Shown: positions 1 to 64,000, counted from the first letter of the stretch. The stretch is DNA of 64,000 bases from Lentisphaeria bacterium (GCA_017457105.1 JAFTIA010000065.1:1-64000), one strand, 5' to 3'. The notes: generated by a model from the sequence alone, not told the origin. Program-made: numbers and translations.

Positions 1-19
1 GGGGGCCGGGGCTTATCAT

Positions 20-96
20 TTAAGGGCTGCTCGCCCTTAAAAATCCCCGCAAGGGGCGGTTGCCCCTTGACCCGTCGCTTGACGATCCAGATCGTC
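20..96. other. Cluster of stem-loops at the left window edge
   Basis: Three perfect stem-loops lie close together downstream of the aminopeptidase gene. They are TTAAGGGC/GCCCTTAA (20-27 with 33-40), AAGGGGC/GCCCCTT (51-57 with 62-68) and GACGAT/ATCGTC (81-86 with 91-96). A further pairing, CCCC/GGGG (45-48 with 53-56), excludes the second stem. On the minus strand it is followed by A and five T, which is terminator-like. The cluster may therefore end the aminopeptidase transcript, or may be the edge of a repeat that continues outside the window. Confidence 0.5.
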
Positions 97-138
97 TACG
101 CTCCATAATATCAGTCTATGTTTAGTACAGAGCCAATC

Positions 139-1362
139 TTAAAAACACCAGTTCCCGTTGCGGAATACCGGGATTTTTTCGCCGTCACGGGTAATGCCGT
201 CAATAGAAAGATCTTCGCTGCCGATCATGAAATCCACATGGATCATGCTGTCATTCACACCCAGCTCCCGGAGTTCTTCCAGAGAATATTTGTTATAATC
301 CCGGACACATTCATTGAATCCCCGGCCCACGGCCATGTGGCAACTGGCGTTTTCGTCAAACAGCGTACAGTAAAACAGCACGCCCATCCGGTTGATGGGG
401 GAATCCGCTCCGATCAAGGCACATTCGCCCAGATAAGCGGCACCCTCATCCATGCCGATCATTTTTTCCAGAGCCGCCTGCCCCTTGCGGGCGTGGACCT
501 CTACGGCCCTGCCTTTTTCAAAACGGATGGAAAAGTCTTCGATCAACACCCCCTGCCATGAAAGCGGTTTGGTCGCCACAAGAAGCCCTTCGGCTTCTCC
601 TTTTTTCGGCGTGGTAAACACCTCTTCCGACGGAATATTGGGGTTGAAAATACGGCCGGAAAGATCCTTTTCCGCCGCACCGCAGAATTTCCCCTGTTCC
701 AGCAGTCCCACACGGAAGTCCGTGCCGTTGGCGGAGTGATATTCCAGCGCGGCAAAGTTGTATTCATTCAATTTGGCACTGCGCCGGTGGATCGTTTCAT
801 TGTGTTCCTTCCAGTTGGCAACCGCATCCCCATTGGCGCGGGCAGCCGTCAGGATCGCTTCCCACAAAGCCTCCACAGCTTCCGGCTCGCTCTTGTCCGG
901 GAAAACCTTTTTCGCCCACTTCACGCCGGGCACAGCGGCAATGCACCACTGGTGCCGGTTTTCCGTGGCCTCCCGGAAAGGCTTGATGGCAGGGAACCGG
1001 GCGGCCTGTGCTTGGGCCCGTTTTGCCGGATCCACGCCCGCCATACCGTCCGGGTCATCGGAATCCAGCCAGAGCAGAGCGGGCAGCCGTTCCGCACGCC
1101 ACTTCCAGCGGGCGATCTCCCATGCGGGGACCTGGGAAAGCGTTTCCGGCGTCTGATAAATGCAGTGGAGCCGATCCATGGGCATATCGTGCCACTCCAC
1201 CACCACCCGGGAGGCTCCTGCCTGATAGCACTTTTCCACCACCATCCGTACAAAATCCGCCTGATCCAGATCGGCGATCACCAGCAATTCCTGTCCTTTA
1301 TCCAAATTCAAACCGTTTTTAACGATCAAATCGGCATACGTTTCCAAACGATCACGCTCCAT
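139..1362 (-). CDS. Aminopeptidase, peptidase family M29
   Basis: This is a 407-residue metallo-aminopeptidase of the M29 (AmpS/PepS/aminopeptidase T) family, which removes N-terminal amino acids from peptides in the cytoplasm using a two-metal centre. Residues at the family's ligand positions are visible: Glu247, Glu313, His342, and the closing His375-Val-Asp377. Length is normal for the family. The ATG at 1362 is chosen over an upstream in-frame TTG because an AAGGAGC ribosome site lies just before it. It is a single-gene unit with its own promoter at 1394-1421, separated from the upstream minus-strand gene by a terminator. Confidence 0.93.
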   Translation of the reverse strand: MERDRLETYADLIVKNGLNLDKGQELLVIADLDQADFVRMVVEKCYQAGASRVVVEWHDMPMDRLHCIYQTPETLSQVPAWEIARWKWRAERLPALLWLDSDDPDGMAGVDPAKRAQAQAARFPAIKPFREATENRHQWCIAAVPGVKWAKKVFPDKSEPEAVEALWEAILTAARANGDAVANWKEHNETIHRRSAKLNEYNFAALEYHSANGTDFRVGLLEQGKFCGAAEKDLSGRIFNPNIPSEEVFTTPKKGEAEGLLVATKPLSWQGVLIEDFSIRFEKGRAVEVHARKGQAALEKMIGMDEGAAYLGECALIGADSPINRMGVLFYCTLFDENASCHMAVGRGFNECVRDYNKYSLEELRELGVNDSMIHVDFMIGSEDLSIDGITRDGEKIPVFRNGNWCF

Positions 1363-1393
1363 AAAAAGCTCCTTTCCAGTTGAAACCGCCCTC

Positions 1394-1421
1394 AATATAT
1401 CTTATCCCGTCAAAAAGTCAA
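1394..1421 (-). promoter_or_regulatory. Sigma70-type promoter of the aminopeptidase gene
   Basis: On the minus strand TTGACT (1416-1421) and TATATT (1394-1399) are separated by 16 bases. They lie directly after the minus-strand terminator at 1424-1458 and about 30 bases before the chosen start codon. Confidence 0.65.
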
Positions 1422-1423
1422 GC

Positions 1424-1458
1424 AAAAAAACACCGGACACTTTTTTCAGGTGTCCGGT
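1424..1458 (-). terminator. Rho-independent terminator, minus strand
   Basis: A 9-bp stem ACCGGACAC/GTGTCCGGT (1432-1440 with 1450-1458) is followed on the minus strand by a run of seven T (1424-1430). The only minus-strand gene upstream is the GH20 gene that ends at 1597, so a transcript ending here would carry the complement of the tRNA-Leu gene in its 3' tail. Confidence 0.8.
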
Positions 1459-1485
1459 TGAAAAATCGGCGGGAAGTGGTATATT
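1458..1485 (+). promoter_or_regulatory. Promoter of tRNA-Leu with an inverted repeat around the -10 box
   Basis: TTGAAA (1458-1463) and TATATT (1480-1485) are separated by 16 bases, and the tRNA begins 16 bases after the -10 box. The -10 box sits in the loop of a perfect 8-bp inverted repeat GCGGGAAG/CTTCCCGC (1469-1476 with 1486-1493), which could be an operator or chance. Confidence 0.65.
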
Positions 1486-1501
1486 CTTCCCGCTGTATCA
1501 T

Positions 1502-1586
1502 GCGCGGCTGGTGGAATTGGCAGACACGCAAGACTTAGGATCTTGTATCGCAAGATGTACGGGTTCGACCCCCGTGCCGCGCACCA
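1502..1586 (+). tRNA. tRNA-Leu (anticodon UAG)
   Basis: The cloverleaf folds cleanly. The acceptor stem is GCGCGGC/GCCGCGC, the anticodon stem CAAGA/TCTTG has the loop CTTAGGA giving anticodon TAG, a long variable arm is present as expected for a class II tRNA, and the T arm is ACGGG/CCCGT with TTCGACC in the loop. The terminal CCA is encoded (1584-1586). It should read CUA and other CUN leucine codons. The convergent GH20 gene ends only 10 bases downstream. Confidence 0.97.
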
Positions 1587-1596
1587 ATCCCTTCTT

Positions 1597-3135
1597 TTAC
1601 CTTATGGTTTCTTCCTGTTCCAACGGGGAAAGCGTTTTGCCGCACCATGTGTTCTGCGCCGTTTCGATGATCCCGATGGACAATGTTTCCTGCGGGAAAC
1701 TGTACCACGAAGTCGTGACCATCCCCGCCCCTCCGGATTTGCGGCACTTCTCCGCAAACAACCGGATGTTTTTACACGTCCGCCCCAGATTGGGCAATCC
1801 GTACAAATCATCAATGGTGTTCCCGAATGCGGACGGTGCCGCAAAGACTTCAAACCCCAGATCCTTATAAAAATCAAAGAACGGAAATGCGTTGAACCAC
1901 CGGGGCGTCTGATCCCCCAGATAGGGCAGGATCTGCTTCATGCCCGGCGTTTTTTCCAGACATTCCTTCACATCCGTCAATTCCCCGTACAGCCGGGTAA
2001 TGGTGCGTTCCGGCTCGTCCAGCTCGTTCCAGCGGTCTTTCCAGGAAATATCCGCCGTCTGCGGCAGTGCCGCCGGCCGGGCAATGAAGAAAGGCGACGG
2101 ATCGGAGGTCGTCCAATAATCCCAATACATGATCGCCGCATTCCGGGAAATTTGCGGAACCAGTTCCGGGAAATGGCTCAACATATCATCCCAAATCACC
2201 GGTTTCCAGCCCTGTGCCGCCACCCAGTCGCAAACTTTATTGATGTAGTCGGTATAGAGTTTCCCCTTACCGTATTTCCGGACAAATTCCGCACAATCCG
2301 GGCAGTTGCCCAGACTGCGGACCTCGTCTGCCCCGATATGGAAATAACGCCCGCCCGGATGCGCCGCCATCAACTGTTCTGCCATGTCTTTGAAAAGCTC
2401 AAAACTGCCGGGATTCAACGGGCAAAGCTGCATATCCCCCACCACTTTTGCGCCCGGTTCAAAGAGATGACTGTATTCCGGATGCATCCCGATATGACCG
2501 TTGTGCCCGATGCACTGGCACAAAGGCATGATCTCGATTTCCCGGTCTTTGCAGCGCTGCTCAATGGCAGAAATCTCTTCCGGCGTAAAGGTCAGTGCCC
2601 CGTGCAGAGCCGGGTGTCCGGCATAGGGAAAACAGTGATTGTATTCCAGAAGCCAGAGATTGATCTTGAACTTCGCCATCTCATCGATCAGGCGCAGAAC
2701 GCCCGGGAAATCCAGCTGACGGATGCTGGCCAGATTGGTGTGGAATCCCCGAATCGCCATAGCGGGGGCATCTTCCAATTCCATCTCCCGCAGCCATGTC
2801 CCGGCACGGAGCTGTTTCAGCGTTTCCACTGCGTACAGCATCCCCCGCCGGGAAGCAGAGGCAAGGCGCACTTCCCCCGACCGGACAGAAATGGAATAGG
2901 CTTCCGGAGAAGGCGCATCCGCCAGTTCCCCGCAAAGCACTCGCCCCGGGCCTTTCCCGGAAAGCCCGAAAAGACGGCACAGTTCCGCCGCCACAGGCTC
3001 CGCATCCGGCGTATCCGCAAGCGCGTAGTCCGCAAGATCCACATACACCGAACTTGTATAACGCAAATGTGCCGGTTCCGGGATCACGTGCACGGCATTG
3101 TCATTATATGTCAGAAATCCGGGGCGTTTTTCCAT
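1597..3135 (-). CDS. Glycoside hydrolase family 20-like beta-N-acetylhexosaminidase
   Basis: This 512-residue protein resembles GH20 hexosaminidases, which release terminal N-acetylhexosamine residues by substrate-assisted catalysis. The N-terminal third resembles the small GH20 accessory domain. The TIM barrel follows, with the tell-tale Asp-Glu pair in FHIGADEV, the usual catalytic pair of the family. No signal peptide is obvious, so it may be cytoplasmic. An AGGTGA ribosome site precedes the ATG at 3135. It sits 14 bases downstream of purD and appears cotranscribed. Exact substrate is not readable from sequence. Confidence 0.85.
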   Translation of the reverse strand: MEKRPGFLTYNDNAVHVIPEPAHLRYTSSVYVDLADYALADTPDAEPVAAELCRLFGLSGKGPGRVLCGELADAPSPEAYSISVRSGEVRLASASRRGMLYAVETLKQLRAGTWLREMELEDAPAMAIRGFHTNLASIRQLDFPGVLRLIDEMAKFKINLWLLEYNHCFPYAGHPALHGALTFTPEEISAIEQRCKDREIEIMPLCQCIGHNGHIGMHPEYSHLFEPGAKVVGDMQLCPLNPGSFELFKDMAEQLMAAHPGGRYFHIGADEVRSLGNCPDCAEFVRKYGKGKLYTDYINKVCDWVAAQGWKPVIWDDMLSHFPELVPQISRNAAIMYWDYWTTSDPSPFFIARPAALPQTADISWKDRWNELDEPERTITRLYGELTDVKECLEKTPGMKQILPYLGDQTPRWFNAFPFFDFYKDLGFEVFAAPSAFGNTIDDLYGLPNLGRTCKNIRLFAEKCRKSGGAGMVTTSWYSFPQETLSIGIIETAQNTWCGKTLSPLEQEETIR

Positions 3136-3149
3136 TTTTCACCTCTTTA

Positions 3150-4433
3150 TCACTTCAAATATTTCAACGCCTTTGCGCCGATATCCTTCCGGCTGAAACA
3201 ATCGTCAAAATGGATCTTTTCCACTCCCTTGTACGCATTGGCAATGGCATCCTGAATGGTCTTGCCCCGGGCGGAAACGCCCAGCACACGACCGCCGGCA
3301 GAAACCACTGCGCCATCCTTGAACGCCGTCCCTGCATGGAACACCACGGCTCCGGCTTCCGCCGCATCCGCCAGACCGGTGATCACATCCCCCTTGCGGT
3401 AACTCCCGGGATACCCCCCGGCGGCAATGACCACAGAAACCGCCGGATCCTCCGACCACACAAGATCCGCTTCCGCCAGACGGCCGTCGGCAGTCTTGTA
3501 AAGAGCATCCGCCCAGTCGCCGTCAAACCGGCGCACCACCGGCTGGATCTCCGGATCGCCGAAACGCACATTGAATTCCAGCACTTTCGCCACACCGCCG
3601 GTCACCATGATCCCCACAAAGATCACCCCCCGGTAGAAAATGTTTTCCGCCTGAATTCCCGCCAGAAAACGGTCAAGGATCTCGGTTTTGATCTGTTCCA
3701 TCACCTTGTCGTTGACCACCGGCGCAGGAGAATACGCCCCCATGCCGCCGGTATTGGGGCCCTGATCGTCGTCATAGATCCGCTTGTGATCCTGGGAAGT
3801 CACCAGAGGCACAATGGTTTTGCCGTCCGTTAACGCCAGAATGGACGCTTCCTCCCCGAAAAGGCACTCTTCAATCAGTACCGTGGCACCGCTTGCCCCG
3901 AATGCCCCGCCGAAACACTCATCCACAAACGCATTGGCACTGCCGGCAGAATCCGCCACCAGCACGCCTTTCCCGGCGGCAAGGCCGTCCGCCTTCACCA
4001 CGATCCCTTCCGCACCGGCGGCAAATTCCTTATTGATATACTCTTTGGCGGATGCCGCATCCGTAAAAGTGGCAGACCGGGCCGTAGGGATATTGTACTT
4101 ATTCATGAAGCGTTTGGCAAAGTCCTTGCTGCCTTCGAGCTGTGCCCCTTCGGCGTTGGGGCCGAAGACCCGCAGACCGGCGGCACGCAGTTTATCCCCC
4201 ACACCGGCGCACAGCGGAGCTTCCGGGCCGACCACGGCAAAAGCAATATCGTTCGCCTTGGCAAATTCCACCAGTTTATCCCCGTCTTCCACGCCGATAT
4301 TGACACATTCTGCCACATCTGCGATCCCGGCATTCCCGGGGGCACAATACAATTTTTCCGTCAGCGGGGACTGCCGGAGTTTCCAACAAAGCGCATGTTC
4401 GCGACCACCGGAACCGACTACCAGAATATTCAT
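3150..4433 (-). CDS. purD: Phosphoribosylamine-glycine ligase
   Basis: PurD (GAR synthetase, 427 residues) catalyses the ATP-dependent joining of glycine to phosphoribosylamine in de novo purine synthesis. The N terminus has the family's typical MNILVVGSGGREHAL start, followed by an ATP-grasp domain with the NTGGMGAYSP segment and the C-terminal GARS domain. Length is normal. An AAGGAG site precedes the ATG. It is placed between two glycoside hydrolase genes on the same strand (24 bases after the GH36 gene, 14 bases before the GH20 gene), an unusual position for purD, with no other purine gene in view. Confidence 0.97.
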   Translation of the reverse strand: MNILVVGSGGREHALCWKLRQSPLTEKLYCAPGNAGIADVAECVNIGVEDGDKLVEFAKANDIAFAVVGPEAPLCAGVGDKLRAAGLRVFGPNAEGAQLEGSKDFAKRFMNKYNIPTARSATFTDAASAKEYINKEFAAGAEGIVVKADGLAAGKGVLVADSAGSANAFVDECFGGAFGASGATVLIEECLFGEEASILALTDGKTIVPLVTSQDHKRIYDDDQGPNTGGMGAYSPAPVVNDKVMEQIKTEILDRFLAGIQAENIFYRGVIFVGIMVTGGVAKVLEFNVRFGDPEIQPVVRRFDGDWADALYKTADGRLAEADLVWSEDPAVSVVIAAGGYPGSYRKGDVITGLADAAEAGAVVFHAGTAFKDGAVVSAGGRVLGVSARGKTIQDAIANAYKGVEKIHFDDCFSRKDIGAKALKYLK

Positions 4434-4457
4434 AAGTTTCTCCTTTATGATAATTTT

Positions 4458-6083
4458 TTAAAATTCAGCTCTGCCGCCCACCGGGATCACGGCACGGTTC
4501 AACTTGTTCCCGCAACCGTCGTACACGGCTTTGGCTTTCGCCGCAGGCAGCTCTTCCGGAGAAAGATTCAGGAGGTTCACCCCCGCTTCCCCCGCCGCCG
4601 CGATCTGCATGGCATCCGCAGGATCCGCGGCAATGACGATACTGCAATCCCCGTATTTCCCGGAAATGACCGATGCCATACCGCCACGGAACTGCACATT
4701 CCAGTGCCCCAGACGGTACACATCCTGATGCGCCTTGTAGAACCCGATATAGTGGAGGAAAATCTTCTTCTCCACCTCCGTCATCACCCGGAGATCCATG
4801 GATGCCATAGGCACCGCCGCCAGAGAAGCGACCAGGTGCCGGGCAATATTTTCCGGCTTTTCTGAACGGGCCCAGAAAACCGGGTCCGCATGGATCGGCA
4901 CCTGATCCCCGGCGATCACCCGGATCTGGGCGATGCGGTTGAAATTGTCCACAAAGTCAAAAGGCGCATCCCCGGCACGGAACTGCGTGGCAAGATCCAC
5001 CGTCAGAGGCGAAATGTAACTCTGCCGGAACTCGATCATAGCATCCGGGACAACATTTTGCAATGTTTTCTGCAAACGCTTCAAAAAGCGGTATGTGGGT
5101 TCAGACATACCGCTTTTGCGGTCAGCTTTTTCATCATCAATAAAATCGACTTTCAACCCGCTCAAGCCATATTCCCGCACCAGATTTTCCAACCGGTCCA
5201 GCACATCCTGCACCGAGGCTTCATCCCGGGTATCCAGGTGCCAGAAAGAGCGTTCATAAGGACAGGGCGTGGTCAATTTGAGCTTTTTGAATTCCGGACT
5301 GCACATCCCCACCATGGTGGGACCGGTCCAGACAAGGTAATTCATCCCCATATCACGGACACGCTTTACATGGCCCTTCATATCCGGGAATTTCTTTTCG
5401 GAAACCTTCCAGCTCCCGATATCTTTGAACCAATCCACCACACCGGGCCGGAGCCGCTGGGGATTGTCATAGCACCAGCCGTCATCCAGGATAAAGGTTT
5501 TAAAACCAAGTTCTGCGGCAAGGCGGGCATTTTCCTCCACTTCGTCCTGATGCAGATCGGCGTGGAATGCGTACCAGGTGCAGAACACCGGTTCCCAGAC
5601 ACTTGCAGGATACTCCGGCAACGCCGCAGGGTGCGCCATTTTGCGGTATTCCTCCAGACATTCCACCCACGGAATATCCCGGAGATCCATAAAAAGCTGA
5701 AATTCCCGCGGGGCATTCAGAACAAACTCAATTTCCAGCGTCCCGGTAAACTGATTCATGTGGCTGGCAAAATCCGATTCTGCCGCAAATTCCGTCAGCC
5801 CCACGCTGAAACGGTTCCGGTGACCATCCGAAAACAGCGTGAAATACGGAAAAAACTGCTGGGCACCGGCGGTAAAAAGAATATGCCAATCCACCTTCAT
5901 CTGCGGACGGGGTTTGCCCGGATGCCAGTAGCCTGCCATATCCCGTACCGGCACGGAAAAGTGGATCCGTTGTTCCCCGGCAGGGATCGTAAAGGTCATG
6001 GCACCGCCGGATGTCATTTCCCCGGTCAGTGTTTCCGATGTGCCATCCTGCCGCAGCAGAACGGGCGTGATCACTTCCAACAT
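4458..6083 (-). CDS. GH36-type alpha-galactosidase
   Basis: This 541-residue protein belongs to the GH-D clan of retaining alpha-galactosidases, which release terminal alpha-galactose from oligosaccharides. The barrel shows DDGW at residues 200-203, Lys311-Val-Asp313 matching the nucleophile KxD motif, and RAGD (369-372), where Asp372 is the likely acid/base. It is shorter than typical GH36 enzymes of about 700 residues because the N-terminal beta domain is reduced. No signal peptide is seen. AGGAG lies before the ATG. It is first in the minus-strand group with purD and the GH20 gene. Confidence 0.82.
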   Translation of the reverse strand: MLEVITPVLLRQDGTSETLTGEMTSGGAMTFTIPAGEQRIHFSVPVRDMAGYWHPGKPRPQMKVDWHILFTAGAQQFFPYFTLFSDGHRNRFSVGLTEFAAESDFASHMNQFTGTLEIEFVLNAPREFQLFMDLRDIPWVECLEEYRKMAHPAALPEYPASVWEPVFCTWYAFHADLHQDEVEENARLAAELGFKTFILDDGWCYDNPQRLRPGVVDWFKDIGSWKVSEKKFPDMKGHVKRVRDMGMNYLVWTGPTMVGMCSPEFKKLKLTTPCPYERSFWHLDTRDEASVQDVLDRLENLVREYGLSGLKVDFIDDEKADRKSGMSEPTYRFLKRLQKTLQNVVPDAMIEFRQSYISPLTVDLATQFRAGDAPFDFVDNFNRIAQIRVIAGDQVPIHADPVFWARSEKPENIARHLVASLAAVPMASMDLRVMTEVEKKIFLHYIGFYKAHQDVYRLGHWNVQFRGGMASVISGKYGDCSIVIAADPADAMQIAAAGEAGVNLLNLSPEELPAAKAKAVYDGCGNKLNRAVIPVGGRAEF

Positions 6084-6133
6084 TTATCACTCCTCGATAT
6101 TTCTGAAAACAGTTCAAAAAATTGTTTGCATTA

Positions 6134-6161
6134 AGTATAACGCATTCCCCGCTCTTTGCAA
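6134..6161 (-). promoter_or_regulatory. Promoter of the GH36-purD-GH20 group
   Basis: On the minus strand TTGCAA (6156-6161) and TATACT (6134-6139) are separated by 16 bases, about 50 bases before the GH36 start codon. The rest of the 128-base gap down to the end of the Xer gene shows no other recognisable site. Confidence 0.55.
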
Positions 6162-6211
6162 GGCGTTTTTACAAATATTTCAGGCAAAAATGTTCTTTTC
6201 CGGAAATAGGG

Positions 6212-7111
6212 TCAACGCCGGGGATGAAATTGCCGGTGTAATTCACTCAAGCGATCCTGATCCACATGGGTATAAACCTCCGTTGTGGCTATGCTGGAAT
6301 GCCCCAGCATCTCCTGGATCACCCGCAGATCCGCCCCGTGCGCCAGAAGATGACTGGCAAATGAGTGCCGCAGTGTATGCGGGTGGACACTTTTGGAAAT
6401 ACCCGCTGCGATCGCCGTATCCCGAACCACCGCCCACACCCGTTCCCGGTTCAGCTTCTTCCCGGTGCGGGAAACGAAGCAGAGGGGATTGGAAGTTTGT
6501 CTTCCAAGGAGGTGCGGCCGGGCGCAGTCCAGATACTTCTGCAAAGTATGCAGCGCAGGTTTCCCGATGGGAACAAAACGGGTTTTCGCCCCCTTCCCGG
6601 TGATCCGGAGCATCTCCGTATCAAAATCAATAGCGTTGACCGCAAGATCCACCACTTCCGACACCCGCAGTCCGGACGCATAAAACACCTCCAGTATCGC
6701 CCGGTTCCGCAATTCCAGAGGATCATCCGTTTCCGGTTTATGCACTGCAAGCATGGCATCCACTTCGGCTTCACTTAAATAATCCGGCAGAATATGCCAG
6801 AGTTTGGGGGAATCCATCAACGCGCTGGGGTCTTCCGGGATCAATCCTTCCTCGTGCAAAAAGCGGAAAAAAAGTTTGAATGCGATCAGCCGCCGTGCAA
6901 TGGTGGTACTTTCCATGCCGTTTTCCCGGCATTCCCCCAGATAATCCAGCAGCATGGACCGGGTAACCGCACCGAAACTTTTGATACTGTTATTCTCCAG
7001 ATAGCCGCTGAAATGCTTCAGGTCGAACCCGTAAGACCGGATGCTGTTCCGGGCGAGTCCCCGCTCCGTAACCAGATATTGCAGAAAAAATTTGATATGA
7101 TGACTCAACAT
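6212..7111 (-). CDS. xerD: Tyrosine recombinase XerD-like
   Basis: This 299-residue site-specific recombinase of the lambda integrase family probably works with XerC to resolve chromosome dimers. It has an N-terminal SAM-like core-binding domain and a C-terminal catalytic domain with the Arg in GLRVSE, the Lys in GKGAKTR, the His-x-x-Arg in HTLRHSF, the His in GHSSIATTE and the Tyr nucleophile in VYTHVD. The reading frame is open far upstream, but the ATG at 7111 gives the normal family length and lies just downstream of a TATAAT box. A second Xer protein is encoded at 31108-32067, so XerC/XerD assignment is tentative. Confidence 0.88.
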   Translation of the reverse strand: MLSHHIKFFLQYLVTERGLARNSIRSYGFDLKHFSGYLENNSIKSFGAVTRSMLLDYLGECRENGMESTTIARRLIAFKLFFRFLHEEGLIPEDPSALMDSPKLWHILPDYLSEAEVDAMLAVHKPETDDPLELRNRAILEVFYASGLRVSEVVDLAVNAIDFDTEMLRITGKGAKTRFVPIGKPALHTLQKYLDCARPHLLGRQTSNPLCFVSRTGKKLNRERVWAVVRDTAIAAGISKSVHPHTLRHSFASHLLAHGADLRVIQEMLGHSSIATTEVYTHVDQDRLSELHRQFHPRR

Positions 7112-7200
7112 AGGCTTGCAAAAAATCCACTCCCATGTCATATTATAGCATAAAATTGATATTTTGAAAGTACATTTCAGCGTAAGGAGAAGGCGTTTTA
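7112..7200. promoter_or_regulatory. Divergent promoter region, xerD and carbon-nitrogen hydrolase
   Basis: On the minus strand TATAAT (7142-7147) stands 30 bases before the xerD start with a weak TTTCAA-like -35. On the plus strand TATTAT (7141-7146) overlaps it, with TTGCAA at 7116-7121 and a long 19-base spacer. The two promoters would share their -10 DNA. A plus-strand AAGGAG site lies just before 7201. Confidence 0.4.
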
Positions 7201-8252
7201 TGAAAAAATGGATGGGATGGACTGTCGGCATGGGTGCGGCAGCCCTGATGGCGGCACCGCTGAACCCGGACATTGTAAAAAAAGAGGTCAAAACTGTCCG
7301 CCGTCCAGCCATGGTCAGCGTGATCGGTTCATCGTTGATGCAGCTCCCGCCGGACGGAAAAACGGATGTGGATGCCATGATCGAATTCTGGACGACCCGT
7401 ATGGACCGGGAAGTGGTGATGAAGCCGGACATGATCGTCCTCCCCGAAATCTGCGACATGTGGGCAGGGTTGAAAACTGCCGACGAAAAACATAACTGGA
7501 TCGAAAAGCGGGGAGATAAGATCCTGAACGCTTTTCGGGAATATGCCAAAAAGCACAAAACATATATCATTTACCCCGCCTACCGCCAGCTGGGCAATAA
7601 ACGATATCAGAATTCCGCCTTTGTGATCGACCGTGAGGGCGATGTGGTGGGGCGTTATGACAAACTCCGGCCAACGGTGCGGGATATTGCATTCGGCGCC
7701 GTTCCCGGCAAAGCCCCGGTGGCGGTGGATACGGACTTCGGCAGGATCGCCATGCTGATTTGCTTTGACCTCAACTTCTGGGAACTGCTGGATTCCTACA
7801 TTGCGCTCAAGCCGGATATTCTTTTGTTCAGCAGTTACTATCACGGGGATTTTATGCTGAAAGTGTGGGCGTACAAATGCAGGGCACACCTGGTGGCATC
7901 CACCATTGGCAGCCTGCCCAAAGAAGTCGTTTCCCCCTGCGGAACGACATTGCGTCTGGAAGAAGATTATGAATGGACCCTCAGCGAAATGATCAATACC
8001 AACTGCAAAGTGGTCCATCTGGACTTCAATCAGGCAGGGATCCAGGCGGCACGGGCAAAGTACGGGAGAAAAATCAAAGTGGATACAGCAGGCAGTGTGG
8101 GAGCCGTCACCATGTATTCCGAAGACCCGGCACTCCCCATTGAAAATGTGCTGAAAGAATTCAATATCGAATTGTGGGATGATTACTACAAACGCAGTGT
8201 GGATGCCTGTAACGAAGCCATCAAAACCGCCCCGGAGGCGGCGTGGAAATAA
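7201..8252 (+). CDS. Secreted carbon-nitrogen hydrolase (nitrilase superfamily)
   Basis: This 350-residue protein starts with a signal peptide (residues 1 to about 20) and then a nitrilase-superfamily domain. The Glu-Lys-Cys catalytic triad is visible as Glu83 (in MIVLPE), Lys155 (in YDKLRP) and Cys188 (in LICFD). Such enzymes hydrolyse amide or nitrile C-N bonds. The substrate cannot be told. Export to the periplasm is less common for this superfamily. The ATG at 7201 with AAGGAG before it is preferred to one further upstream because it begins the signal peptide. A DJ-1/PfpI gene follows after 12 bases. Confidence 0.85.
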
Positions 8253-8264
8253 GGAGGGGGAAAC

Positions 8265-8813
8265 ATGAAAAAAACCATTGCAGTATTGCTGGCAGACGGC
8301 TTTGAAGAAATTGAAGCACTTGCCCCGGCAGATGTATGGCGGCGGCTTGGCTTTGAGGTCATTCTGGCGGCAGTGGGGGCATCCGGAACAGTTACGGGGG
8401 CTCACGGGATCACCGTCAAAGCGGATGCCCGGCTGGCAGAGATCCCCACGGATACCCTGGATGCAGTGATCCTGCCGGGCGGGATGCCGGGAAGTAAAAA
8501 TCTGCGGGACAACGAACGGGTTCTGGCACTGGTCCGCGCCATGGCTGCGGAAAACAAGGTCACTGCCGCCATTTGTGCGGCACCGATCGTGCTGGAAAAA
8601 GCGGGGGTTTTGAAAGGTATCCGCTACACCATGTACCCAGGCTTTGAAGCGGAAATGAGTTCCCGGCCCACGGGAAATCTGACGGAAGTCTGCGGCAATA
8701 TCATTACGGGCAAGGGCCCGGGGGCGGCATTTGCTTTTGCGGCCTGTGTAGCCAAAGCATTGGGTTCAGATGCCGACCCCATGTACCGGGACGGCATGTT
8801 CATCCAGGGGTAA
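8265..8813 (+). CDS. DJ-1/PfpI family protein
   Basis: This 182-residue protein has the DJ-1/YajL-type fold. The nucleophile elbow carries Cys104 in AAICAAP and the partner Glu15 lies in DGFEEIE, matching the DJ-1 branch rather than the PfpI proteases. Family members act in oxidative and carbonyl stress protection, with glyoxalase or deglycase-like activities reported and disputed. AAGGAGG precedes the ATG, and the gene is closely spaced behind the carbon-nitrogen hydrolase, so the two are probably cotranscribed. Confidence 0.88.
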   Translation: MKKTIAVLLADGFEEIEALAPADVWRRLGFEVILAAVGASGTVTGAHGITVKADARLAEIPTDTLDAVILPGGMPGSKNLRDNERVLALVRAMAAENKVTAAICAAPIVLEKAGVLKGIRYTMYPGFEAEMSSRPTGNLTEVCGNIITGKGPGAAFAFAACVAKALGSDADPMYRDGMFIQG

Positions 8814-8864
8814 AAAAAGCCGGTATCGAGCCTATGCAGCAAAAGCATTGGCGTTGATACCGGC
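8812..8864 (-). terminator. Nested-stem Rho-independent terminator
   Basis: GCCGGTATC and GATACCGGC (8819-8827 with 8856-8864) pair perfectly. Inside them, GCC/GGC and ATGC/GCAT pair again, forming one long nested hairpin. On the minus strand it is followed by seven T (8812-8818). It ends the minus-strand leuCD transcript. The last ten or so codons and the stop of the truncated DUF1016 gene lie within it, and the T run touches the stop codon of the convergent DJ-1 gene. Confidence 0.85.
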
Positions 8865-9458
8865 AATCACGCAGTCCCTGCAAAACAGGCTTCCATGCTG
8901 TTCAGCAAGGAAAGTACCCACTTTCAGATGCTCGCGCAGAATGTATTTATTCCAATGTGCCGTATATGCCAAATGGATATAAAACAGCCGTTCTTCCAAT
9001 GTTTCTGTTTTATTGAGAATTTCTATGTGATGAGAAAATCCGATCCCAAGAAATTCTTGCGGGTTGATTTCGGCAGCCCATGGCTGGCGATTTGTGGCGA
9101 CTAATACATCAGATTTTATTGTTTGTACAGAATCAGGCAATTCGCCAGCCGGCGGCTGGCGATTTATATAAGGCATCCACACTTCAAAAAACTGTCTCAT
9201 GTTTTTCAGGTTATTCACTGAAAAACCTTTCAATCCCGGTAATTCTCTTTTTAATTGAGAGCTGATAGCCTCTATTGCCCCTGTTCCCCAAAAGCCTTTG
9301 CGGGAGTTTTCAGAAACATAACGCCCGATACCATAGTACAATGATAAAAGCTCTCGATTAGAATTGATAGTTGCCCTTTGTTGACTCTCAAGAATAGCTT
9401 GTTTCAAGACAAAAACGGCTTCTCTTACCCCTTGAAAATCTAAATTATTCTCACTCAT
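8832..9458 (-). pseudogene. Truncated DUF1016 (YhcG-like) gene
   Basis: The 208-residue product matches the N-terminal half of DUF1016/YhcG proteins, including the LYYGIGRYVSEN and GFSVNNLKNMRQF segments and a later HIEIL-NK segment. The family normally has about 350 residues and ends in a PDDEXK nuclease domain, which is missing here. The frame runs instead into a terminator hairpin that supplies the last codons. The gene is AT-richer than its neighbours, which suggests acquisition followed by deletion. The start at 9458 has a GGAG site. A remaining function as a DNA-binding or inhibitory fragment cannot be excluded. Confidence 0.7.
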
Positions 9459-9534
9459 TTCAGCAACTCCATCTATGCCTTCCTCTAACATGCAATACAA
9501 GTATATCAGGCTTTCCCTGTGCCTGCAGCCGGTA

Positions 9535-10560
9535 TTACAAACAGAGAAAATTCAGGACTGCCGGGATCTCCTCCGTTCGTCCGCAGGGGATCAGGCCGCC
9601 GTTTTCCGGATCATAACGGAAACTTGCCAGATTCCCGCTGCGCTCATTCGCTGTGATCACAAATTTGCCGTCCGGCGTAAATACAAAATCACGGGGCCAA
9701 TGTCCGCCGCTCCCCGTGGAACGGATCAACTGCAAAGATTCCGGAGTCATCTCCAGAACAGAAATACTGTCATCCCCACGGTTGGAGATCAGAAGATATT
9801 TGCCGTCCGGAGAAAGCCAAATCGCCCCCGGCCAGTTGGTCATCAAAGGTTCATGGTGAAGCAGATCCAACGTTTCACACAGTTCGGCAGAGCCGTTTTG
9901 CCACGCAAAAATACTTACCGTACTGCCCAGTTCGTTGGCAACGAAAAAGCGTTTCTTATCAGGCGAAAAAAGAAGATGCCGCGGCCCCTCCCCTGCTGGA
10001 ACTTTCACCCGTTCCGGGGCGGAGCACACACCAGCCCCCGCTTTCCACGGATAGAGAAAAATGGAGTCCAGCCCCAGATCCACGGTCATCAGCCGGTCCC
10101 CTTCCGGAGAAAACCCGGTAAAATGGGCGTGAGGCCCCGCCTGACGGGGCAGAACTGCCCCCTGCCCGCTCTGCCGGAAGATCCGGGGTTCCCCCGGCAT
10201 TCCGGTTTCATCCAGCGGGAATTCACTTACCGTACCATCCCCGTACTGGGCAGTGTATAAAAACTTCCCGTCCGGCGAAAGTGTAAGGTGACATGTGTTG
10301 CTCCCCCCCGCCGGAACGCACCGGATCAGACGGGCATCGGCATCAAATACCGCCACTCCGCCCTGATTTTCCACTCCGGAAAGACTGCTGATGGAGCCGT
10401 AAAACTTTTGATATTCCGGAGCATGGATCAGGTAATTCAAATGGGGACACCGGGTATGGAGCGCACTTGTCATCGCTCCGGTTTCCGTATTCAGAGTCAC
10501 ATCATAAATACCGCCGGATTCCCCATCGGATGATATGGCAAAAAAACTGTAATCGCTCAT
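9535..10560 (-). CDS. Lactonase-type seven-bladed beta-propeller (6-phosphogluconolactonase family)
   Basis: This 341-residue protein shows repeated blade segments with the pattern SPDGKFLY / TPDGKFV, as in the YbhE/Pgl lactonase family (cycloisomerase-like). Characterised members hydrolyse 6-phosphogluconolactone in the pentose phosphate pathway, but many paralogues are uncharacterised. No signal peptide is seen. It follows leuD by 16 bases on the same strand. The ATG at 10560 was chosen; a TTG four codons upstream is also possible, and neither has a strong ribosome site, so translation may be coupled to leuD. Confidence 0.78.
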   Translation of the reverse strand: MSDYSFFAISSDGESGGIYDVTLNTETGAMTSALHTRCPHLNYLIHAPEYQKFYGSISSLSGVENQGGVAVFDADARLIRCVPAGGSNTCHLTLSPDGKFLYTAQYGDGTVSEFPLDETGMPGEPRIFRQSGQGAVLPRQAGPHAHFTGFSPEGDRLMTVDLGLDSIFLYPWKAGAGVCSAPERVKVPAGEGPRHLLFSPDKKRFFVANELGSTVSIFAWQNGSAELCETLDLLHHEPLMTNWPGAIWLSPDGKYLLISNRGDDSISVLEMTPESLQLIRSTGSGGHWPRDFVFTPDGKFVITANERSGNLASFRYDPENGGLIPCGRTEEIPAVLNFLCL

Positions 10561-10576
10561 ATCCGGGCCCAACAGA

Positions 10577-11101
10577 TCAATACTTTTTATCGGCGTACCC
10601 GACCCAGCCGCCGGCTTTCACCAGTTCCAGGTCAAAAGCACCAATGGAGAAGGGATAAACTTTTGTTTCTTTCCCGTTGCTGATGGTGAAGGTCTGCTTT
10701 TCCAGATCGGTGGAGCAATCCGCTTCGGCACCGGCAAAAACAGAAAAGATCTCATCGATCACCTCTTCGGCCAGCGAAATCGCCATGCAGCCGCAGTTGA
10801 ACATGTTCTGCCGGAAAATACGGGCAAAGTTCACTGCGATCACCAGATTGATATTGTTATATTCCAATACCCACGGAGCGTGTTCCCGGGAGGAGCCGCA
10901 ACCGAAATTCCGGCGGGTCACAATGACGGCTTTCCCCGCCACATCCCGCTTGGGATCAAACCCGGGCAGCACCAGATCCTCCAGGCAATAGGGGATCAAC
11001 GCTTCTTTCTGCGATTCAGTGAGATACTTCGCAGGAATGATTTCATCGGTATTGATATCGGAACGATCCAGAAAGAGGATCTTGCCACTGAAATTTTTCA
11101 T
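10577..11101 (-). CDS. leuD: 3-isopropylmalate dehydratase small subunit
   Basis: This 174-residue protein is the swivelling domain subunit of the isopropylmalate isomerase LeuCD, which converts 2- to 3-isopropylmalate in leucine synthesis. The DRSDINTDEIIPAKYL start and the CGSSREHAPW substrate loop identify it. It belongs to the short, archaeal/clostridial-type subfamily. It starts 3 bases after the leuC stop. Because members of this subfamily also act on homologous acids such as citramalate-derived substrates, the leucine role is likely but not proved by sequence alone. Confidence 0.93.
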   Translation of the reverse strand: MKNFSGKILFLDRSDINTDEIIPAKYLTESQKEALIPYCLEDLVLPGFDPKRDVAGKAVIVTRRNFGCGSSREHAPWVLEYNNINLVIAVNFARIFRQNMFNCGCMAISLAEEVIDEIFSVFAGAEADCSTDLEKQTFTISNGKETKVYPFSIGAFDLELVKAGGWVGYADKKY

Positions 11102-11104
11102 TTG

Positions 11105-12391
11105 TTACCCCCGGAAAAAAGGCGAATTGCAAATTTCACCGGCAATGGCGGTCGCCGCCGCCGTGGCCGGACTCATCAAATGAACGGTGCCACCCTTCCC
11201 CATGCGCCCGTTAAAGTTGCGGTTGGTGGTGGAAGCGCAGACTTCGCCGGATGCCAGAACCCCGTTGCTCATACCGAGGCAAGCCCCGCAGGTGGGATTG
11301 GTCACGCAGAACCCGGCATCCATGAAGATGGCAATAATGCCTTCTTTCAGGGCTTCCCGGTAAATCAGCGGGGTCGCCGGAGAAACGATGGCACGGACAT
11401 TGGGATGGATCTTTTTGCCTTCCAGAACCTTGGCGGCAATGCGCAGATCTTCCAGACGGCCGTTGGTACAACTGCCGATATAGATCTGATTTACGGGAGT
11501 CCCGGTCATTTCCCGGACAGTCTTCACCTGATCCGGCTTGTTGCCGAAGGTGGCCACAGGCTCCATGGTGTTGGCATCAAACTCGATCACGCGGGCGTAT
11601 TCGGCATCTTCATCCGGCAGGAAAGCCGAATAGGCTTCCAGAGCCGCTTCCTTGCTGGCGAATTCGTCCTTGATAAAGGGCCAGAGATATTCCACAGTGG
11701 TCATGTCGGGGTAACAGATCCCGCAAGTGCCGCCGGCTTCAATGGCCATATTGCAGAGGGTCATACGCTCATCCATCTTCATGGCGGAGATCACCGGACC
11801 GGCAAATTCAATGACGTGATCGGTGGCACCGTTCACGGTGAGATCCCGGATCAGTGTCAGGATCAGGTCCTTGGCATACACGCCTTCGGGCATGGAGCCA
11901 TTCACCTGAATTTTGATGGTCTTGGGTTCACGGAAAGCGCAAACGCCTTTCAGGATCCCCACTTCAAGGTCAGTCGTCCCCACCCCGGCGGCAAAGGCAC
12001 CGAAAGCACCGTGCGTGCAGGTGTGAGAGTCCCCCATGATCACCGTATAACCGGGGCGGACATAGCCCTTTTCCGGGAAGATGGCATGGCAAACGCCGTT
12101 GGCACCGATATCAAAAAAGTCTTTGATCTCATGGCGGCGCGCCCATTCCCGGAGCGTTTTGCCCTGTTCGGCAGTTTTCGAGTCTTTGGCGGGGGACACG
12201 TGGTCGATCACCGCCTTGATCTTCGTGGGATCGAAAACCCGATCCAACCCTCTGGACACCAGATCATTGATGGCGATGGGCGTTGTGATTTCGTGGCAGA
12301 ACACCCGGTCCAGCGACAATACAGACACGCCCTCCGCCGGGACATCCACCCGGTGCGAATCAAAAATTTTCTGTGCAACTGTTTTTCCCAT
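11105..12391 (-). CDS. leuC: 3-isopropylmalate dehydratase large subunit
   Basis: This 428-residue aconitase-family enzyme forms the catalytic partner of LeuD and binds a 4Fe-4S cluster. Cluster cysteines are recognisable in GSCTNGRLEDL and in the CGACLG motif. The ATG at 12391, with AAGGAGG upstream, is preferred to an upstream in-frame start because it begins at the conserved GKTVAQKIF. It is the archaeal-type length of about 420 residues. It begins 1 base after the upstream membrane-protein gene, so the operon runs from the YeeE-like pair through leuC and leuD to the lactonase. No leuA or leuB is in view. Confidence 0.94.
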   Translation of the reverse strand: MGKTVAQKIFDSHRVDVPAEGVSVLSLDRVFCHEITTPIAINDLVSRGLDRVFDPTKIKAVIDHVSPAKDSKTAEQGKTLREWARRHEIKDFFDIGANGVCHAIFPEKGYVRPGYTVIMGDSHTCTHGAFGAFAAGVGTTDLEVGILKGVCAFREPKTIKIQVNGSMPEGVYAKDLILTLIRDLTVNGATDHVIEFAGPVISAMKMDERMTLCNMAIEAGGTCGICYPDMTTVEYLWPFIKDEFASKEAALEAYSAFLPDEDAEYARVIEFDANTMEPVATFGNKPDQVKTVREMTGTPVNQIYIGSCTNGRLEDLRIAAKVLEGKKIHPNVRAIVSPATPLIYREALKEGIIAIFMDAGFCVTNPTCGACLGMSNGVLASGEVCASTTNRNFNGRMGKGGTVHLMSPATAAATAIAGEICNSPFFRG

Positions 12392-12392
12392 T

Positions 12393-12953
12393 TTACTCCT
12401 CCTTGTCTCCGGCGGTGAAATGTACCAGAAGCAGCAGGATGCACATTCCTGCGGCCGCATACAACGCCGGATCAGACATATCAAAAAATGCTTTCGGCTC
12501 CGGCGGACTGCTCAACCGGTGCCAGCTGTAAACCGTATTGCTCAAGAAATCGGTGACCACATTGACAAAGGGGATCGCCAGAATCATCCCGGCAATGCTC
12601 CACAAAGCGTACAGTCTGCCGCTCCCGAGGGAACTCAACGCAGTCGCCGCCGAAAGCCCGCACAAAACGAGCCCCACGCCGCTGAAAACGCCGCCGAAAA
12701 GCGAACCCCAGAGATAACTCCGGTGTACCTGCACTTCCGTAAGACCGAGGCGGCGGGTCACAAAAAAGAGTACCGTCCCCAAGCCCATGGCAAAAAGTAA
12801 AGTCTTGATCAGGCGGCCGTTGCGCAAAGCAAGAGCGTTCCGCACGGCGACAGGATCGGCAAGACCGCTTTTGCAGAAAACGACCCCGAAAAGCATCCCG
12901 ATCACAATGGAAAAGGCAAGTTTGTAAGCCTCCGGCAAATCCAATGGTGTCAC
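12393..12953 (-). CDS. YeeE/YedE-family membrane protein, second half
   Basis: This 186-residue integral membrane protein with about four to five helices aligns with the C-terminal half of YeeE/YedE (DUF395) transporters, which move thiosulfate or related sulfur compounds. The helix motif GGVFSGVGLVLCGLSAAT corresponds to the family's G-x-G-M-x-L-A-G-G-C segment, but the usual cysteine position is occupied by another residue and a cysteine lies a few positions earlier. Translation starts at a GTG that overlaps the TGA of the upstream gene (GTGA) behind an AAAGGGGG site, so the two halves are translationally coupled. Confidence 0.72.
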   Translation of the reverse strand: MTPLDLPEAYKLAFSIVIGMLFGVVFCKSGLADPVAVRNALALRNGRLIKTLLFAMGLGTVLFFVTRRLGLTEVQVHRSYLWGSLFGGVFSGVGLVLCGLSAATALSSLGSGRLYALWSIAGMILAIPFVNVVTDFLSNTVYSWHRLSSPPEPKAFFDMSDPALYAAAGMCILLLLVHFTAGDKEE

Positions 12954-13507
12954 TTTTTGCCCCCTTTCTTTTTGGCAGGCTTTTCTGCTTTGGCAACAGG
13001 TGCGGAATTCCTGCCGCCCCGCTGGGCAAAGAGACAGGCAAGCAGAACAGCAGACACCGCCATGGCGATCAGGAAAATCCACGCCCCGCCGGAAAGCTGC
13101 ATCCCGGCGGCGAACTGGCCAAAGACGGAATCGCCGCTCAACTGGATCCCGGTCATCATCAAAAATCCCCCGAGGATCCCCAGAACGGGCGTGGTAAACA
13201 TCCGCCGGGGAACGGAGCCGGAACCGTCTGAAAACTTCGGCTTGAATCCGCCGGAAAGAGCACTTGTCCCCAGTGCGCCGAGGAAGATCCCCAGCAAGAG
13301 GCCCAACTGCCAATCCAGCGGCAGAGCATCCCAGTCCTGTTCAGTCACCCCCTCCACGCAGTGTTCGGAAGCCATAGTCATGGCATCTCCGAGCCCGATG
13401 GAATCGTTAAACATGTAAAGAGAAAGCACGGTCAGGAAAGCCAGCACCGTTCCGGAAATATAGAAGGGCCAGGACTTTGCGCCGTTTGATCCATCTGTTT
13501 TTGCCAT
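12950..13507 (-). CDS. YeeE/YedE-family membrane protein, first half
   Basis: This 185-residue membrane protein with about four helices and a Lys-rich cytoplasmic tail pairs with the gene directly downstream. The GGFLMMTGIQLSGDSVFGQ segment matches the conserved YeeE/YedE helix GGxLMGxGaxLxGGCTSG, but the key Cys is replaced in the GDS sequence. A heterodimer of the two half-proteins would recreate the usual two-repeat transporter. Its place ahead of leuCD may only mean shared transcription. Substrate is unknown, and the missing cysteines argue against thiosulfate relay. Confidence 0.7.
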   Translation of the reverse strand: MAKTDGSNGAKSWPFYISGTVLAFLTVLSLYMFNDSIGLGDAMTMASEHCVEGVTEQDWDALPLDWQLGLLLGIFLGALGTSALSGGFKPKFSDGSGSVPRRMFTTPVLGILGGFLMMTGIQLSGDSVFGQFAAGMQLSGGAWIFLIAMAVSAVLLACLFAQRGGRNSAPVAKAEKPAKKKGGKK

Positions 13508-13549
13508 GAGTTCCCATCCTGTAAATCATTCAAAATAAATATATCAGGA

Positions 13550-13577
13550 AATATACAGCAAAAACCGTTTATTTCAA
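13550..13577 (-). promoter_or_regulatory. Promoter of the YeeE-leuCD operon
   Basis: On the minus strand TTGAAA (13572-13577) and TATATT (13550-13555) are 16 bases apart, 43 bases before the first start codon, which has GGATGGGA as ribosome site. A GC-rich stem CCCCGG/CCGGGG near 13613-13626 lies just behind the AAA ATPase stop but has no T run. Confidence 0.6.
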
Positions 13578-13627
13578 CCTTGATTCATCATCAACAGTGA
13601 TAATTTTCACCCCCGGGGAACCGGGGA

Positions 13628-15082
13628 TTACCGACTGGCTTCCCATTCACGGATCCGGCTCAAAATCTCTTTTTTCGAGGATGGCGGGGTTGAAATCATC
13701 ACTTCATACGCCATTTGGGAAGTAAATTTCTCCGCACGGCTGTCAAATGCACGCTGACGCATTTTAGTGATCACGCCATTCAAATCCGCCCCGCTGAAAT
13801 TCTCCGTTTGTGCAGTCATATAGTCCACCATTCCCGGTTCACAGGGCAGTCCGGTGGCAAATGCCCGTGCCAGCATCTGATGCCGGGCAGCCGCAGACGG
13901 AAGCCCCACAAAAGCCAGCACATCAAACCGTCCGGGCCGTAAAAAGGCTTCGTCAATCTGCCAGGGCATATTGGTGGCCCCCAGGAGCAATATGGGATTT
14001 TTATGCTTGACCACGCCATCCATTTCCTGTAAAATCACCGAAATAACTTTCTGGGTCACCTCATGGATATCATCCGTGCGTTTCCGGAAAATCGTTTCCA
14101 TTTCATCAATAAATATCACAGAAAGTTTGTGTTTCCGGGCTTCCTGAAAGATCCGGAGGATATTCTTTTCCGAATCCCCCACATACCGCCCGAATACATC
14201 TGCCGAGGTAATCATGTAAAAAGGCAAATTCAATTCCCCTGCCACGGCCCGGGCAAGAAATGTCTTCCCGGTTCCGGGAGGCCCATACAACAGCACCCCG
14301 CCGCCGGGTTTGAGATTGTATTTTTTTGCCCGTTGCGGATCCCGCAAGGGTTCAATCAGCCGCAGACGGATCTGTTCTTTTACCTCATTCATCCCCGCCA
14401 CATCGTTCAGCCGGATATCCGGTCGTTCAGCAAGACATACTCCATCGGTATTCGCCCCGTCCGGAGAGGGCTGCGGGGCAAGCACTCCCCGGATGATCTG
14501 CAGAGCCCCCAAAATTAAAATCGTCCCGCAAATCACAAATGCAAAAATCCGGATACTGCCATAATGGAGAAAATGCTCATTGAGCCAGAACATCCCCTTC
14601 CAGGTGAAAACTGTACTCAAAATCAGCGTAAGACTGCATACTGCAGCACTGATGTAACGGCGGATCTTCGGCGGGAAACAATCTATTGGTGTCAATTTGC
14701 TGAAAAGTTTGCAAAAAAAGAACAATCCGGCAAGCACCACCAGCGAAACCCCGCCCAGAGCCGCCAATTTGACCACCGGAATATTCCCGACAAACGGGAT
14801 CTCACTGACCCGTTCTGCCAAAGCCTTGCAGGGCCCTATGAGAAACGGTGCAAGAATAAGCATCATCAACCCGTGAAAAACAGCATCCGGCTTTCCATCC
14901 GCCACGCCCCGGGCCATAGAGGCTGCCGGAAACGCTAAAAAAAGTGCACAAAACCACGGCACCCCCAGAACATTCCGGAAGAGAAAAAAAGTTCCGAGCC
15001 AAACAACAGCACCGGTCAACTGCTTCCATACAAGCATGTGATCGGTGTCTTGCTTGACATCCTGACGGGCCTTTTCCTGCAT
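13628..15082 (-). CDS. Membrane-anchored AAA ATPase, FtsH/Vps4-like without protease domain
   Basis: This 484-residue protein has about six hydrophobic segments in residues 20-200 and one AAA module after that. Walker A is GPPGTGKT (267-274), the pore loop is GRYVGDSE (298-305), Walker B is VIFIDE (322-327), sensor 1 is GATN (368-371) and the arginine-finger region is RPGR (382-385). The AAA module resembles FtsH and the Vps4/katanin/Msp1 group. No HExxH zinc-protease domain follows; the protein ends about 30 residues after the AAA lid. It could extract or remodel membrane proteins, as Msp1 does. That role is an inference. A TATAAT box lies at 15105-15110 on the minus strand. Confidence 0.85.
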   Translation of the reverse strand: MQEKARQDVKQDTDHMLVWKQLTGAVVWLGTFFLFRNVLGVPWFCALFLAFPAASMARGVADGKPDAVFHGLMMLILAPFLIGPCKALAERVSEIPFVGNIPVVKLAALGGVSLVVLAGLFFFCKLFSKLTPIDCFPPKIRRYISAAVCSLTLILSTVFTWKGMFWLNEHFLHYGSIRIFAFVICGTILILGALQIIRGVLAPQPSPDGANTDGVCLAERPDIRLNDVAGMNEVKEQIRLRLIEPLRDPQRAKKYNLKPGGGVLLYGPPGTGKTFLARAVAGELNLPFYMITSADVFGRYVGDSEKNILRIFQEARKHKLSVIFIDEMETIFRKRTDDIHEVTQKVISVILQEMDGVVKHKNPILLLGATNMPWQIDEAFLRPGRFDVLAFVGLPSAAARHQMLARAFATGLPCEPGMVDYMTAQTENFSGADLNGVITKMRQRAFDSRAEKFTSQMAYEVMISTPPSSKKEILSRIREWEASR

Positions 15083-15125
15083 TAAAAAAACACCTCAAAC
15101 CGCTATTATACCGCAGACGCAGTGC

Positions 15126-16160
15126 TCAGTTATACAGAGGAACCAGATGGATATTCCCCATGGTTTTGCCGCCTACCGTAGTGGCACGGGTGAAATAGTC
15201 TATGTACTGCACATGACCATCCAGCCGGGCAGTGTAGGCCCCGGGGCGGGAAATACTGGCGTGGCGAAACCAGGAAACCGCTGTATTTCCGGGACTGTCA
15301 AAATTGTCCCACCGGGAATCGGACCCGTTAAAATAAAAACCGTCCCAATAAGAAATTTTGACCGAAGGCTGCTTGATCTGGCTGATTTTGATAAATTTAA
15401 CATCATAACCGCGGGTAGGATGCCAATACCCCAGCTTGGCATTGCGGGCATATCCGCCATTACCGGTTTTGGTCAGTTCAAATTTACCATTTGTCAGGTC
15501 AGCCCACGGAGCAGTAGAGCCAACATCTTTGTTGGTAAGGGGGCAAAGAGGAACGCAATGCGTAAGTTTTTTAGGCTGTGTACGGCTGAACAATGTTTTA
15601 TTATAATATTCATAACTGATATGCTGCCAGTTCCATGCGGCACCGGGATTGGTCATGTTCCAGGATGCCACGGGCATAATATAATCATCGTAGTCAGAAT
15701 TATAAAACATGTCAATATTGGAAAGCTCTTTCAGAATACCCACACACTTGGTCCCCTGAGCCTTCTCTCTTGCCTGCGACAAAGCCGGCAGCAGCATACT
15801 TGCCAGGATGGCAATGATGGCGATCACCACCAAAAGTTCAATCAGCGTGAACGCTGATTGAGTGAAGATGTGAAGATGTGAAGAGTTTGCCTGCGGCAAA
15901 CGTGAAGTGCGCCCTGCCGGGCGTAAGGATGTGTTGTTTTTATAGATTTTTTTGAGGTAATACAACGGCAAAACTCCTATTTGACAAGTTTTACTCACCA
16001 GGAGTTCGATCAGCGTGAACGCTGATCGGGTGCAGGGGGGAAGATGAGCGGTGCATCCAGCCGGGCGTAAAGCGGTGTAGTCTTTATTTCTCGCCTGAAG
16101 TCTGCTCAAAGCAAAGCGGCGCCCCCCCGTGGATTTCATTCTGTACAAGTAGCGATCCAT
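15126..16160 (-). CDS. Prepilin-like (type II secretion pseudopilin-like) protein with duplicated signal region
   Basis: The 344-residue frame carries two copies of the prepilin signal core FTLIELLV, with Phe48 and Phe104. Only the second is followed by the hydrophobic helix [16 protein letters not shown] needed for pilus assembly or membrane insertion. The C-terminal domain has the H-x(n)-DG element typical of the large pseudopilin families of Planctomycetes, Verrucomicrobia and Lentisphaerae. The start at 16160 has AGGAG upstream. The leader of about 100 residues is far longer than normal for prepilin peptidase, so an internal start may be used (an AGGAG with a TTG 8 bases on lies at 15963-15978). 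Function on the surface is unknown. Confidence 0.75.
15841..16026 (-). repeat. In-frame 168-base duplication bounded by an 18-base palindrome
   Basis: The palindrome ATCAGCGT-GA-ACGCTGAT occurs at 15841-15858 and again at 16009-16026, exactly 168 bases (56 codons) apart. On the minus strand it encodes the SAFTLI part of the prepilin signal. Both copies are also preceded by similar codons for LRPAG and LP. The interval contains hairpins TTTGCC/GGCAAA and GCCC/GGGC, a short 9-base tandem run (15859-15883), and an AACTCCT/AGGAGTT inverted repeat directly after the upstream copy. The frame stays open throughout. Confidence 0.85.
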
Positions 16161-16206
16161 AACATATCTCCTATTTTCATCATCTCAATAGTTTTGTAAC
16201 GATGTA

Positions 16207-16234
16207 ATGATAGCAGAAAAATCCGGAAAAGCAA
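16207..16234 (-). promoter_or_regulatory. Candidate promoter of the prepilin-like gene
   Basis: On the minus strand TTGCTT (16229-16234) and TATCAT (16207-16212) are 16 bases apart, 46 bases before the start codon at 16160. Confidence 0.45.
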
Positions 16235-16438
16235 GTGCTCCAAGGCAGAAAATCCTCCCAAACTCAAACGCCCCGTTTCTGCGCCTGCTCAGGCACAAAA
16301 AACCGCTATTTTTGATAAAAAATCAATTTTTTTTGATTTTTTTTAAGAATAAGAACCAGAATAGCACCTAATAGGCGTATTTATGAGTACAAAGGCACTT
16401 GGTGTCTATTTCCCATAAACAAAAAAAAGGAGAAAAAA
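16235..16438. other. AT-rich intergenic region ahead of the dynamin-like operon
   Basis: This stretch holds an AT-only inverted repeat AAAAAATCAA/TTGATTTTTT near 16318-16345 and a GCCTG/CAGGC stem near 16290. The plus-strand promoter of the dynamin-like operon must lie here, but no -35/-10 pair is convincing. An AAGGAG ribosome site lies just before 16439. Confidence 0.4.
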
Positions 16439-18139
16439 ATGAGCAGAAAAGATGTCATTAACAGCGGGATCCAGCTTGCCAAGAAGTATGGATTCACGGT
16501 CCCCCCGGCCCTTGACAAGGAAATTGCCGATCTGGCCAATCCCCAGTACCGGATTGCTGTTGTCGGGAAATATCAGGTAGGGAAATCTACATTGATCAAC
16601 CGCGTTTTCCTGAAAAACAATCCGATTTTAACGGAAGGCAACGGATTGGCCACAACCGCAGCCGGGACCGAAACCTCCTGGGGAACGAACCGCTCCATGC
16701 AAGTCTATGGCTGGGATAATAATTGCATTAAAACGATCAACGATCCCACTGCGGAGGATGTCCGGGAGTGGACCGTGGGGGCAGAAGGGGCTCGCGAAGA
16801 GCTGATCAATAAAGTCGGCAAGGTCTGCATCACGGAGCCGAACGACGGCTTGAAATCTTATACGATCCTTGATACTCCCGGCATAGATGACCCGGATGTC
16901 AATCTGCTTATCAAGACCACCTATAACATTATCCCCAGTGCCGATGCGGCCATCCTGGTGACAGAACCCAAAATACTGGACTCTCGGGAGATCGAACTGC
17001 TGCAGAACAAGTTGGTTGCAAACGGCATCTCCCGGCTGATGGTCATGATTTCCTACCATCCGGAAAAGTTTGATATGACCGTCAAGCGGCGTGCCGATAT
17101 TGTGGAAACGATCAAAGCAATGCTGAGCAATGCCGGGGTAAAGAATGTCCCGGTCTACATGTTCAGTTTTGACCCGGAACTGGATGATACGCTGAATACT
17201 CCCGAAAAAATCAATACTGCCATCCTCCAATACCTTGATGCCAATGTGCAGCCCGGCCGTGAAGACCGGGTCGTTGCTCATGTCAAGAAATTTTTGGGCG
17301 ATTGTGTCGAAGCACTGAAAGTGCGGATTGCCGCAGCCGGCATGTCTGCAGAAAAACGCAGTGCAAAAATACTTGAACTGGATGCCCAGCGCAAGGAAAT
17401 GGAAGATAAATTTGCCAAATTACACGGTCGCCTGAATGATGACTTTTCTGAGATTGCCGCTCGTCACAGCCAGGATTTGAAAACAAAATGCCGTCAGATT
17501 TTTAAAGATGCCCGCGAAACAATCGACAAAGCAGAAGATATTACAGGGATGAAAAAAAATATTGATTCTCTGAATGAAAATCTGCAGAAAAGTTTGGCAG
17601 ACCTTCTTCTTGCCAAAACTGCAGATATGAAGGAAGAGATCCGCGTGGCTGTTGCCAAAAGAATTCCAGAAATGGAAATCGGGCGCCCCAAGACACCCGA
17701 CACCTCTATTGAGGATATTGCATTTGATCCGGGATTCCTTGCCAAAATCCCGAACTGGGTTTATGAAATCCTCAACGTTTTTGGCGTTGACTTCCTGATG
17801 CCGGGGGGATTCATTTGGGGAACAATTTTCCGTATTATCCAGAGCAGAATTCCCGTGCTGAAAGATCTTAAGCTTCAGAATGGGGTACTTGCGTTGATGA
17901 AAATGAATATTAACAGCAACATTGTGAACGCCTCTCAAGAGTTGCAAGGCCAAATTGATGAAAAATTCAAAGAAGCCTTTGCCGCAATGTCACAGAAGTT
18001 CAATGAAGAATTCAAGGAACTTTTGGATAAACGCATTGCAATGATCAAGAAAAGCATCACCGATGCACCGGAAGCCGTGGATACCATCTCACTCGAAAAT
18101 GGCGTCACGGAAATCAATTGTTTTATTTCTGCGAATTAA
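16439..18139 (+). CDS. Dynamin-like large GTPase, first of the cluster
   Basis: This 566-residue protein has a dynamin-family GTPase head followed by long helical segments. The P-loop is GKYQVGKST (43-51), the G2 threonine lies in ATTAAGTE (71-78) and G3 is DTPG (145-148). The G4 motif is not canonical. A coiled-coil region follows at about residues 295-400, and a hydrophobic, Gly/Pro-containing stretch at about 430-472 resembles the membrane-inserting paddle of bacterial dynamins. Predicted role: GTP-driven membrane binding and remodelling. It opens a six-gene plus-strand operon and has a strong ribosome site. A perfect hairpin follows the stop codon. Confidence 0.82.
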   Translation: MSRKDVINSGIQLAKKYGFTVPPALDKEIADLANPQYRIAVVGKYQVGKSTLINRVFLKNNPILTEGNGLATTAAGTETSWGTNRSMQVYGWDNNCIKTINDPTAEDVREWTVGAEGAREELINKVGKVCITEPNDGLKSYTILDTPGIDDPDVNLLIKTTYNIIPSADAAILVTEPKILDSREIELLQNKLVANGISRLMVMISYHPEKFDMTVKRRADIVETIKAMLSNAGVKNVPVYMFSFDPELDDTLNTPEKINTAILQYLDANVQPGREDRVVAHVKKFLGDCVEALKVRIAAAGMSAEKRSAKILELDAQRKEMEDKFAKLHGRLNDDFSEIAARHSQDLKTKCRQIFKDARETIDKAEDITGMKKNIDSLNENLQKSLADLLLAKTADMKEEIRVAVAKRIPEMEIGRPKTPDTSIEDIAFDPGFLAKIPNWVYEILNVFGVDFLMPGGFIWGTIFRIIQSRIPVLKDLKLQNGVLALMKMNINSNIVNASQELQGQIDEKFKEAFAAMSQKFNEEFKELLDKRIAMIKKSITDAPEAVDTISLENGVTEINCFISAN

Positions 18140-18159
18140 AACGCTGACTTGAAACACGC

Positions 18160-18190
18160 TCCCCGGGCAGAGTCCGACTCTGCCCGGGGA
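18160..18190 (+). other. Strong intercistronic hairpin between two dynamin-like genes
   Basis: A perfect 14-bp stem (18160-18173 with 18177-18190) closes a three-base loop. Its arm begins TCCCCGGGCAG. No T run follows on either strand, so it is not a classical terminator. It probably protects the 3' end of the first message or reduces read-through to the next gene. Confidence 0.75.
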
Positions 18191-18224
18191 AACACCCCCA
18201 TCCATATTAAAGAAGAGAAAAAAA

Positions 18225-20654
18225 ATGGCACTGAAAACTGTCGATATCACCAATCCCGCCGCCTGGTATTCCACCCGTCGTGACGATCTGCTGAACCTGC
18301 TGGAAACAACAGCTCGGCTGGATGTCCCCGCTGACTACAAAGATGAATTTGCTGAAGTTCATAAAAAATGCCTGGAAAACCAATTTGAAATCGTACTGGT
18401 CGGCGAATTCCAGGGCGGAAAATCCACCACATTCAACACCCTGTGCGGCGGCCGGGAGTTGAGTCCCCGGGGACTTAACGGCGGCGGGATCAAGACCAGT
18501 GCCGCAGTGATCTCTGCCCAGAATATTTCGGACGGAGAAGTCCAGAATGGTCGCGAAGAATGGGCCGAAATCACCTTTAAAAGCAAAAAAGATCTGCTTT
18601 CCAACATGTTTGATGTATTGGTCAAGGCCGGACAGATTCAAACGCAATTTCCCAAATTAAAATGGGAAACCGAAAGCGATTTTCTGAAAAATTTGGATCT
18701 GGATAACCCCGCCCACAGAAAAGTCATGAGTAATACAGTCCATCAATTATGGGAGAAAAAAAAAGATCTGGACAACGATGACTTGAAGGACAATATGCGT
18801 ATTGCAACGCTGATATTGAAATTCTACGGCACGCCGGAATACAAAAAACTCTGTGAAAAAAAGATAACGGATGTCTTTTCTTTTCAGAAGCTGATCCAAT
18901 TTCCGGACCAGTGGGAAATTGCATGGATGCAAAAAGAAAATGCTAATTTTACATTTGACGAGATCGCCTTTGTCTTCATCTCCCGGGTACTGCTGCGAAT
19001 CAAATCGCCTCACCTTGCCCGGCTCGGCTGCCGGATCACGGACTGCCCCGGACTTTTTGCCAATTCCTATGATACGCGAGTTGCGAAAGCGGCTATCCAT
19101 GCGTCGGATGCAGTCTGGTATCTCCTGAATGGAGATAAGCAGATGGGCCAAAGTGATATTAAAATTTTGGACATGCTGCAAAAAGAAGGAATCAGCGACC
19201 GGCAAATCATCTCCGCTAATATGAAGAGTGAACATGCCCAGAAAATTGCCACCATTATTCCGGCGGATCAAGCGATCCTCACAAACAGCGGCTTGAATTC
19301 CGCTGTCAATCCCTATAACGCCCGACTGGCATTGCTGTCAGAACAGGGACAGATGATCCTTGACGGCACCCTGTCCGACCATGATAAAAAAATCATGGAA
19401 ATCGACTTTGGCCGCGATCCGCAATCGCCGGAAAAAATGTGGCTGAAAATGGTCAATAAAATTGGGGTTAAAGTGGATGTGCCGAAAATTGAGGATTTGG
19501 ATACTCTTGATGCAAACGCCATTTCAACGGTCAAAGACGAAAGCCGTCTGGAAAATATCCTGTCTTTCATCAACCAGCGGATCATCAAAGATAAATCGCA
19601 GAGTATTTTGCTGGACAACGGCAGTGTCCGGGCCGCAAAGGCCCTGAAGGCTTATGAAGGGGAACTGCAATCCAAGGAAGATGCCGCCCGGCAGAGTAAA
19701 GAAGAAGCCGAAAAAGAAAAGGCTGAAGCCGACCGCAAAATGGAGGAATTTCAGAAGGCCTCTCTCAATATCATTGATGAATCTCCTTTTGTAGCCCAAA
19801 AGCATCAAAATGCCAAGTATTATGCCGGAGAACTGATCAAGGAAGCATTCTCCGACAAAACACTCAGGAATGAAATTACAGAGGTGCTTTTGGATGGTCT
19901 CTGGGAGAAAGCAGGAAGTTTTTATCTTTTCATGGAAAATTTCAAAAACGATGTTATGGCTGCAGTAGGACCGGAAATCGGTGTGCGCATGAACGATGCA
20001 TTGATCCAAACCTGGCAAAAGTGGAAAGACAAGAAAAATACATTTTGTGAATGGCAGGGCAATTATCTGAAAAGCATCGCCAAAACCAATCGCAAAATTG
20101 AAGAGAAGTGGCGTGATGTAAAGTGCGATGAAATCAATTTGCTGAAGGGACTGGATGATTTTGATGTTCCAGTCGATGATCTTGATATTGCTATTCAGAC
20201 CATCGGGGAAGATGCCAATATACGGGAAGCCATGGACAAAGCCAAATGCAATTTATTCGGGTTGATATGGCACGGGCTCAAAGCGATTTTTACCGGGGAA
20301 ACTACGGAAGAGTATTTCAAGGCCGCAAATCGTCCCAAAGTGGAAGCCGCAATCGCAAGTGTCTTACGCAACGTAGGCTATTTTAGCGACACCCAAGATG
20401 GACTGGCAAGGTCATTTCGTAAATATTCCGAGCAGGTGGAAGATAACCTCTTAAACAAGCTCAAACTTGTTCAAGAAGCATACGAAAAACGTAAAAAAGA
20501 GAAAGATGCTATTTTTAAGGAAAAACAGGCGGTCCAGCAGCAAATTGCTGCAGAAGCCCATGCCACCCGGACACAGAAAATCGAACCTGTACGCAAGGAG
20601 ATCGAGGAATTCCAGCAGCAGGTGACAAAAGAGATCAGGCAGGTTTGCAAATAA
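18225..20654 (+). CDS. Dynamin-like large GTPase, second of the cluster
   Basis: This 809-residue protein has a P-loop GEFQGGKST (60-68), a G3-like DCPG at about 273-276 and a long insertion between G1 and G3. A highly charged coiled coil spans about 475-512, a hydrophobic helix lies at about 678-690, and a second coiled coil occupies about 740-800. This order of head, stalk, paddle and stalk matches large bacterial dynamin-like proteins, which often work as unequal pairs. It likely pairs with the 566-residue GTPase encoded just upstream. Start codon ATG is preceded by AAGAAGAGAAA. Its stop shares one base with the next start (TAATG). Confidence 0.82.
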   Translation: MALKTVDITNPAAWYSTRRDDLLNLLETTARLDVPADYKDEFAEVHKKCLENQFEIVLVGEFQGGKSTTFNTLCGGRELSPRGLNGGGIKTSAAVISAQNISDGEVQNGREEWAEITFKSKKDLLSNMFDVLVKAGQIQTQFPKLKWETESDFLKNLDLDNPAHRKVMSNTVHQLWEKKKDLDNDDLKDNMRIATLILKFYGTPEYKKLCEKKITDVFSFQKLIQFPDQWEIAWMQKENANFTFDEIAFVFISRVLLRIKSPHLARLGCRITDCPGLFANSYDTRVAKAAIHASDAVWYLLNGDKQMGQSDIKILDMLQKEGISDRQIISANMKSEHAQKIATIIPADQAILTNSGLNSAVNPYNARLALLSEQGQMILDGTLSDHDKKIMEIDFGRDPQSPEKMWLKMVNKIGVKVDVPKIEDLDTLDANAISTVKDESRLENILSFINQRIIKDKSQSILLDNGSVRAAKALKAYEGELQSKEDAARQSKEEAEKEKAEADRKMEEFQKASLNIIDESPFVAQKHQNAKYYAGELIKEAFSDKTLRNEITEVLLDGLWEKAGSFYLFMENFKNDVMAAVGPEIGVRMNDALIQTWQKWKDKKNTFCEWQGNYLKSIAKTNRKIEEKWRDVKCDEINLLKGLDDFDVPVDDLDIAIQTIGEDANIREAMDKAKCNLFGLIWHGLKAIFTGETTEEYFKAANRPKVEAAIASVLRNVGYFSDTQDGLARSFRKYSEQVEDNLLNKLKLVQEAYEKRKKEKDAIFKEKQAVQQQIAAEAHATRTQKIEPVRKEIEEFQQQVTKEIRQVCK

Positions 20655-21490
20655 TGGACACCTGCACCATTACAATCGCAGGTCGCTTCCAGCAAGGCAA
20701 GTCCACTCTTGTGAACTGCCTGCTGGAAGGGAAGTTTGCGGAGACCGGAAACGGTCTCCGTACAACTGCCTGCAACACAGTTTACCGCTACGGGCCGAAA
20801 AAAGAAAAATTTTTTCTGACTGCAGATGGCCAAAAACTATCGCCGCCCAAGAATCCAAAAAACTACCGTCCGGGAGACCGGATGGTAGTTGCTCTGCCCC
20901 ATCCTCTGCTGCAAAATGTCACGATCATTGATTCTCCGGGCGTGGGTGCATCCGAGGCAGATGATGCTTTAGCCGCCAACGCAATTCAACAGTCCCATGC
21001 CGTTCTGCTTCTGCTGGAAAAGGGCACTTTACATGCCACAGAGCAAACCATTCTGGAGCAATGCCGGGCAAGTGGAACAAAGCTGATTGTGCTATTCAAC
21101 GGCAAAGACACCAATAAGTGGCATCCGGAAGAAAATAAATTTATTTGTGAAACCATTGAAGCACAACTCATTAACAGCGGTTTCCATGATGTCATTCTCC
21201 CCATTGCCGGGAAAAAAGTTTTCCCATGCAATCTTCTGTGGGCATGGAACGCTGTGACCGGTAAAGTAGATGATAAAACAAAAAAACTTGATTATAAACT
21301 GGACACTCCGGCAAAATGTCGGGATGCAAGCGGCATTCAAAATATCCGCCACGCCATCCACAATATTCCCGGCATTCTGGCAATGGATTTTATGTCCAAT
21401 ATGGACTCCGAAATTGAACGGATCTCGTCCAAACTGGAAGCAGAAATGGATAAGATCATTCAGGAAACAGCAAAGAAATGGAACGCTTGA
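20654..21490 (+). CDS. Dynamin-like GTPase head-only protein
   Basis: This 278-residue protein is a GTPase domain with little else. The P-loop GRFQQGKST is at residues 10-18, almost at the N terminus, G3 is DSPG at about 93-96, and the G4-like sequence is FNGKD. After the head there is only a short helical tail. Dynamins normally need a stalk for assembly and a membrane-binding part, both lacking here. The ATG at 20654 overlaps the TAA of the preceding gene. The two small genes directly downstream may encode the missing helical parts. Confidence 0.78.
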   Translation: MDTCTITIAGRFQQGKSTLVNCLLEGKFAETGNGLRTTACNTVYRYGPKKEKFFLTADGQKLSPPKNPKNYRPGDRMVVALPHPLLQNVTIIDSPGVGASEADDALAANAIQQSHAVLLLLEKGTLHATEQTILEQCRASGTKLIVLFNGKDTNKWHPEENKFICETIEAQLINSGFHDVILPIAGKKVFPCNLLWAWNAVTGKVDDKTKKLDYKLDTPAKCRDASGIQNIRHAIHNIPGILAMDFMSNMDSEIERISSKLEAEMDKIIQETAKKWNA

Positions 21491-21491
21491 A

Positions 21492-21818
21492 ATGAAAAAA
21501 TTCAGAGTTGTCAAAGAAAGTCACATCACTGGTGACGATTATACTACTATCGGCGTTCCTGAAAAGCAGGATATTCTTGATTGGCTGAAAAAAGATCTGA
21601 AAAAAATGCAGGATGAGATCGAGTCATTAAACCAAAAGATCGCTGATCTTGAAAAAGAAAAGAAACAGCGGGAAAATATGTTTCAAGAGCTTGCCGGAGA
21701 ATTAAAACAATGCGTTATCAGCACAAACGAGGAAGCAATGACATACTGCCTCTCCATGATGTCAAAATGGATGATGGATCAAATTAATCAGAAAAATGCA
21801 AAGAAATTAAAAAAATGA
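21492..21818 (+). CDS. Small coiled-coil protein
   Basis: This 108-residue, Lys/Glu-rich protein has a clear heptad-like coiled coil at about residues 28-70, and a Met-rich helical tail. I do not recognise a family. It starts one base after the stop of the GTPase head gene and ends in an ATGA overlap with the next gene, so it is translationally coupled on both sides. The likely role is an adaptor or structural partner of the GTPase, which is inference from position. Confidence 0.75.
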   Translation: MKKFRVVKESHITGDDYTTIGVPEKQDILDWLKKDLKKMQDEIESLNQKIADLEKEKKQRENMFQELAGELKQCVISTNEEAMTYCLSMMSKWMMDQINQKNAKKLKK

Positions 21819-22783
21819 AATACGATGATATGAACACGATGGAAATACTGGATGAAAACAATATCCAGACAACAGCCCGTAACATTGCACAAGAAGTTAC
21901 AGGAAAAATCATCCGGGATGACAACTTGAAAAAACAAATCGCCGATCAACTGCAAAAGAAAGCCTATGAACTGCGCTTTCACCCTTTCCTTACAGAAGAG
22001 CATTATCAGAAAGAAATTCTTGCAAAATCAGCACCGTATCTTTCCCGGATTTTAAAATCCGCTGTCAAAGAAAAACTTGAAGAAGAAAATCAAAACTGGG
22101 ATTCTTCATGGCACCGTTACCAGCAGAACCTTTCTGCTCTGATTGAGAAAAAAATCAATGGACCTGCATGCAGCAGCAATCCATCTGTAAATATGCAAGT
22201 GAAGTCAACTGTCAGTATCACGGAAATATCATTCAAGATCAATCCTGTTTTCAACCTGAAAGAGATACTGATTCCGAATTTTCTGGAAATCATCTTCCCG
22301 CCGCTGAAAATCTTTGGAAAAATCAAAATTGTTATAGATATTATTAAAAACGCAACTTACGATCAGTTCCGGCAACATTACGCAAGAATGTTTGAAGAAG
22401 CAGTCCGGAAACGTTTTTCGGAGCAAGGGTTCTATGACAATATACAAGAAATGTTGTACAATGAATTTTTAAGCCTGTTTAAGAAGATCAAAGATGTCAT
22501 TGAAAAACAAAAGACACACCCGGACACAGCCTCTTTACTGCAGAAGATAAATGCATTGATGCCGTCTGATGATGCGGATAAAGAAATCCCCACCACAGAA
22601 ACGAGCATTGCCCAAAAGATCACCGATGCCACCCAAAATTTGAGCAAGTCGTTATTGGAAAAAATTCCGGATAATGTAAAAGAAACAACAGAGAAAATAA
22701 AAGATAAAGGTATCTGCATGCTGAAAAAACCGGCATCCTTGAAAAACTCTTTATTAGGTTCATATTCAAAAAAGGAAAAGTAA
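21815..22783 (+). CDS. Helical stalk/paddle-like protein of the dynamin cluster
   Basis: This 322-residue protein has no P-loop and no family I recognise. It is mainly helical, with a hydrophobic Pro-containing stretch around residues 149-175 (IPNFLEIIFPPLKIFGKIK) that resembles in character the paddle region of the 566-residue GTPase, which reads IPNWVYEIL at the same kind of place. The C-terminal third is Lys/Glu/Thr-rich and probably flexible. The ATG overlaps the upstream stop as ATGA. I infer that it supplies a stalk or membrane-binding part to the head-only GTPase. Confidence 0.7.
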   Translation: MKYDDMNTMEILDENNIQTTARNIAQEVTGKIIRDDNLKKQIADQLQKKAYELRFHPFLTEEHYQKEILAKSAPYLSRILKSAVKEKLEEENQNWDSSWHRYQQNLSALIEKKINGPACSSNPSVNMQVKSTVSITEISFKINPVFNLKEILIPNFLEIIFPPLKIFGKIKIVIDIIKNATYDQFRQHYARMFEEAVRKRFSEQGFYDNIQEMLYNEFLSLFKKIKDVIEKQKTHPDTASLLQKINALMPSDDADKEIPTTETSIAQKITDATQNLSKSLLEKIPDNVKETTEKIKDKGICMLKKPASLKNSLLGSYSKKEK

Positions 22784-22822
22784 GCTGCTTTTCTTTGAAC
22801 ATTTGTGGAAGAAAAATTTATC

Positions 22823-24118
22823 ATGAGTTATTTCAGCGATTTAAAAAATGATATGGCATCCCGGTGGAACATGATCCGTAATAAAGAAAACGGGTGCGGG
22901 AAACGCCTTTTTGCCGCAGCGGAACTTCTTTGCTTCCCCGCAAGTATTCTTACTTTGATTTTACTGCTTCCGGCACAGATCGTTGCCGCAAAATGCGGAT
23001 GGGATTGCCCCCAATGGGCTTTCCGTACTCTTGCGGTCCTCGTCTCCGCCGCAGTCGGCTACATCACCAATTATATTGCCATTGAAATGCTTTTTAAGCC
23101 CTACAAACCTCAAAAATGGCTCTTCCTCTGGCCGCAAGGGTTGATCCCCCGCAATAAACATAAAATCGGGGAGGAACTGGGAACTCAAGTCGCTGAAAAT
23201 CTCCTCAAACCTCAAGAGATCGCCGATGAACTGTGTCAGATGGTCACAGCAGCTGTACGCAACCCCAATGTCACCGGGAAACTGCGGGATGCAGTCCAGA
23301 ATCTTTTGAGAGATAATATGGACAAAATCACCGTTCACCTTATTCCCAAAATCGAAGAGTCTGTTTCTGCCGAACTTTCCCGGCATATTTCCCCGCAGAA
23401 TATCATGCCGCTCTGGGAAAACTACCTCGCTCCCAAACTGGCAGCAGAAGATACCCGTACCCTTATTGCCCGGGAAATCGTCAGCAGCCTGCAAAAGAAG
23501 TCCCCGCAACTTACCAATATGCTGAAAGATGGCCTCCGGGAATACGCTCAAAGTTTTCTGGAAAAAAAACTCCCCCTCGGCTTTGGCGCTGATTTTCTTG
23601 CCAATGGTTTGGTCGCTTTTATCGACTGGCCGGATATCGAAAAGAAACTTGCTGAAAAAATCGCCGATCCCGCCGTCCGGGACATGATCCGTGATGAACT
23701 TTCCTCTCTTGCGGACCGCCTTGATGAATGGCTTAAAACTCCCGCAGGGCAGGAAAAACTTGCAACCTGGAGTACCGCATTGAGCAAAAAGTTCCAACAG
23801 TGGCTGAAAACCTATCTGGAAGAAAATCTCCCCCGCATTGCCCGCCAGATGCTTGCCTCTGACGATCTCTGGGACTGGATCGAAAAAACCATGATCCCCG
23901 CCGCTGAACCCAAAATCAAAGAGTTCATAGCTTCTCAAAAAGATGAGATCGTCCGGAAACTTGATATCAAAAACCGGGTATCCAATGCCATTGACCATCA
24001 GGATGTCCGGGAATTTCACAACATGATCAACTCCGTTGCCGCTGAACACCTCGGCGCCATTCAGGTCCTCGGCTTCCTTCTCGGAGCGGTCATCGGGTTG
24101 CTTCAGCTCCTCATTTGA
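22823..24118 (+). CDS. DUF445 family membrane protein
   Basis: This 431-residue protein has two N-terminal membrane helices (about 34-56 and 66-90), the DUF445 signature GYITNYIAIEMLFKP (79-93), a long helical cytoplasmic or periplasmic region, and a C-terminal hydrophobic helix. DUF445 proteins (E. coli YjiN group) have no firmly assigned function. The ATG at 22823 is preferred, with a GGAAGA site 10 bases upstream; a GTG six codons earlier is also possible. It ends the operon and probably anchors the dynamin-like proteins at a membrane, which is an inference from position. Confidence 0.85.
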   Translation: MSYFSDLKNDMASRWNMIRNKENGCGKRLFAAAELLCFPASILTLILLLPAQIVAAKCGWDCPQWAFRTLAVLVSAAVGYITNYIAIEMLFKPYKPQKWLFLWPQGLIPRNKHKIGEELGTQVAENLLKPQEIADELCQMVTAAVRNPNVTGKLRDAVQNLLRDNMDKITVHLIPKIEESVSAELSRHISPQNIMPLWENYLAPKLAAEDTRTLIAREIVSSLQKKSPQLTNMLKDGLREYAQSFLEKKLPLGFGADFLANGLVAFIDWPDIEKKLAEKIADPAVRDMIRDELSSLADRLDEWLKTPAGQEKLATWSTALSKKFQQWLKTYLEENLPRIARQMLASDDLWDWIEKTMIPAAEPKIKEFIASQKDEIVRKLDIKNRVSNAIDHQDVREFHNMINSVAAEHLGAIQVLGFLLGAVIGLLQLLI

Positions 24119-24147
24119 TCACCCGGAAAATAAAATCCCTTCCGGAC

Positions 24148-24176
24148 TTGACAATTTTTTGATTGGGGTGTATAAT
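24148..24176 (+). promoter_or_regulatory. Consensus sigma70 promoter of the LacI-family gene
   Basis: TTGACA (24148-24153) and TATAAT (24171-24176) are separated by exactly 17 bases, matching the consensus at all twelve positions. Confidence 0.9.
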
Positions 24177-24191
24177 ATCCTCCGGAAGATG

Positions 24192-24205
24192 CGCCATCGT
24201 TGGCG
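24192..24205 (+). promoter_or_regulatory. Candidate LacI-family operator
   Basis: CGCCA-TCGT-TGGCG is a palindrome with a central CG, the symmetry expected of a LacI-family operator. It covers about +10 to +23 of the transcript from the consensus promoter, where bound repressor would block transcription. Autoregulation by the following gene is inferred. Confidence 0.45.
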
Positions 24206-24229
24206 TAACATAGGAAGGTGTTGCTGAAA

Positions 24230-25195
24230 ATGAGTGTGACACTGAAAGATCTGGCGGCCGCTTCCGGACTCTCCATCCGCTCCGTGCGGAGGGCTTTGTC
24301 CGGCGAACCCGGCGTTTCCCCAAACGCCCGGGAGAAAATTTGCACCCTCGCTTCCGAATTGGGCTATGTCCCCAATGTCGCAGCCCGGGATCTCCGGGTC
24401 GGTCGCACCCCTTTTGTGGGACTCCTGACCTCCCCCGCCGATTCCGATGTGGCTCGCCGCCGGACACAGGATCTGATCGACCGTATCGGTGCCCTCGGGC
24501 TGCACACCCTTGCCGCTGTCCGCCCGGATACCCCCACTGCCATGCGGGAACTCGCCCGCAAATGGTCCGGCATGGCAAGATGGATCATTTTTGCCTCCCC
24601 GCCCAACCCGGAAGTGGAGGCTGTTCTCCCGGAATGCGGTTTCTCTTTTGTCATCATTGACGGAAAAAAAGCCGCCCCCAATGTGATCCCGCTGGTGATC
24701 GACCGTTCCCCCGGCATTGCCGAAGCCATCACCCATCTCCTATCTTCCGGCAGAAAAAATATTTGGCGGTGCGGCAATCTTTCCGGCAGAAAATCCGGCT
24801 TTGAACAGGCGTTCCGCCGGAAAGATCGCTCCATCCGTCACGGAACGATCTCTCCCGCCGGAGAGACCTTTGAAGACGGATTCCATATCGGGCCCGATAT
24901 TCTCCGCACCGGCGCAGATGCCGTGTTCTTTGACGTGGACCGTACCGCTCTCGGATTTCTCCGGTTCGCTCAAAAAAACAACATCCGGATTCCGGAAGAT
25001 ATTGCAGTCGTCGGCTTTGACGACGATCAGGCAGGGCGTTTTGTTACGCCCCCTCTCGCCACCGTGGCGCAGCCCATTGCAGAAATCAATCAGGCAGTTT
25101 TGCAGCTGCTTGAAACCAATCAAACCAATCAAACCCTTTTCCCGACCCATCTGGTCCTCCGGGAAAGCGCACAAAAAAAGGAAGATGTAAAATGA
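24230..25195 (+). CDS. LacI-family transcriptional regulator
   Basis: This 321-residue protein has an N-terminal helix-turn-helix (TLKDLAAASGLSIRSVRRAL) with the hinge sequence YVPNVAARDLR, then a periplasmic-binding-like sugar-sensing domain with the closing VVGFDDDQAGRF segment of the family. The ATG at 24230 follows AGGAAGG. It probably represses its own transcript and the overlapping secreted-protein and dehydrogenase genes behind it. The inducer is unknown. The C-terminal part of the sensing domain is slightly short compared with LacI/GalR proteins of 330-340 residues. Confidence 0.93.
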   Translation: MSVTLKDLAAASGLSIRSVRRALSGEPGVSPNAREKICTLASELGYVPNVAARDLRVGRTPFVGLLTSPADSDVARRRTQDLIDRIGALGLHTLAAVRPDTPTAMRELARKWSGMARWIIFASPPNPEVEAVLPECGFSFVIIDGKKAAPNVIPLVIDRSPGIAEAITHLLSSGRKNIWRCGNLSGRKSGFEQAFRRKDRSIRHGTISPAGETFEDGFHIGPDILRTGADAVFFDVDRTALGFLRFAQKNNIRIPEDIAVVGFDDDQAGRFVTPPLATVAQPIAEINQAVLQLLETNQTNQTLFPTHLVLRESAQKKEDVK

Positions 25196-25992
25196 TCCGG
25201 AAATGTATCGCCCTTGCCATGCTGTTCAGCTTTACAGCAATGGCATTTGCCACAGAAATCGTTTTTGAAAAAAAAGATTTCAAAGGCCATCTTCAAGGGA
25301 TCGCCGCAGACAAAACCGGGATCTACTGGTCTTTTTATGACGTGATCCACAAAACCGATTACACAGGCAAAATCACCGCCTCCATCGCCTCCCCCGTTCA
25401 CGCCGGGGATCTCTGTTTTTTTGAAGGCAAGATCTATGTAGCCGTATCCTACCACAAAAAATCAGACATCCAGCGGGATGGCGGCAAGGGATGGGTCTAT
25501 GTTTACGATCAGAATTTGAAGTTTCTGGAAAAAATCTCCATGCCGGACACCCCCAACCCCGACGGCATCACCCGGTACGGCGACAAATTTTACGTCGGCG
25601 CAAATGACTTCGGCAAAAAACTCCATCCCGTCAACAACATCAGCGTTTACACCAAAGACTGGAAATATGTGGGCCGTATCCCCGTAAATATCGGGTTTGA
25701 AACCGCCTACGGTGCCCAGACCCTCAACGCTGTCGGCGACCGGATGCTTGCCTCTTTTTATGCCAAGGGCAAAGGCACGCACTTCCTTTCGTTCCCGGAT
25801 CTGAAGCCCATCGAACCCGCCCCCTTCAAGGCAAGTGTGGGCTTTGCCGTCATTCCGCCGGAACTGACCAAAGGCCGTGAACTTTACCTTGTGGCAAAAA
25901 GCACCGGCAAACTCGGGAAAAACAATTTCGGAGCCTATCTCACTGTTTACGAAAGAAAGAGTGACGGCAACATCGTCCCCGCAAATTTTTGA
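25192..25992 (+). CDS. Secreted beta-propeller-like protein
   Basis: This 266-residue protein has a signal peptide (about residues 1-20, ending AFA) and several repeated beta-strand segments of the type GKIYVAVSY / GDKFYVGAN, suggesting a small beta-propeller. I do not recognise a named family. The start overlaps the LacI stop (ATGA). It lies between a sugar-type regulator and a Gfo/Idh dehydrogenase, so a role in binding or handling an extracellular carbohydrate is plausible but unproved. Confidence 0.7.
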   Translation: MIRKCIALAMLFSFTAMAFATEIVFEKKDFKGHLQGIAADKTGIYWSFYDVIHKTDYTGKITASIASPVHAGDLCFFEGKIYVAVSYHKKSDIQRDGGKGWVYVYDQNLKFLEKISMPDTPNPDGITRYGDKFYVGANDFGKKLHPVNNISVYTKDWKYVGRIPVNIGFETAYGAQTLNAVGDRMLASFYAKGKGTHFLSFPDLKPIEPAPFKASVGFAVIPPELTKGRELYLVAKSTGKLGKNNFGAYLTVYERKSDGNIVPANF

Positions 25993-26034
25993 GTGCATTC
26001 AACCTCATATAAAAACAACCGGAAAGGAAAAAAG

Positions 26035-27357
26035 ATGGACAAGAAAAAGTATGTTATTGTAGGTACTGGCGGCCGTGCCGTCATGTATCTGGAAGCCATG
26101 TGCAACTCCTTTGCTGATCATGCGGAACTCCTCGCTTTCTGCGACTCCAATCAGCACCGCATGGATTACTGGAACCGGGAAATCGGCAAACTCTGGAATC
26201 ACGCCCCCGTGCCGACATACAAGGCTGTTGATTTCGACAAAATGATCGCCGATCACAAGCCTGATCGTGTCATCGTTACCAGCATGGACCGCACCCATCA
26301 CAAATACATCTGCCGTGCCATGGAACTTGGCTGCGATGTGGTTTCCGAAAAACCCATGACCATTGACGCCGAAAAGTGTCAAGAGATCATTGACACCATC
26401 AAGCGTACCGGGCGGAATCTAATCGTGACCTTCAATTACCGCTATTCCCCCCGCAACACCAAAATCAAAGAAATCATCAAGTCCGGCATGGTGGGGGAAA
26501 TCACCAGCATCCACTTTGAGTGGCTGCTGGACACCAGCCACGGCGCAGACTATTTCCGCCGCTGGCACCGGAACAAGAACAATTCCGGCGGACTCATGGT
26601 CCACAAATCCACCCATCACTTTGACCTGGTGAACTGGTGGATCGATTCCTCCCCGAAAACCGTTTTCGCCATGGGTGATTTGAAGTTCTACGGCAAAGAA
26701 AATGCTGAAAAACGGGGCGTTACGGAATTTTACGCCCGCGCCCGAGGCAGCGAGATCGCCGCAAAAGATCCCTTTGCGCTGAAAGTCGATCCGGAAAAAG
26801 ACGAGCGCCTCATCGGACTTTATTATGATGCGGAAGAAGAGGACAGCTACTATCGTGACCAGAGCGTTTTCGGCGACGGCATTTCCATTGAAGACAACAT
26901 GAATGTGATCGTCCGCTACAAAAACAATACCGTTATGAGTTACAGTCTTTGCGCCCACTGCCCGTGGGAAGGCTACCGGGTCTGCTTCAACGGCACCAAG
27001 GGCCGTCTGGAATTCAACGTGGTGGAAAAATCCTACGTTTCCGGCCATCACGAAGACTTCAATGAGCCCGGCATGCGGGAACTGGGCACAGACAAGAAAG
27101 ATCTTGTCCCCGAAATCATCTTCCAGCCTCACTGGGGAAAACCGCAGGTCATCACCTACGAAGAAGGCGACAAGGGCGGTCACGGCGGCGGCGATATCCG
27201 TTTGCTCAAGCATGTTTTCGTGGGTGCCGATAACGATCCCCTGAAACATGCCGCAGGCTACATCGACGGGGCCAACTCCATCCTTACCGGGATCTCCGCC
27301 AATATCTCCATGAAAACCGGTCTTCCGGTGAATGTGGATGATCTGGTAAAATTCTGA
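26035..27357 (+). CDS. Gfo/Idh/MocA family oxidoreductase
   Basis: This 440-residue NAD(P)-dependent sugar dehydrogenase has the Rossmann start VIVGTGGRA, the conserved EKPMTI motif with its catalytic-region Lys, and the KSTHHFDLVNWW motif carrying the general-base His. The C-terminal alpha/beta domain is longer than in typical 350-residue members. AAAGGA precedes the ATG at 26035. Substrate is unknown, probably a hexose or inositol derivative. It is third in the LacI-led transcript. A GC-rich hairpin follows its stop. Confidence 0.9.
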   Translation: MDKKKYVIVGTGGRAVMYLEAMCNSFADHAELLAFCDSNQHRMDYWNREIGKLWNHAPVPTYKAVDFDKMIADHKPDRVIVTSMDRTHHKYICRAMELGCDVVSEKPMTIDAEKCQEIIDTIKRTGRNLIVTFNYRYSPRNTKIKEIIKSGMVGEITSIHFEWLLDTSHGADYFRRWHRNKNNSGGLMVHKSTHHFDLVNWWIDSSPKTVFAMGDLKFYGKENAEKRGVTEFYARARGSEIAAKDPFALKVDPEKDERLIGLYYDAEEEDSYYRDQSVFGDGISIEDNMNVIVRYKNNTVMSYSLCAHCPWEGYRVCFNGTKGRLEFNVVEKSYVSGHHEDFNEPGMRELGTDKKDLVPEIIFQPHWGKPQVITYEEGDKGGHGGGDIRLLKHVFVGADNDPLKHAAGYIDGANSILTGISANISMKTGLPVNVDDLVKF

Positions 27358-27364
27358 AAAACCA

Positions 27365-27394
27365 TTCCGGGGGAGCAAACAACTCCCCCCGGAA
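27365..27394 (+). other. Intercistronic GC-rich hairpin
   Basis: TTCCGGGGGAG pairs with CTCCCCCCGGAA with one extra C. No T run follows, so partial termination or message stabilisation is more likely than a full terminator. Confidence 0.55.
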
Positions 27395-27410
27395 GATTCA
27401 GGAGAGAAAT

Positions 27411-27827
27411 ATGAAAAAATGGTATTTACTGGCGGCGGTTGCCGGGATGTGTTTCACCCTTTCCGCCTCGGACAACCGCTACTTTCTCAACAGCCTCGGT
27501 CAGGCGGCAGGGTCCAAGTCTGTAAGCAACGGCGTGGTGACTTACCGCAATAAAGACGGGCAGATCACTGCCACGGCGCACCGGAAGGGACTTGTCACCA
27601 CTTACCGTGATGCGGGGGGCAAAGTCCTCGGCACCGTTACGGAAAGCGGCCGTACCCGCACCTGCCGGAATGCCGCCGGGGAAACAGTGCTGACCGCCGT
27701 TCAAAAAGGATTGGTCATCACCTTTACCAATGCCAAAGGTGAAATCGTCGGCACCGGCACCATCCAGCCGGATAAAACCGTTGTTTACCGGGATGCCGCA
27801 GGGAAAATCACCGGAAGCAAAAAGTAA
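27411..27827 (+). CDS. Small secreted protein with YRDAxGK repeats
   Basis: This 138-residue protein has a signal peptide (about 1-19) and then five or more copies of an approximately 19-residue beta repeat of the form VTYRNKDGQITAT / TTYRDAGGKVLGT / ITFTNAKGEIVGT / VVYRDAAGKITG. The repeats resemble short beta-hairpin repeats of the YD or RHS type in spacing but are shorter. No enzyme motif is visible. It lies between the Gfo/Idh gene and the CCA-adding enzyme, with an AGGAG ribosome site. A wall, ligand-binding or structural role is possible. Confidence 0.75.
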   Translation: MKKWYLLAAVAGMCFTLSASDNRYFLNSLGQAAGSKSVSNGVVTYRNKDGQITATAHRKGLVTTYRDAGGKVLGTVTESGRTRTCRNAAGETVLTAVQKGLVITFTNAKGEIVGTGTIQPDKTVVYRDAAGKITGSKK

Positions 27828-27831
27828 AAAA

Positions 27832-29100
27832 ATGACCCTTGCCCGACTCCGTTTTGTACTGCCGGAAACACCGGCTGGAGATGCTGTCCGCAGGATATCG
27901 GAATTGATCCGGTCCTGCGGCGGACGGGCATTGCTTGCGGGGGGCGGCGTCCGGGATCTGCTTTCCGGACGGGAACTGAACGATTTTGATCTGGAAGTTT
28001 ACGCTCTGGATGCGGAAACACTGCAGAAAACTGTTTCAGCAGAATTTCCGCTGGATACCGTGGGGATGAGTTTCGGGGTCATGAAGATCCGCCACCTTCC
28101 CATTGATATTGCCCTGCCCCGCAGAGAAAATAAAACCGGTCAGGGACACCGGGGATTCATGGTAACAACGGTTCCGGATCTTTCCTTCTTTGAAGCCTCG
28201 GCACGGCGGGATTTTACCGTCAACGCCATGATGTGCGACCCGCTTACAGGAGAAATCATCGATCCTCACGGCGGTCAGGCTGATTTGCAGAAAAAGATTT
28301 TGCGCCATGTAAGTTCCCACTTTTCCGAAGACCCTCTGCGTGTTCTGCGGGGGATGCAGTTTATTGCCCGGTTCGGATTTACGCCCGCCCCGGAAACAGT
28401 GCAGCTCTGCAGGGAATTGAGCCAGACGGAACTGGCGGCAGAACGCATCGGCGATGAATGGGATAAGTTCCTCCTGAAAGGGACACATCAAACAGCGGCA
28501 ATAGCGTTTTTGCGGGACAGCGGCTGGCTCCGTTTTTATCCGGAACTGGCCGCGCTGCCGGATTATTTTCTGGATGCAGTGGCGGATGCGCTGGAATATG
28601 CGGCCTCCCGCCGGACCGGCAATGAGGCAGATGACCGCTGCATTGCCGCCGCCATCCTCTGCCGGTATCTGACAAAGGAAGAAGCAGAATCTCTCCTTGC
28701 CCGGATCTGGCGGCGGAACGATTTGCAGAAACAGGCTGCGGACCTTGCCCGTCATGCGGAGATCCCCGCCGGACCGTTACCGGCAGATCCGTCCCTGCGC
28801 CGACTGGCATTGACCGTGGGCAGAATGGATCTGCTCACCCGGATCGCCGCAAGTTTTTTCCCGGCAAAAGAGGAAGAATGGGAGCGATTCCAAGCCCGTT
28901 GTCAGGCATTGGATATATGGCAGACACCGCCTGTTCCCATCCTTCAGGGGCGGCACCTGATTTCCCGTGGCATCCCGCCGGGGAAAGTCATGGGAGAAAT
29001 TTTGCGGAAATGTTTTGAAGCCCAGCTGGACGGCAAGTTTACCGATGAAAAACAGGCTCTGCAATTTCTGGAAAGCGTGAAACCTCCGGCAGCAGATTGA
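27832..29100 (+). CDS. cca: CCA-adding enzyme / tRNA nucleotidyltransferase
   Basis: This 422-residue class II nucleotidyltransferase has the GGGVRDLL motif (37-44) and the catalytic DFDLE (51-55), then the RRDFTVNAM and DPLRVLRGMQF motifs of the head and neck domains. It repairs or adds the 3' CCA of tRNAs, or could act as a poly(A) polymerase. It lacks an HD domain signature. The ATG at 27832 starts four bases after the repeat-protein stop, and the longer upstream frame is not supported. Confidence 0.92.
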   Translation: MTLARLRFVLPETPAGDAVRRISELIRSCGGRALLAGGGVRDLLSGRELNDFDLEVYALDAETLQKTVSAEFPLDTVGMSFGVMKIRHLPIDIALPRRENKTGQGHRGFMVTTVPDLSFFEASARRDFTVNAMMCDPLTGEIIDPHGGQADLQKKILRHVSSHFSEDPLRVLRGMQFIARFGFTPAPETVQLCRELSQTELAAERIGDEWDKFLLKGTHQTAAIAFLRDSGWLRFYPELAALPDYFLDAVADALEYAASRRTGNEADDRCIAAAILCRYLTKEEAESLLARIWRRNDLQKQAADLARHAEIPAGPLPADPSLRRLALTVGRMDLLTRIAASFFPAKEEEWERFQARCQALDIWQTPPVPILQGRHLISRGIPPGKVMGEILRKCFEAQLDGKFTDEKQALQFLESVKPPAAD

Positions 29101-29154
29101 AAAATCCCGTTCCAATGCTATATTTCCTTCTGAAAACAGAGGATCACCAAAAGC

Positions 29155-29472
29155 ATGGAAGACTGGATCGAGATCAACCGGGATGAGCGGCATATCAAAA
29201 AAGAGCGTGCCAAAGCCCGTGAACTGCGTAAAACCCCGTATTATCAGGCTCTTTTCCGGGCAGGACTCTGCCATTACTGCGGCAAAAAATTTCCGGAGGA
29301 AGAGTTGACACTGGATCACATCGTCCCCGTGGCACGGGGCGGCAAAAGTACCCGGGGCAACCTCGTTGTCTGCTGCCGCGCCTGCAATCAGGCAAAAAAA
29401 TATTTGACCCCGGCTGAAATGCTCCTGCGGAAACTGGAGGCGGAAAACAATGCTGACATACCTGAAAATTGA
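29155..29472 (+). CDS. HNH endonuclease, small
   Basis: This 105-residue protein carries an HNH motif: CHYC (39-42), DH (54-55), Asn69 and CCRAC (73-77), so it has the zinc-binding Cys pairs of the Cys4-HNH group. The N-terminal 30 residues are basic and helical. Its product nicks or cuts DNA, in an unknown context. The coding end overlaps recN by 23 bases, placing the two genes in one transcript. Confidence 0.85.
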   Translation: MEDWIEINRDERHIKKERAKARELRKTPYYQALFRAGLCHYCGKKFPEEELTLDHIVPVARGGKSTRGNLVVCCRACNQAKKYLTPAEMLLRKLEAENNADIPEN

Positions 29473-31111
29473 CAGTCTGGCATTGATCCGGCATTGCGAG
29501 ATCGAGTTTTCCCCCGGCTTTAATGTGATCACCGGCGAAACCGGGGCGGGGAAATCCGTTCTCTTAAGTGCTGTTTCCCTCCTTCTGGGCGGCAGGGGCG
29601 ACAAAAATGTGATCCGTACCGGGGAATCCCGCTGTGATATTTGCGGCATTTTCCAGCTGCCGGTCGAGGTGCAGCAGGAACTTGCACCGCTTCTGGAAGA
29701 AGCCGGGGTCCCCCCCTGTGAAAACGGGGAACTGCAGCTGCGCCGGGTCATTACAGGATCTTCCGGCAGATGTCATATCAACGATGCGCCTGTTACGGTC
29801 CACTTTCTGCGGCAGGTGGGGTCTTTGCTGATCGATGTCCATACTGCCAATGAGCATCAGACACTGGTATCGGCCCAAGTCCAGCTGGATCAGCTGGACC
29901 GTTTTGCAGGAGCCGCCCCCCTCCGGGAAAAATGCAGGGAACTTTGCAGAGAAAAAAAAGAGCTGCTTCAAGAGGCGGCAGAGTTTGAAAAAACCATGCC
30001 ATCTGCCGCAGAAGCCGCCAATTTCCAAATCATTCTGGAAGATATCCGGAAAGTCGCTCCGGAAGCCGGAGAGGATGAAATGCTCTCTGCCAAGCATGAG
30101 CTTGCCTCTCACGCCCGGCAGATCCGGGAAACGGCAGATGCCCTGAATCAACTTCTGGCGGACGGGGAAAATTCTGTGGCGGACCAGCTTTCTTGCGCCT
30201 ACCGTCTTTTGCAGGATCTTGCCAAACTTGCCCCGGAAGCAGGCGAGCGTTTTCTGGAACAGTGCGGTTTTTTGAGCGAATCCGCCCGGGAACTGGCGGC
30301 GGCGGCGGCAGATTTCAGCGGCACGGTGGAACTGGATGAAGAAGCCTATGCCGCACTGGAAACCCGGCTCGGCGATCTTTTTACCCTGAAACGGCGGTAC
30401 GGCCCCACGCTGGAACATGTTTTGCAAACCCTTGCCGAAGCGGAAAAGAAGCTGGATGATTACCGCCGGGGCGACGAAAAACGGGCGGCGTTCCGGAAAG
30501 CGGAAATGGAACTGGAAAAGAAATTGCAGGATGCGGCGGCGGAATTGAGCAGACTCCGCAGGAAAGAGGCGGGGCGTTTTGCCGATGCCGTAGGGGAAAA
30601 ACTTGCCGGTCTGGGCTTTGCCTCCGGGAAACTCCTGCCGGAATGGAAAGATGTCGCACCCGGCCCCAACGGTGCCGATGAATTCCAATGGCTCTTTGCC
30701 CCGAATCCCGGAGAGGATCCCAAACCCTTGCGGAAAATCGCCAGCAGCGGGGAACTCTCCCGGGTGATGCTGGCTCTGAAAACCGTGCTGACGGATGCCG
30801 ATCAGGTCCCGGTTTCCATTTTTGATGAGATCGACGTCAATATCGGCGGGGAAACCGCAGTCCGGGTGGGGGAAGAGTTGTGCCGTCTGGGGAAGAGCCG
30901 TCAACTGCTTTGCATTTCCCATCTGGCGCAGGTGGCGGTTCAGGCAGACCGGCACTTTGCAGTGGCAAAATCTGTGGAAAACAACCGGGCATCCACCCAT
31001 GTCGTTCCTTTGGAGGGCGATGACCGGATGCAGGAGATCGCCCGGATGCTTGGCGGCGGGGAGGCGGCTGGGGAACACGCCCGGAAATTGCTGGGATCCG
31101 TCAGAAAATGA
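29450..31111 (+). CDS. recN: DNA repair protein RecN
   Basis: RecN (553 residues) is an SMC-like ATPase that acts in double-strand break repair. The head begins with LTYLKIDSLALI and Walker A GETGAGKS (near residue 28), followed by a long coiled coil with a short hinge, and ends with the C-terminal Walker B region VSIFDEIDVNIGG and LCISHLAQVA. Length is normal. The ATG at 29450 follows GGAGG with 9 bases between. The stop codon overlaps the xerC start (ATGA). Confidence 0.95.
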   Translation: MLTYLKIDSLALIRHCEIEFSPGFNVITGETGAGKSVLLSAVSLLLGGRGDKNVIRTGESRCDICGIFQLPVEVQQELAPLLEEAGVPPCENGELQLRRVITGSSGRCHINDAPVTVHFLRQVGSLLIDVHTANEHQTLVSAQVQLDQLDRFAGAAPLREKCRELCREKKELLQEAAEFEKTMPSAAEAANFQIILEDIRKVAPEAGEDEMLSAKHELASHARQIRETADALNQLLADGENSVADQLSCAYRLLQDLAKLAPEAGERFLEQCGFLSESARELAAAAADFSGTVELDEEAYAALETRLGDLFTLKRRYGPTLEHVLQTLAEAEKKLDDYRRGDEKRAAFRKAEMELEKKLQDAAAELSRLRRKEAGRFADAVGEKLAGLGFASGKLLPEWKDVAPGPNGADEFQWLFAPNPGEDPKPLRKIASSGELSRVMLALKTVLTDADQVPVSIFDEIDVNIGGETAVRVGEELCRLGKSRQLLCISHLAQVAVQADRHFAVAKSVENNRASTHVVPLEGDDRMQEIARMLGGGEAAGEHARKLLGSVRK

Positions 31112-32067
31112 GCGAACAACTCCAATATTATCTGCGCAGTCTGGAACTGGAACGCAATGCAAGTGCCCACACCATCGCGGCTTACAGCCGGGACATCATG
31201 CAGTTTGCGGAACTTGTCTGCGGGGATCCGGAATTCGATCAGTGGGAAACGGTGGAAGTAGATCAGGCTCGCACTTTTGTTTTTGAGCTGTTCAACCGGG
31301 AAGAATCAAAAAGTTCCATACAGCGGAAACTTTCTGCGCTGCGCAGTTTCTTTAAATTTCTCGTGCGCCAGCAGGTCGTAAAAACCAATCCATTTACCCA
31401 GATCACGCCCCCCAAACAGGAGCGGCCGCTCCCGCTGGTCATGTCCGTGGAAACGGTGGATAATCTGGTGGATGCTGTGCGCTCTTACTGGCAGACTGCC
31501 GAAGCCAACGGTGTCGCCGCCAGCGTGGAAGCAGCAGAATTCGCCTCCGCCCGTGACCGTGCCATGATCGAGGTCATTTACAGTGCAGGGATGCGTATCA
31601 GCGAAGCGGTGGGGCTGAATTACGGTGATGTGGACCTGAATGAGGGCATCGCCCGTTTGCGGGGGAAAGGCAAAAAGGAACGGCTGGGGATCCTGGGCGG
31701 CTCTGCCGTCACTGCTGTCCGTGCCTATTTTCCGTTCCGCCGTGCCATGGGGGCAGACCGGGAACCGGGAAGTCCCCTCTTTGTCAACCGCTTTGGCGAA
31801 CGGCTGACGGCACGGTCATTTCAGCGGAATTTGAAACACTATCTGGCAGAAGCCGGTCTGCCGCCGGACTTCTCTCCCCACAAACTGCGTCACTCGTTTG
31901 CCACCCACATGCTGGATGCCGGAGCGGATCTGCGGAGCATTCAGGAAATGCTGGGACACGCCAATTTGAGTACCACGCAGATTTATACCCATGTCAGTTC
32001 CGCCCGGATGAAACAGGTTTATCAGGATGCCCATCCCCGTTCCGGAAAATCCGGCAAAAGGGGTTGA
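31108..32067 (+). CDS. xerC: Tyrosine recombinase XerC-like
   Basis: This 319-residue tyrosine recombinase contains Arg in GMRISEAV, Lys in GKGKKER, HKLRHSF, GHANLSTTQ and the nucleophile in YTHVSSAR. The N-terminal core-binding domain has the usual SAHTIAAYSRD start. Its start overlaps the recN stop as ATGA. Together with the Xer gene at 6212 it likely forms the XerC/XerD dimer-resolution pair. I did not find a dif-like site in the window. Assignment as C rather than D is tentative. Confidence 0.9.
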   Translation: MSEQLQYYLRSLELERNASAHTIAAYSRDIMQFAELVCGDPEFDQWETVEVDQARTFVFELFNREESKSSIQRKLSALRSFFKFLVRQQVVKTNPFTQITPPKQERPLPLVMSVETVDNLVDAVRSYWQTAEANGVAASVEAAEFASARDRAMIEVIYSAGMRISEAVGLNYGDVDLNEGIARLRGKGKKERLGILGGSAVTAVRAYFPFRRAMGADREPGSPLFVNRFGERLTARSFQRNLKHYLAEAGLPPDFSPHKLRHSFATHMLDAGADLRSIQEMLGHANLSTTQIYTHVSSARMKQVYQDAHPRSGKSGKRG

Positions 32068-32170
32068 GCGCCCGGCCAATACGCTTGTAAATAGAAAAAT
32101 ATATGCTACTCTTATAAGTATAGTGCAGTCTGATCATTCAATCTGTAAAACAAACAGAACAGGGGTATAT

Positions 32171-35100
32171 ATGAAAATCCGTTCACTCTGGCTTCTGGCG
32201 GTGCTCTGCCTGCCGGTACTTCACGCAGAAAACCTGATTCCCAACGGTGATATGAAGCAAAATTCCGGCTGGAAAATCTGGGGTTCTGCGCCGCCGCAAA
32301 AGGAGATCCGGGCAAAAATTTTGAGTTACCCCAATGCGGGCGCAAACGGGGAACGGGGTCTCCAAATCCATGACATCTGCAATGATCACAATCCGTATCT
32401 CATCAACTTTGTCCGGATGGCTCCCGTGCAGAAGGGGCAGAAATATATCCTGAAATTTCAGGCTCTTGCCGATGCAGGGCAGGTCTTTCAGGTCGTCCTT
32501 CAGGGAGAAATCGCCAAAACCGCCGACCGCCCCGGGAAATACCTCGGCGGCCCCGCCAAAACATTCACCGGCAGCGGAAAATGGCAGGAATATTCCGCAG
32601 TGTTCAACAACATTCCGGCAAAAGTGGACAAGCTGGGCGTTTGCTTCTCCCCCTTTGTTATGACATCGGACACCACCCGTACCGGGAAACTCCTTCTAGC
32701 TGATGTTTCTCTGGAACTGGACACGACCCCGCCACCGGTGGATCCCCGTACCCTTTTCGGCAAACTGCAAATCACCCCCCGGGATCTTTATATTGATACC
32801 GACCTTGTCAAAAACGGGACCGCCGCCGTCACCATTGTCGGCAATAAAAACCTTGCCAGAATCCTCGTCAATGCCATCAAGACAAAAACCGGCGTAACGA
32901 TCCCGGTGGCAGACAAAGATCCCGGGAAAGGCCATGTCATCACCATCGGCAACCGGGACCGCAACGATTTTGTCTGTTCTCTTTACAACTGGCACTACAC
33001 TCTGCTGGATGCCAAATATCCCGGAAAGGGCGGCTATGAAGTCCGTTCTCTCCACAACCCCTTCGGCAACAAACGGAATTTCATCCTCTGCGGCGGCAGT
33101 GATGCGGCCGGGGATAAAATGGCGGTGGAGCGTCTGGCGGCAAAAATCAAAGCTCTCCCCAACGGCAAAAGCCTCACACTGGGTTATATTGCCGATGTGA
33201 AACTGGATCCGGCGTATGTCGTCCCGGAAGATGCCAAAGATGTCAAACTCTGGGAACAATCCATCGGCTACGGCAACAAGGGATATTTCGGCTGGAACAG
33301 TCTTTCCAAAAATCTGGCACTTTTCTATGTCACCGGAAAAAAACATTATGCAGATGAGTTTCTCCGTCTGGCCTTCCCCAAAGACAAAGCCACGGAACAG
33401 GAACTTTTCAAGCGTGACGGCGAAGCCTACAAAGATGACTTCTCTGATCCCATCAAAAGTGTGTATCACTACTGCGGGATCATGATGATCCTTTACTGGG
33501 ATCTGGTGGAGGAAAGCCCCGTCTGGACCGAAGCTGACCGGAAAAAGGTCAATGAAGCCTTTTATCGTCAGCTCCATTATACCCTGACCAAAAAAGACTA
33601 CACCAACCCCTACCGCTTTGCCGATACCAAGGTCAAGCTTGGTATTGACCGGCATCTGGACTGGGAAGGCGTCGGCCTGTACGCAGTAGCCCGGTATTTC
33701 GACAATCATTTCCCCTGCCCGGAAGCCAAAGAAGCATTCCGGCTGGTGCGCAACTTTATGGACCCGCGTTTTGAAGACCTCTGCTACGGTACTACCAGCC
33801 GTTTCTGGGCGCACAGCAATATGGAACCGGATTTCTTCTATGCCGTTTTGGCCGGAGACCGGAAATACATCAACAATTTTGCCGTCAAAGAATACGCCCG
33901 GAACCTTCTCATTACCACCAACTGGGAAAACCGCCCGGACAAGAGTTCCAGAGACGGCAACTGGAGTTCCTCGCCTTTGTGCGGCATTATGCAGCTGGCG
34001 TACCTTACACAGGATGATGCTTTTGTAAAAATCATGGAAAATCTGCCGCTGGATAAAAACTGCTTCCGGCTTGGTCAGAGCTTCTACCCTGCCAAACCTT
34101 ACGGCAGAAACTCGGCAGACGAAGCCAACGGCCGCTGGGAAGCATACCTGGGAGCCCCGTGGAAACTCACCCCGGCCCCCACATTCCCGGTGGAATATGC
34201 CAAAAATGTGATGAGTTACCATGATACCACCGATGACACCGGGGACTTCTGGTTTTATGACACAAGTTACGCACTGGGCCTCCGGGAAATCGCAAGAACG
34301 CTGGCGATCTACCGCCTCCGTATTGACGGCATTCCGGTGCTGAACGGCCACGGCAACACCATGCGGCTTTATGCCGACGGTACCAGTGTGGCACCCCAGC
34401 CCTATTACGCCAAGATCCTGAATTACGGCGTTTCCGGGCCCTTCGTCTATGCCGAAGCCCTCGTCCCCAAGTGCGATGACTTTGACTGGAAACGCACCGC
34501 CATCCTCCGCAAACGGCAGTACATGATCCTTATTGACGAGCTGACACCGCTCCGTGACCTGAAGACCGGGGAATTTTACAACGATTTCATCCGGCCCTTC
34601 GGACAGGGACACTTCTGGAAGGCTCTGCCGGCAACCAATGAGCATCAGCTTTCCCTTTCCCATGACGGCAGAAGCCGGAAGTACATCTTCTCCACGACTG
34701 CGGAGACCAGACAAATCACGGAGCCGCTCCCCTGGACGACCTCTCCCATGACCCTCCGGATGTGCGGACACAAAGCCGACTGGCCCAAAGGCCAAACCAT
34801 GAAATTTGTGACCATCATCCGTCCCGGGGATGCGCTTGCAGTTCCCTCCACGGCACAGGAAGGCGACACGGCGGCTCTGGCACTTCCGGAACCGGCGATT
34901 TTCCGCTGGACCGCTGACGGCATGGAACTTGTGACCCAAGACGGGAAACTGGTTTCCGCCCCCGGGAACTGGATCTATTCAGCCGGGGCCCAAGTCCCGG
35001 TGGAAACCATTCAGAACATGCTGAAAAACCGCAATGTCACAGTCCCGGCAAAGGAAGCAGTTACAGCTCCTGCACCGGCCAAAATGGTAAACGCCGCTCA

Positions 35101-36172
35101 AACCATCTGGCGCAGCAAAGCCATCACCGTCAACGGCAAGCCCTGGACCATTCTTTCCGGGAAAAATCAGCTGACCGTACTGGATGAAAATCTGCGGACC
35201 GTTCTGCAGAAAAAACTGGCAGCCGATATTGGTGATACCGCTTATCAGGCATCCAAAAACCGGATCATCGTGGGCTGCAAAGATGAAAAGGTCATTGCGT
35301 TGGACATGACAGGGAAAGTTCTGTGGAATTTCACCTCCGAAATGCACCCGCAGCTCCTGAAATTCGGCCCCTACTGGCACAAGAGCGCCATTCCGGGGAT
35401 CCGTTCCCTTCTGGTGGCAAGCTGGCCGGACGGCAGGGAGGAAATCTTTATCGGCAGCGAAGGCACCTTGGAAATTCTGGATGCTGACGGCAAATTCCTG
35501 GACCGGAAATATTTGCAGTACGGCCCGGTGTCCAGCTTGATCATGCAGAAATCTCCGGCACGGCTGTGGTGTCTGCGCCGCACCGGCGGCGGTCCGGCTG
35601 GCTTCATCCTTACGCCGGATAAAACGATCAAAAATGTGCAGATGACCCAGGATGCCCAGAAAATTTATATGGGCAGTTTCGGGTTCAGCGGCGTGGGCAA
35701 GCGTTATCTGATCCCGGTGGGGGACAAGTTGTACGGCGATTTCTCCGGCACCCAAAACCGTGTTATGCTGTGGGATAACAGCGGCAAAGTCCTTGCCCAT
35801 GTCAATCTTGGCACAGACTCCGGAGCCAACAGTGAACCTTTTGGCAAGGATTTGAAGAGTGCGGATCATATCCGGCTTCTGGCGGTGCTGGATGACGGAA
35901 CAGTGACCGCCCTCACCCGCCGGGAAAGGGCGTATTTCTGGACGCCGGATCTGAAGCTGAAAAATATGGTGATCCTGCCGGGGATACCTGAATGCGGCGC
36001 AACGGACGGTAAAAATGTATTTGCCGGGTTTGCGGATGGCGTGATCCTGAAAATCGAAGAAAACGGCACGATCTCCACGGTCGGCAAACTCCCGGGAGCC
36101 ATCCGGATCCTCCACTGGCGCAACGGCAGGATCCTTGCCGGAGATGCGGCCGGAAACGTGGCAATCTGGTAA
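32171..36172 (+). CDS. Very large secreted polysaccharide-active protein with C-terminal beta-propeller
   Basis: This 1333-residue protein starts with a signal peptide (1-19). Residues about 20-205 look like a carbohydrate-binding beta sandwich (NLIPNGDMKQNSGW is a common start for such modules). Residues about 220-380 resemble the non-catalytic alpha/beta domain found before some glycosidases. Residues about 400-900 are Trp/Tyr-rich and helical then beta, as in polysaccharide lyase or heparinase-like folds. The C-terminal 300 residues show propeller-like strands (GKVLWNF, GDKLYG). Catalytic residues cannot be named. A clear terminator follows. The ATG at 32171 has AGGGG before it. Confidence 0.75.
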   Translation: MKIRSLWLLAVLCLPVLHAENLIPNGDMKQNSGWKIWGSAPPQKEIRAKILSYPNAGANGERGLQIHDICNDHNPYLINFVRMAPVQKGQKYILKFQALADAGQVFQVVLQGEIAKTADRPGKYLGGPAKTFTGSGKWQEYSAVFNNIPAKVDKLGVCFSPFVMTSDTTRTGKLLLADVSLELDTTPPPVDPRTLFGKLQITPRDLYIDTDLVKNGTAAVTIVGNKNLARILVNAIKTKTGVTIPVADKDPGKGHVITIGNRDRNDFVCSLYNWHYTLLDAKYPGKGGYEVRSLHNPFGNKRNFILCGGSDAAGDKMAVERLAAKIKALPNGKSLTLGYIADVKLDPAYVVPEDAKDVKLWEQSIGYGNKGYFGWNSLSKNLALFYVTGKKHYADEFLRLAFPKDKATEQELFKRDGEAYKDDFSDPIKSVYHYCGIMMILYWDLVEESPVWTEADRKKVNEAFYRQLHYTLTKKDYTNPYRFADTKVKLGIDRHLDWEGVGLYAVARYFDNHFPCPEAKEAFRLVRNFMDPRFEDLCYGTTSRFWAHSNMEPDFFYAVLAGDRKYINNFAVKEYARNLLITTNWENRPDKSSRDGNWSSSPLCGIMQLAYLTQDDAFVKIMENLPLDKNCFRLGQSFYPAKPYGRNSADEANGRWEAYLGAPWKLTPAPTFPVEYAKNVMSYHDTTDDTGDFWFYDTSYALGLREIARTLAIYRLRIDGIPVLNGHGNTMRLYADGTSVAPQPYYAKILNYGVSGPFVYAEALVPKCDDFDWKRTAILRKRQYMILIDELTPLRDLKTGEFYNDFIRPFGQGHFWKALPATNEHQLSLSHDGRSRKYIFSTTAETRQITEPLPWTTSPMTLRMCGHKADWPKGQTMKFVTIIRPGDALAVPSTAQEGDTAALALPEPAIFRWTADGMELVTQDGKLVSAPGNWIYSAGAQVPVETIQNMLKNRNVTVPAKEAVTAPAPAKMVNAAQTIWRSKAITVNGKPWTILSGKNQLTVLDENLRTVLQKKLAADIGDTAYQASKNRIIVGCKDEKVIALDMTGKVLWNFTSEMHPQLLKFGPYWHKSAIPGIRSLLVASWPDGREEIFIGSEGTLEILDADGKFLDRKYLQYGPVSSLIMQKSPARLWCLRRTGGGPAGFILTPDKTIKNVQMTQDAQKIYMGSFGFSGVGKRYLIPVGDKLYGDFSGTQNRVMLWDNSGKVLAHVNLGTDSGANSEPFGKDLKSADHIRLLAVLDDGTVTALTRRERAYFWTPDLKLKNMVILPGIPECGATDGKNVFAGFADGVILKIEENGTISTVGKLPGAIRILHWRNGRILAGDAAGNVAIW

Positions 36173-36189
36173 AATACCGTTTTTCTCAA

Positions 36190-36221
36190 GGCTCCTTCCT
36201 GTTGGAGGAGTCTTTTTTTTT
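36190..36221 (+). terminator. Rho-independent terminator
   Basis: GGCTCCTTCC pairs with GGAGGAGTC (one T bulged) and is followed by a long run of T from 36212. It ends the transcript of the 1333-residue protein, 18 bases after its stop codon. Confidence 0.8.
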
Positions 36222-36253
36222 GCACAAAATATGCATATCGGAATAAAAATCTC

Positions 36254-36282
36254 TTGACAAAAGAGGACTTTGGAAGTCTATT
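36254..36282 (+). promoter_or_regulatory. Promoter of the AraC-family gene
   Basis: TTGACA (36254-36259) and TCTATT (36277-36282) are 17 bases apart, immediately after the terminator. The GGAG ribosome site of the gene lies at about 36289. Confidence 0.7.
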
Positions 36283-36299
36283 TTCTACGGAGAAAAACC

Positions 36300-37130
36300 A
36301 TGAAATATTTTGACGACCTGACCATTGTCCTTGCCGGAGGGCTGGAACAAAATCAATACAGCATGAACACCCATCCCACCTATTGCGGGATACAGTTTGT
36401 CCTGTCCGGTAAAGTCCGTCTGCAAATTGATCACGGCAAAGTATATCACCTGACCGGTCCTGTGGCGTTTCTGACTCATCCGGACCATTTTTATTACTAT
36501 ACCAATGAACAGGGAAGCCCGCCGCGGCATCACCTGTGGTGCTGTTTTTACGGGGAGAGAGTCCGGAGATTTACCGAAGGCGGCCTTTTCCCCGTCCATG
36601 AACTTCCCCGCATCACCGTTCCTGCGGATGCGGAAGCTTTTGAGTTCAAATTCCGGAAATTGATCCATTTGGCAAACACGCCTTACGCACACGATTACGC
36701 CGTTCTTCTTTTGGAAAACATCCTTCTGGAAATGTCCAACCCACGGCCCCGGCCGCACGAAGATGTGCCGTTCCGGGAATATTTCCGCAATCTTTACAGC
36801 AATATCACCAATACCCCCTGCAAAGAATGGGACTTTCAGGCGGAAGCAGCTGATCTCTGTATCAGTTTAAACTATTTCAACCGGCTTTTCCGGCAGTTCT
36901 GCCATACCAGTCCCCGTAAAGCCGTTCTGGATGCCCGGCTGCATGATGCGGCGGAACTCCTTTTGAACACCCATTGCACCATTGCCGAAACTGCCCGTCA
37001 TGCCGGATTCAACAATGCCTTTTATTTTTCACGGCTTTTCAAAACCCGCTACCACATGTCCCCGGAACATTACCGGAAAGAGTTTGCGGGGGAGGAACAT
37101 CCTGCACCAAATGTGCATGATTTTGCATAA
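36300..37130 (+). CDS. AraC-family transcriptional regulator
   Basis: This 276-residue protein has an N-terminal cupin-like sensing domain (residues about 15-130) and a C-terminal double helix-turn-helix with the ADLCISLNYFNRLFRQF and TIAETARHAGFNNAFYFSRLFK segments typical of AraC/XylS proteins. It probably activates the neighbouring Gfo/Idh gene or the flanking polysaccharide genes in response to a sugar. The ATG at 36300 follows GGAG. The gene stands between two very large secreted carbohydrate-active proteins. Confidence 0.92.
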   Translation: MKYFDDLTIVLAGGLEQNQYSMNTHPTYCGIQFVLSGKVRLQIDHGKVYHLTGPVAFLTHPDHFYYYTNEQGSPPRHHLWCCFYGERVRRFTEGGLFPVHELPRITVPADAEAFEFKFRKLIHLANTPYAHDYAVLLLENILLEMSNPRPRPHEDVPFREYFRNLYSNITNTPCKEWDFQAEAADLCISLNYFNRLFRQFCHTSPRKAVLDARLHDAAELLLNTHCTIAETARHAGFNNAFYFSRLFKTRYHMSPEHYRKEFAGEEHPAPNVHDFA

Positions 37131-37198
37131 AAAAGCTATGGCATTCTGCCGGATATCTTGTATAGTACCGGAAGAAAATCATTGAACAGGAGGAAAAA

Positions 37199-38224
37199 AT
37201 GATCCGTTACGGTATTATCGGCACCGGCCGCATGGGAAAAAATCACGCAGGAGTGATTGCAGAGATCCCGGAAGCTCAAGTTACTGCTGCTTATGACATC
37301 GATCCGGCGGCACTGGACATGTTCTGCAGTGAATATCAGGCGACCAAGTGCAGTTCTGCCCGGGAACTCGCCGCCCACCCGGAAGTGGATTGCGTGATCA
37401 TCACCAGTCCCACCTATTGTCATCAGGAAGGGTTGGAGGCGGCAGTGGCGGCAAACAAGCCCATTTTCTGCGAAAAAGCCTTATGCCGGACCGCAGAAGC
37501 GGCAAAGGAGATCACAGGACTGCGGAAGAATTATCCCAAACTTTTTACAGTGGGTTTTGTCCGCCGCCATATGCCCAAATCGGTTCTGGTGAAAAAACTT
37601 CTTGCCGAGGGATTGATCGGACAAGTCCGCTTCTGCAATGTGGAACTCCCTCTGGGGCTTTTCCGCAGGATGCCCGGCGACTGGTTTGCAGATTTTCAAC
37701 TTTCCGGCGGCGTTATGGTAGATATGCTGGCACATCATGTGGACCTTGCCAACTGGTTTTTCGGGGATGCCAAAACCGTTTACGCCCAGGGGGTGATGCT
37801 GGATCCGGCACAGCCCAGACCCGCAGACTACACTTCCGCTATCATGACCTACGAAAACAATGTGATTTGCAATATGACCTGTACCTGGGCAAGATCCGGC
37901 CGCACCGGGGAATTGATGGAGATCTACGGCGATAAGGGCTATCTTGCCATCACCGGCGAAGATCAGGTAACTTATTGCCCGCTGGAAGGCGAATCCGTCA
38001 AACTGGATCCGGAAACGGAACTCGGCAAAAAAAATGCGGCAGTAGAAAAAGATTTGAACGAAGTCAATTTCGGCAACAGTTTCCAGCTGGAATTCCAGCA
38101 TCTGACCGATGCGCTGAACGGGAAGGATGCCGCACTTCCCTCACTGCAGGATGCCCTGAACAGTTTGAAAATCAGCCTTGCCATGATCGACTCTGCAAAG
38201 ACCGGCAAGGTCATCACGCTCTGA
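37199..38224 (+). CDS. Gfo/Idh/MocA family oxidoreductase, inositol dehydrogenase-like
   Basis: This 341-residue dehydrogenase has the Rossmann fold IIGTGRMGKNHA, the EKALCRT variant of the EKP motif and AHHVDLANWFF, which contains the general-base His/Asp region. It resembles inositol 2-dehydrogenase (IolG). AGGAGG is placed before the ATG. It follows the AraC-family gene by 68 bases and ends at a strong terminator. Substrate is unproved. The EKP Pro is replaced by Ala. Confidence 0.9.
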   Translation: MIRYGIIGTGRMGKNHAGVIAEIPEAQVTAAYDIDPAALDMFCSEYQATKCSSARELAAHPEVDCVIITSPTYCHQEGLEAAVAANKPIFCEKALCRTAEAAKEITGLRKNYPKLFTVGFVRRHMPKSVLVKKLLAEGLIGQVRFCNVELPLGLFRRMPGDWFADFQLSGGVMVDMLAHHVDLANWFFGDAKTVYAQGVMLDPAQPRPADYTSAIMTYENNVICNMTCTWARSGRTGELMEIYGDKGYLAITGEDQVTYCPLEGESVKLDPETELGKKNAAVEKDLNEVNFGNSFQLEFQHLTDALNGKDAALPSLQDALNSLKISLAMIDSAKTGKVITL

Positions 38225-38245
38225 CAGAAAAAACAACGGCTCCTT

Positions 38246-38286
38246 CAGCGGCACCTGCTCTCCCGGCAGAGTGCCGCTGTTTTTTT
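38246..38286 (+). terminator. Rho-independent terminator
   Basis: CAGCGGCAC pairs with GTGCCGCTG (38246-38254 with 38271-38279), and seven T follow from 38280. It ends the AraC and Gfo/Idh transcript. Confidence 0.9.
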
Positions 38287-38300
38287 GCAGCCCTTTTCCC

Positions 38301-38329
38301 TTGACAAAAAAATCTTCCGGTGCTACATT
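38301..38329 (+). promoter_or_regulatory. Promoter of the heparinase-like gene
   Basis: TTGACA (38301-38306) and TACATT (38324-38329) are 17 bases apart, directly after the terminator. A two-codon open frame ATG ACA TGA (38381-38389) overlaps the true start codon at 38386. Confidence 0.8.
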
Positions 38330-38385
38330 CCCGGCATGTATTTTTTGCAATATTTCCAATACCCTGAACAAGAAAGGCCCATGAC

Positions 38386-41300
38386 ATGAAAAAACTGCTT
38401 ACCCTTTTGCTTTTGGCGGCAACCTTCCTGCTTTCTGCCGCTCCGCAGAAACTCAAACAATTCCGGCTGCAGCTGGATCCCAAACAGGATACATACATTA
38501 TTACCCCCAAACAATCCGGGGTTTTCTGGATCGTTTCCAGTACAAAAGCAAAAATCCCGGTGGGGATACAGCACTTTGCTACCATGAAATGGGATGGACA
38601 GCTGCCCATGTACCGCCGCCTGCTGCAATCCAATCAGGTGCAGAAAGATATGCCCCTGGACCGGATCATTTTTCAAGCGGGGAAAAAGCGCACCCTTAAA
38701 ATCACTTACGATCAAAGCATCTCCGAAATCTCCCGGCTGACCTTTACGCCGGATGTTCCCGTAAAAGTTCCTGCGGATGCACAAAACTATGTCCCTCCCA
38801 TCAAGCCCCCTGCCCGTCACCCCAGAGTGCTGGTCAATCCGGCAGTTCTTGCCCAAATCAAAAAAAACCTCACCAAAGAAGAAAATCTTCCCGCATGGAA
38901 ACTGGTGCAGAAAACAGCCTTGCAGCCTTTTAAACTCAAGATCCACCCTGAAAAAGAACTGCAGTTCAACGGAAGAGTCGTCCAGGCAACGACTCAAAAA
39001 GCGTTTTATTATCTTATGACCGGCGATGCCGGAATCGGCAGGGAAGCCATTGACCTGATCTGCAAATATATGCAGAATGTGGCTTTCGGCAACGGTCAGG
39101 ATATTTGCCGCAAAGTGGGGGAAAGCATCTACGCCGCCGCTCTTGTGTATGACTGGTGCTATCCCCTGCTTTCCCGCAAGGAAAAAGATCTGCTCCGGGA
39201 ACGGATGCTCTATTTTGCCGCAGAAATGGAAACCGGCTGGCCCGCTTTCCGCCAGTCCGCCGCCAGCGGTCATGGCAACGAAGCACAAATCTGCCGGGAT
39301 CAGCTCGCTATGGCGATCGCCATTTATGATGAAGATAAAGTGCCCTATCAGTATATCAGTTACCAGATGTTTGAAAATCTGAAAGACATCAAAACCTTCC
39401 TCTATCAGAGCGGCCGTCACGATCAGGGGACCGGCTACGGCGTTTACCGTTCCAACTGGGACTTTTTTGCCACGCTCCAGCACAAACGCACCTTCGGCTA
39501 TGACCTGCTTCCCCAAGAGATCAACAACAGTCCTTATTACTGGTACTATCAGCGGCTGCCGGACGGCAGATTCATGGTGGAAGGGGATGCCAACTGGGCA
39601 TGGGCTCCCGATTATGCAGCAATCTCCAACCAGCTTCTGCATTCAGCCGTTGCGCTGTATCGGGATCCGGAATTGAAGATGGAACTCAAGCGCAGCGGCT
39701 GGAATTATTATAAATCTGATCCGGTCTTTTTCCTGCTGACCAATGATCCAGACTTGAAAGCGGTGGATCGCCGGAACGACATGCCGCTTGCCAAACATTA
39801 CCGTTCCCCCCTGCCGGGGCTTTCGGTGCGTACCGGGTGGAACTTTACGCCGGTAGCAGATGATGCGGTGATCACCATGAACGGTGTGGAATATCACTTC
39901 CGCAACCATCAGCATCTGGATCTGGGCGCATTCCAAATCTATTACCGGGGCAATCTGGTTTCCGATCTGGGGCAGTACCGGATCTACGGCGTTCCCTACG
40001 ACTACAATCTGGCAAAATCCTCTGCCTTGCACTCCCTGATGCGGTTCCACGATCCGGATCAGAAAAAGTGGTCCCAGAACGGCAAAATCACCGTCAATTC
40101 CGGCGGTCAGGATGTCCAAGGCTGGGGCGTGCCCAACAACTTCAAACAGTTAAAGGCCAAAGAAGCCATCTGGAAAATCGGCGAAACGCCCCGCTCCGGC
40201 TCCGGCCCGGATGCGGCAAGACCGGTCTATTCCTTTATGGAAAGCGACCTCTCCAAACTTTACAGCGGCAGGGTCAAAAATTACACCCGCACCTTCGTTT
40301 TTCTGAATCAGGGAAACAACAACCGTCCGGGAACATTGCTTATCCTTGACCGTTTTGAAACAGCCAAGCCCTCTGTAAAACCCATTTTCCAGCTGACCAC
40401 CATCCCCAAACCGGAATGGCAGAACGGCACCCTCACCGTCCGCACCAACCAATACGGAAAACTGGGGCAGCTCACGCTGAATCCCCTTGTCCCCGCCCGT
40501 GTGGAGGCAAAGATCCTGACGGAAAAAGCGGCGCATACCTTTGACAATGTTTACATCCCCGCCCGCAATCCCCACCGGCCGGAAGCCAAAGGTTCCCGCA
40601 CAGAATTGACGGGATCAGGCAATGTTTATTTGAATGCCATCCAGCTGCATGACGGCAATCTTGCCGCTCTTCCGGTCAGCGTTGCCGAAAAGGGAGGCCG
40701 TTACACGGTGGATTTGAATATGGCCGCAGAAAAAGATGCCGTCTGCGGCGGCTATCTGGTCAATCTTGGCAATACAAACATTCTTACGGACAAAGCGTTT
40801 ACGCTTACCGTCCCCCGGAACAATATGCGGGTACTGCTTCTTCAGCTTGCCCCCGGCATGTGGACGGTATCCGGCAAGGGCAGTATGGAAGTCAAAAAGG
40901 ATCAGGGAAGCCTCTTTGCAGTGCTGAACAAGGGAACTTACAAAATTTCTCCAGGCAAATCCGGTAAATCGCTGAAGGTCCCGGCGATCAAAGCCGTGCC
41001 AACGGCACCTTCCACGCCCAATCAACTCTGGATCGACGGAAAACTGGTTCCCGGAGTCACCACCACGCTTTTTAATAAACAGCTGATGATCCCTATGGCG
41101 GCACTCGTCAAACCCACAGGCGACAAACTTACCATCAAAAACAATGTGTTCACAGCCGTGCTGAAAAAGGGAGCAAACACCATTGAATGCAATGGTTTGC
41201 AGCTTCCGCTCCCCCGGAAACTGGACAATGATTTTTCCGTTCCTGTCACCGTTGCCGCCGCGTTGCTCTCCTGCAGAGTGGAAGCGGAAGATCTGACGAC

Positions 41301-41706
41301 CGGGCTTGCCATGCTTTCCCGGGAAAAGGACAGTGCGCCCGGCATCCTGCTGGTGACTGCCACGGAAAAAGTGGGGGATCTGCGGGCAATGCTTACCAAA
41401 CGCCAGGCCCAGTGGATCGCCCATGGGCGGAATACCAAAGCGGAGATTTTCTTTGCTGCCCCCCGGCAGCTTTCCGGCATGGTCTTTACCTGGCCCCACG
41501 GGGCGCGGCGCAGAGCCTTCTGGCGGGTGGATCTTTCCAGCGACGGCAAGACATTCGAAACGGTGTTTGACGGTGAATCGGAAGCCCGCCAGTTGGAATC
41601 CACCATCCGCTTCAAGCCCCGGAAAGTGAGGGTCATCAAGTTATATCTGAAAGGCAACAGCGAAAACACCTGGAACACCCTTGGCATGATCGACTTCCTC
41701 CAGTGA
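38386..41706 (+). CDS. Secreted heparinase II/III-like polysaccharide lyase
   Basis: This 1106-residue protein has a signal peptide (1-19), a beta-rich N-terminal part, an alpha/alpha toroid (about 150-420) and an anti-parallel beta-sandwich. The segment FRNHQHLDLGAFQIYY at about residues 504-519, followed by NLVSDLGQYR, matches the His-rich catalytic motif of heparinase II/III-like lyases, which cleave acidic polysaccharides by beta-elimination. The C-terminal 130 residues resemble a discoidin (F5/8 type C) carbohydrate-binding module. It probably acts outside the cytoplasm on a uronic-acid polymer. The AAAGG site lies 8 bases before the start. Confidence 0.8.
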   Translation: MKKLLTLLLLAATFLLSAAPQKLKQFRLQLDPKQDTYIITPKQSGVFWIVSSTKAKIPVGIQHFATMKWDGQLPMYRRLLQSNQVQKDMPLDRIIFQAGKKRTLKITYDQSISEISRLTFTPDVPVKVPADAQNYVPPIKPPARHPRVLVNPAVLAQIKKNLTKEENLPAWKLVQKTALQPFKLKIHPEKELQFNGRVVQATTQKAFYYLMTGDAGIGREAIDLICKYMQNVAFGNGQDICRKVGESIYAAALVYDWCYPLLSRKEKDLLRERMLYFAAEMETGWPAFRQSAASGHGNEAQICRDQLAMAIAIYDEDKVPYQYISYQMFENLKDIKTFLYQSGRHDQGTGYGVYRSNWDFFATLQHKRTFGYDLLPQEINNSPYYWYYQRLPDGRFMVEGDANWAWAPDYAAISNQLLHSAVALYRDPELKMELKRSGWNYYKSDPVFFLLTNDPDLKAVDRRNDMPLAKHYRSPLPGLSVRTGWNFTPVADDAVITMNGVEYHFRNHQHLDLGAFQIYYRGNLVSDLGQYRIYGVPYDYNLAKSSALHSLMRFHDPDQKKWSQNGKITVNSGGQDVQGWGVPNNFKQLKAKEAIWKIGETPRSGSGPDAARPVYSFMESDLSKLYSGRVKNYTRTFVFLNQGNNNRPGTLLILDRFETAKPSVKPIFQLTTIPKPEWQNGTLTVRTNQYGKLGQLTLNPLVPARVEAKILTEKAAHTFDNVYIPARNPHRPEAKGSRTELTGSGNVYLNAIQLHDGNLAALPVSVAEKGGRYTVDLNMAAEKDAVCGGYLVNLGNTNILTDKAFTLTVPRNNMRVLLLQLAPGMWTVSGKGSMEVKKDQGSLFAVLNKGTYKISPGKSGKSLKVPAIKAVPTAPSTPNQLWIDGKLVPGVTTTLFNKQLMIPMAALVKPTGDKLTIKNNVFTAVLKKGANTIECNGLQLPLPRKLDNDFSVPVTVAAALLSCRVEAEDLTTGLAMLSREKDSAPGILLVTATEKVGDLRAMLTKRQAQWIAHGRNTKAEIFFAAPRQLSGMVFTWPHGARRRAFWRVDLSSDGKTFETVFDGESEARQLESTIRFKPRKVRVIKLYLKGNSENTWNTLGMIDFLQ

Positions 41707-41761
41707 ATGGTACAGAATGCAAAGGCCCGGAAAGTTTTGAAAAAGTTGGAGGAAACTCAAA

Positions 41762-42328
41762 ATGAGCAATGACCAGGACTTTTTAACATCTCCCAATGGC
41801 GATGTTAAAACTTTGCTGACTTTCCGTAAAGCGCAGATTATTTATGATTTGACGTTTCATTTTGCACATACTTTCTTGAATAGAGGTGATCGCACGATCG
41901 ACCAGATGATCCAAGCTGCCCGCAGCGGCAAACAGAATATTGCCGAAGGCAGTGCCGCCGGAGCGACCTCAATGGAAACTGCAATAAAATTGACCAATGT
42001 TGCCAAAGCAAGTTTTCTGGAACTGCTTTTAGATTACGAAGATTTTCTGCGGGTCCGCAACTTCCGGCAATGGGAAAAAGATTCAGCGGAGGTCGCTTTT
42101 CTGCGAAAAAAATCGGTTGATAACTCGGTGCCTGATCAATGGTTCGTGGAGTTGGGAAAAAGCCGTCCTGCTGAAACTGTTGCCAATATGGTTATATGTT
42201 TTCTGCATCAGGAAGATTATTTATTGCAAGCTCAATTGAATGCTCTTGAGAAAAAATTTCTTGCTCTGGGCGGTTTCAAGGAACAAATGTTTTCGGCAAG
42301 GTTGAAAGAACGGAACAAAAACAACTGA
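41762..42328 (+). CDS. Four-helix-bundle protein (23S IVP / suffix-domain type)
   Basis: This 188-residue helical protein has the TFRKAQIIYDLTFHF, RGDRTIDQMIQAARSGKQNIAEG and HQEDYLLQAQL segments of the four-helix-bundle family related to 23S rRNA intervening-sequence proteins and its 'suffix domain' version. Function of these proteins is poorly known; they accompany variable DNA in many genomes. GGAGG lies before the ATG. The stop codon is the first codon of a 31-base inverted repeat. Base composition is AT-richer than the flanks. Confidence 0.82.
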   Translation: MSNDQDFLTSPNGDVKTLLTFRKAQIIYDLTFHFAHTFLNRGDRTIDQMIQAARSGKQNIAEGSAAGATSMETAIKLTNVAKASFLELLLDYEDFLRVRNFRQWEKDSAEVAFLRKKSVDNSVPDQWFVELGKSRPAETVANMVICFLHQEDYLLQAQLNALEKKFLALGGFKEQMFSARLKERNKNN

Positions 42329-42390
42329 GAAGACTGAGAAGACTAAGAAGACTGTAAATCAGTATTCATAGTATTCCCAGTATTCATAGT
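42324..42390 (+). repeat. Inverted array of 9-base repeats
   Basis: The left arm 42324-42354 is made of a 9-base repeat (GAGAAGACT-like, about three copies). The right arm 42360-42390 is a 9-base repeat (AGTATTCAT/CCC) in the opposite sense. The arms are 31 bases each, match at 24 of 31 positions by eye, and enclose a five-base loop. The mismatches recur at the same place in each unit. The left arm begins at the stop codon of the four-helix-bundle gene. Confidence 0.75.
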
Positions 42391-42405
42391 CGGAATAGAG
42401 GTGAA

Positions 42406-42557
42406 ATGAAAAGTATATTAAAATTGTTTTTGTGCTTTTTTTGCTCACGGGAATTTATTTAATGATTCAGCGGCAAAGGTGGCAAGGTATCGTTGTTGCA
42501 TTATTCAGCTTGATCGCATGGATTCAGCCTGGCTTCTTTTTCGTATGTCAGCAGTGA
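42406..42557 (+). pseudogene. Small membrane-protein gene with a frameshift in a T run
   Basis: The ATG at 42406 has GAGGTG before it and opens MKSILKLFLCFF, but the frame ends after 18 codons. A second frame continues the hydrophobic sequence (LLTGIYLMIQRQRWQGIVV) to the TGA at 42555. The two are joined by adding one T to the seven-T run at 42436-42442, giving about 51 residues with two membrane helices. It is therefore probably a frameshifted gene, or one read by slippage at the T run, or a sequencing slip. I do not recognise the family. Confidence 0.55.
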
Positions 42558-42566
42558 GGAAACTTT

Positions 42567-42881
42567 ATGATGGATACGCAGAAAAAATATAAATTGGCAT
42601 TGAGGATCTCTGGCTTACTGCCTTTGTTCCTTTTGTATTTTGCACTGGCAATTTCAGACAGTTCACATTTTTGCGGTAATTTGATCGGAGCAATTGCTTA
42701 CATTGCGATAATTCTTTTTGCCATAATTTTTTCTTTTTACCGGATAAAAGTCAATAAAGTAAAAGTATGGCGGGGAGTGCTTGAAGCGATTCTGATAATC
42801 CCGTTGTACTTGTTGCTTGTGTTGCTTTCATTGCTGTTTTTTGTGATATTATTCTGGACGTTTGGTTTTTGCTGGTTATAA
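42567..42881 (+). CDS. Small membrane protein of unknown function
   Basis: This 104-residue protein has three membrane helices (about 12-32, 40-58 and 72-100) separated by a basic loop (FYRIKVNKVKVWRG). No family is recognised. GGAAA lies before the ATG at 42567, and a second ATG follows at 42570. It lies ten bases after the damaged small gene and just ahead of the secreted protein. All three genes are much AT-richer than the surrounding DNA. Confidence 0.65.
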   Translation: MMDTQKKYKLALRISGLLPLFLLYFALAISDSSHFCGNLIGAIAYIAIILFAIIFSFYRIKVNKVKVWRGVLEAILIIPLYLLLVLLSLLFFVILFWTFGFCWL

Positions 42882-42897
42882 GGGACACAATAAAAAA

Positions 42898-43242
42898 ATG
42901 AAACATCTGTTTTTCGTTCTATTTTTGTTTTTGGGGATGTGCAAACTCTTTGCTGCAGAGTTTGATCCATCGGCTTGTCCGGATTTGACGGCAAAGATAT
43001 TTCAGGTCAATAAAGATTGGGCTGTCTTTTATGTTTCCGCAGATAGTTACAGCCACAGCGGAATGGGATTTCAATATTCCGCATTGCAATATCAGTTTTT
43101 CAAAAATAAGTATTACACGGTACTGCATTACGAAGATCAAGCGGAATCCTTTGAACTCCTGCTCTACGGAAATGGCTCCCATCACGATCTGGCAGAAAAA
43201 GCTAAACAACTCTATGAAGAAATTGAATTGTTTAACTCATGA
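42898..43242 (+). CDS. Small secreted protein of unknown function
   Basis: This 114-residue product has a signal peptide (about 1-19, ending LFAA), two Cys residues and a sequence rich in Phe/Tyr, and the C-terminal 20 residues are helical and acidic. No family is recognised. It begins 17 bases after the preceding stop with AGGGA as ribosome site. Directly after its stop comes a second inverted repeat array. A partner of the small membrane protein just upstream is plausible. Confidence 0.65.
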   Translation: MKHLFFVLFLFLGMCKLFAAEFDPSACPDLTAKIFQVNKDWAVFYVSADSYSHSGMGFQYSALQYQFFKNKYYTVLHYEDQAESFELLLYGNGSHHDLAEKAKQLYEEIELFNS

Positions 43243-43247
43243 AACCA

Positions 43248-43333
43248 ACAGACTTATACGGACGGCAACGGACAATTACGGACTTCCATTTTTGTCCGTA
43301 AAAGTCTGTGAAAGTCCGTTCACATCCGTATAA
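43248..43333. repeat. Inverted array of 10-base repeats
   Basis: Four 10-base units read ACAGACnnnn / ACGGACnnnn (43248-43287), and four units in the opposite sense read GTCCGTnnnn / GTCTGTnnnn (43294-43333). Offset pairing forms a long periodic hairpin. The array lies in the 109-base gap between the convergent small secreted gene and the antiporter gene. Its arrangement is like that of the 9-base array at 42324-42390, with a different sequence. Confidence 0.8.
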
Positions 43334-43351
43334 TCGTGTCCCGTCTGATCC

Positions 43352-45469
43352 TTATCCCTGCTGGGCCTGCTGGGCGGCGGCAGCGGCGGTTTCGGCCGCG
43401 GATGTCCCCAGTAAGGCTTCCCACTTTTCCCGGGCAGCACTGTCCCCGATGGCAGCCACCGTGTCCCCCGCCTCCAAACGGAAATCCGCTTGCAGATTGC
43501 TGATAAAATTGCCATCCCGCAGGACACCGACTACCGACATACCCGTTTCCCGCCGCAAATGGGATTCCGCCAGCGTTTTCCCCGCGGCCGGGCAATAATC
43601 CGGGATCACCGCCCAATACAGTTCCACCAGCCCGATATAGGCACGCAAAGAATCCGCCAGCGTCCCCGGCGTGATCTCGCCGCCGCTCTGCCGGTAATGG
43701 GCAAAACGGATCTCGTCCAGAGAATTCTGCACCGATACCGCCGGGGTTTTCATGCTCAACAATGCCTGACGGGACATTTCCAGCGCCGCTTCAAATTTGG
43801 GCTGGACGATTTCGTACGGACGGAAGGGGCGCAATTTATTCACATCACTCTGCGTATCGGCACGGGTCACGATCGCCAGATCGTCCCGGAGAGAACGCAC
43901 CGCTTTGATCACTGCCAGATTTTCCTCCAGTTTGGAAGAGACCGCCAGCAGAATCTGCGCCCGGGCAATGCCTGCGGCCTCCATGACCACCTCCTGCTGA
44001 AGATCGCCGTAAACCACCTGCAAGCCCTCCTGCCGGGCCTTTTGAAACTCCCTGTATTCCGGCTCCACCAGTACATAAGGCCGTTCCCACTGCTTCATCA
44101 GCCGTGCAATGGAGCGGCCGATAAATTCCCCGCCGGCAATCACCACATGCCCGGAAAGATCCGGGAGCGGCAGAGCAATGTCCTGCATTTTACTGTTCTT
44201 CCAGATCGTCCGCTGCAAAAGAGCGTACACCGGGGACGTCAGGCTGTCCGCCGCCGGACCCAAAATCATGGAACACACCGTGATACACAAAATAAGAGAA
44301 TACGCCTGATGTCCGATCAATCCGCCATCCAGCGCAGTCCGGCAGACAATAAATGCCATTTCAGATGTTGGCACCATGCCGAAGAGCATCGCCACCGGGA
44401 TCACATTCCGGTATCCGGCACACCAGGTGATCCCGGAAAGAAACACCGTCCGGGACAAACAGGTTGCCGCCACCAGGCCGCCTACCAGCAAAAGATTTTC
44501 TGCAAGATATGTTACATCCAGCATCATCCCGATGGAAACAAAGAACAACATGGCAAACAGATCCCGCACCGGGATCAATTCGTACAACGCCCGTTTCCCG
44601 TACACCGATTCACTCAAAGCGATCCCGGCAAGAAATGCCCCGAAAGAGAAGGACAACTGCGTCCATTCCGCAAAATAACCGAGTCCCAATGCAATCGTCA
44701 ATACTGCCAGCAGATACAGTTCCCGGACCCCCTGCCGTGCGGCGGTTTTCAGGAGTTTGGGCATCAGATATTTCCCGACCAGCAAAATCACCGCCATGCC
44801 GATCCCGCCGATCCCGAGTTGGGCAACCGCATCCCATGCGCCGTCGGAAAGATTCCCGAGGCGGGTCGCCAGAAGCATCAGCGGGACCACTGTCAGATCC
44901 TGCACGATGGACATGCCGATCATGACCCGGGCAGATAATGTGGAAGCCATCCCTTTGCCGCCCAGCGTTTTCAAAATCACCGCCGTACTGGTGGAAACAA
45001 AGGCGGAACCGAAAAGCAGCCGGGCACTCCAGCCGGGGAACCAGCCCGTAAAACGATCCACCTGCCAGGCGATCAATGTTGCCGTGACAAGCGTAAAAAC
45101 CACCTGTGCCAGCGTCCCCCATACGGCGATCCCCTGAATGGGTTTCAAATCTTTACGGGAAAATTCCAGCCCCATGGCAAAAAGAAGCAGTGCCACACCG
45201 ATATTCGCCAGCGATTCCAATGCCGCATTGGCAGCGGCTCCCAGCCCGGCTTTGAAGAAAATACCGACGATCACCCCGGCAAGGATGTACCCCAAAATCA
45301 GGGGTTGCTGCAGTTTCCGGACGATCATTCCCCCGATCAGCCCCGTCAGCACAATGACCAGCACCGCCGTTACAAGCATCTGATCCGAATTACCGATGAT
45401 CGCGTCGGCAAGCCGGTACAGAACACTCATGCCCGCCTGCCACGCAGTCTGAAAAAATTGCATTTCCAT
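43352..45469 (-). CDS. CPA2-type cation/proton antiporter with RCK domain
   Basis: This 705-residue protein has about 12 membrane helices (residues 35-410) of the Kef/CPA2 Na+ or K+/H+ antiporter type, then a TrkA-N nucleotide-binding domain beginning GHVVIAGGEFIGRSIARL and a TrkA-C domain near 600-690. Its C terminus is Ala/Gln-rich. It likely exports K+ or Na+ in exchange for protons in response to a nucleotide ligand. GGAGG is just before the ATG at 45469; a second in-frame ATG is two codons on. It ends a minus-strand operon started by yebC. Confidence 0.9.
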   Translation of the reverse strand: MEMQFFQTAWQAGMSVLYRLADAIIGNSDQMLVTAVLVIVLTGLIGGMIVRKLQQPLILGYILAGVIVGIFFKAGLGAAANAALESLANIGVALLLFAMGLEFSRKDLKPIQGIAVWGTLAQVVFTLVTATLIAWQVDRFTGWFPGWSARLLFGSAFVSTSTAVILKTLGGKGMASTLSARVMIGMSIVQDLTVVPLMLLATRLGNLSDGAWDAVAQLGIGGIGMAVILLVGKYLMPKLLKTAARQGVRELYLLAVLTIALGLGYFAEWTQLSFSFGAFLAGIALSESVYGKRALYELIPVRDLFAMLFFVSIGMMLDVTYLAENLLLVGGLVAATCLSRTVFLSGITWCAGYRNVIPVAMLFGMVPTSEMAFIVCRTALDGGLIGHQAYSLILCITVCSMILGPAADSLTSPVYALLQRTIWKNSKMQDIALPLPDLSGHVVIAGGEFIGRSIARLMKQWERPYVLVEPEYREFQKARQEGLQVVYGDLQQEVVMEAAGIARAQILLAVSSKLEENLAVIKAVRSLRDDLAIVTRADTQSDVNKLRPFRPYEIVQPKFEAALEMSRQALLSMKTPAVSVQNSLDEIRFAHYRQSGGEITPGTLADSLRAYIGLVELYWAVIPDYCPAAGKTLAESHLRRETGMSVVGVLRDGNFISNLQADFRLEAGDTVAAIGDSAAREKWEALLGTSAAETAAAAAQQAQQG

Positions 45470-45508
45470 CCACCCTCCGGATCATCACGTCATACCCGGG
45501 CTGTTCCA

Positions 45509-46159
45509 TCAGGAGAAAACAGCAGGCCGGATATAAACAAGTTTGTCAAGATCGCCGTCAAAAGGCATTGCCGCCCGCAAAAGCGGCACGGCTGAACAGG
45601 TTTGAGAAATCTGCAGAACAACTGCCGAATCCTCCGGCAAAAGCCGCTCAACAGCCATTTTATCAGCGGCAAAAACCGCCCACTGGCTGTAATGCTGCCG
45701 GGGCATTTCCTCTGCCGCCTGCTCTTTGTTCCACACTGCTGTAAAACCATCCGGCACATAAGTACCGTTCTGCTTTTTCAGCCCGAAAACCAGCATTTCC
45801 TGATTGCGCCCGTCCTGCAGAACGGCAACCGCTTCCGCATCCGCCGCAGAGGCGGCAATGAGGGCTGACGGCACACAGCGCACCTTTATATCCGGACAGC
45901 CGAAAACCCAGCCCTTCACCAATGCAGATGCAAGGCGCATCCCGGTAAAACTGCCCGGCCCGGAACCCACCGTCCAATGGGTGACATCCCGTACCGTCAA
46001 TCCTTTTCCGGCAAGAAGATCCGTAAGAAACACAGCAAGAGAAGCGGCCTCCCTGCCCCGCATGGGGCGGGATTCGTCGATCAGGATCTGCCCGGCATCA
46101 TCCATCACAGCAAAAGCCGCCAGACTGCCGGAAAGATCCAATGCGCCGTACAATGCCAT
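45509..46159 (-). CDS. tsaB: tRNA threonylcarbamoyladenosine biosynthesis protein TsaB
   Basis: This 216-residue ASKHA-fold protein has the LYGALDLSG start and the VGSGPGSFTGMRLASA motif of TsaB, the partner of TsaD in making the t6A base next to the anticodon of ANN-decoding tRNAs. The ATG at 46159 lies two bases after the lysA stop and has a GGGATGG site. The upstream-extended frame is not needed. Length is normal (about 220). Confidence 0.92.
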   Translation of the reverse strand: MALYGALDLSGSLAAFAVMDDAGQILIDESRPMRGREAASLAVFLTDLLAGKGLTVRDVTHWTVGSGPGSFTGMRLASALVKGWVFGCPDIKVRCVPSALIAASAADAEAVAVLQDGRNQEMLVFGLKKQNGTYVPDGFTAVWNKEQAAEEMPRQHYSQWAVFAADKMAVERLLPEDSAVVLQISQTCSAVPLLRAAMPFDGDLDKLVYIRPAVFS

Positions 46160-46161
46160 TT

Positions 46162-47382
46162 TTATGCCATCCCGCATTCGGCAAGCAGCCGGTCTGCCAA
46201 TTCCGCATTGGAGACCCGGGGGCGCACCAGTTTGGCTTCACCGCTGGCGATCACCACTTCCGGCGGCATGGCACGCATATTGTAGATCCCGCCCATGGAG
46301 AAACAGTAAGCCCCGCCGTTACGGATGGCAAGTACATCTCCCTCACGGACTTCCGGCATGGAACGCTGTTCGGCGAACCGGTCACCGGTCTCGCAGATAT
46401 TGCCGCAAATATCGTACACGGCAGGAGTCCCTTCCGGATTGCTCAAATTATCGATCTGGTGATACGCATCATACAGCATGGGCCGGATCAGCTGCGGGAA
46501 GCCGGAATCGCATCCGGCAATGACCCGTGTCCGGTTTTTCTTGATGGTATTCACCCGGGTCAACAGGTGGCCGCATTCGGCAACCATGTATTTGCCCGGT
46601 TCAAAACAAATGGCAAGTTCCCGCCCGTACCGTGCTTCAAATTCCCGGAAAAGCCGGTCGATCTCCGACCCCATAGCAACATAATCCACACGGGCTTCAT
46701 CGGGCCGGTAGGGAACTTTGAAGCCGCCGCCAAAGTCCATAAACTTCAAATCCGGGAAATTCTCCGGCGTGGCAAGCTTCATCAAATTCTGCATACTGCG
46801 GAACACCGATTCCGTATGCTGAAGACCGGAACCGGTATGTTCATGCAGCCCGACGACCTTCAACTTCCCGGCACGGACAATATCCAATACCTGCGGCAGA
46901 TCCTCCATCAGGATCCCGAATTTGGTCAAATCCCCGCCGGTCATGGTTTTGGCATTGTCCCCATCCACCACATCCGGGTTGAACCGGAGGCAGATGGAAA
47001 GCCCGGGATAGCGTTTGGCAGTTTTTGAAAGCCGGGAAAGAGAGCCGATATTGATCAGCACCCCCAGACTGCAGACTTCTTCAAATTCCGCATCCGTCAG
47101 ATTATTGGCGGTAAAAATAATACGCTCCTTGGCAAACCCCAGCTTCAATGCCAGATGGACTTCTCCGGGACTCACCGCATCCAGACACGCTCCGGCATCC
47201 CGCAACAGTGCCAGCAGTGCAGGATTGTAATTTGCCTTCAACGCATAGTGGATACGCAAACGGGGATGGGGAATCAATCCGGACAACGCCCGGAAATGTT
47301 CCACAACCATATCGCCGTCATAAACATACAACGGCGTTCCATATTCCCCGGCAAGGGTCAGCAAAGTTGCATCTGAAATCAT
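46162..47382 (-). CDS. lysA: Diaminopimelate decarboxylase
   Basis: This 406-residue fold-type III PLP enzyme converts meso-diaminopimelate to lysine. The PLP lysine lies in HYALKANYNP, the glycine-rich phosphate loop in MDFGGGFKVPY, and the substrate-contact motif ICGNICETGD carries the conserved Cys and Glu. It is similar to LysA from several phyla and to other carboxynorspermidine or ornithine-type decarboxylases, so a different substrate is possible. It is coupled to its neighbours by 1- and 2-base gaps. Confidence 0.9.
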   Translation of the reverse strand: MISDATLLTLAGEYGTPLYVYDGDMVVEHFRALSGLIPHPRLRIHYALKANYNPALLALLRDAGACLDAVSPGEVHLALKLGFAKERIIFTANNLTDAEFEEVCSLGVLINIGSLSRLSKTAKRYPGLSICLRFNPDVVDGDNAKTMTGGDLTKFGILMEDLPQVLDIVRAGKLKVVGLHEHTGSGLQHTESVFRSMQNLMKLATPENFPDLKFMDFGGGFKVPYRPDEARVDYVAMGSEIDRLFREFEARYGRELAICFEPGKYMVAECGHLLTRVNTIKKNRTRVIAGCDSGFPQLIRPMLYDAYHQIDNLSNPEGTPAVYDICGNICETGDRFAEQRSMPEVREGDVLAIRNGGAYCFSMGGIYNMRAMPPEVVIASGEAKLVRPRVSNAELADRLLAECGMA

Positions 47383-47383
47383 T

Positions 47384-47743
47384 TTACCGTGCCGCTTCCT
47401 GCGTAATGACCGCCAGCATCACCAGCGGTTCATTGCCGGTGCAGGTCACGCCGTGACCGGCACCGAATCCGGTAAGAATGGTGTCCCCGGCGGCAACAGA
47501 ACCTTTCACGCCGTTGTCGTCGATTTCACCGGTCCCGGAAACGACCACAAAGACTTCCGCTTCGCCAACGTGTTCGTGGAACCCGATGGATGTCCCCGGC
47601 TCCAGCGTCAGACGGGCAAAAAGGCGGTTCAAGCCCCGCAATTCACCGGCTTCATCCAGCAGGTGTTCGATCTTCACCGTGCCGGTGCCGCCCCGCATTT
47701 CAGGGCGCAGTTCGGTACGGTATTCCCCATTTTTCCGGATCAT
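47384..47743 (-). CDS. Small cupin-domain protein
   Basis: This 119-residue protein has a single cupin barrel with the metal-binding pattern GFHEHVGEAEVFVVVSGTG and a later GAGHGVT. Two histidines and a glutamate of the first motif and the His of the second are present, so it probably binds a metal. Its place in the yebC-lysA-tsaB operon is not informative. Function is unknown. Confidence 0.85.
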   Translation of the reverse strand: MIRKNGEYRTELRPEMRGGTGTVKIEHLLDEAGELRGLNRLFARLTLEPGTSIGFHEHVGEAEVFVVVSGTGEIDDNGVKGSVAAGDTILTGFGAGHGVTCTGNEPLVMLAVITQEAAR

Positions 47744-47748
47744 AAAAC

Positions 47749-48504
47749 TTACTCCGCTTCCAGCTGTTCAGCGATTTCGTCAGCGATTTCGTAGTTGGCG
47801 GTGACCATCTGGACGTCATCGAGTTCTTCCAGAGCTTCCACCATGCGGATCACCTGCTTGGCGGTGGCAAGATCCTTGATTTCCACGGTCATTTCAGGAC
47901 GGCGGACAACTTCAGCTTCATCGCAGGTCACACCGGCCTTTTCCAGCGCGGCGGCGATTTCTTCAAATGCCTGGGGGGCACCCCAGACTTCGGCAATGCC
48001 GTCATCCACTTCAATATCTTCAGCACCGGCATCCAGCACCACTTCCATCAGCTTTTCCTCATCCGCCCATTCGCCGGAGATGACGAAATGCGCCTGACGG
48101 GAGAAGTTGCGCGCCACAGCACCGGAACCGGCCATGTTGCCGTTGCCGCGGGTGAAGCAGAAACGCACTTCGCTGGCGGAACGGTTGCTGTTATCGGTCA
48201 GGCAGTCCACCAGCACGGCCACGCCGCCCGGAGCATACCCTTCGTACACGATTTCCTTGAACACCACATCGCCCAGTTCACCAAGACCCTTCTTGATGGC
48301 GCGGTCGATATTGGCATTCGGCATATTGGCAGCACGGGCAGCCGTCAGAGCGGCACGCAAACGGGGATTGCTGGAAGCTTCACCGCCGCCCATCTTGGCA
48401 GCGACCATGATTTCTTTACCGATACGGGAGAAGATCTTCCCTTTTTTCTTGTCAGCGGCGTCTTTCTGATGCTTGATATTCGCCCATTTACTGTGTCCGG
48501 ACAT
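47749..48504 (-). CDS. yebC: YebC/PmpR-family transcriptional or translational regulator
   Basis: This 251-residue protein begins MSGHSKWANIKHQKDAADKKKGKIF, shown here as SGHSKWANIKHQK, the unmistakable YebC start. It has been linked to gene regulation and, recently, to ribosomes stalled at proline stretches. Length is normal. The ribosome site AAGGA lies seven bases before the ATG. Promoter elements are at 48550-48578. It heads an operon with a cupin, lysA, tsaB and an antiporter gene. Confidence 0.95.
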   Translation of the reverse strand: MSGHSKWANIKHQKDAADKKKGKIFSRIGKEIMVAAKMGGGEASSNPRLRAALTAARAANMPNANIDRAIKKGLGELGDVVFKEIVYEGYAPGGVAVLVDCLTDNSNRSASEVRFCFTRGNGNMAGSGAVARNFSRQAHFVISGEWADEEKLMEVVLDAGAEDIEVDDGIAEVWGAPQAFEEIAAALEKAGVTCDEAEVVRRPEMTVEIKDLATAKQVIRMVEALEELDDVQMVTANYEIADEIAEQLEAE

Positions 48505-48549
48505 AGTTCTTTCCTTTCATTGAAGGTTTGAATGATTTACGTATCTTAT

Positions 48550-48578
48550 AATATACAACCGAAACGCCGTTCCGTCAA
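48550..48578 (-). promoter_or_regulatory. Promoter of the yebC operon
   Basis: On the minus strand TTGACG (48573-48578) and TATATT (48550-48555) are separated by 17 bases, 45 bases before the yebC start. It is back to back with the plus-strand typA promoter, with six bases between the -35 boxes. Confidence 0.75.
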
Positions 48579-48584
48579 GTTGAA

Positions 48585-48613
48585 TTGAAATTTATCCGCA
48601 GAAGGTGTATATT
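48585..48613 (+). promoter_or_regulatory. Promoter of typA
   Basis: TTGAAA (48585-48590) and TATATT (48608-48613) are separated by 17 bases, 37 bases before the typA start codon. Confidence 0.75.
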
Positions 48614-48650
48614 AATAGGATATATAAAATTTCAAAAAAGGCGTCTTTTT

Positions 48651-50462
48651 ATGCGTGAACTCAGAAATATCGCCATTATTGCCCACGTGGATCATGGCAA
48701 AACAACGCTGGTGGATCAAATCACCAAACAATCCAAACTTTTCCGTGCCAATCAGGAAGTGGAAAACTGTTTTCTGGACAACAACGATCTGGAACGGGAA
48801 CGGGGGATCACCATTCTTTCCAAAAATATCAGCATCGTTTACAAGGATGTCAAAATCAACATCATCGACACTCCCGGACACAGCGACTTCGGCGGCCAGG
48901 TGGAACGAGTCCTGAAACTTGCGGACGGCGTGATCCTGCTGGTGGACTCTGCCGAAGGCCCCATGCCCCAGACCCGCTTTGTGCTGGAAAAAGCCCTGTC
49001 GCTGAACCTGCGCCCTCTGGTTGTCATCAACAAAGTGGACAAGCCGGACGCCCGTGTGCAAACCGTTCTCAACAAGGTGTTTGACCTTTTTTGCGAACTC
49101 AATGCCACCGATGAACAGCTGGATTTTCCGGTGTTGTACGCCAGCGGCCGGGACGGCTGGGCCGTCCGTGATTTGGATACCGATCCCCGGGATTCCATCA
49201 TGCCCCTTCTGGATGCCATTCTGGAACACATCCCGGCACCGCAAATCAATGAAGGTCCGGTGCTGCTTCAAGTGGCAACGCTGGATTACTCCAACTTTGT
49301 GGGCCGCATCGGCATCGGCCGGGTGTACCGTGGCACACTGGATCTGACCAAACCTCTCACGCTGATCAAGCGGGACGGCACTCAAATGGTTGCGGATGTA
49401 AAACAGCTCTTCACCTTTGAAGGGCTTGGAAGAGCGGATACCGAACAGGTGCAGTGCGGTGACCTGTGCGGGATCGTGGGGATCCCCGGCATCGATATAT
49501 CGGATACCATTGCAGACAGCGAATGTCCGGAACAGATGGCACCCATCAAAATCGACGAACCGACCCTTTCCATGGTCTTCCGCATCAACGACTCCCCCTT
49601 CTTCGGGAAAGACGGCAAATTCATCAGCAGCCGTCATTTGCGGGATCGTCTTTTCAAGGAGACCGAACGGGATGTGGCACTGAAAGTGGAAGAATTGAGC
49701 GGCGACTCTTTCCGGGTCAGCGGCCGCGGAGTACTGCATCTTTCCATCCTGATTGAAACGATGCGCCGGGAAGGCTACGAACTTGCCGTGGGAAAACCCC
49801 GGGTGATCCTCCGGGAAATCGACGGCATCCAGTGCGAACCGGTGGAAGAGTTGACCGTGGACGTTCCCTCCGATTCCGCAGGGAAAATCATTGAAATGGC
49901 AGGTATCCGTAAAGGGGAACTCCTCAATATGGAAAGCCGCGGCAACCGCCAGAAACTGGAATTTGAAATCCCCACCCGGGGACTGATCGGCTTCCGGAGC
50001 AAGGCTCTTACCATGTCTGCCGGGGAAGCCATTGTGGCGAGCCGGTTCCTGAAATATGTTCCCCACAAGGGGGAATTGCCCCGGCGCAGTTTCGGGGTAA
50101 TGGTGAGCATGGGGTCCGGGAAATCCCAGGCATTTGCCATTGATGCCCTTCAGCAGCGTGGATTCTTCTTCATCGACCCGGGCGTGGATACCTACGAAGG
50201 GATGATCGTCGGCGAACACTGCAAAGACAATGATCTTGTGGTCAATGTCCAGAAAGCCAAACAGCTGACCAACATGCGTGCCTCCGGTTCCGACCGGAAC
50301 CTGAAGATCGCCCCTTCCCGGAAAATGAGTCTGGAACAGGCTCTGGAATATATTGAAGATGATGAACTTGTGGAAGTCACCCCGCTGAACATCCGCCTCC
50401 GGAAGATCTATCTTACGGAATTGGAACGGCGGCGCAACAAAAGTTTTGCGGATGGAATTTGA
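48651..50462 (+). CDS. typA: Ribosome-associated GTPase TypA/BipA
   Basis: This 603-residue translational GTPase has the elongation-factor P-loop AHVDHGKTT, the G3 DTPGHSDFGG and the NKVDKPDA G4 motif, EF-G-like domains and the C-terminal BipA-specific domain (near 490-600). It acts in ribosome assembly and stress or cold response. The ATG at 48651, behind an AAAAAGG site, starts with RELRNIAI as expected, so an upstream in-frame start is not used. A Gfo/Idh gene follows after 60 bases. Confidence 0.97.
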   Translation: MRELRNIAIIAHVDHGKTTLVDQITKQSKLFRANQEVENCFLDNNDLERERGITILSKNISIVYKDVKINIIDTPGHSDFGGQVERVLKLADGVILLVDSAEGPMPQTRFVLEKALSLNLRPLVVINKVDKPDARVQTVLNKVFDLFCELNATDEQLDFPVLYASGRDGWAVRDLDTDPRDSIMPLLDAILEHIPAPQINEGPVLLQVATLDYSNFVGRIGIGRVYRGTLDLTKPLTLIKRDGTQMVADVKQLFTFEGLGRADTEQVQCGDLCGIVGIPGIDISDTIADSECPEQMAPIKIDEPTLSMVFRINDSPFFGKDGKFISSRHLRDRLFKETERDVALKVEELSGDSFRVSGRGVLHLSILIETMRREGYELAVGKPRVILREIDGIQCEPVEELTVDVPSDSAGKIIEMAGIRKGELLNMESRGNRQKLEFEIPTRGLIGFRSKALTMSAGEAIVASRFLKYVPHKGELPRRSFGVMVSMGSGKSQAFAIDALQQRGFFFIDPGVDTYEGMIVGEHCKDNDLVVNVQKAKQLTNMRASGSDRNLKIAPSRKMSLEQALEYIEDDELVEVTPLNIRLRKIYLTELERRRNKSFADGI

Positions 50463-50522
50463 CTTTTCCGGCAAATGAGTGTCCATTATAGAAACATCCA
50501 ACTACAATGCAGGGAGTATCAA

Positions 50523-51371
50523 ATGAAGAAAAAAATCGGATTTGTGGATCTTTTTATTGATGAATGGCACGCCAACAATTATCCGGCCTGGATCAAAGCC
50601 GCCCCCCGTGCGGAAGAGTTTGAACTTGCCTACGCATGGCAGGCGGAACAGCGTCCCGGATTGAAGACACTGAAAGAATGGTGCGCTGAATTCGGCGCCG
50701 CCCCCTGCTCTTCTCTGGAAGAACTGGTGGAAAAATCCGATGTCATCTTCGTTCTTGCCCCCTCCAATCCGGAAGTCCACGAACAGTTGGCGGAACTCCC
50801 CCTCAAGAGCGGCAAAAGCGTTTATATCGATAAACCCTTTGCGCCGGACAAGGCCGCCGCAGAACGCATGTTTGCACTGGCATCGCAGCACGGTACCAGA
50901 ATGTTCTCCAGTTCCGCCCTGCGTTTCGGTTCGGAACTGGCGGAGATCCGCAAAGCCATTGCCCCTGCGGATATCGAAATGATGAACACCCGGGGCGGCG
51001 GCCGCAGTTTTGAAGAATACGCCATCCATCAGGTGGAAATGATCGTCTCCGTTATGGGGACCGGTGTCGCCGAAGTCATGCAGTGCGGCCATGGCAATAC
51101 CCGGCATTGCGTACTCCGTTACAAGGACGGCCGCCGTGCCGCCATGACCCTGAACCCGGGAACACCCTTCTGCGCCGCCGTTTATACAGCGGAAAAAGCG
51201 GAAACGGTCAACACCATGGGGGATTTCTTCCCCAATCTTCTGGCGTCCATTCTGGACTTTTTTGCCGGTGCCGAAACGCCGGTCCCCAGTGCGGAAACCA
51301 TTGAGATCGCGTCCGTACTCCGGGCTGCCATTGATGCCCAGAAAACGCCGGACCAGTGGATCAGGCTTTGA
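50523..51371 (+). CDS. Gfo/Idh/MocA-like oxidoreductase, short form
   Basis: This 282-residue protein looks like a Gfo/Idh enzyme with a shortened C-terminal domain. DKPFAPDKAAAERMF matches the EKP segment (with Asp for Glu), and IHQVEMIVSVMGTG corresponds to the His-bearing motif. The Rossmann loop is unusual: KIGFVDLFIDEWHANNYP lacks a clear GxGxxG. It may be a dehydrogenase with altered cofactor binding. AGGGAG is near the ATG at 50523. It is followed by the GntR/LacI regulator with a 3-base gap, suggesting joint regulation. Confidence 0.8.
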   Translation: MKKKIGFVDLFIDEWHANNYPAWIKAAPRAEEFELAYAWQAEQRPGLKTLKEWCAEFGAAPCSSLEELVEKSDVIFVLAPSNPEVHEQLAELPLKSGKSVYIDKPFAPDKAAAERMFALASQHGTRMFSSSALRFGSELAEIRKAIAPADIEMMNTRGGGRSFEEYAIHQVEMIVSVMGTGVAEVMQCGHGNTRHCVLRYKDGRRAAMTLNPGTPFCAAVYTAEKAETVNTMGDFFPNLLASILDFFAGAETPVPSAETIEIASVLRAAIDAQKTPDQWIRL

Positions 51372-51374
51372 CCT

Positions 51375-52442
51375 ATGGCCCGCCCGGCAAACACCGATAT
51401 ATTGCTCCGGCTGCGCCGTGATATCCAGGCAGGCCGTTATGACCGGATGATGTTTCTTCCGGCAGAACGGGTACTGGCGGAAGATTACGGCGTGGGGCGC
51501 GGTGTCGTCCGGACGGCATTAAAAACCCTGCGGGACGAAGGGGTCTTGCGGATGATCCCCCAGCGCGGGTGCTGTATTGTCCGTGAAAATGACAATTTCC
51601 CCGGCGGGCCCAAGCGTTTTCTCGTGAATCTTCCGTACCGCATTTCCCGGGACAGCAAAGAAACGCTGGATGTACTTGCCGGGATCTGTCAGGCGGCATC
51701 AGAACAGTTTGCAGAAGTCTTGATGTCCTTTACTGCCCCCTCTGCCGGAGAATTGATCGAACGGGTCAAAACCGGCGACTTGCTCGGGGTGATCTGCATC
51801 GAAAAAAGTCCTTTGGCATCAGACCTTTATGCAGCAGGAATCCCCTGTATCATCGCCAATCAGGAATTACAGTTTGATTCCGTGAACAGCCGTGCGGATT
51901 TCCGTACCATCGGCCGCATGGCGGGTTTGCGGCTTCTGCAGGCGGGGCACCGCCGGATCGGGCTTCTGACCGGGCCCATGGATGACATGATCTATCACGA
52001 AATGCTTGCCGGATTCCGGGGTGCACTGGCGGAAGAGGAATTGGCAGTCCCCAAAGAGTGGATGCTCCCCATTTCCAATACCCGCAATACGCCCCACGAT
52101 CCGGGGCGGGCAGCGTTGCGGATGCTGCTCTCCCGGAAAGAGCGGCCCACGGCTTTTTTTGCCATGCGTGACCACCGGGCGGAACAGTTGTACCGGGTGG
52201 CGGCGGAACTGCACTTGCGGATCCCGGAAGATCTTTCCGTGATCGGGTATGACAATATTTCCTGGCCGGGGGCGGAAGCCAACCGACTGACCACCATCCG
52301 CCAGCCTGCACTGGAGATCGGCCGCAGTGCAGTGGAACTTTTGAGTTTGTGGTGCAAGGAAAACAAGCCGCCCCAAAGCCGGATCATCCCCGGCGAAATC
52401 CTTGAACGGGGCAGTATCGCTCCGCCGGAAAAAATCAAATGA
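51375..52442 (+). CDS. GntR/LacI hybrid transcriptional regulator
   Basis: This 355-residue protein starts with a GntR-type winged helix (about 1-70; LRRDIQAGRYDRMMFLPAER is split over the wing), then a LacI-type periplasmic-binding sensor domain (about 75-345) ending with VIGYDNISWPGA. This combination is typical of AraR-like sugar regulators. It probably represses the Gfo/Idh gene directly upstream. Its stop overlaps the start of the spermidine-synthase-like gene as ATGA. Confidence 0.9.
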   Translation: MARPANTDILLRLRRDIQAGRYDRMMFLPAERVLAEDYGVGRGVVRTALKTLRDEGVLRMIPQRGCCIVRENDNFPGGPKRFLVNLPYRISRDSKETLDVLAGICQAASEQFAEVLMSFTAPSAGELIERVKTGDLLGVICIEKSPLASDLYAAGIPCIIANQELQFDSVNSRADFRTIGRMAGLRLLQAGHRRIGLLTGPMDDMIYHEMLAGFRGALAEEELAVPKEWMLPISNTRNTPHDPGRAALRMLLSRKERPTAFFAMRDHRAEQLYRVAAELHLRIPEDLSVIGYDNISWPGAEANRLTTIRQPALEIGRSAVELLSLWCKENKPPQSRIIPGEILERGSIAPPEKIK

Positions 52443-54178
52443 ATTTCCGGCAGACAATACGCTCCATTTTTTGCTTTTTCCTTCCGGGAATAGCGGCAGG
52501 AAGCCTGCTGGCTTCCGAAACGATTCCCGGCGGGAATGCGCTCCCGTTCAACGGTGTCATTTTTGCCGCCTTTGCACTGGCTGGAGCAGTTGCGGGCAGA
52601 TGGCTTTTCCGCAATGAAAATCTCCTCGGCGCCGGACTTTTGTGCCTGATGGCACTTCCTCTCTTCGGCATCCGGGCAGAGTTTCCGGCAAGTGCGTTTG
52701 CCTTCGGGATATTTGCTGTCCGCCCCATCCGGCCCGGGAACAGGCTCTTTTTTCAAGCAGGAGTCCTGACCGGGGTTGTACTGATTCTCGCATTGGGTTC
52801 CGGATTCGCAGGAAGTACAACAGTTCAACACCTTTGTTACCTCTTTCTTCTGCCTGCGGCTTCGGCACTGCTGACAACAAAGATCCCTTTCCGGAAAACA
52901 GCCATGTTTTTCACGCTCCTGATCGGGATGCCGCTTTTCTGTTTTCCGTGGTACACCCCCGTGAAACAGCCGATCCATCTTCCCTGGGGAGAATCCGCTC
53001 AATTCCTGAAAGGAGAAAAAACAATGATCCGGATCGGGAACAGAATATATCAATTCCCCCGGGATCTGAATAGAAACATGCCGGATCTGCTGACAGCCTC
53101 CCTGCAGCCGGAAACAGAAAATATCCGGGCCCTCGTTCTGGAAGAAGCTCCCAGTAATGCAGAATTGCATCTGCGTGAATTCCCGTGGATCCATCAGGTG
53201 GAAAAAAGAAGCTTTTTTACCGATCTGCCCCAGCTCCTGCAGGAGGAGCAGGAATACTATGACCTTATTTTCGTGCAGGAACTTCCCGGCAGCACACAAC
53301 CGGCCCGGGATATGCTTCTGACCAGAATCAGCTGTTCATACCTTGCGCCGGACGGGGTGATCGCTGCTCCGGCAGATTATTCGATCCACGCTGAAGATAT
53401 GCAAACAGTTTATCTCCCCGGTTCAGGGGAAAAAATACGGCTGTGGGCAAAGAGCACGGTCCCATTGGCGGATACATTTCCCAAACTGGAAGAACGCTTG
53501 AAATCCCGCAATGTTTCTACGGCGGAAAATAATTTTTCCGGAATGCTGGAAACCCTTTACGAACTGCGCCCGGAAGAGTTGAATCGGGAAATACATGTTC
53601 ATACACCACTGGCAAAAGGGTTGGCAAAACTTCAGCAAATTTTGCAGAATTTCAGATTGATTCTCCCGGCAGTGGTGATCCTTTTGATGAGCATCTGCTG
53701 GTTCAGCCGTTCTCCCAGATACGGGGAAAATTTTGCTGTTTTTGTCCACGGGACAGCGTGTATGCTCCTGTTGCAAACACTCCTTCTGGAAGCGGAAAAA
53801 TATCAACTGCTCCTGCCGGCAATCCCCCTTGCAGCTCTCTTCGGCTTGATCGCCATCGCCCTTCCCCACCGTTCAGAGCACGGCAGAAAAGGCATGATAA
53901 CAGCAGTCGTCTGCTCCCTGTTGGCAGGAGGCTTTTTCCTGACCGGGATTCCCGCTGAAATTCTGGAAAAAAACACCACTCCGCTGTGGCTTGCCGGTGC
54001 AATGCTGCTCCCGCCGCTCTTTCTGCTGGCTCCGGCAATGCAGTCCGGCTGCATCCATAAAGGGGGAGAAGCGGCAAGATATCTCCATTTTGCAGGCTTG
54101 CTGGCAGGGGCATTGCTTTTCTTTGCCGCCCCGCCGTGGGCGGTTCTTCTGACGGCCGTGCTGCTCCTGACCGCTTAA
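52439..54178 (+). CDS. Membrane protein with degenerate spermidine-synthase-like central domain
   Basis: This 579-residue protein has about five N-terminal membrane helices, a soluble central part (about 175-400) and about seven C-terminal helices. The central part has the order of a spermidine synthase Rossmann fold (RALVLEE, then YYDLIFVQELPG, then YLAPDGVIAAP), but the Gly-rich SAM/decarboxy-SAM motif and the catalytic Asp are not evident. Membrane-fused spermidine-synthase-like proteins of this kind are known but uncharacterised. It is translationally coupled to the regulator by ATGA. Its stop uses the same TTAA as the convergent permease gene. Confidence 0.65.
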   Translation: MNFRQTIRSIFCFFLPGIAAGSLLASETIPGGNALPFNGVIFAAFALAGAVAGRWLFRNENLLGAGLLCLMALPLFGIRAEFPASAFAFGIFAVRPIRPGNRLFFQAGVLTGVVLILALGSGFAGSTTVQHLCYLFLLPAASALLTTKIPFRKTAMFFTLLIGMPLFCFPWYTPVKQPIHLPWGESAQFLKGEKTMIRIGNRIYQFPRDLNRNMPDLLTASLQPETENIRALVLEEAPSNAELHLREFPWIHQVEKRSFFTDLPQLLQEEQEYYDLIFVQELPGSTQPARDMLLTRISCSYLAPDGVIAAPADYSIHAEDMQTVYLPGSGEKIRLWAKSTVPLADTFPKLEERLKSRNVSTAENNFSGMLETLYELRPEELNREIHVHTPLAKGLAKLQQILQNFRLILPAVVILLMSICWFSRSPRYGENFAVFVHGTACMLLLQTLLLEAEKYQLLLPAIPLAALFGLIAIALPHRSEHGRKGMITAVVCSLLAGGFFLTGIPAEILEKNTTPLWLAGAMLLPPLFLLAPAMQSGCIHKGGEAARYLHFAGLLAGALLFFAAPPWAVLLTAVLLLTA

Positions 54179-55131
54179 CGCTTGCGCTGGATCAGTACTG
54201 CGGCAATGATCACCGCCCCTTTGACCGTTCCCTGCAAATTGACGGAAACACCCCACATATCCAGCACATTGCCCACGATACCGAGGATGAGTACACCGAC
54301 CAGCGTTCCCCACATGTACCCCCGGCCGCCGGACATGGCAGTGCCGCCGATGATCACAGCCGCAATGGCATCCAATTCATAGGACATGCCCGCATTGGTG
54401 GAACTCACAGAATTCAGCCGCCCGCCCAGCAGGATGGCACTGATCCCGGAAGTCAATCCGGCAATAAGATAACTGACAAACCGGACTTTCCCGGTGGAAA
54501 TCGCCGCATAACGGGCAACTTTTTCATTGGCCCCCACTGCACACAAATGCCGTCCGTAAGCCGTCCGGGTGAGGATCAGCGAAAAAACCGCCGTCAACAC
54601 TAACAGGATCAGGGCAGGCAGAGGGATCCCCAGCACTGCCGCACGGCCCAACTTCTGAAACAACGTATTGCCGGTGGTTACAAGCCCCGCATCCGCCGCG
54701 TAAAGAGCCAGCGAGCGGAAGATGGAAAACATCCCCAGCGTGGCAATAAAAGGAGGGATCCTGCCGAAGGTCACAAGAAGCCCATTCACCGCACCGCCGG
54801 CACACCCCAGCACAATGGCACAACCGATACAAACCGCCAGCCCCATCACGGGGTCCGAACAGAGATTCATCGCCATCAGCGAAAGACATCCGGCAAGAGC
54901 CAGCAGCGACCCTACCGAAAGATCGATCCCGCCCCCGATGATCACAAATGTCATTCCCAGCGCAATGATCCCGCTGTAAGACACCTGCCGGGTAATATTC
55001 AGTAGATTCTGCACATTCCGGAAACTGGGGCTGGAAATACAGCAGATCACCAGAAGCACCACCAATGCCAGAAAAGACCCCCACGCTCCGGCGGAACGGA
55101 ATTTATTCCGCAAATCCATCACATTCAACAT
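54175..55131 (-). CDS. ABC sugar transporter permease, RbsC-like
   Basis: This 318-residue inner-membrane permease has about 8-10 helices and the ribose-family motif GIDLSVGSLLALAG, plus GTAMSGGRGYMWG near the C terminus. It transports a sugar with the ATPase encoded immediately upstream, whose stop lies inside this gene. No substrate-binding protein is in view, so specificity is unknown. Its own stop codon shares TTAA with the convergent plus-strand gene. Confidence 0.93.
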   Translation of the reverse strand: MLNVMDLRNKFRSAGAWGSFLALVVLLVICCISSPSFRNVQNLLNITRQVSYSGIIALGMTFVIIGGGIDLSVGSLLALAGCLSLMAMNLCSDPVMGLAVCIGCAIVLGCAGGAVNGLLVTFGRIPPFIATLGMFSIFRSLALYAADAGLVTTGNTLFQKLGRAAVLGIPLPALILLVLTAVFSLILTRTAYGRHLCAVGANEKVARYAAISTGKVRFVSYLIAGLTSGISAILLGGRLNSVSSTNAGMSYELDAIAAVIIGGTAMSGGRGYMWGTLVGVLILGIVGNVLDMWGVSVNLQGTVKGAVIIAAVLIQRKR

Positions 55132-56612
55132 CCCTTATCCTCCCTGATACCGGTTGCCAATTCCATCACTGCAGATTCGGTAATATCCGGTGCATTCAAA
55201 ATACCGGCAAGTTTTCCGCCCCGCATGACCAGCGTCCGGCGGCACATGCCGATGATCTCTTCCAAATCCGAGGAAATCAGCAATACACCGATCCCTTCAT
55301 TTGCCAATTCCTGCAGAAAATTATACACATCACTGCGGGCACCCACATCGATGCCCCGGGTGGGCTCGTCAAAGAGATAAACCTTCGGACGCAATTCCAA
55401 CCCCTTGGCGATCGCAACTTTCTGCTGATTGCCGCCGGAAAGGGAACGGACCGGAGATTCAATATCCGGCGTTTTGATGGAAAATTTTTCCACATAAAAA
55501 TCCGCCCGTTCCTTTTCCAATTTCCGGTCGATGGGAACTTTGGGCCATGTAAGGGAAATATTTTCCCGCACGGAAAAATCAAGCAGAATCCCGGCACCCT
55601 GCCGGTCCTCCGGCAGCAGGATCACGCCCGCTTTGGCGGCTTCTCCAGTGGAATTCCCCAGCGTTTTCCCCTCCAGAACCACTTTGCCGCCGGACCGTTT
55701 CCGCAAACCGTAAATCGCTTCAGCCAATTCACTGCGGCCACTGCCGCCCAAACCTGCCACACCAAGGATCTCCCCTTTGCGCAGCTGAAAAGAAATTCCG
55801 GAAAGAACACCGGCAACTTCCAAATCCTCCACTTCCAGCAAAACGGGGGCATCCGTTTTCTCTTCTGCCATGGGCGGAAATTTCCGGGATAATTCCCTGC
55901 CTACCATCCAGTTTGCCATCAACTCCGGAGTGACACCATCCATGGCGGATTCGCCGGTCAGAACCCCGTCCCGCAAAACCGCCACCCTGTCGCACAACTC
56001 CTTCACTTCACGCAGTTTGTGAGAAACAAAAACAATAGACACCCCCTGATCCCGCAATTCCCGCAGGATGCCGAACAGCAAATCCGTTTCCACATGGTTC
56101 AGCACCGTCGTCGGTTCATCCAGGATCAGCAGACGGCAATTCAGCCGCAACGCCCGGGCGATTTCCACAAACTGCTTCTCCGCCACGCTCAAAGAACCTA
56201 CCGGACGATCCGGATCCAATTCACAATGCAGTTTGGCAAGTTCCTTTTTTGCAGCCTCACGCATGGCAGAACGGTCCAGCACCCCGTGCCGGACAAGTTC
56301 ACACCCGAGAAAAATGTTTTCATACACGTTCAACGTGTCGATAAGATTGAATTCCTGGGGGACGGAAACCACCCCCTGCGCCAGCGCATCCCGGCGATCC
56401 CGGAAAACAACGACTTTCCCATCCATCTCCAGCCTTCCACCAGTGGGCTGCTGTTCCCCGTTGATACAGCGGATCAGGGTGGATTTACCGGCTCCGTTTT
56501 CCCCGATCAGCCCCACAATAGAACCGGCATGAAACGCAAGGGAAACCCCTTTCAAAACTTCCACGCCGGAATAACTTTTCCGGATATTTTTCAATGTGAG
56601 TATGGCAGACAT
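55125..56612 (-). CDS. ABC sugar transporter ATP-binding protein, RbsA-like
   Basis: This 495-residue protein has two ATPase domains. The first has Walker A GENGAGKST and signature LSVAEKQFV, and the second has the degenerate P-loop GLGGSGRSE and signature LSGGNQQKVA that is usual for RbsA/MglA. It drives a ribose/galactose-type importer with the permease encoded downstream. It starts three bases after the upstream glycerophosphodiesterase gene, so this operon also includes ackA and pta. Confidence 0.95.
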   Translation of the reverse strand: MSAILTLKNIRKSYSGVEVLKGVSLAFHAGSIVGLIGENGAGKSTLIRCINGEQQPTGGRLEMDGKVVVFRDRRDALAQGVVSVPQEFNLIDTLNVYENIFLGCELVRHGVLDRSAMREAAKKELAKLHCELDPDRPVGSLSVAEKQFVEIARALRLNCRLLILDEPTTVLNHVETDLLFGILRELRDQGVSIVFVSHKLREVKELCDRVAVLRDGVLTGESAMDGVTPELMANWMVGRELSRKFPPMAEEKTDAPVLLEVEDLEVAGVLSGISFQLRKGEILGVAGLGGSGRSELAEAIYGLRKRSGGKVVLEGKTLGNSTGEAAKAGVILLPEDRQGAGILLDFSVRENISLTWPKVPIDRKLEKERADFYVEKFSIKTPDIESPVRSLSGGNQQKVAIAKGLELRPKVYLFDEPTRGIDVGARSDVYNFLQELANEGIGVLLISSDLEEIIGMCRRTLVMRGGKLAGILNAPDITESAVMELATGIREDKGC

Positions 56613-56615
56613 AGT

Positions 56616-57473
56616 TTATTTCCGGACGGTCTGTTTGATGCTGTTTTTAAGCAGTACACAATGATCCGAGGTGATCCCGTCAGCACCGCGGTCATAGAGC
56701 ATTTGTGCCAACTCCGGGCGGTTGATGAGAAAAAAGAACGCCTGCCCGCCGGCATCATGGATCCGTTGAATAAATTCTTTACTTGCAAAAGTTTCCCACA
56801 ACTTGTACGACATCGTCAGGTTCAGACCGGTCAACTGATCTTCTTTCATAACCTCAAGCAGTTCATCATGGGTCATAGACGGGGTCCCGTCTTTATTGAT
56901 CCGGACACCGTAAAGCCACATCCGGTCATATCCCGGCAGTTTCCGGTTCAAATCCCGCAACGTTTTCCGGTTGAAAGAAATAAAAGTAATTTGAGACGGT
57001 TTCACCCCGGATTCGCGCATGGCATCGGTGAATTCCTGACAGAAGGCATCGCTGGCACCGATCTTCAGTTCCAGCACAAAGTGTCCGTGGGACGGCAGGG
57101 ATTTCAGCGCTTCCAGCAAAGTGGGAACCCGCATCCCTGCAAACGCTTCCCCCTTCCACTTGCCCACGTCCAATGCTCTCACCTCATCAAGGGTCATCTT
57201 CCAGGTTTCCCCTTCCTGACCGGTGATTTTTTTCATGGGCCCATGGAAACAGACAACCTTTTTGTCCCGGGTGAGACAAAGGTCCGTTTCCACCGCCCAG
57301 GCAGCTCCGTCCTGCCACGCCACCTCAAAGGCTTTCAGCGTGTTTTCCGGAGCCTCATTACTTGCACCGCGGTGCGCCACCAGCCGGAACGGGCGGGAGG
57401 CGGCATCCGCAGCAGCAAGACCGGCGGCGGCAAACACCGCCGCCATGATCAGCAAAGAACGCAAACGGGACAT
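56616..57473 (-). CDS. Secreted glycerophosphodiester phosphodiesterase
   Basis: This 285-residue protein has a signal peptide (about 1-24) and a GDPD TIM barrel. HRGASNEAPENTL provides the first catalytic His and Asn, and VETDLCLTRDKKVVCFHG contains Glu, Asp and the second His of the metal site. It hydrolyses glycerophosphodiesters, probably from phospholipid breakdown, to glycerol-3-phosphate in the periplasm. The ATG at 57473 lies three bases after the pta stop. A weak ribosome site suggests coupled translation. Confidence 0.9.
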   Translation of the reverse strand: MSRLRSLLIMAAVFAAAGLAAADAASRPFRLVAHRGASNEAPENTLKAFEVAWQDGAAWAVETDLCLTRDKKVVCFHGPMKKITGQEGETWKMTLDEVRALDVGKWKGEAFAGMRVPTLLEALKSLPSHGHFVLELKIGASDAFCQEFTDAMRESGVKPSQITFISFNRKTLRDLNRKLPGYDRMWLYGVRINKDGTPSMTHDELLEVMKEDQLTGLNLTMSYKLWETFASKEFIQRIHDAGGQAFFFLINRPELAQMLYDRGADGITSDHCVLLKNSIKQTVRK

Positions 57474-57476
57474 CAC

Positions 57477-58481
57477 TTATGCCTGACAGGCAGTGATCGC
57501 CATTTCAGCGACGATGTCATCATCTGAACAGCCGCGGGACAAGTCGTTCAGCGGCTTTGCCAACCCCTGCAGCACCGGCCCATAGGCACCGGCACCGGCA
57601 AGACGCTGGACCAGCTTGTAAGCAATGTTCCCGGCATTCAGATCCGGGAAAATCAGCACGTTCGCCTGACCGCCGATGGCACTGCCGGGAGCTTTCTGGG
57701 CATTCACAGAAGGCACCAGTGCGGCATCCGCCTGCAGTTCGCCGTCGGTGAGAATGTCCAGACCTTCAGCTTCCACCTTCGCCTTGAATGCGGCGGCGGC
57801 GGCAGTCACCTTTTCCAGCAGCTCATGCTCGGCACTGCCGCGGGTGGAGAAGGAAAGGAACGCCACTTTCGGCTGTTTGCCGAACAATGCACGGTAGGTG
57901 GTGGAGGTCGCCATGGCAATATCCACCAGCCCCTGGGCATCCGGATTCGGGTTCACGCCGCAGTCGGCGAAAAGCAGATATTCATCGCCCGCCGGAGCCG
58001 GTTTTTTCAGGTCCATCACAAAGGTGCTGCTGGCACTCTTGATCCCGGGAGCAGTGCCGATGCAGTGGAACGCCGCACGCAGCATGTCCGCCGTGGAGGC
58101 AATGCTGCCTGCCACCAGACCGTCCGCCATATTGTTGCGCACCATCATGGCACCGAAATAGATCCGGTTCTTCATGGTGGCTTCCGCCTTTTCCGGGGTC
58201 ATGCCCTTCTTGGCGCGCATTTCACAGAATTCTGCGGCAAACTGGGCAAAGAGAGGGCTGTTCATGTAGTCAATGGCTTCAAAGGGCCGACCGGTCACAC
58301 CGGCTTTGGCGGAGGCTTCGGCGATTTCCGCTTCGGAGCCCAGCACGATCACTTTTTTGGCGATCCCCAGATCCAATGCTTTGCAGGCGGCAGAGATCAC
58401 ACGGGGATCCTGACCTTCCGGCAGAACAATGGTCTTGGCGGCGGCTTTGGCGCGTTCAAACAGCAAGGGAAGTACAGACAT
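57477..58481 (-). CDS. pta: Phosphate acetyltransferase
   Basis: This 334-residue enzyme converts acetyl-CoA and phosphate to acetyl-phosphate, in the acetate-forming path with AckA. The phosphotransacetylase pattern is clear from VLPEGQDPRV, GLVAGSI and the C-terminal GGQANVLIFPDLNAGN segments. It is the short form, lacking the N-terminal DRTGG domain of the enterobacterial protein. AGGAG lies before the ATG. It lies 31 bases behind ackA, its functional partner. Confidence 0.96.
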   Translation of the reverse strand: MSVLPLLFERAKAAAKTIVLPEGQDPRVISAACKALDLGIAKKVIVLGSEAEIAEASAKAGVTGRPFEAIDYMNSPLFAQFAAEFCEMRAKKGMTPEKAEATMKNRIYFGAMMVRNNMADGLVAGSIASTADMLRAAFHCIGTAPGIKSASSTFVMDLKKPAPAGDEYLLFADCGVNPNPDAQGLVDIAMATSTTYRALFGKQPKVAFLSFSTRGSAEHELLEKVTAAAAAFKAKVEAEGLDILTDGELQADAALVPSVNAQKAPGSAIGGQANVLIFPDLNAGNIAYKLVQRLAGAGAYGPVLQGLAKPLNDLSRGCSDDDIVAEMAITACQA

Positions 58482-58512
58482 TTCTTTACTCCTTATATTC
58501 CAATGATTTCAA

Positions 58513-59709
58513 TTACTTTACCAGAGCCAGCGTGCTGCGGGCGATCATCAGTTCTTCGTCCGTGGGCATCACAATGGCTTTCCAACTGCTGTCCGCAGTG
58601 GAGATAACATCACGCTTGCCGAAACAGGCTTCGTTCTTCGCCGTATCGGGGTAAAGCCCGAGGCAGGAAAGTTCCTTCATAATGCGGTTGCGGATCTCAA
58701 CAGAATATTCCCCGATACCGCCGGTGAAGACCAGAGCTTCCGGCCCGCCGGTCAGCACATAGTAGGAACCGATATACTTGACCACTCGGCGAACAAACAT
58801 CTTCAGAGCCAACGCGGCACGTTCACTGCCGTTGGCTTCCGCCGCCAGCATATCCCGCATATCGCCGGACTGGATGTCACCCACGCCGTAAAGACCGGAT
58901 TTCTTGTTGAGGATGGTATCGATTTCTTTGGGGGAATTGCCCAGTTCAGCCAGACGGATCACAGCAGCGGCATCAATATCGCCGCAACGGGTCCCCATCA
59001 TCAGCCCTTCCAGCGGAGTCAGCCCCATGGTGGTATCCACCACTTTGCCATTGCGGATAGCGGCCATGCTGCAGCCGTTGCCCAGGTGGCAGGTGATAAT
59101 ATTGAGTTCAGACTGCGGCTTCCCGAGGAAGTCGGCAGTGGCCATGGTCACATACCGGTGACTGGTCCCGTGGAACCCGTACTTGCGGATGCCATACTGC
59201 TTGTAGTATTCATAGGGCAGTGCATAAAGAAAGGCTTCCGGCGGCATGGTCTGGTGAAATTCCGTATCGAAAACCCCCACATTGGGAACGCCCGGCATTT
59301 CCTTTTCACAGGCTTCGATACCGGAAAGGTTGGCGGGGTTGTGCAGGGGGCCCAGCGGGAAGCATTCACGGATAACTTCCTTGGCGGCTTCGTCGATCTT
59401 CACGGGAGCGGTGATCTTCTCGCCGCCATGCAGCACACGGTGCCCCACGGCAGCAATTTCGGACAGACTCTTGATCACGCCCATTTCCGGATCCACCAGC
59501 TTGGCACAGATCTCACGCAGAGCACCGGCGTGGTCCTCCACAAAGATCTCTTTTTCAAACTTGAACCCGTCCGGACGCTTGTAAATCAAATTGGGGCGAT
59601 CGGTCCCCAGACGCTCATACACACCTTTTGCCAGAACTTCTTCGTTCTCCATGGCGAACAGCGTAAACTTCATGGAAGAACTTCCGGCATTTACCACCAA
59701 AATCTTCAT
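58513..59709 (-). CDS. ackA: Acetate kinase
   Basis: This 398-residue ASKHA-family kinase makes ATP and acetate from acetyl-phosphate. VNAGSSSMKF begins the N-terminal phosphate-binding loop, and GFHGTSHRYV, CHLGNGCS and TGGIGEYS are strong AckA motifs. Together with pta it gives substrate-level phosphorylation in fermentation. AGGAG lies nine bases before the ATG. It heads the minus-strand operon ackA, pta, the phosphodiesterase and the sugar ABC genes. Confidence 0.97.
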   Translation of the reverse strand: MKILVVNAGSSSMKFTLFAMENEEVLAKGVYERLGTDRPNLIYKRPDGFKFEKEIFVEDHAGALREICAKLVDPEMGVIKSLSEIAAVGHRVLHGGEKITAPVKIDEAAKEVIRECFPLGPLHNPANLSGIEACEKEMPGVPNVGVFDTEFHQTMPPEAFLYALPYEYYKQYGIRKYGFHGTSHRYVTMATADFLGKPQSELNIITCHLGNGCSMAAIRNGKVVDTTMGLTPLEGLMMGTRCGDIDAAAVIRLAELGNSPKEIDTILNKKSGLYGVGDIQSGDMRDMLAAEANGSERAALALKMFVRRVVKYIGSYYVLTGGPEALVFTGGIGEYSVEIRNRIMKELSCLGLYPDTAKNEACFGKRDVISTADSSWKAIVMPTDEELMIARSTLALVK

Positions 59710-59738
59710 TTTCCGTAACTCCTGTTATTCAACTGTAC

Positions 59739-59957
59739 TTATTTTTTGCGGAACACGATCCGGCCCTTGGTAAGATCGTAGGGGGACATTTCCATCGTCA
59801 CCGCATCTCCGGGGACGATCCGGATAAAATTCAACCGCATTTTTCCGCTGATATGGGCATTGATGATATGCCCGTTCGCCAGCGCAACCCGAAACATGGT
59901 GTTGGGCAGAAGCTCCTTCACCACACCTTCCACTCTGATCACATCGTCTTTGGCCAC
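59739..59957 (-). CDS. infA: Translation initiation factor IF-1
   Basis: This 72-residue OB-fold protein matches IF-1 along its whole length ([25 protein letters not shown]). It starts at GTG inside the end of map, overlapping that gene by 19 bases, with GGAG eight bases before it. The order map-infA is conserved in many bacteria. Confidence 0.97.
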
Positions 59958-60721
59958 GTTAAGATCTCCGGTTCATTTTCTGTAATTAGCACCATATGTT
60001 CAAAGTGCGCTGACGGCAATCCGTCACTGGTCCGCACTGTCCAACCATCAATACGGTCGGTCTTTACCTTGAAACTGCCCTGATTGAACATGGGTTCAAT
60101 GGCAAGCACCATGCCCGGCTCCAGTTTGGGGCCCTTCATGGAACTGACAAAGTTGGGGACTTCCGGCGGCTCGTGCAGCCGTATGCCGCACCCGTGGCCG
60201 ACGTAATCCCGCACCACTCCCACATGGGCACGGCGGCCGACTTCTTCCACCGCCGCACTGATGTCCCGGATGTAATTCCCCGCCCGGGCAGCAGCGATCC
60301 CGGCGGCAAGCGCCCTGCGGGTCGCCTCCACCAGATTCTGTACCGCAGGCGGCATGGGAGCCCCCAGTCCAAAGGTCACTGCTGTATCCCCGCAGGCGCC
60401 ATCAATACGCACTCCAAGGTCAATACTTACAATATCTGTGGGCAGCAGCACCCGGTCCGGACGGCCGATGCCGTGGACCACCTCCTCATTGACGGAAATA
60501 CAAATATTGCCGGGAAACCCGCCGTATCCCAGAAAAGCACTTTCCCCTCCGGTGGCAGCGATCAGACTGCCCGCCAGATCGTCCAGTTCTTTGGTCGTCA
60601 TCCCGGGGACCGCCAGCCGGGCCACTTCGTCCCGTACATTGGCGGTCAACTGTGCCGCACGCCGGATGCGGACGATCTCCTCCGGCGTATGGATCACCGT
60701 ATTGCGGCGGACAGACATCAT
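59939..60721 (-). CDS. map: Methionine aminopeptidase, type I
   Basis: This 260-residue enzyme removes the N-terminal methionine of new proteins. Metal ligands are recognisable in [14 protein letters not shown] (two Asp), the HGCG His, and the IEPMF and [12 protein letters not shown] segments (Glu). It starts with ATG ATG, the first overlapping the adk stop as TAATG. It is the short type Ia form with no N-terminal zinc domain. Confidence 0.96.
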
Positions 60722-61380
60722 TACTTCTCCAGCTCGTCCAGCAGCATGCGGGTAGCTTTGTCCAGATCCAGTTCGGAACGCTCATACACCAAACCGCGTT
60801 CACGATACAGATCCAGAAGCGGACTGGTCTGTTCGTAAAAAACTTTCAGACGGTTCTGGGCAGTTTCCAGAGAGTCATCGGCACGCTGGATAAGTTCGCC
60901 GCCGCACAGGTCGCACACGCCTTCCTTCTTGGGAGGCATGAAAAGACGGTTGTAGATAGCCTTGCAATCCTTGCAGCTGACGCGGGCGGTCAGACGCTGC
61001 AGAATAACATCATCCGCCACCTTCAAATACACCACGCAATCCAGCGTCAGCCCCAGATCCGCCAGCACCTTGTCCAGCAGATGAGCCTGCGGAACCGTGC
61101 GGGGGTAGCCATCCAGAATAAACCCGTTGGCGCAATCCGGCTGGGAAAGACGGGCGCGGACCATATCGGCAACGATTTCGTCCGGAACCAGCTTGCCGGC
61201 CTTCATGATTTCGGAAGCCGCACGGCCCAGTTCGGTGTCACGCTTGATCTCGTCACGCAACAGATCCCCGGTGGAGATGTGTGCCACAGGGTGGACTGCC
61301 TTCAGAGCATTTGCCATCGTTCCTTTTCCGGCCCCGGGGGCACCGAAGAAGATCAAATTCTTTTTCTTGAGTTCTGCCAT
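60721..61380 (-). CDS. adk: Adenylate kinase
   Basis: This 219-residue kinase interconverts AMP and ATP with ADP. The P-loop GAPGAGKGT is near the N terminus, followed by STGDLLRDE and DGYPRTVPQA, and a long lid whose two Cys pairs (CKDC and CDLC) should bind zinc, as in Gram-positive-type Adk. AGGAGG precedes the ATG. The gene order hisS, adk, map, infA is compact. Confidence 0.97.
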   Translation of the reverse strand: MAELKKKNLIFFGAPGAGKGTMANALKAVHPVAHISTGDLLRDEIKRDTELGRAASEIMKAGKLVPDEIVADMVRARLSQPDCANGFILDGYPRTVPQAHLLDKVLADLGLTLDCVVYLKVADDVILQRLTARVSCKDCKAIYNRLFMPPKKEGVCDLCGGELIQRADDSLETAQNRLKVFYEQTSPLLDLYRERGLVYERSELDLDKATRMLLDELEK

Positions 61381-61397
61381 GATATATTCCTCCTTTT

Positions 61398-62642
61398 TTA
61401 AAGTTTGTCAGCCAATTCACCCAGCGGGATCTCCTGCTGTTCCCCGCCTGCCATATTTTTCACCACTGCCACGCCGCGGGCAAGTTCATCTTCGCCCCGG
61501 ATCACCACGGTAACGGCTCCGGCACGGTTGGCGGAACGCATCTGTGCTTTCATGGATTTATCTTCCACTTCCAATGCCACCCGGCGGCCGCTGTGCCGCA
61601 GTTTTGCGGCAAGTTTCAAGTTTTCCAAACGGGCGGCCGTTCCCAGACTCACCAGAAAAACCGGCGGTTCTTCCGGATCCACCTGTGCCGCCTTCAAGGC
61701 ATCCTGCACCAGCATCAGCCGTTCCATCCCGGCGGCAAAGCCCACGCCGCGCACCGGTTTGGACTGGTCCGGCAAAAAGAGTTCATAACGGCCGCCGCCT
61801 GCAATGGCATTCTGCCCGCCCAGCCCGTCATGGGTCACTTCCCAAACGGTATGGACATAATAATCCAGACCACGCACCAGCTGGCGGTCCACCTGATATT
61901 TCACCCCCAGCGCATCCAGAGAAGCCAGTACCCGGTTGAAATATTCCTGAGATTCGGCACTGTAAGCGGAGAAATAATCCGGAGCCCCCGCCACGATCTG
62001 ACGGCATCCGGCTTCCTTGCAATCCAGGATACGCCACAAATTCCGTTCAAAACGGTTTTTGCAATCCGGACACATATCCGCAACGTGTCCGGCAAAATAA
62101 TTCCGCAAAAGCTCCCCGGCAGGTTCACGATCCGCCATCACTCCCCGGGAATTGATCTTCAAAACAGAACCCGTAATACCGATCTCTTCCAGCAGGTGCA
62201 TCAGCATGGCGATACATTCCGCATCCAGTTCCGGGCTGACACGGCCCACATTTTCCACCCCGATCTGGTGGAACTGCCGCTTGCGCCCTGCGGCAGGGCG
62301 TTCCCCGCGGAACATGGGGCCGCAATAATAGACCCGCTGTTCCACGCCGTTCAACACATCGGTATTGAGCAAAGCTCGCATCACCCCGGCGGTCCCTTCC
62401 GGGCGCAATGTCAAACTGCGGCCGCCACGGTCCTCAAAAGTGTACATTTCTTTCTGCACAACTTCCGTTTCGCCGCCGAGCCCGCGCTGAAAAACTTCGG
62501 TATATTCAAACACAGGAGTCCGCAGTTCGCCGTAACCGTAACGCGCAAAAACATCCGCTGCAACGGATTCCAACTTCCGCCAACGACGGGACTCTTCCGG
62601 AAAGATATCCGCCGTTCCCGGCGGTGGTACTCCATTTGCCAT
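61398..62642 (-). CDS. hisS: Histidyl-tRNA synthetase
   Basis: This 414-residue class II synthetase shows motif 1 around FARYGYGELRTPVFE, motif 2 in FRGERPAAGRKRQFHQ, histidine-specific segments LVRGLDYYVHTVWE and motif 3 in GFAAGMERLML, followed by the anticodon-binding domain. The ATG at 62642 with a GGAAAC ribosome site is preferred to an upstream TTG because the N terminus then starts at a normal place. A terminator-like hairpin lies just ahead of it. Confidence 0.95.
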   Translation of the reverse strand: MANGVPPPGTADIFPEESRRWRKLESVAADVFARYGYGELRTPVFEYTEVFQRGLGGETEVVQKEMYTFEDRGGRSLTLRPEGTAGVMRALLNTDVLNGVEQRVYYCGPMFRGERPAAGRKRQFHQIGVENVGRVSPELDAECIAMLMHLLEEIGITGSVLKINSRGVMADREPAGELLRNYFAGHVADMCPDCKNRFERNLWRILDCKEAGCRQIVAGAPDYFSAYSAESQEYFNRVLASLDALGVKYQVDRQLVRGLDYYVHTVWEVTHDGLGGQNAIAGGGRYELFLPDQSKPVRGVGFAAGMERLMLVQDALKAAQVDPEEPPVFLVSLGTAARLENLKLAAKLRHSGRRVALEVEDKSMKAQMRSANRAGAVTVVIRGEDELARGVAVVKNMAGGEQQEIPLGELADKL

Positions 62643-62657
62643 AAGATCTGTTTCCTG

Positions 62658-62703
62658 AAAAAATGAAGGACGCCGGGCGGGGGATTCACCCCTGCCGGCG
62701 GCC
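62658..62703 (-). terminator. Terminator-like hairpin between the HU and hisS genes
   Basis: CGCCGG pairs with CCGGCG (62671-62676 with 62695-62700) and GGGG with CCCC (62679-62682 with 62689-62692). On the minus strand a run of six T (62658-62663) begins about seven bases beyond the stem. It could end the HU transcript or attenuate hisS, whose ribosome site lies immediately beyond. Confidence 0.55.
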
Positions 62704-62754
62704 TTTTCTGAACTCAAAATGTACTTTTATAACGCTTCTGCATCGTCAGACGCT

Positions 62755-63051
62755 TCAGAAACCTTTGGGATCAAGCTTCTCAACGGCTTCTTTCAATTCC
62801 TTGCCGGCGCGGAACTTGACCACGGCGCGTTCCGGAATGACAACTTCGTTGGCGGGCTTGTTCGGGTTGCGACCCTTGCGGCTCTTCCGAACCTTGATTT
62901 CAAAAACGCCGAAGTTGCGCAGTTCGATCGTGTTCCCGGCGATCAAATCTTCGGCAATGCTGTCAAGAGTCTTCTGGACGATTTCCGCCACATCGCTCTG
63001 AATCATTCCTGTTTCTTTGGAAATCTTGACCACCAAATCCCGCTTCGTCAT
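62755..63051 (-). CDS. HU/IHF-type nucleoid DNA-binding protein
   Basis: This 98-residue protein has the TKRDLVVKISKETG start, the NTIELRNFGVFEIKVRK arm region and the GRNPNKPANEVVIPERAVVKF arm of the HU/IHF family. It bends and packs DNA. Whether it is HU- or IHF-like cannot be told. AAAAGGAG lies eight bases before the ATG. It has its own promoter (63125-63152) and a long AT-rich leader. Confidence 0.95.
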   Translation of the reverse strand: MTKRDLVVKISKETGMIQSDVAEIVQKTLDSIAEDLIAGNTIELRNFGVFEIKVRKSRKGRNPNKPANEVVIPERAVVKFRAGKELKEAVEKLDPKGF

Positions 63052-63124
63052 GATAAACTCCTTTTATTTTATGACTGTTATGTTTATTCAGGTTGTCTTT
63101 CTGCAAGACATGTTATTTTTATAT

Positions 63125-63152
63125 AATATAGCCCCAAATTCGATTTATTCAA
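63125..63152 (-). promoter_or_regulatory. Promoter of the HU-type gene
   Basis: On the minus strand TTGAAT (63147-63152) and TATATT (63125-63130) are 16 bases apart, 73 bases before the start codon. A hairpin GTCTT/AAGAC lies within the leader. Confidence 0.65.
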
Positions 63153-63203
63153 CAGTCATCAGCCCCAAAAACAGCTTTTTATTGCAAAAATCACCTCAAA
63201 AAG

Positions 63204-63857
63204 CTAAAAAAGCTCTTTTTGTTCGTAAGGAGAGAGCATTTCCTTGATGGGAGAGAAACTTTTCCGGTGCGCCGGACAGGGGCCGAATTTCCGCAAAGCT
63301 TCCAAATGAGCCGCCGTTCCATACCCCTTATGCTCCGCAAAACCATACTCTGGATAGAGTTTGTCCAGTTCCATCATAGCTTCATCTCTTGCCGTTTTGG
63401 CAAGAATGCTGGCAGCGGCAATGGAGGCCGATTTGGCATCTCCGCCAACCACGGCACGGGAGGGATAAGGCATGTGAGGCACCGGGCGGCCGTCGATCAA
63501 AAGAAAATCCACCCGCTCCAACTGTTTTACCGCCGCATACATGGCACGGTCATTGGTTTGAAGGATGTTCCAGCGGTCGATATCTTCCACAGAACCGAAT
63601 ACCACTGCAAACTGCACACCGGGGACTGCCATGATCGCCTCCCGCATTTCCAACCGTTCCGCTTCCGAAAGCTGCTTGGAATCAAATACCCGGGGAATCC
63701 GGGCTCCGGGAGGGAAGCATACCGCCGCTGCCGCTACCGGTCCGGCAAGAGGGCCCCGGCCGGCTTCATCCACTCCGGCAATAAAAGAAAAACCCTCCGT
63801 CCGGAGCTCACGCTCCAGACAGAGGAGTTTATCATCTTCGTTCAGAAAACCGCTCAA
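63204..63857 (-). CDS. rnhB: Ribonuclease HII
   Basis: This 217-residue enzyme removes RNA from RNA-DNA hybrids, including single ribonucleotides. Catalytic Asp/Glu are in [15 protein letters not shown], and the later DGRPVP and [21 protein letters not shown] segments confirm the type 2 family. No ATG exists near the N terminus; translation starts at TTG (63857) that overlaps the rplS stop as TTGA, behind an AAGGA site. Confidence 0.94.
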
Positions 63858-64000
63858 CGGGCTTCCTTCACCTTGGCAGCCTTACCGACCTTGCTGCGCA
63901 GATAGTACAGCTTGGAACGGCGGACCCGGCCGCGACGGGTGACTTCGATCTTGCCGATACGGGGGCTGTTCAGCGGGAACACACGTTCCACACCCTGCCC
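63854..64000 (-). CDS. rplS: Ribosomal protein L19 (partial, N terminus outside the window)
   Basis: The last 48 codons of L19 are visible; the gene runs off the right edge. [20 protein letters not shown] followed by [19 protein letters not shown] is typical of L19, which lies at the interface of the two ribosomal subunits. Its stop overlaps the TTG start of rnhB. Confidence 0.95.

Follow-up and report, generated by a model that had tools for sequence, protein, structure and literature searches.

Two questions about bacterial dynamins are open: what role they play, and why their sets are unequal. Both are raised here by six neighboring genes at 16439-24118 of a 64,000-nucleotide stretch of Lentisphaeria DNA (the window), which the original prediction read as one operon that it did not recognize as described. 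We ask which of these genes belong together, and what the encoded proteins might do. A cassette that combines a free GTPase head and a coiled-coil protein, both conserved, with exchangeable lipase, peptidase, kinase, or Hsp70 parts offers a tractable test of trans regulation between dynamin heads, and also of whether dynamin assemblies drive defense effectors besides membrane repair.

Gene organization of the locus

The interval carries six open reading frames (ORFs), g1 to g6, all on the plus strand and with the ends originally given. The first is g1 (16439-18139, 566 amino acids), an IniA/BDLP-like dynamin GTPase, followed by g2 (18225-20654, 809 amino acids), a large dynamin with an insert in its GTPase domain, and g3 (20654-21490, 278 amino acids), a dynamin-type GTPase predicted to be head only. 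Downstream lie g4 (21492-21818, 108 amino acids), a coiled-coil protein; g5 (21815-22783, 322 amino acids), a predicted helical protein with no family match; and g6 (22823-24118, or from an alternative GTG at 22805), a DUF445 membrane protein. We placed the start of g3 at the ATG at 20654, with an in-frame TTG also at 20645, and the true start of g4 at the ATG at 21492, as a longer ORF from 21270 begins within g3. For g6, the ATG at 22823 is the more likely start, because DUF445 relatives align from this position by eye.

The six genes overlap or almost touch, as predicted, except at the 85-nucleotide (nt) gap between g1 and g2. There is a 1-nt overlap at g2/g3, a 1-nt gap at g3/g4, a 4-nt overlap at g4/g5, and a distance of 21 or 39 nt at g5/g6, depending on the g6 start. 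The g1-g2 gap contains a perfect hairpin (18161-18189), which is single copy in the window, has an RNA fold z score of -4.6, and has no T tract; its role could be that of a terminator, an attenuator, or a site of processing. Given this gap and its unique hairpin, g1 may be partly uncoupled from the other genes. At the 3' end, a sigma-70-like promoter matching the consensus at 12 of 12 positions (TTGACA-17-TATAAT, 24148-24176, plus strand) precedes a LacI-family gene, so the transcription unit probably ends with g6, which is apparently transcribed together with the cassette.

The locus was also correctly predicted to be AT-richer than its flanks, with a GC content of 0.47 in g1, 0.46 in g2, 0.47 in g3, 0.36 in g4, 0.38 in g5, and 0.49 in g6, versus 0.49 to 0.58 in the neighboring genes. 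The values are lowest for g4 and g5. We rejected insertion of the cassette at a tRNA gene, since the sole tRNA, at 1502, is 15 kb away.

The three dynamin-like GTPases

The prediction of two large dynamins and a head-only GTPase was supported by domain searches, family profiles, and structural modeling. The Pfam Dynamin_N domain matched g1 (3.3e-9), g3 (1.8e-11), and g2 (2.3e-5, just under the Pfam cutoff), and all three proteins retain the P-loop and the DxPG motif. A match of g1 to IniA scored 1.1e-9. The g1-family profile matched the PDB structures of IniA (4e-20) and BDLP1 (3.5e-14) over nearly the full length, spanning BDLP residues 57-660, with IniA the closest. A hydrophobic stretch in g1 that we spotted by eye, FGVDFLMPGGFIWGTIF, is a candidate paddle.

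The sequence profile of g2 matched nothing among solved structures beyond the GTPase motifs. An AF2 model of g2, built on 11 sequences, reached a pLDDT of 80.8, and its top PDB fold was SynDLP (6.6e-14), then BDLP, IniA, and Cj-DLP1; all 36 PDB matches at E ≤ 0.001 belong to the dynamin superfamily. Judged by this model, g2 is a complete dynamin fold, nearest to SynDLP. It is distinguished by an insert of about 165 residues between switch I and the DxPG motif, which places its DCPG at residue 273, versus residues 93 to 145 for the motif in g3 and g1. The G domain is followed by a neck and stalk in g1 (from the profile) and in g2 (from the model), and by neither in g3, whose profile matches the G domain alone of Cj-DLP2 and mitofusins. 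On this comparison, g3 is predicted to be a G domain only, with no stalk.

The probable coiled-coil partner

In Pfam, g4 gave coiled-coil cross-matches only, in agreement with its predicted coiled-coil nature. In all sets with an unfused g3 and enough sequence, a g4 gene lies directly 3' of g3 (one gene further on in L036), and several g4 relatives end in a hydrophobic segment. When we searched with an N-terminal motif in a leave-one-out design, the g4 of the window was the top new match among 1638 background ORFs (E = 0.21); the g4 genes of L031 and L036b, omitted in their turn, failed to come out on top. Position and motif together suggest that g4 is probably a core member, with a weak sequence link across sets.

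DUF445 and g5 in relation to the core

The assignment of g6 to DUF445 was clear (Pfam, 1.5e-35). DUF445 proteins of this long kind match in 47 of 289 genomes of the phylum, many over part of the length only. A true six-gene system, with DUF445 and g5 as integral parts, would fit the shared strand and the almost touching genes, and DUF445 does adjoin the cassette a second time, in L032, where a 33% identical, uncoupled copy lies 0.6 kb upstream of g1. This is the only second adjacency, and against it stand several observations. None of the DUF445 neighborhoods in relatives contains dynamins (0 of 20), and in a tree g6 clusters with the DUF445 proteins of its own family (support 96/92) and not with the L032 copy. 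DUF445 is missing from seven of the eight other genomes with cassette genes and is on a separate contig in the eighth; L029, whose host shares its class with that of L032, has the set but no DUF445. With g5 an orphan as well, we consider the six-gene system largely refuted and highly improbable. We rejected DUF445 as a core member on the strength of the neighborhoods, the tree, and the genomes without it, and these comparisons indicate that g6 is a lineage gene.

We found no significant homologue of g5 in 149 relatives or in any related set, and a Pfam search assigned it to no family. Its AF2 model is helical at very low confidence (pLDDT 44). The predicted paddle-like character was not borne out: with this model and with empty hhalign comparisons to the profiles of g1, g2, and gX (a further dynamin sited between g1 and g2 in some sets), we rejected the idea that g5 is a stalk or paddle detached from a dynamin. 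We also rejected it as a soluble DUF445 relative, as the Pfam match was weak (0.004) and a profile comparison was unsupportive (3.7% probability). We infer that g5 and g6 are passengers of, or local additions to, the cassette.

Related sets and their distribution

The core order g1-(gX)-g2-g3-g4 recurs in L029, L031, L032, L033, and L036, with fragments in L030 and L038. The simplest arrangement is g1-g2-g3-g4 (L033), and L031 has g1-gX-g2-g3-g4. The L029 set reads g1-gX-g2-g3-g2'-g3'-g4-g4'-M48-patatin, and L032, which is one genome region with L020, reads DUF445-g1-gX-g2-g3-g4, then a part that was not resolved, then patatin; its gX was placed from the raw sequence, where the automatic map had chosen the reverse frame. 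In L036, a kinase:g1 fusion is followed by g2, g3, a membrane protein, g4, and g4'. L030 (gX-g2-g3) fills an entire contig of 4 kb, and its g2 is 91% identical to that of L031. L038 carries g2-g3-g4, and the g1 homologue of its genome lies on a separate contig (L111). The g2-g3 junction overlaps or almost touches in L029 to L033, L036, and L038. Beyond these sets, g2 is followed by a g3 fused to TPR in L034 and L035, a reduced form found in an archaeon (Methanosarcina) and in sulfate reducers (Desulfosarcina); g2 occurs without g3 in L037 and L039; and L022 to L027 and L040 are more distant g1-g2 arrays.

The hosts include two Victivallales genomes (one from a lake), a Lentisphaera metagenome-assembled genome (MAG), a Spirochaetaceae MAG, a reindeer MAG, Desulfosarcina and other Desulfobacterota, and Methanosarcina. 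The L032 host is Verrucomicrobia UBA6982, and the L029 host is in the same class, which we take to be Kiritimatiellae. The core order itself was seen in both sets of that class, the reindeer MAG, the second Victivallales genome, and the Lentisphaera MAG. A g2 profile search of 84,980 species genomes returned 12 loci, and within its own phylum g2 matched 11 of 388 genomes, a number that includes distant paralogues. In the phyla of Desulfosarcina, the Spirochaetaceae MAG, and Methanosarcina, the query genome was the sole match among the 297, 296, and 158 genomes sampled, respectively. The g2 gene is thus very rare. Its scarcity and patchy occurrence indicate horizontal spread. We rejected carriage by phages or plasmids, as no cassette copy was found in the viral contigs, phages, or plasmids searched.

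Divergence across seven hosts was correlated between g1 and g2 (Spearman 0.70, p = 0.008) and between g2 and g3 (0.52, p = 0.0095), correlations to which shared host history can contribute; the value for g1 and g3 was 0.40 (p = 0.06). No empty insertion site was found in the genomes available, the window coming from an incomplete draft of 114 contigs; the LacI neighbor has only distant homologues in relatives (best about 38 to 43%), and the orthologous site therefore could not be fixed.

The predicted conservation thus applies to g1 through g3 and, probably, g4, which recur in fixed order in several divergent genomes, and not to g5 or DUF445. Sequence comparison indicates that this is a real, conserved dynamin core, rarely and horizontally spread, beside two unrelated or local genes. 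As for novelty, the literature searched holds no description of this multi-dynamin arrangement; the claim stands for the core and fails for the six-gene version.

Add-on genes and defense context

Different hosts place different genes around the core. A patatin-like lipase and an M48 peptidase lie beside it in L029 and L032; the patatin has intact GxSxG (GTSAG/GTSVG) and DG (DGS/DGG) motifs and bears a weak similarity (1.9e-8) to the phospholipase effectors of CBASS. The kinase of L036 is a protein kinase fused to g1, the TPR fusions are on g3, and Hsp70 is adjacent to or fused with dynamins in some loci. Defense-gene neighbors, suggested as a check on the set, did not emerge as a general setting: PADLOC gave no defense match of substance on the window neighbors tested, no defense island is present in the window, and L031 is the only complete set that adjoins PADLOC candidates (PDC-S05 and PDC-S02, 0.6 to 3 kb upstream). 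Two matches in the window do not count as defense genes, that at 29450 being read as a RecN-like SMC protein and that at 13628 as an FtsH/CDC48-like AAA protein.

Possible function of the cassette

We see about an even chance that this is a horizontally acquired multi-dynamin cassette, with the core g1-g2-g3-g4, acting as a heteromeric membrane machine. We infer the protein contacts as follows: g1 and g2 would form unequal membrane-binding dynamin polymers via their stalks; the stalkless g3 would form a head-to-head pair with the G domain of either g1 or g2, serving as a GTP-dependent switch or cap, a GTPase partner in trans; and the coiled-coil g4 would tether the complex to the membrane or a client. 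The machine would assemble at a membrane damaged by envelope stress or phage lysis, and seal or hold it; the window holds no pointer to a trigger. DynA gathers at damaged membrane; in infection by phage it clusters at the membrane, and it delays lysis (PMC8844932). By its scattered occurrence, the cassette looks like a mobile membrane-remodeling machine, which may guard against envelope damage or phages, and a defense role is plausible. Other hosts would wire the core to a patatin lipase, M48 peptidase, kinase, TPR, or Hsp70. A more tentative proposal is that the cassette is an undescribed system for immunity or membrane integrity, rare and horizontally spread, with the heteromeric dynamin core and its free head as a common chassis for add-ons.

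Add-ons that vary around one core could also be the effectors of a conflict system, in which the dynamin core would respond to infection by releasing a variable protein that harms the host membrane or cell (abortive infection), here g5 or g6. DO-GTPase/GAP1 conflict systems likewise combine a GTPase core with variable parts, in some cases Hsp70, kinase, or TPR components (PMC7159879), and the candidates beside L031 fit such a role. However, those systems use another GTPase family, and the cassette is of the dynamin type; a Pfam search (E 0.1) found neither DO-GTPase nor GAP1 domains in the six proteins. Together with the window's want of a recognizable effector or substantial defense neighbors, and the empty phage, plasmid, and viral contig searches, this makes a conflict system doubtful. 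Alternatively, the locus could be an ordinary, if unusually long, tandem-dynamin operon with a resident envelope role such as vesiculation, septation, or drug or stress tolerance. Tandem operons do encode most bacterial dynamins (PMC6104087, PMC4159319), the Leo genes help in the release of vesicles (PMC4159319), and dynamin arrays unrelated to this one are also present in the same order (L107 to L110). A housekeeping operon would not typically be rare, patchy, AT-rich, and equipped with exchangeable add-ons, and we regard this reading as unlikely.

Comparison with known dynamin operons

In most cases, bacterial dynamins work in pairs of unequal members (PMC6104087). We read the multi-dynamin cassette as a variant of the tandem-dynamin operons, related to Leo, IniA, and SynDLP and probably acting on stressed membranes. 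Like the cassette, LeoABC of Escherichia coli has neighboring dynamin genes, with a head fragment, LeoC, separate from the stalk-bearing LeoB (PMC4159319). In contrast to Leo, which splits one dynamin, the cassette has g3 as an extra head beside two complete dynamins, along with the large insert in the g2 G domain and a coiled-coil partner. The PADLOC LeoA and LeoBC profiles matched g1, g2, and g3 weakly and in part (1e-7 to 1e-15), as any related dynamin would; LeoABC is defined by LeoA with a second dynamin split into LeoC and LeoB, whereas g1 and g2 are each complete.

The membrane-stress dynamins IniA/IniC and DynA share the logic of paired or two-headed dynamins, and g1 is nearest to IniA, but neither a head-only GTPase nor a coiled-coil partner is described there in the literature searched. 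Cj-DLP1/DLP2 is an unequal tethering pair (PMC6104087), and Cj-DLP2 is the nearest to the g3 head among solved structures; that system has two genes and no free head. SynDLP, the best structural match for the g2 model, is about 14% identical to it in the alignment, and the long insert between switch I and DxPG belongs to the g2 family.

Within the window, the gap between g1 (the IniA/BDLP-like dynamin) and g2 (the large dynamin) holds a perfect inverted repeat, CCCCGGGCAGAGTC-C-GACTCTGCCCGGGG, in single copy (window:18161-18189). The window also encodes an FtsH/CDC48-type AAA ATPase (window:13628-15082), a membrane protein with no evident protease domain.

The g1 of genome G040, located on a different contig from that genome's other set members, has a DUF1232 domain in an N-terminal extension (L111:310-2565). 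One g2-containing set, L029, has a second g2 copy (L029:13697-16597); because its P-loop is not recognisable, its sequence suggests that it may be a non-hydrolysing partner. In Desulfosarcina, g2 is split over two frames and directly continues an Hsp70 frame, possibly through a frameshift (L034:8844-11779), with two more dynamins upstream. An Hsp70-type ATPase domain and a dynamin G domain are joined in one 1121-aa protein (L107:4854-8216), which sits among further dynamins in an array from a genome of the same order as the window host.

Immediately downstream of the dynamin core, two g2-containing sets encode patatin-like lipases with intact catalytic motifs (L029:18622-20445 and L032:15309-16295), accompanied in L029 by an M48 peptidase. 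Adjoining other dynamin arrays is a family with hydrophobic segments, a common HHLIDGQHD motif, and no match in Pfam for these members (L036:7562-8503, L040:14752-15765, and L027:5270-6352). At a locus from another genome (L084:8144-14528), large genes adjoin a long DUF445 gene; by eye these look DISARM-like, and one encodes an MrfA Zn-binding domain.
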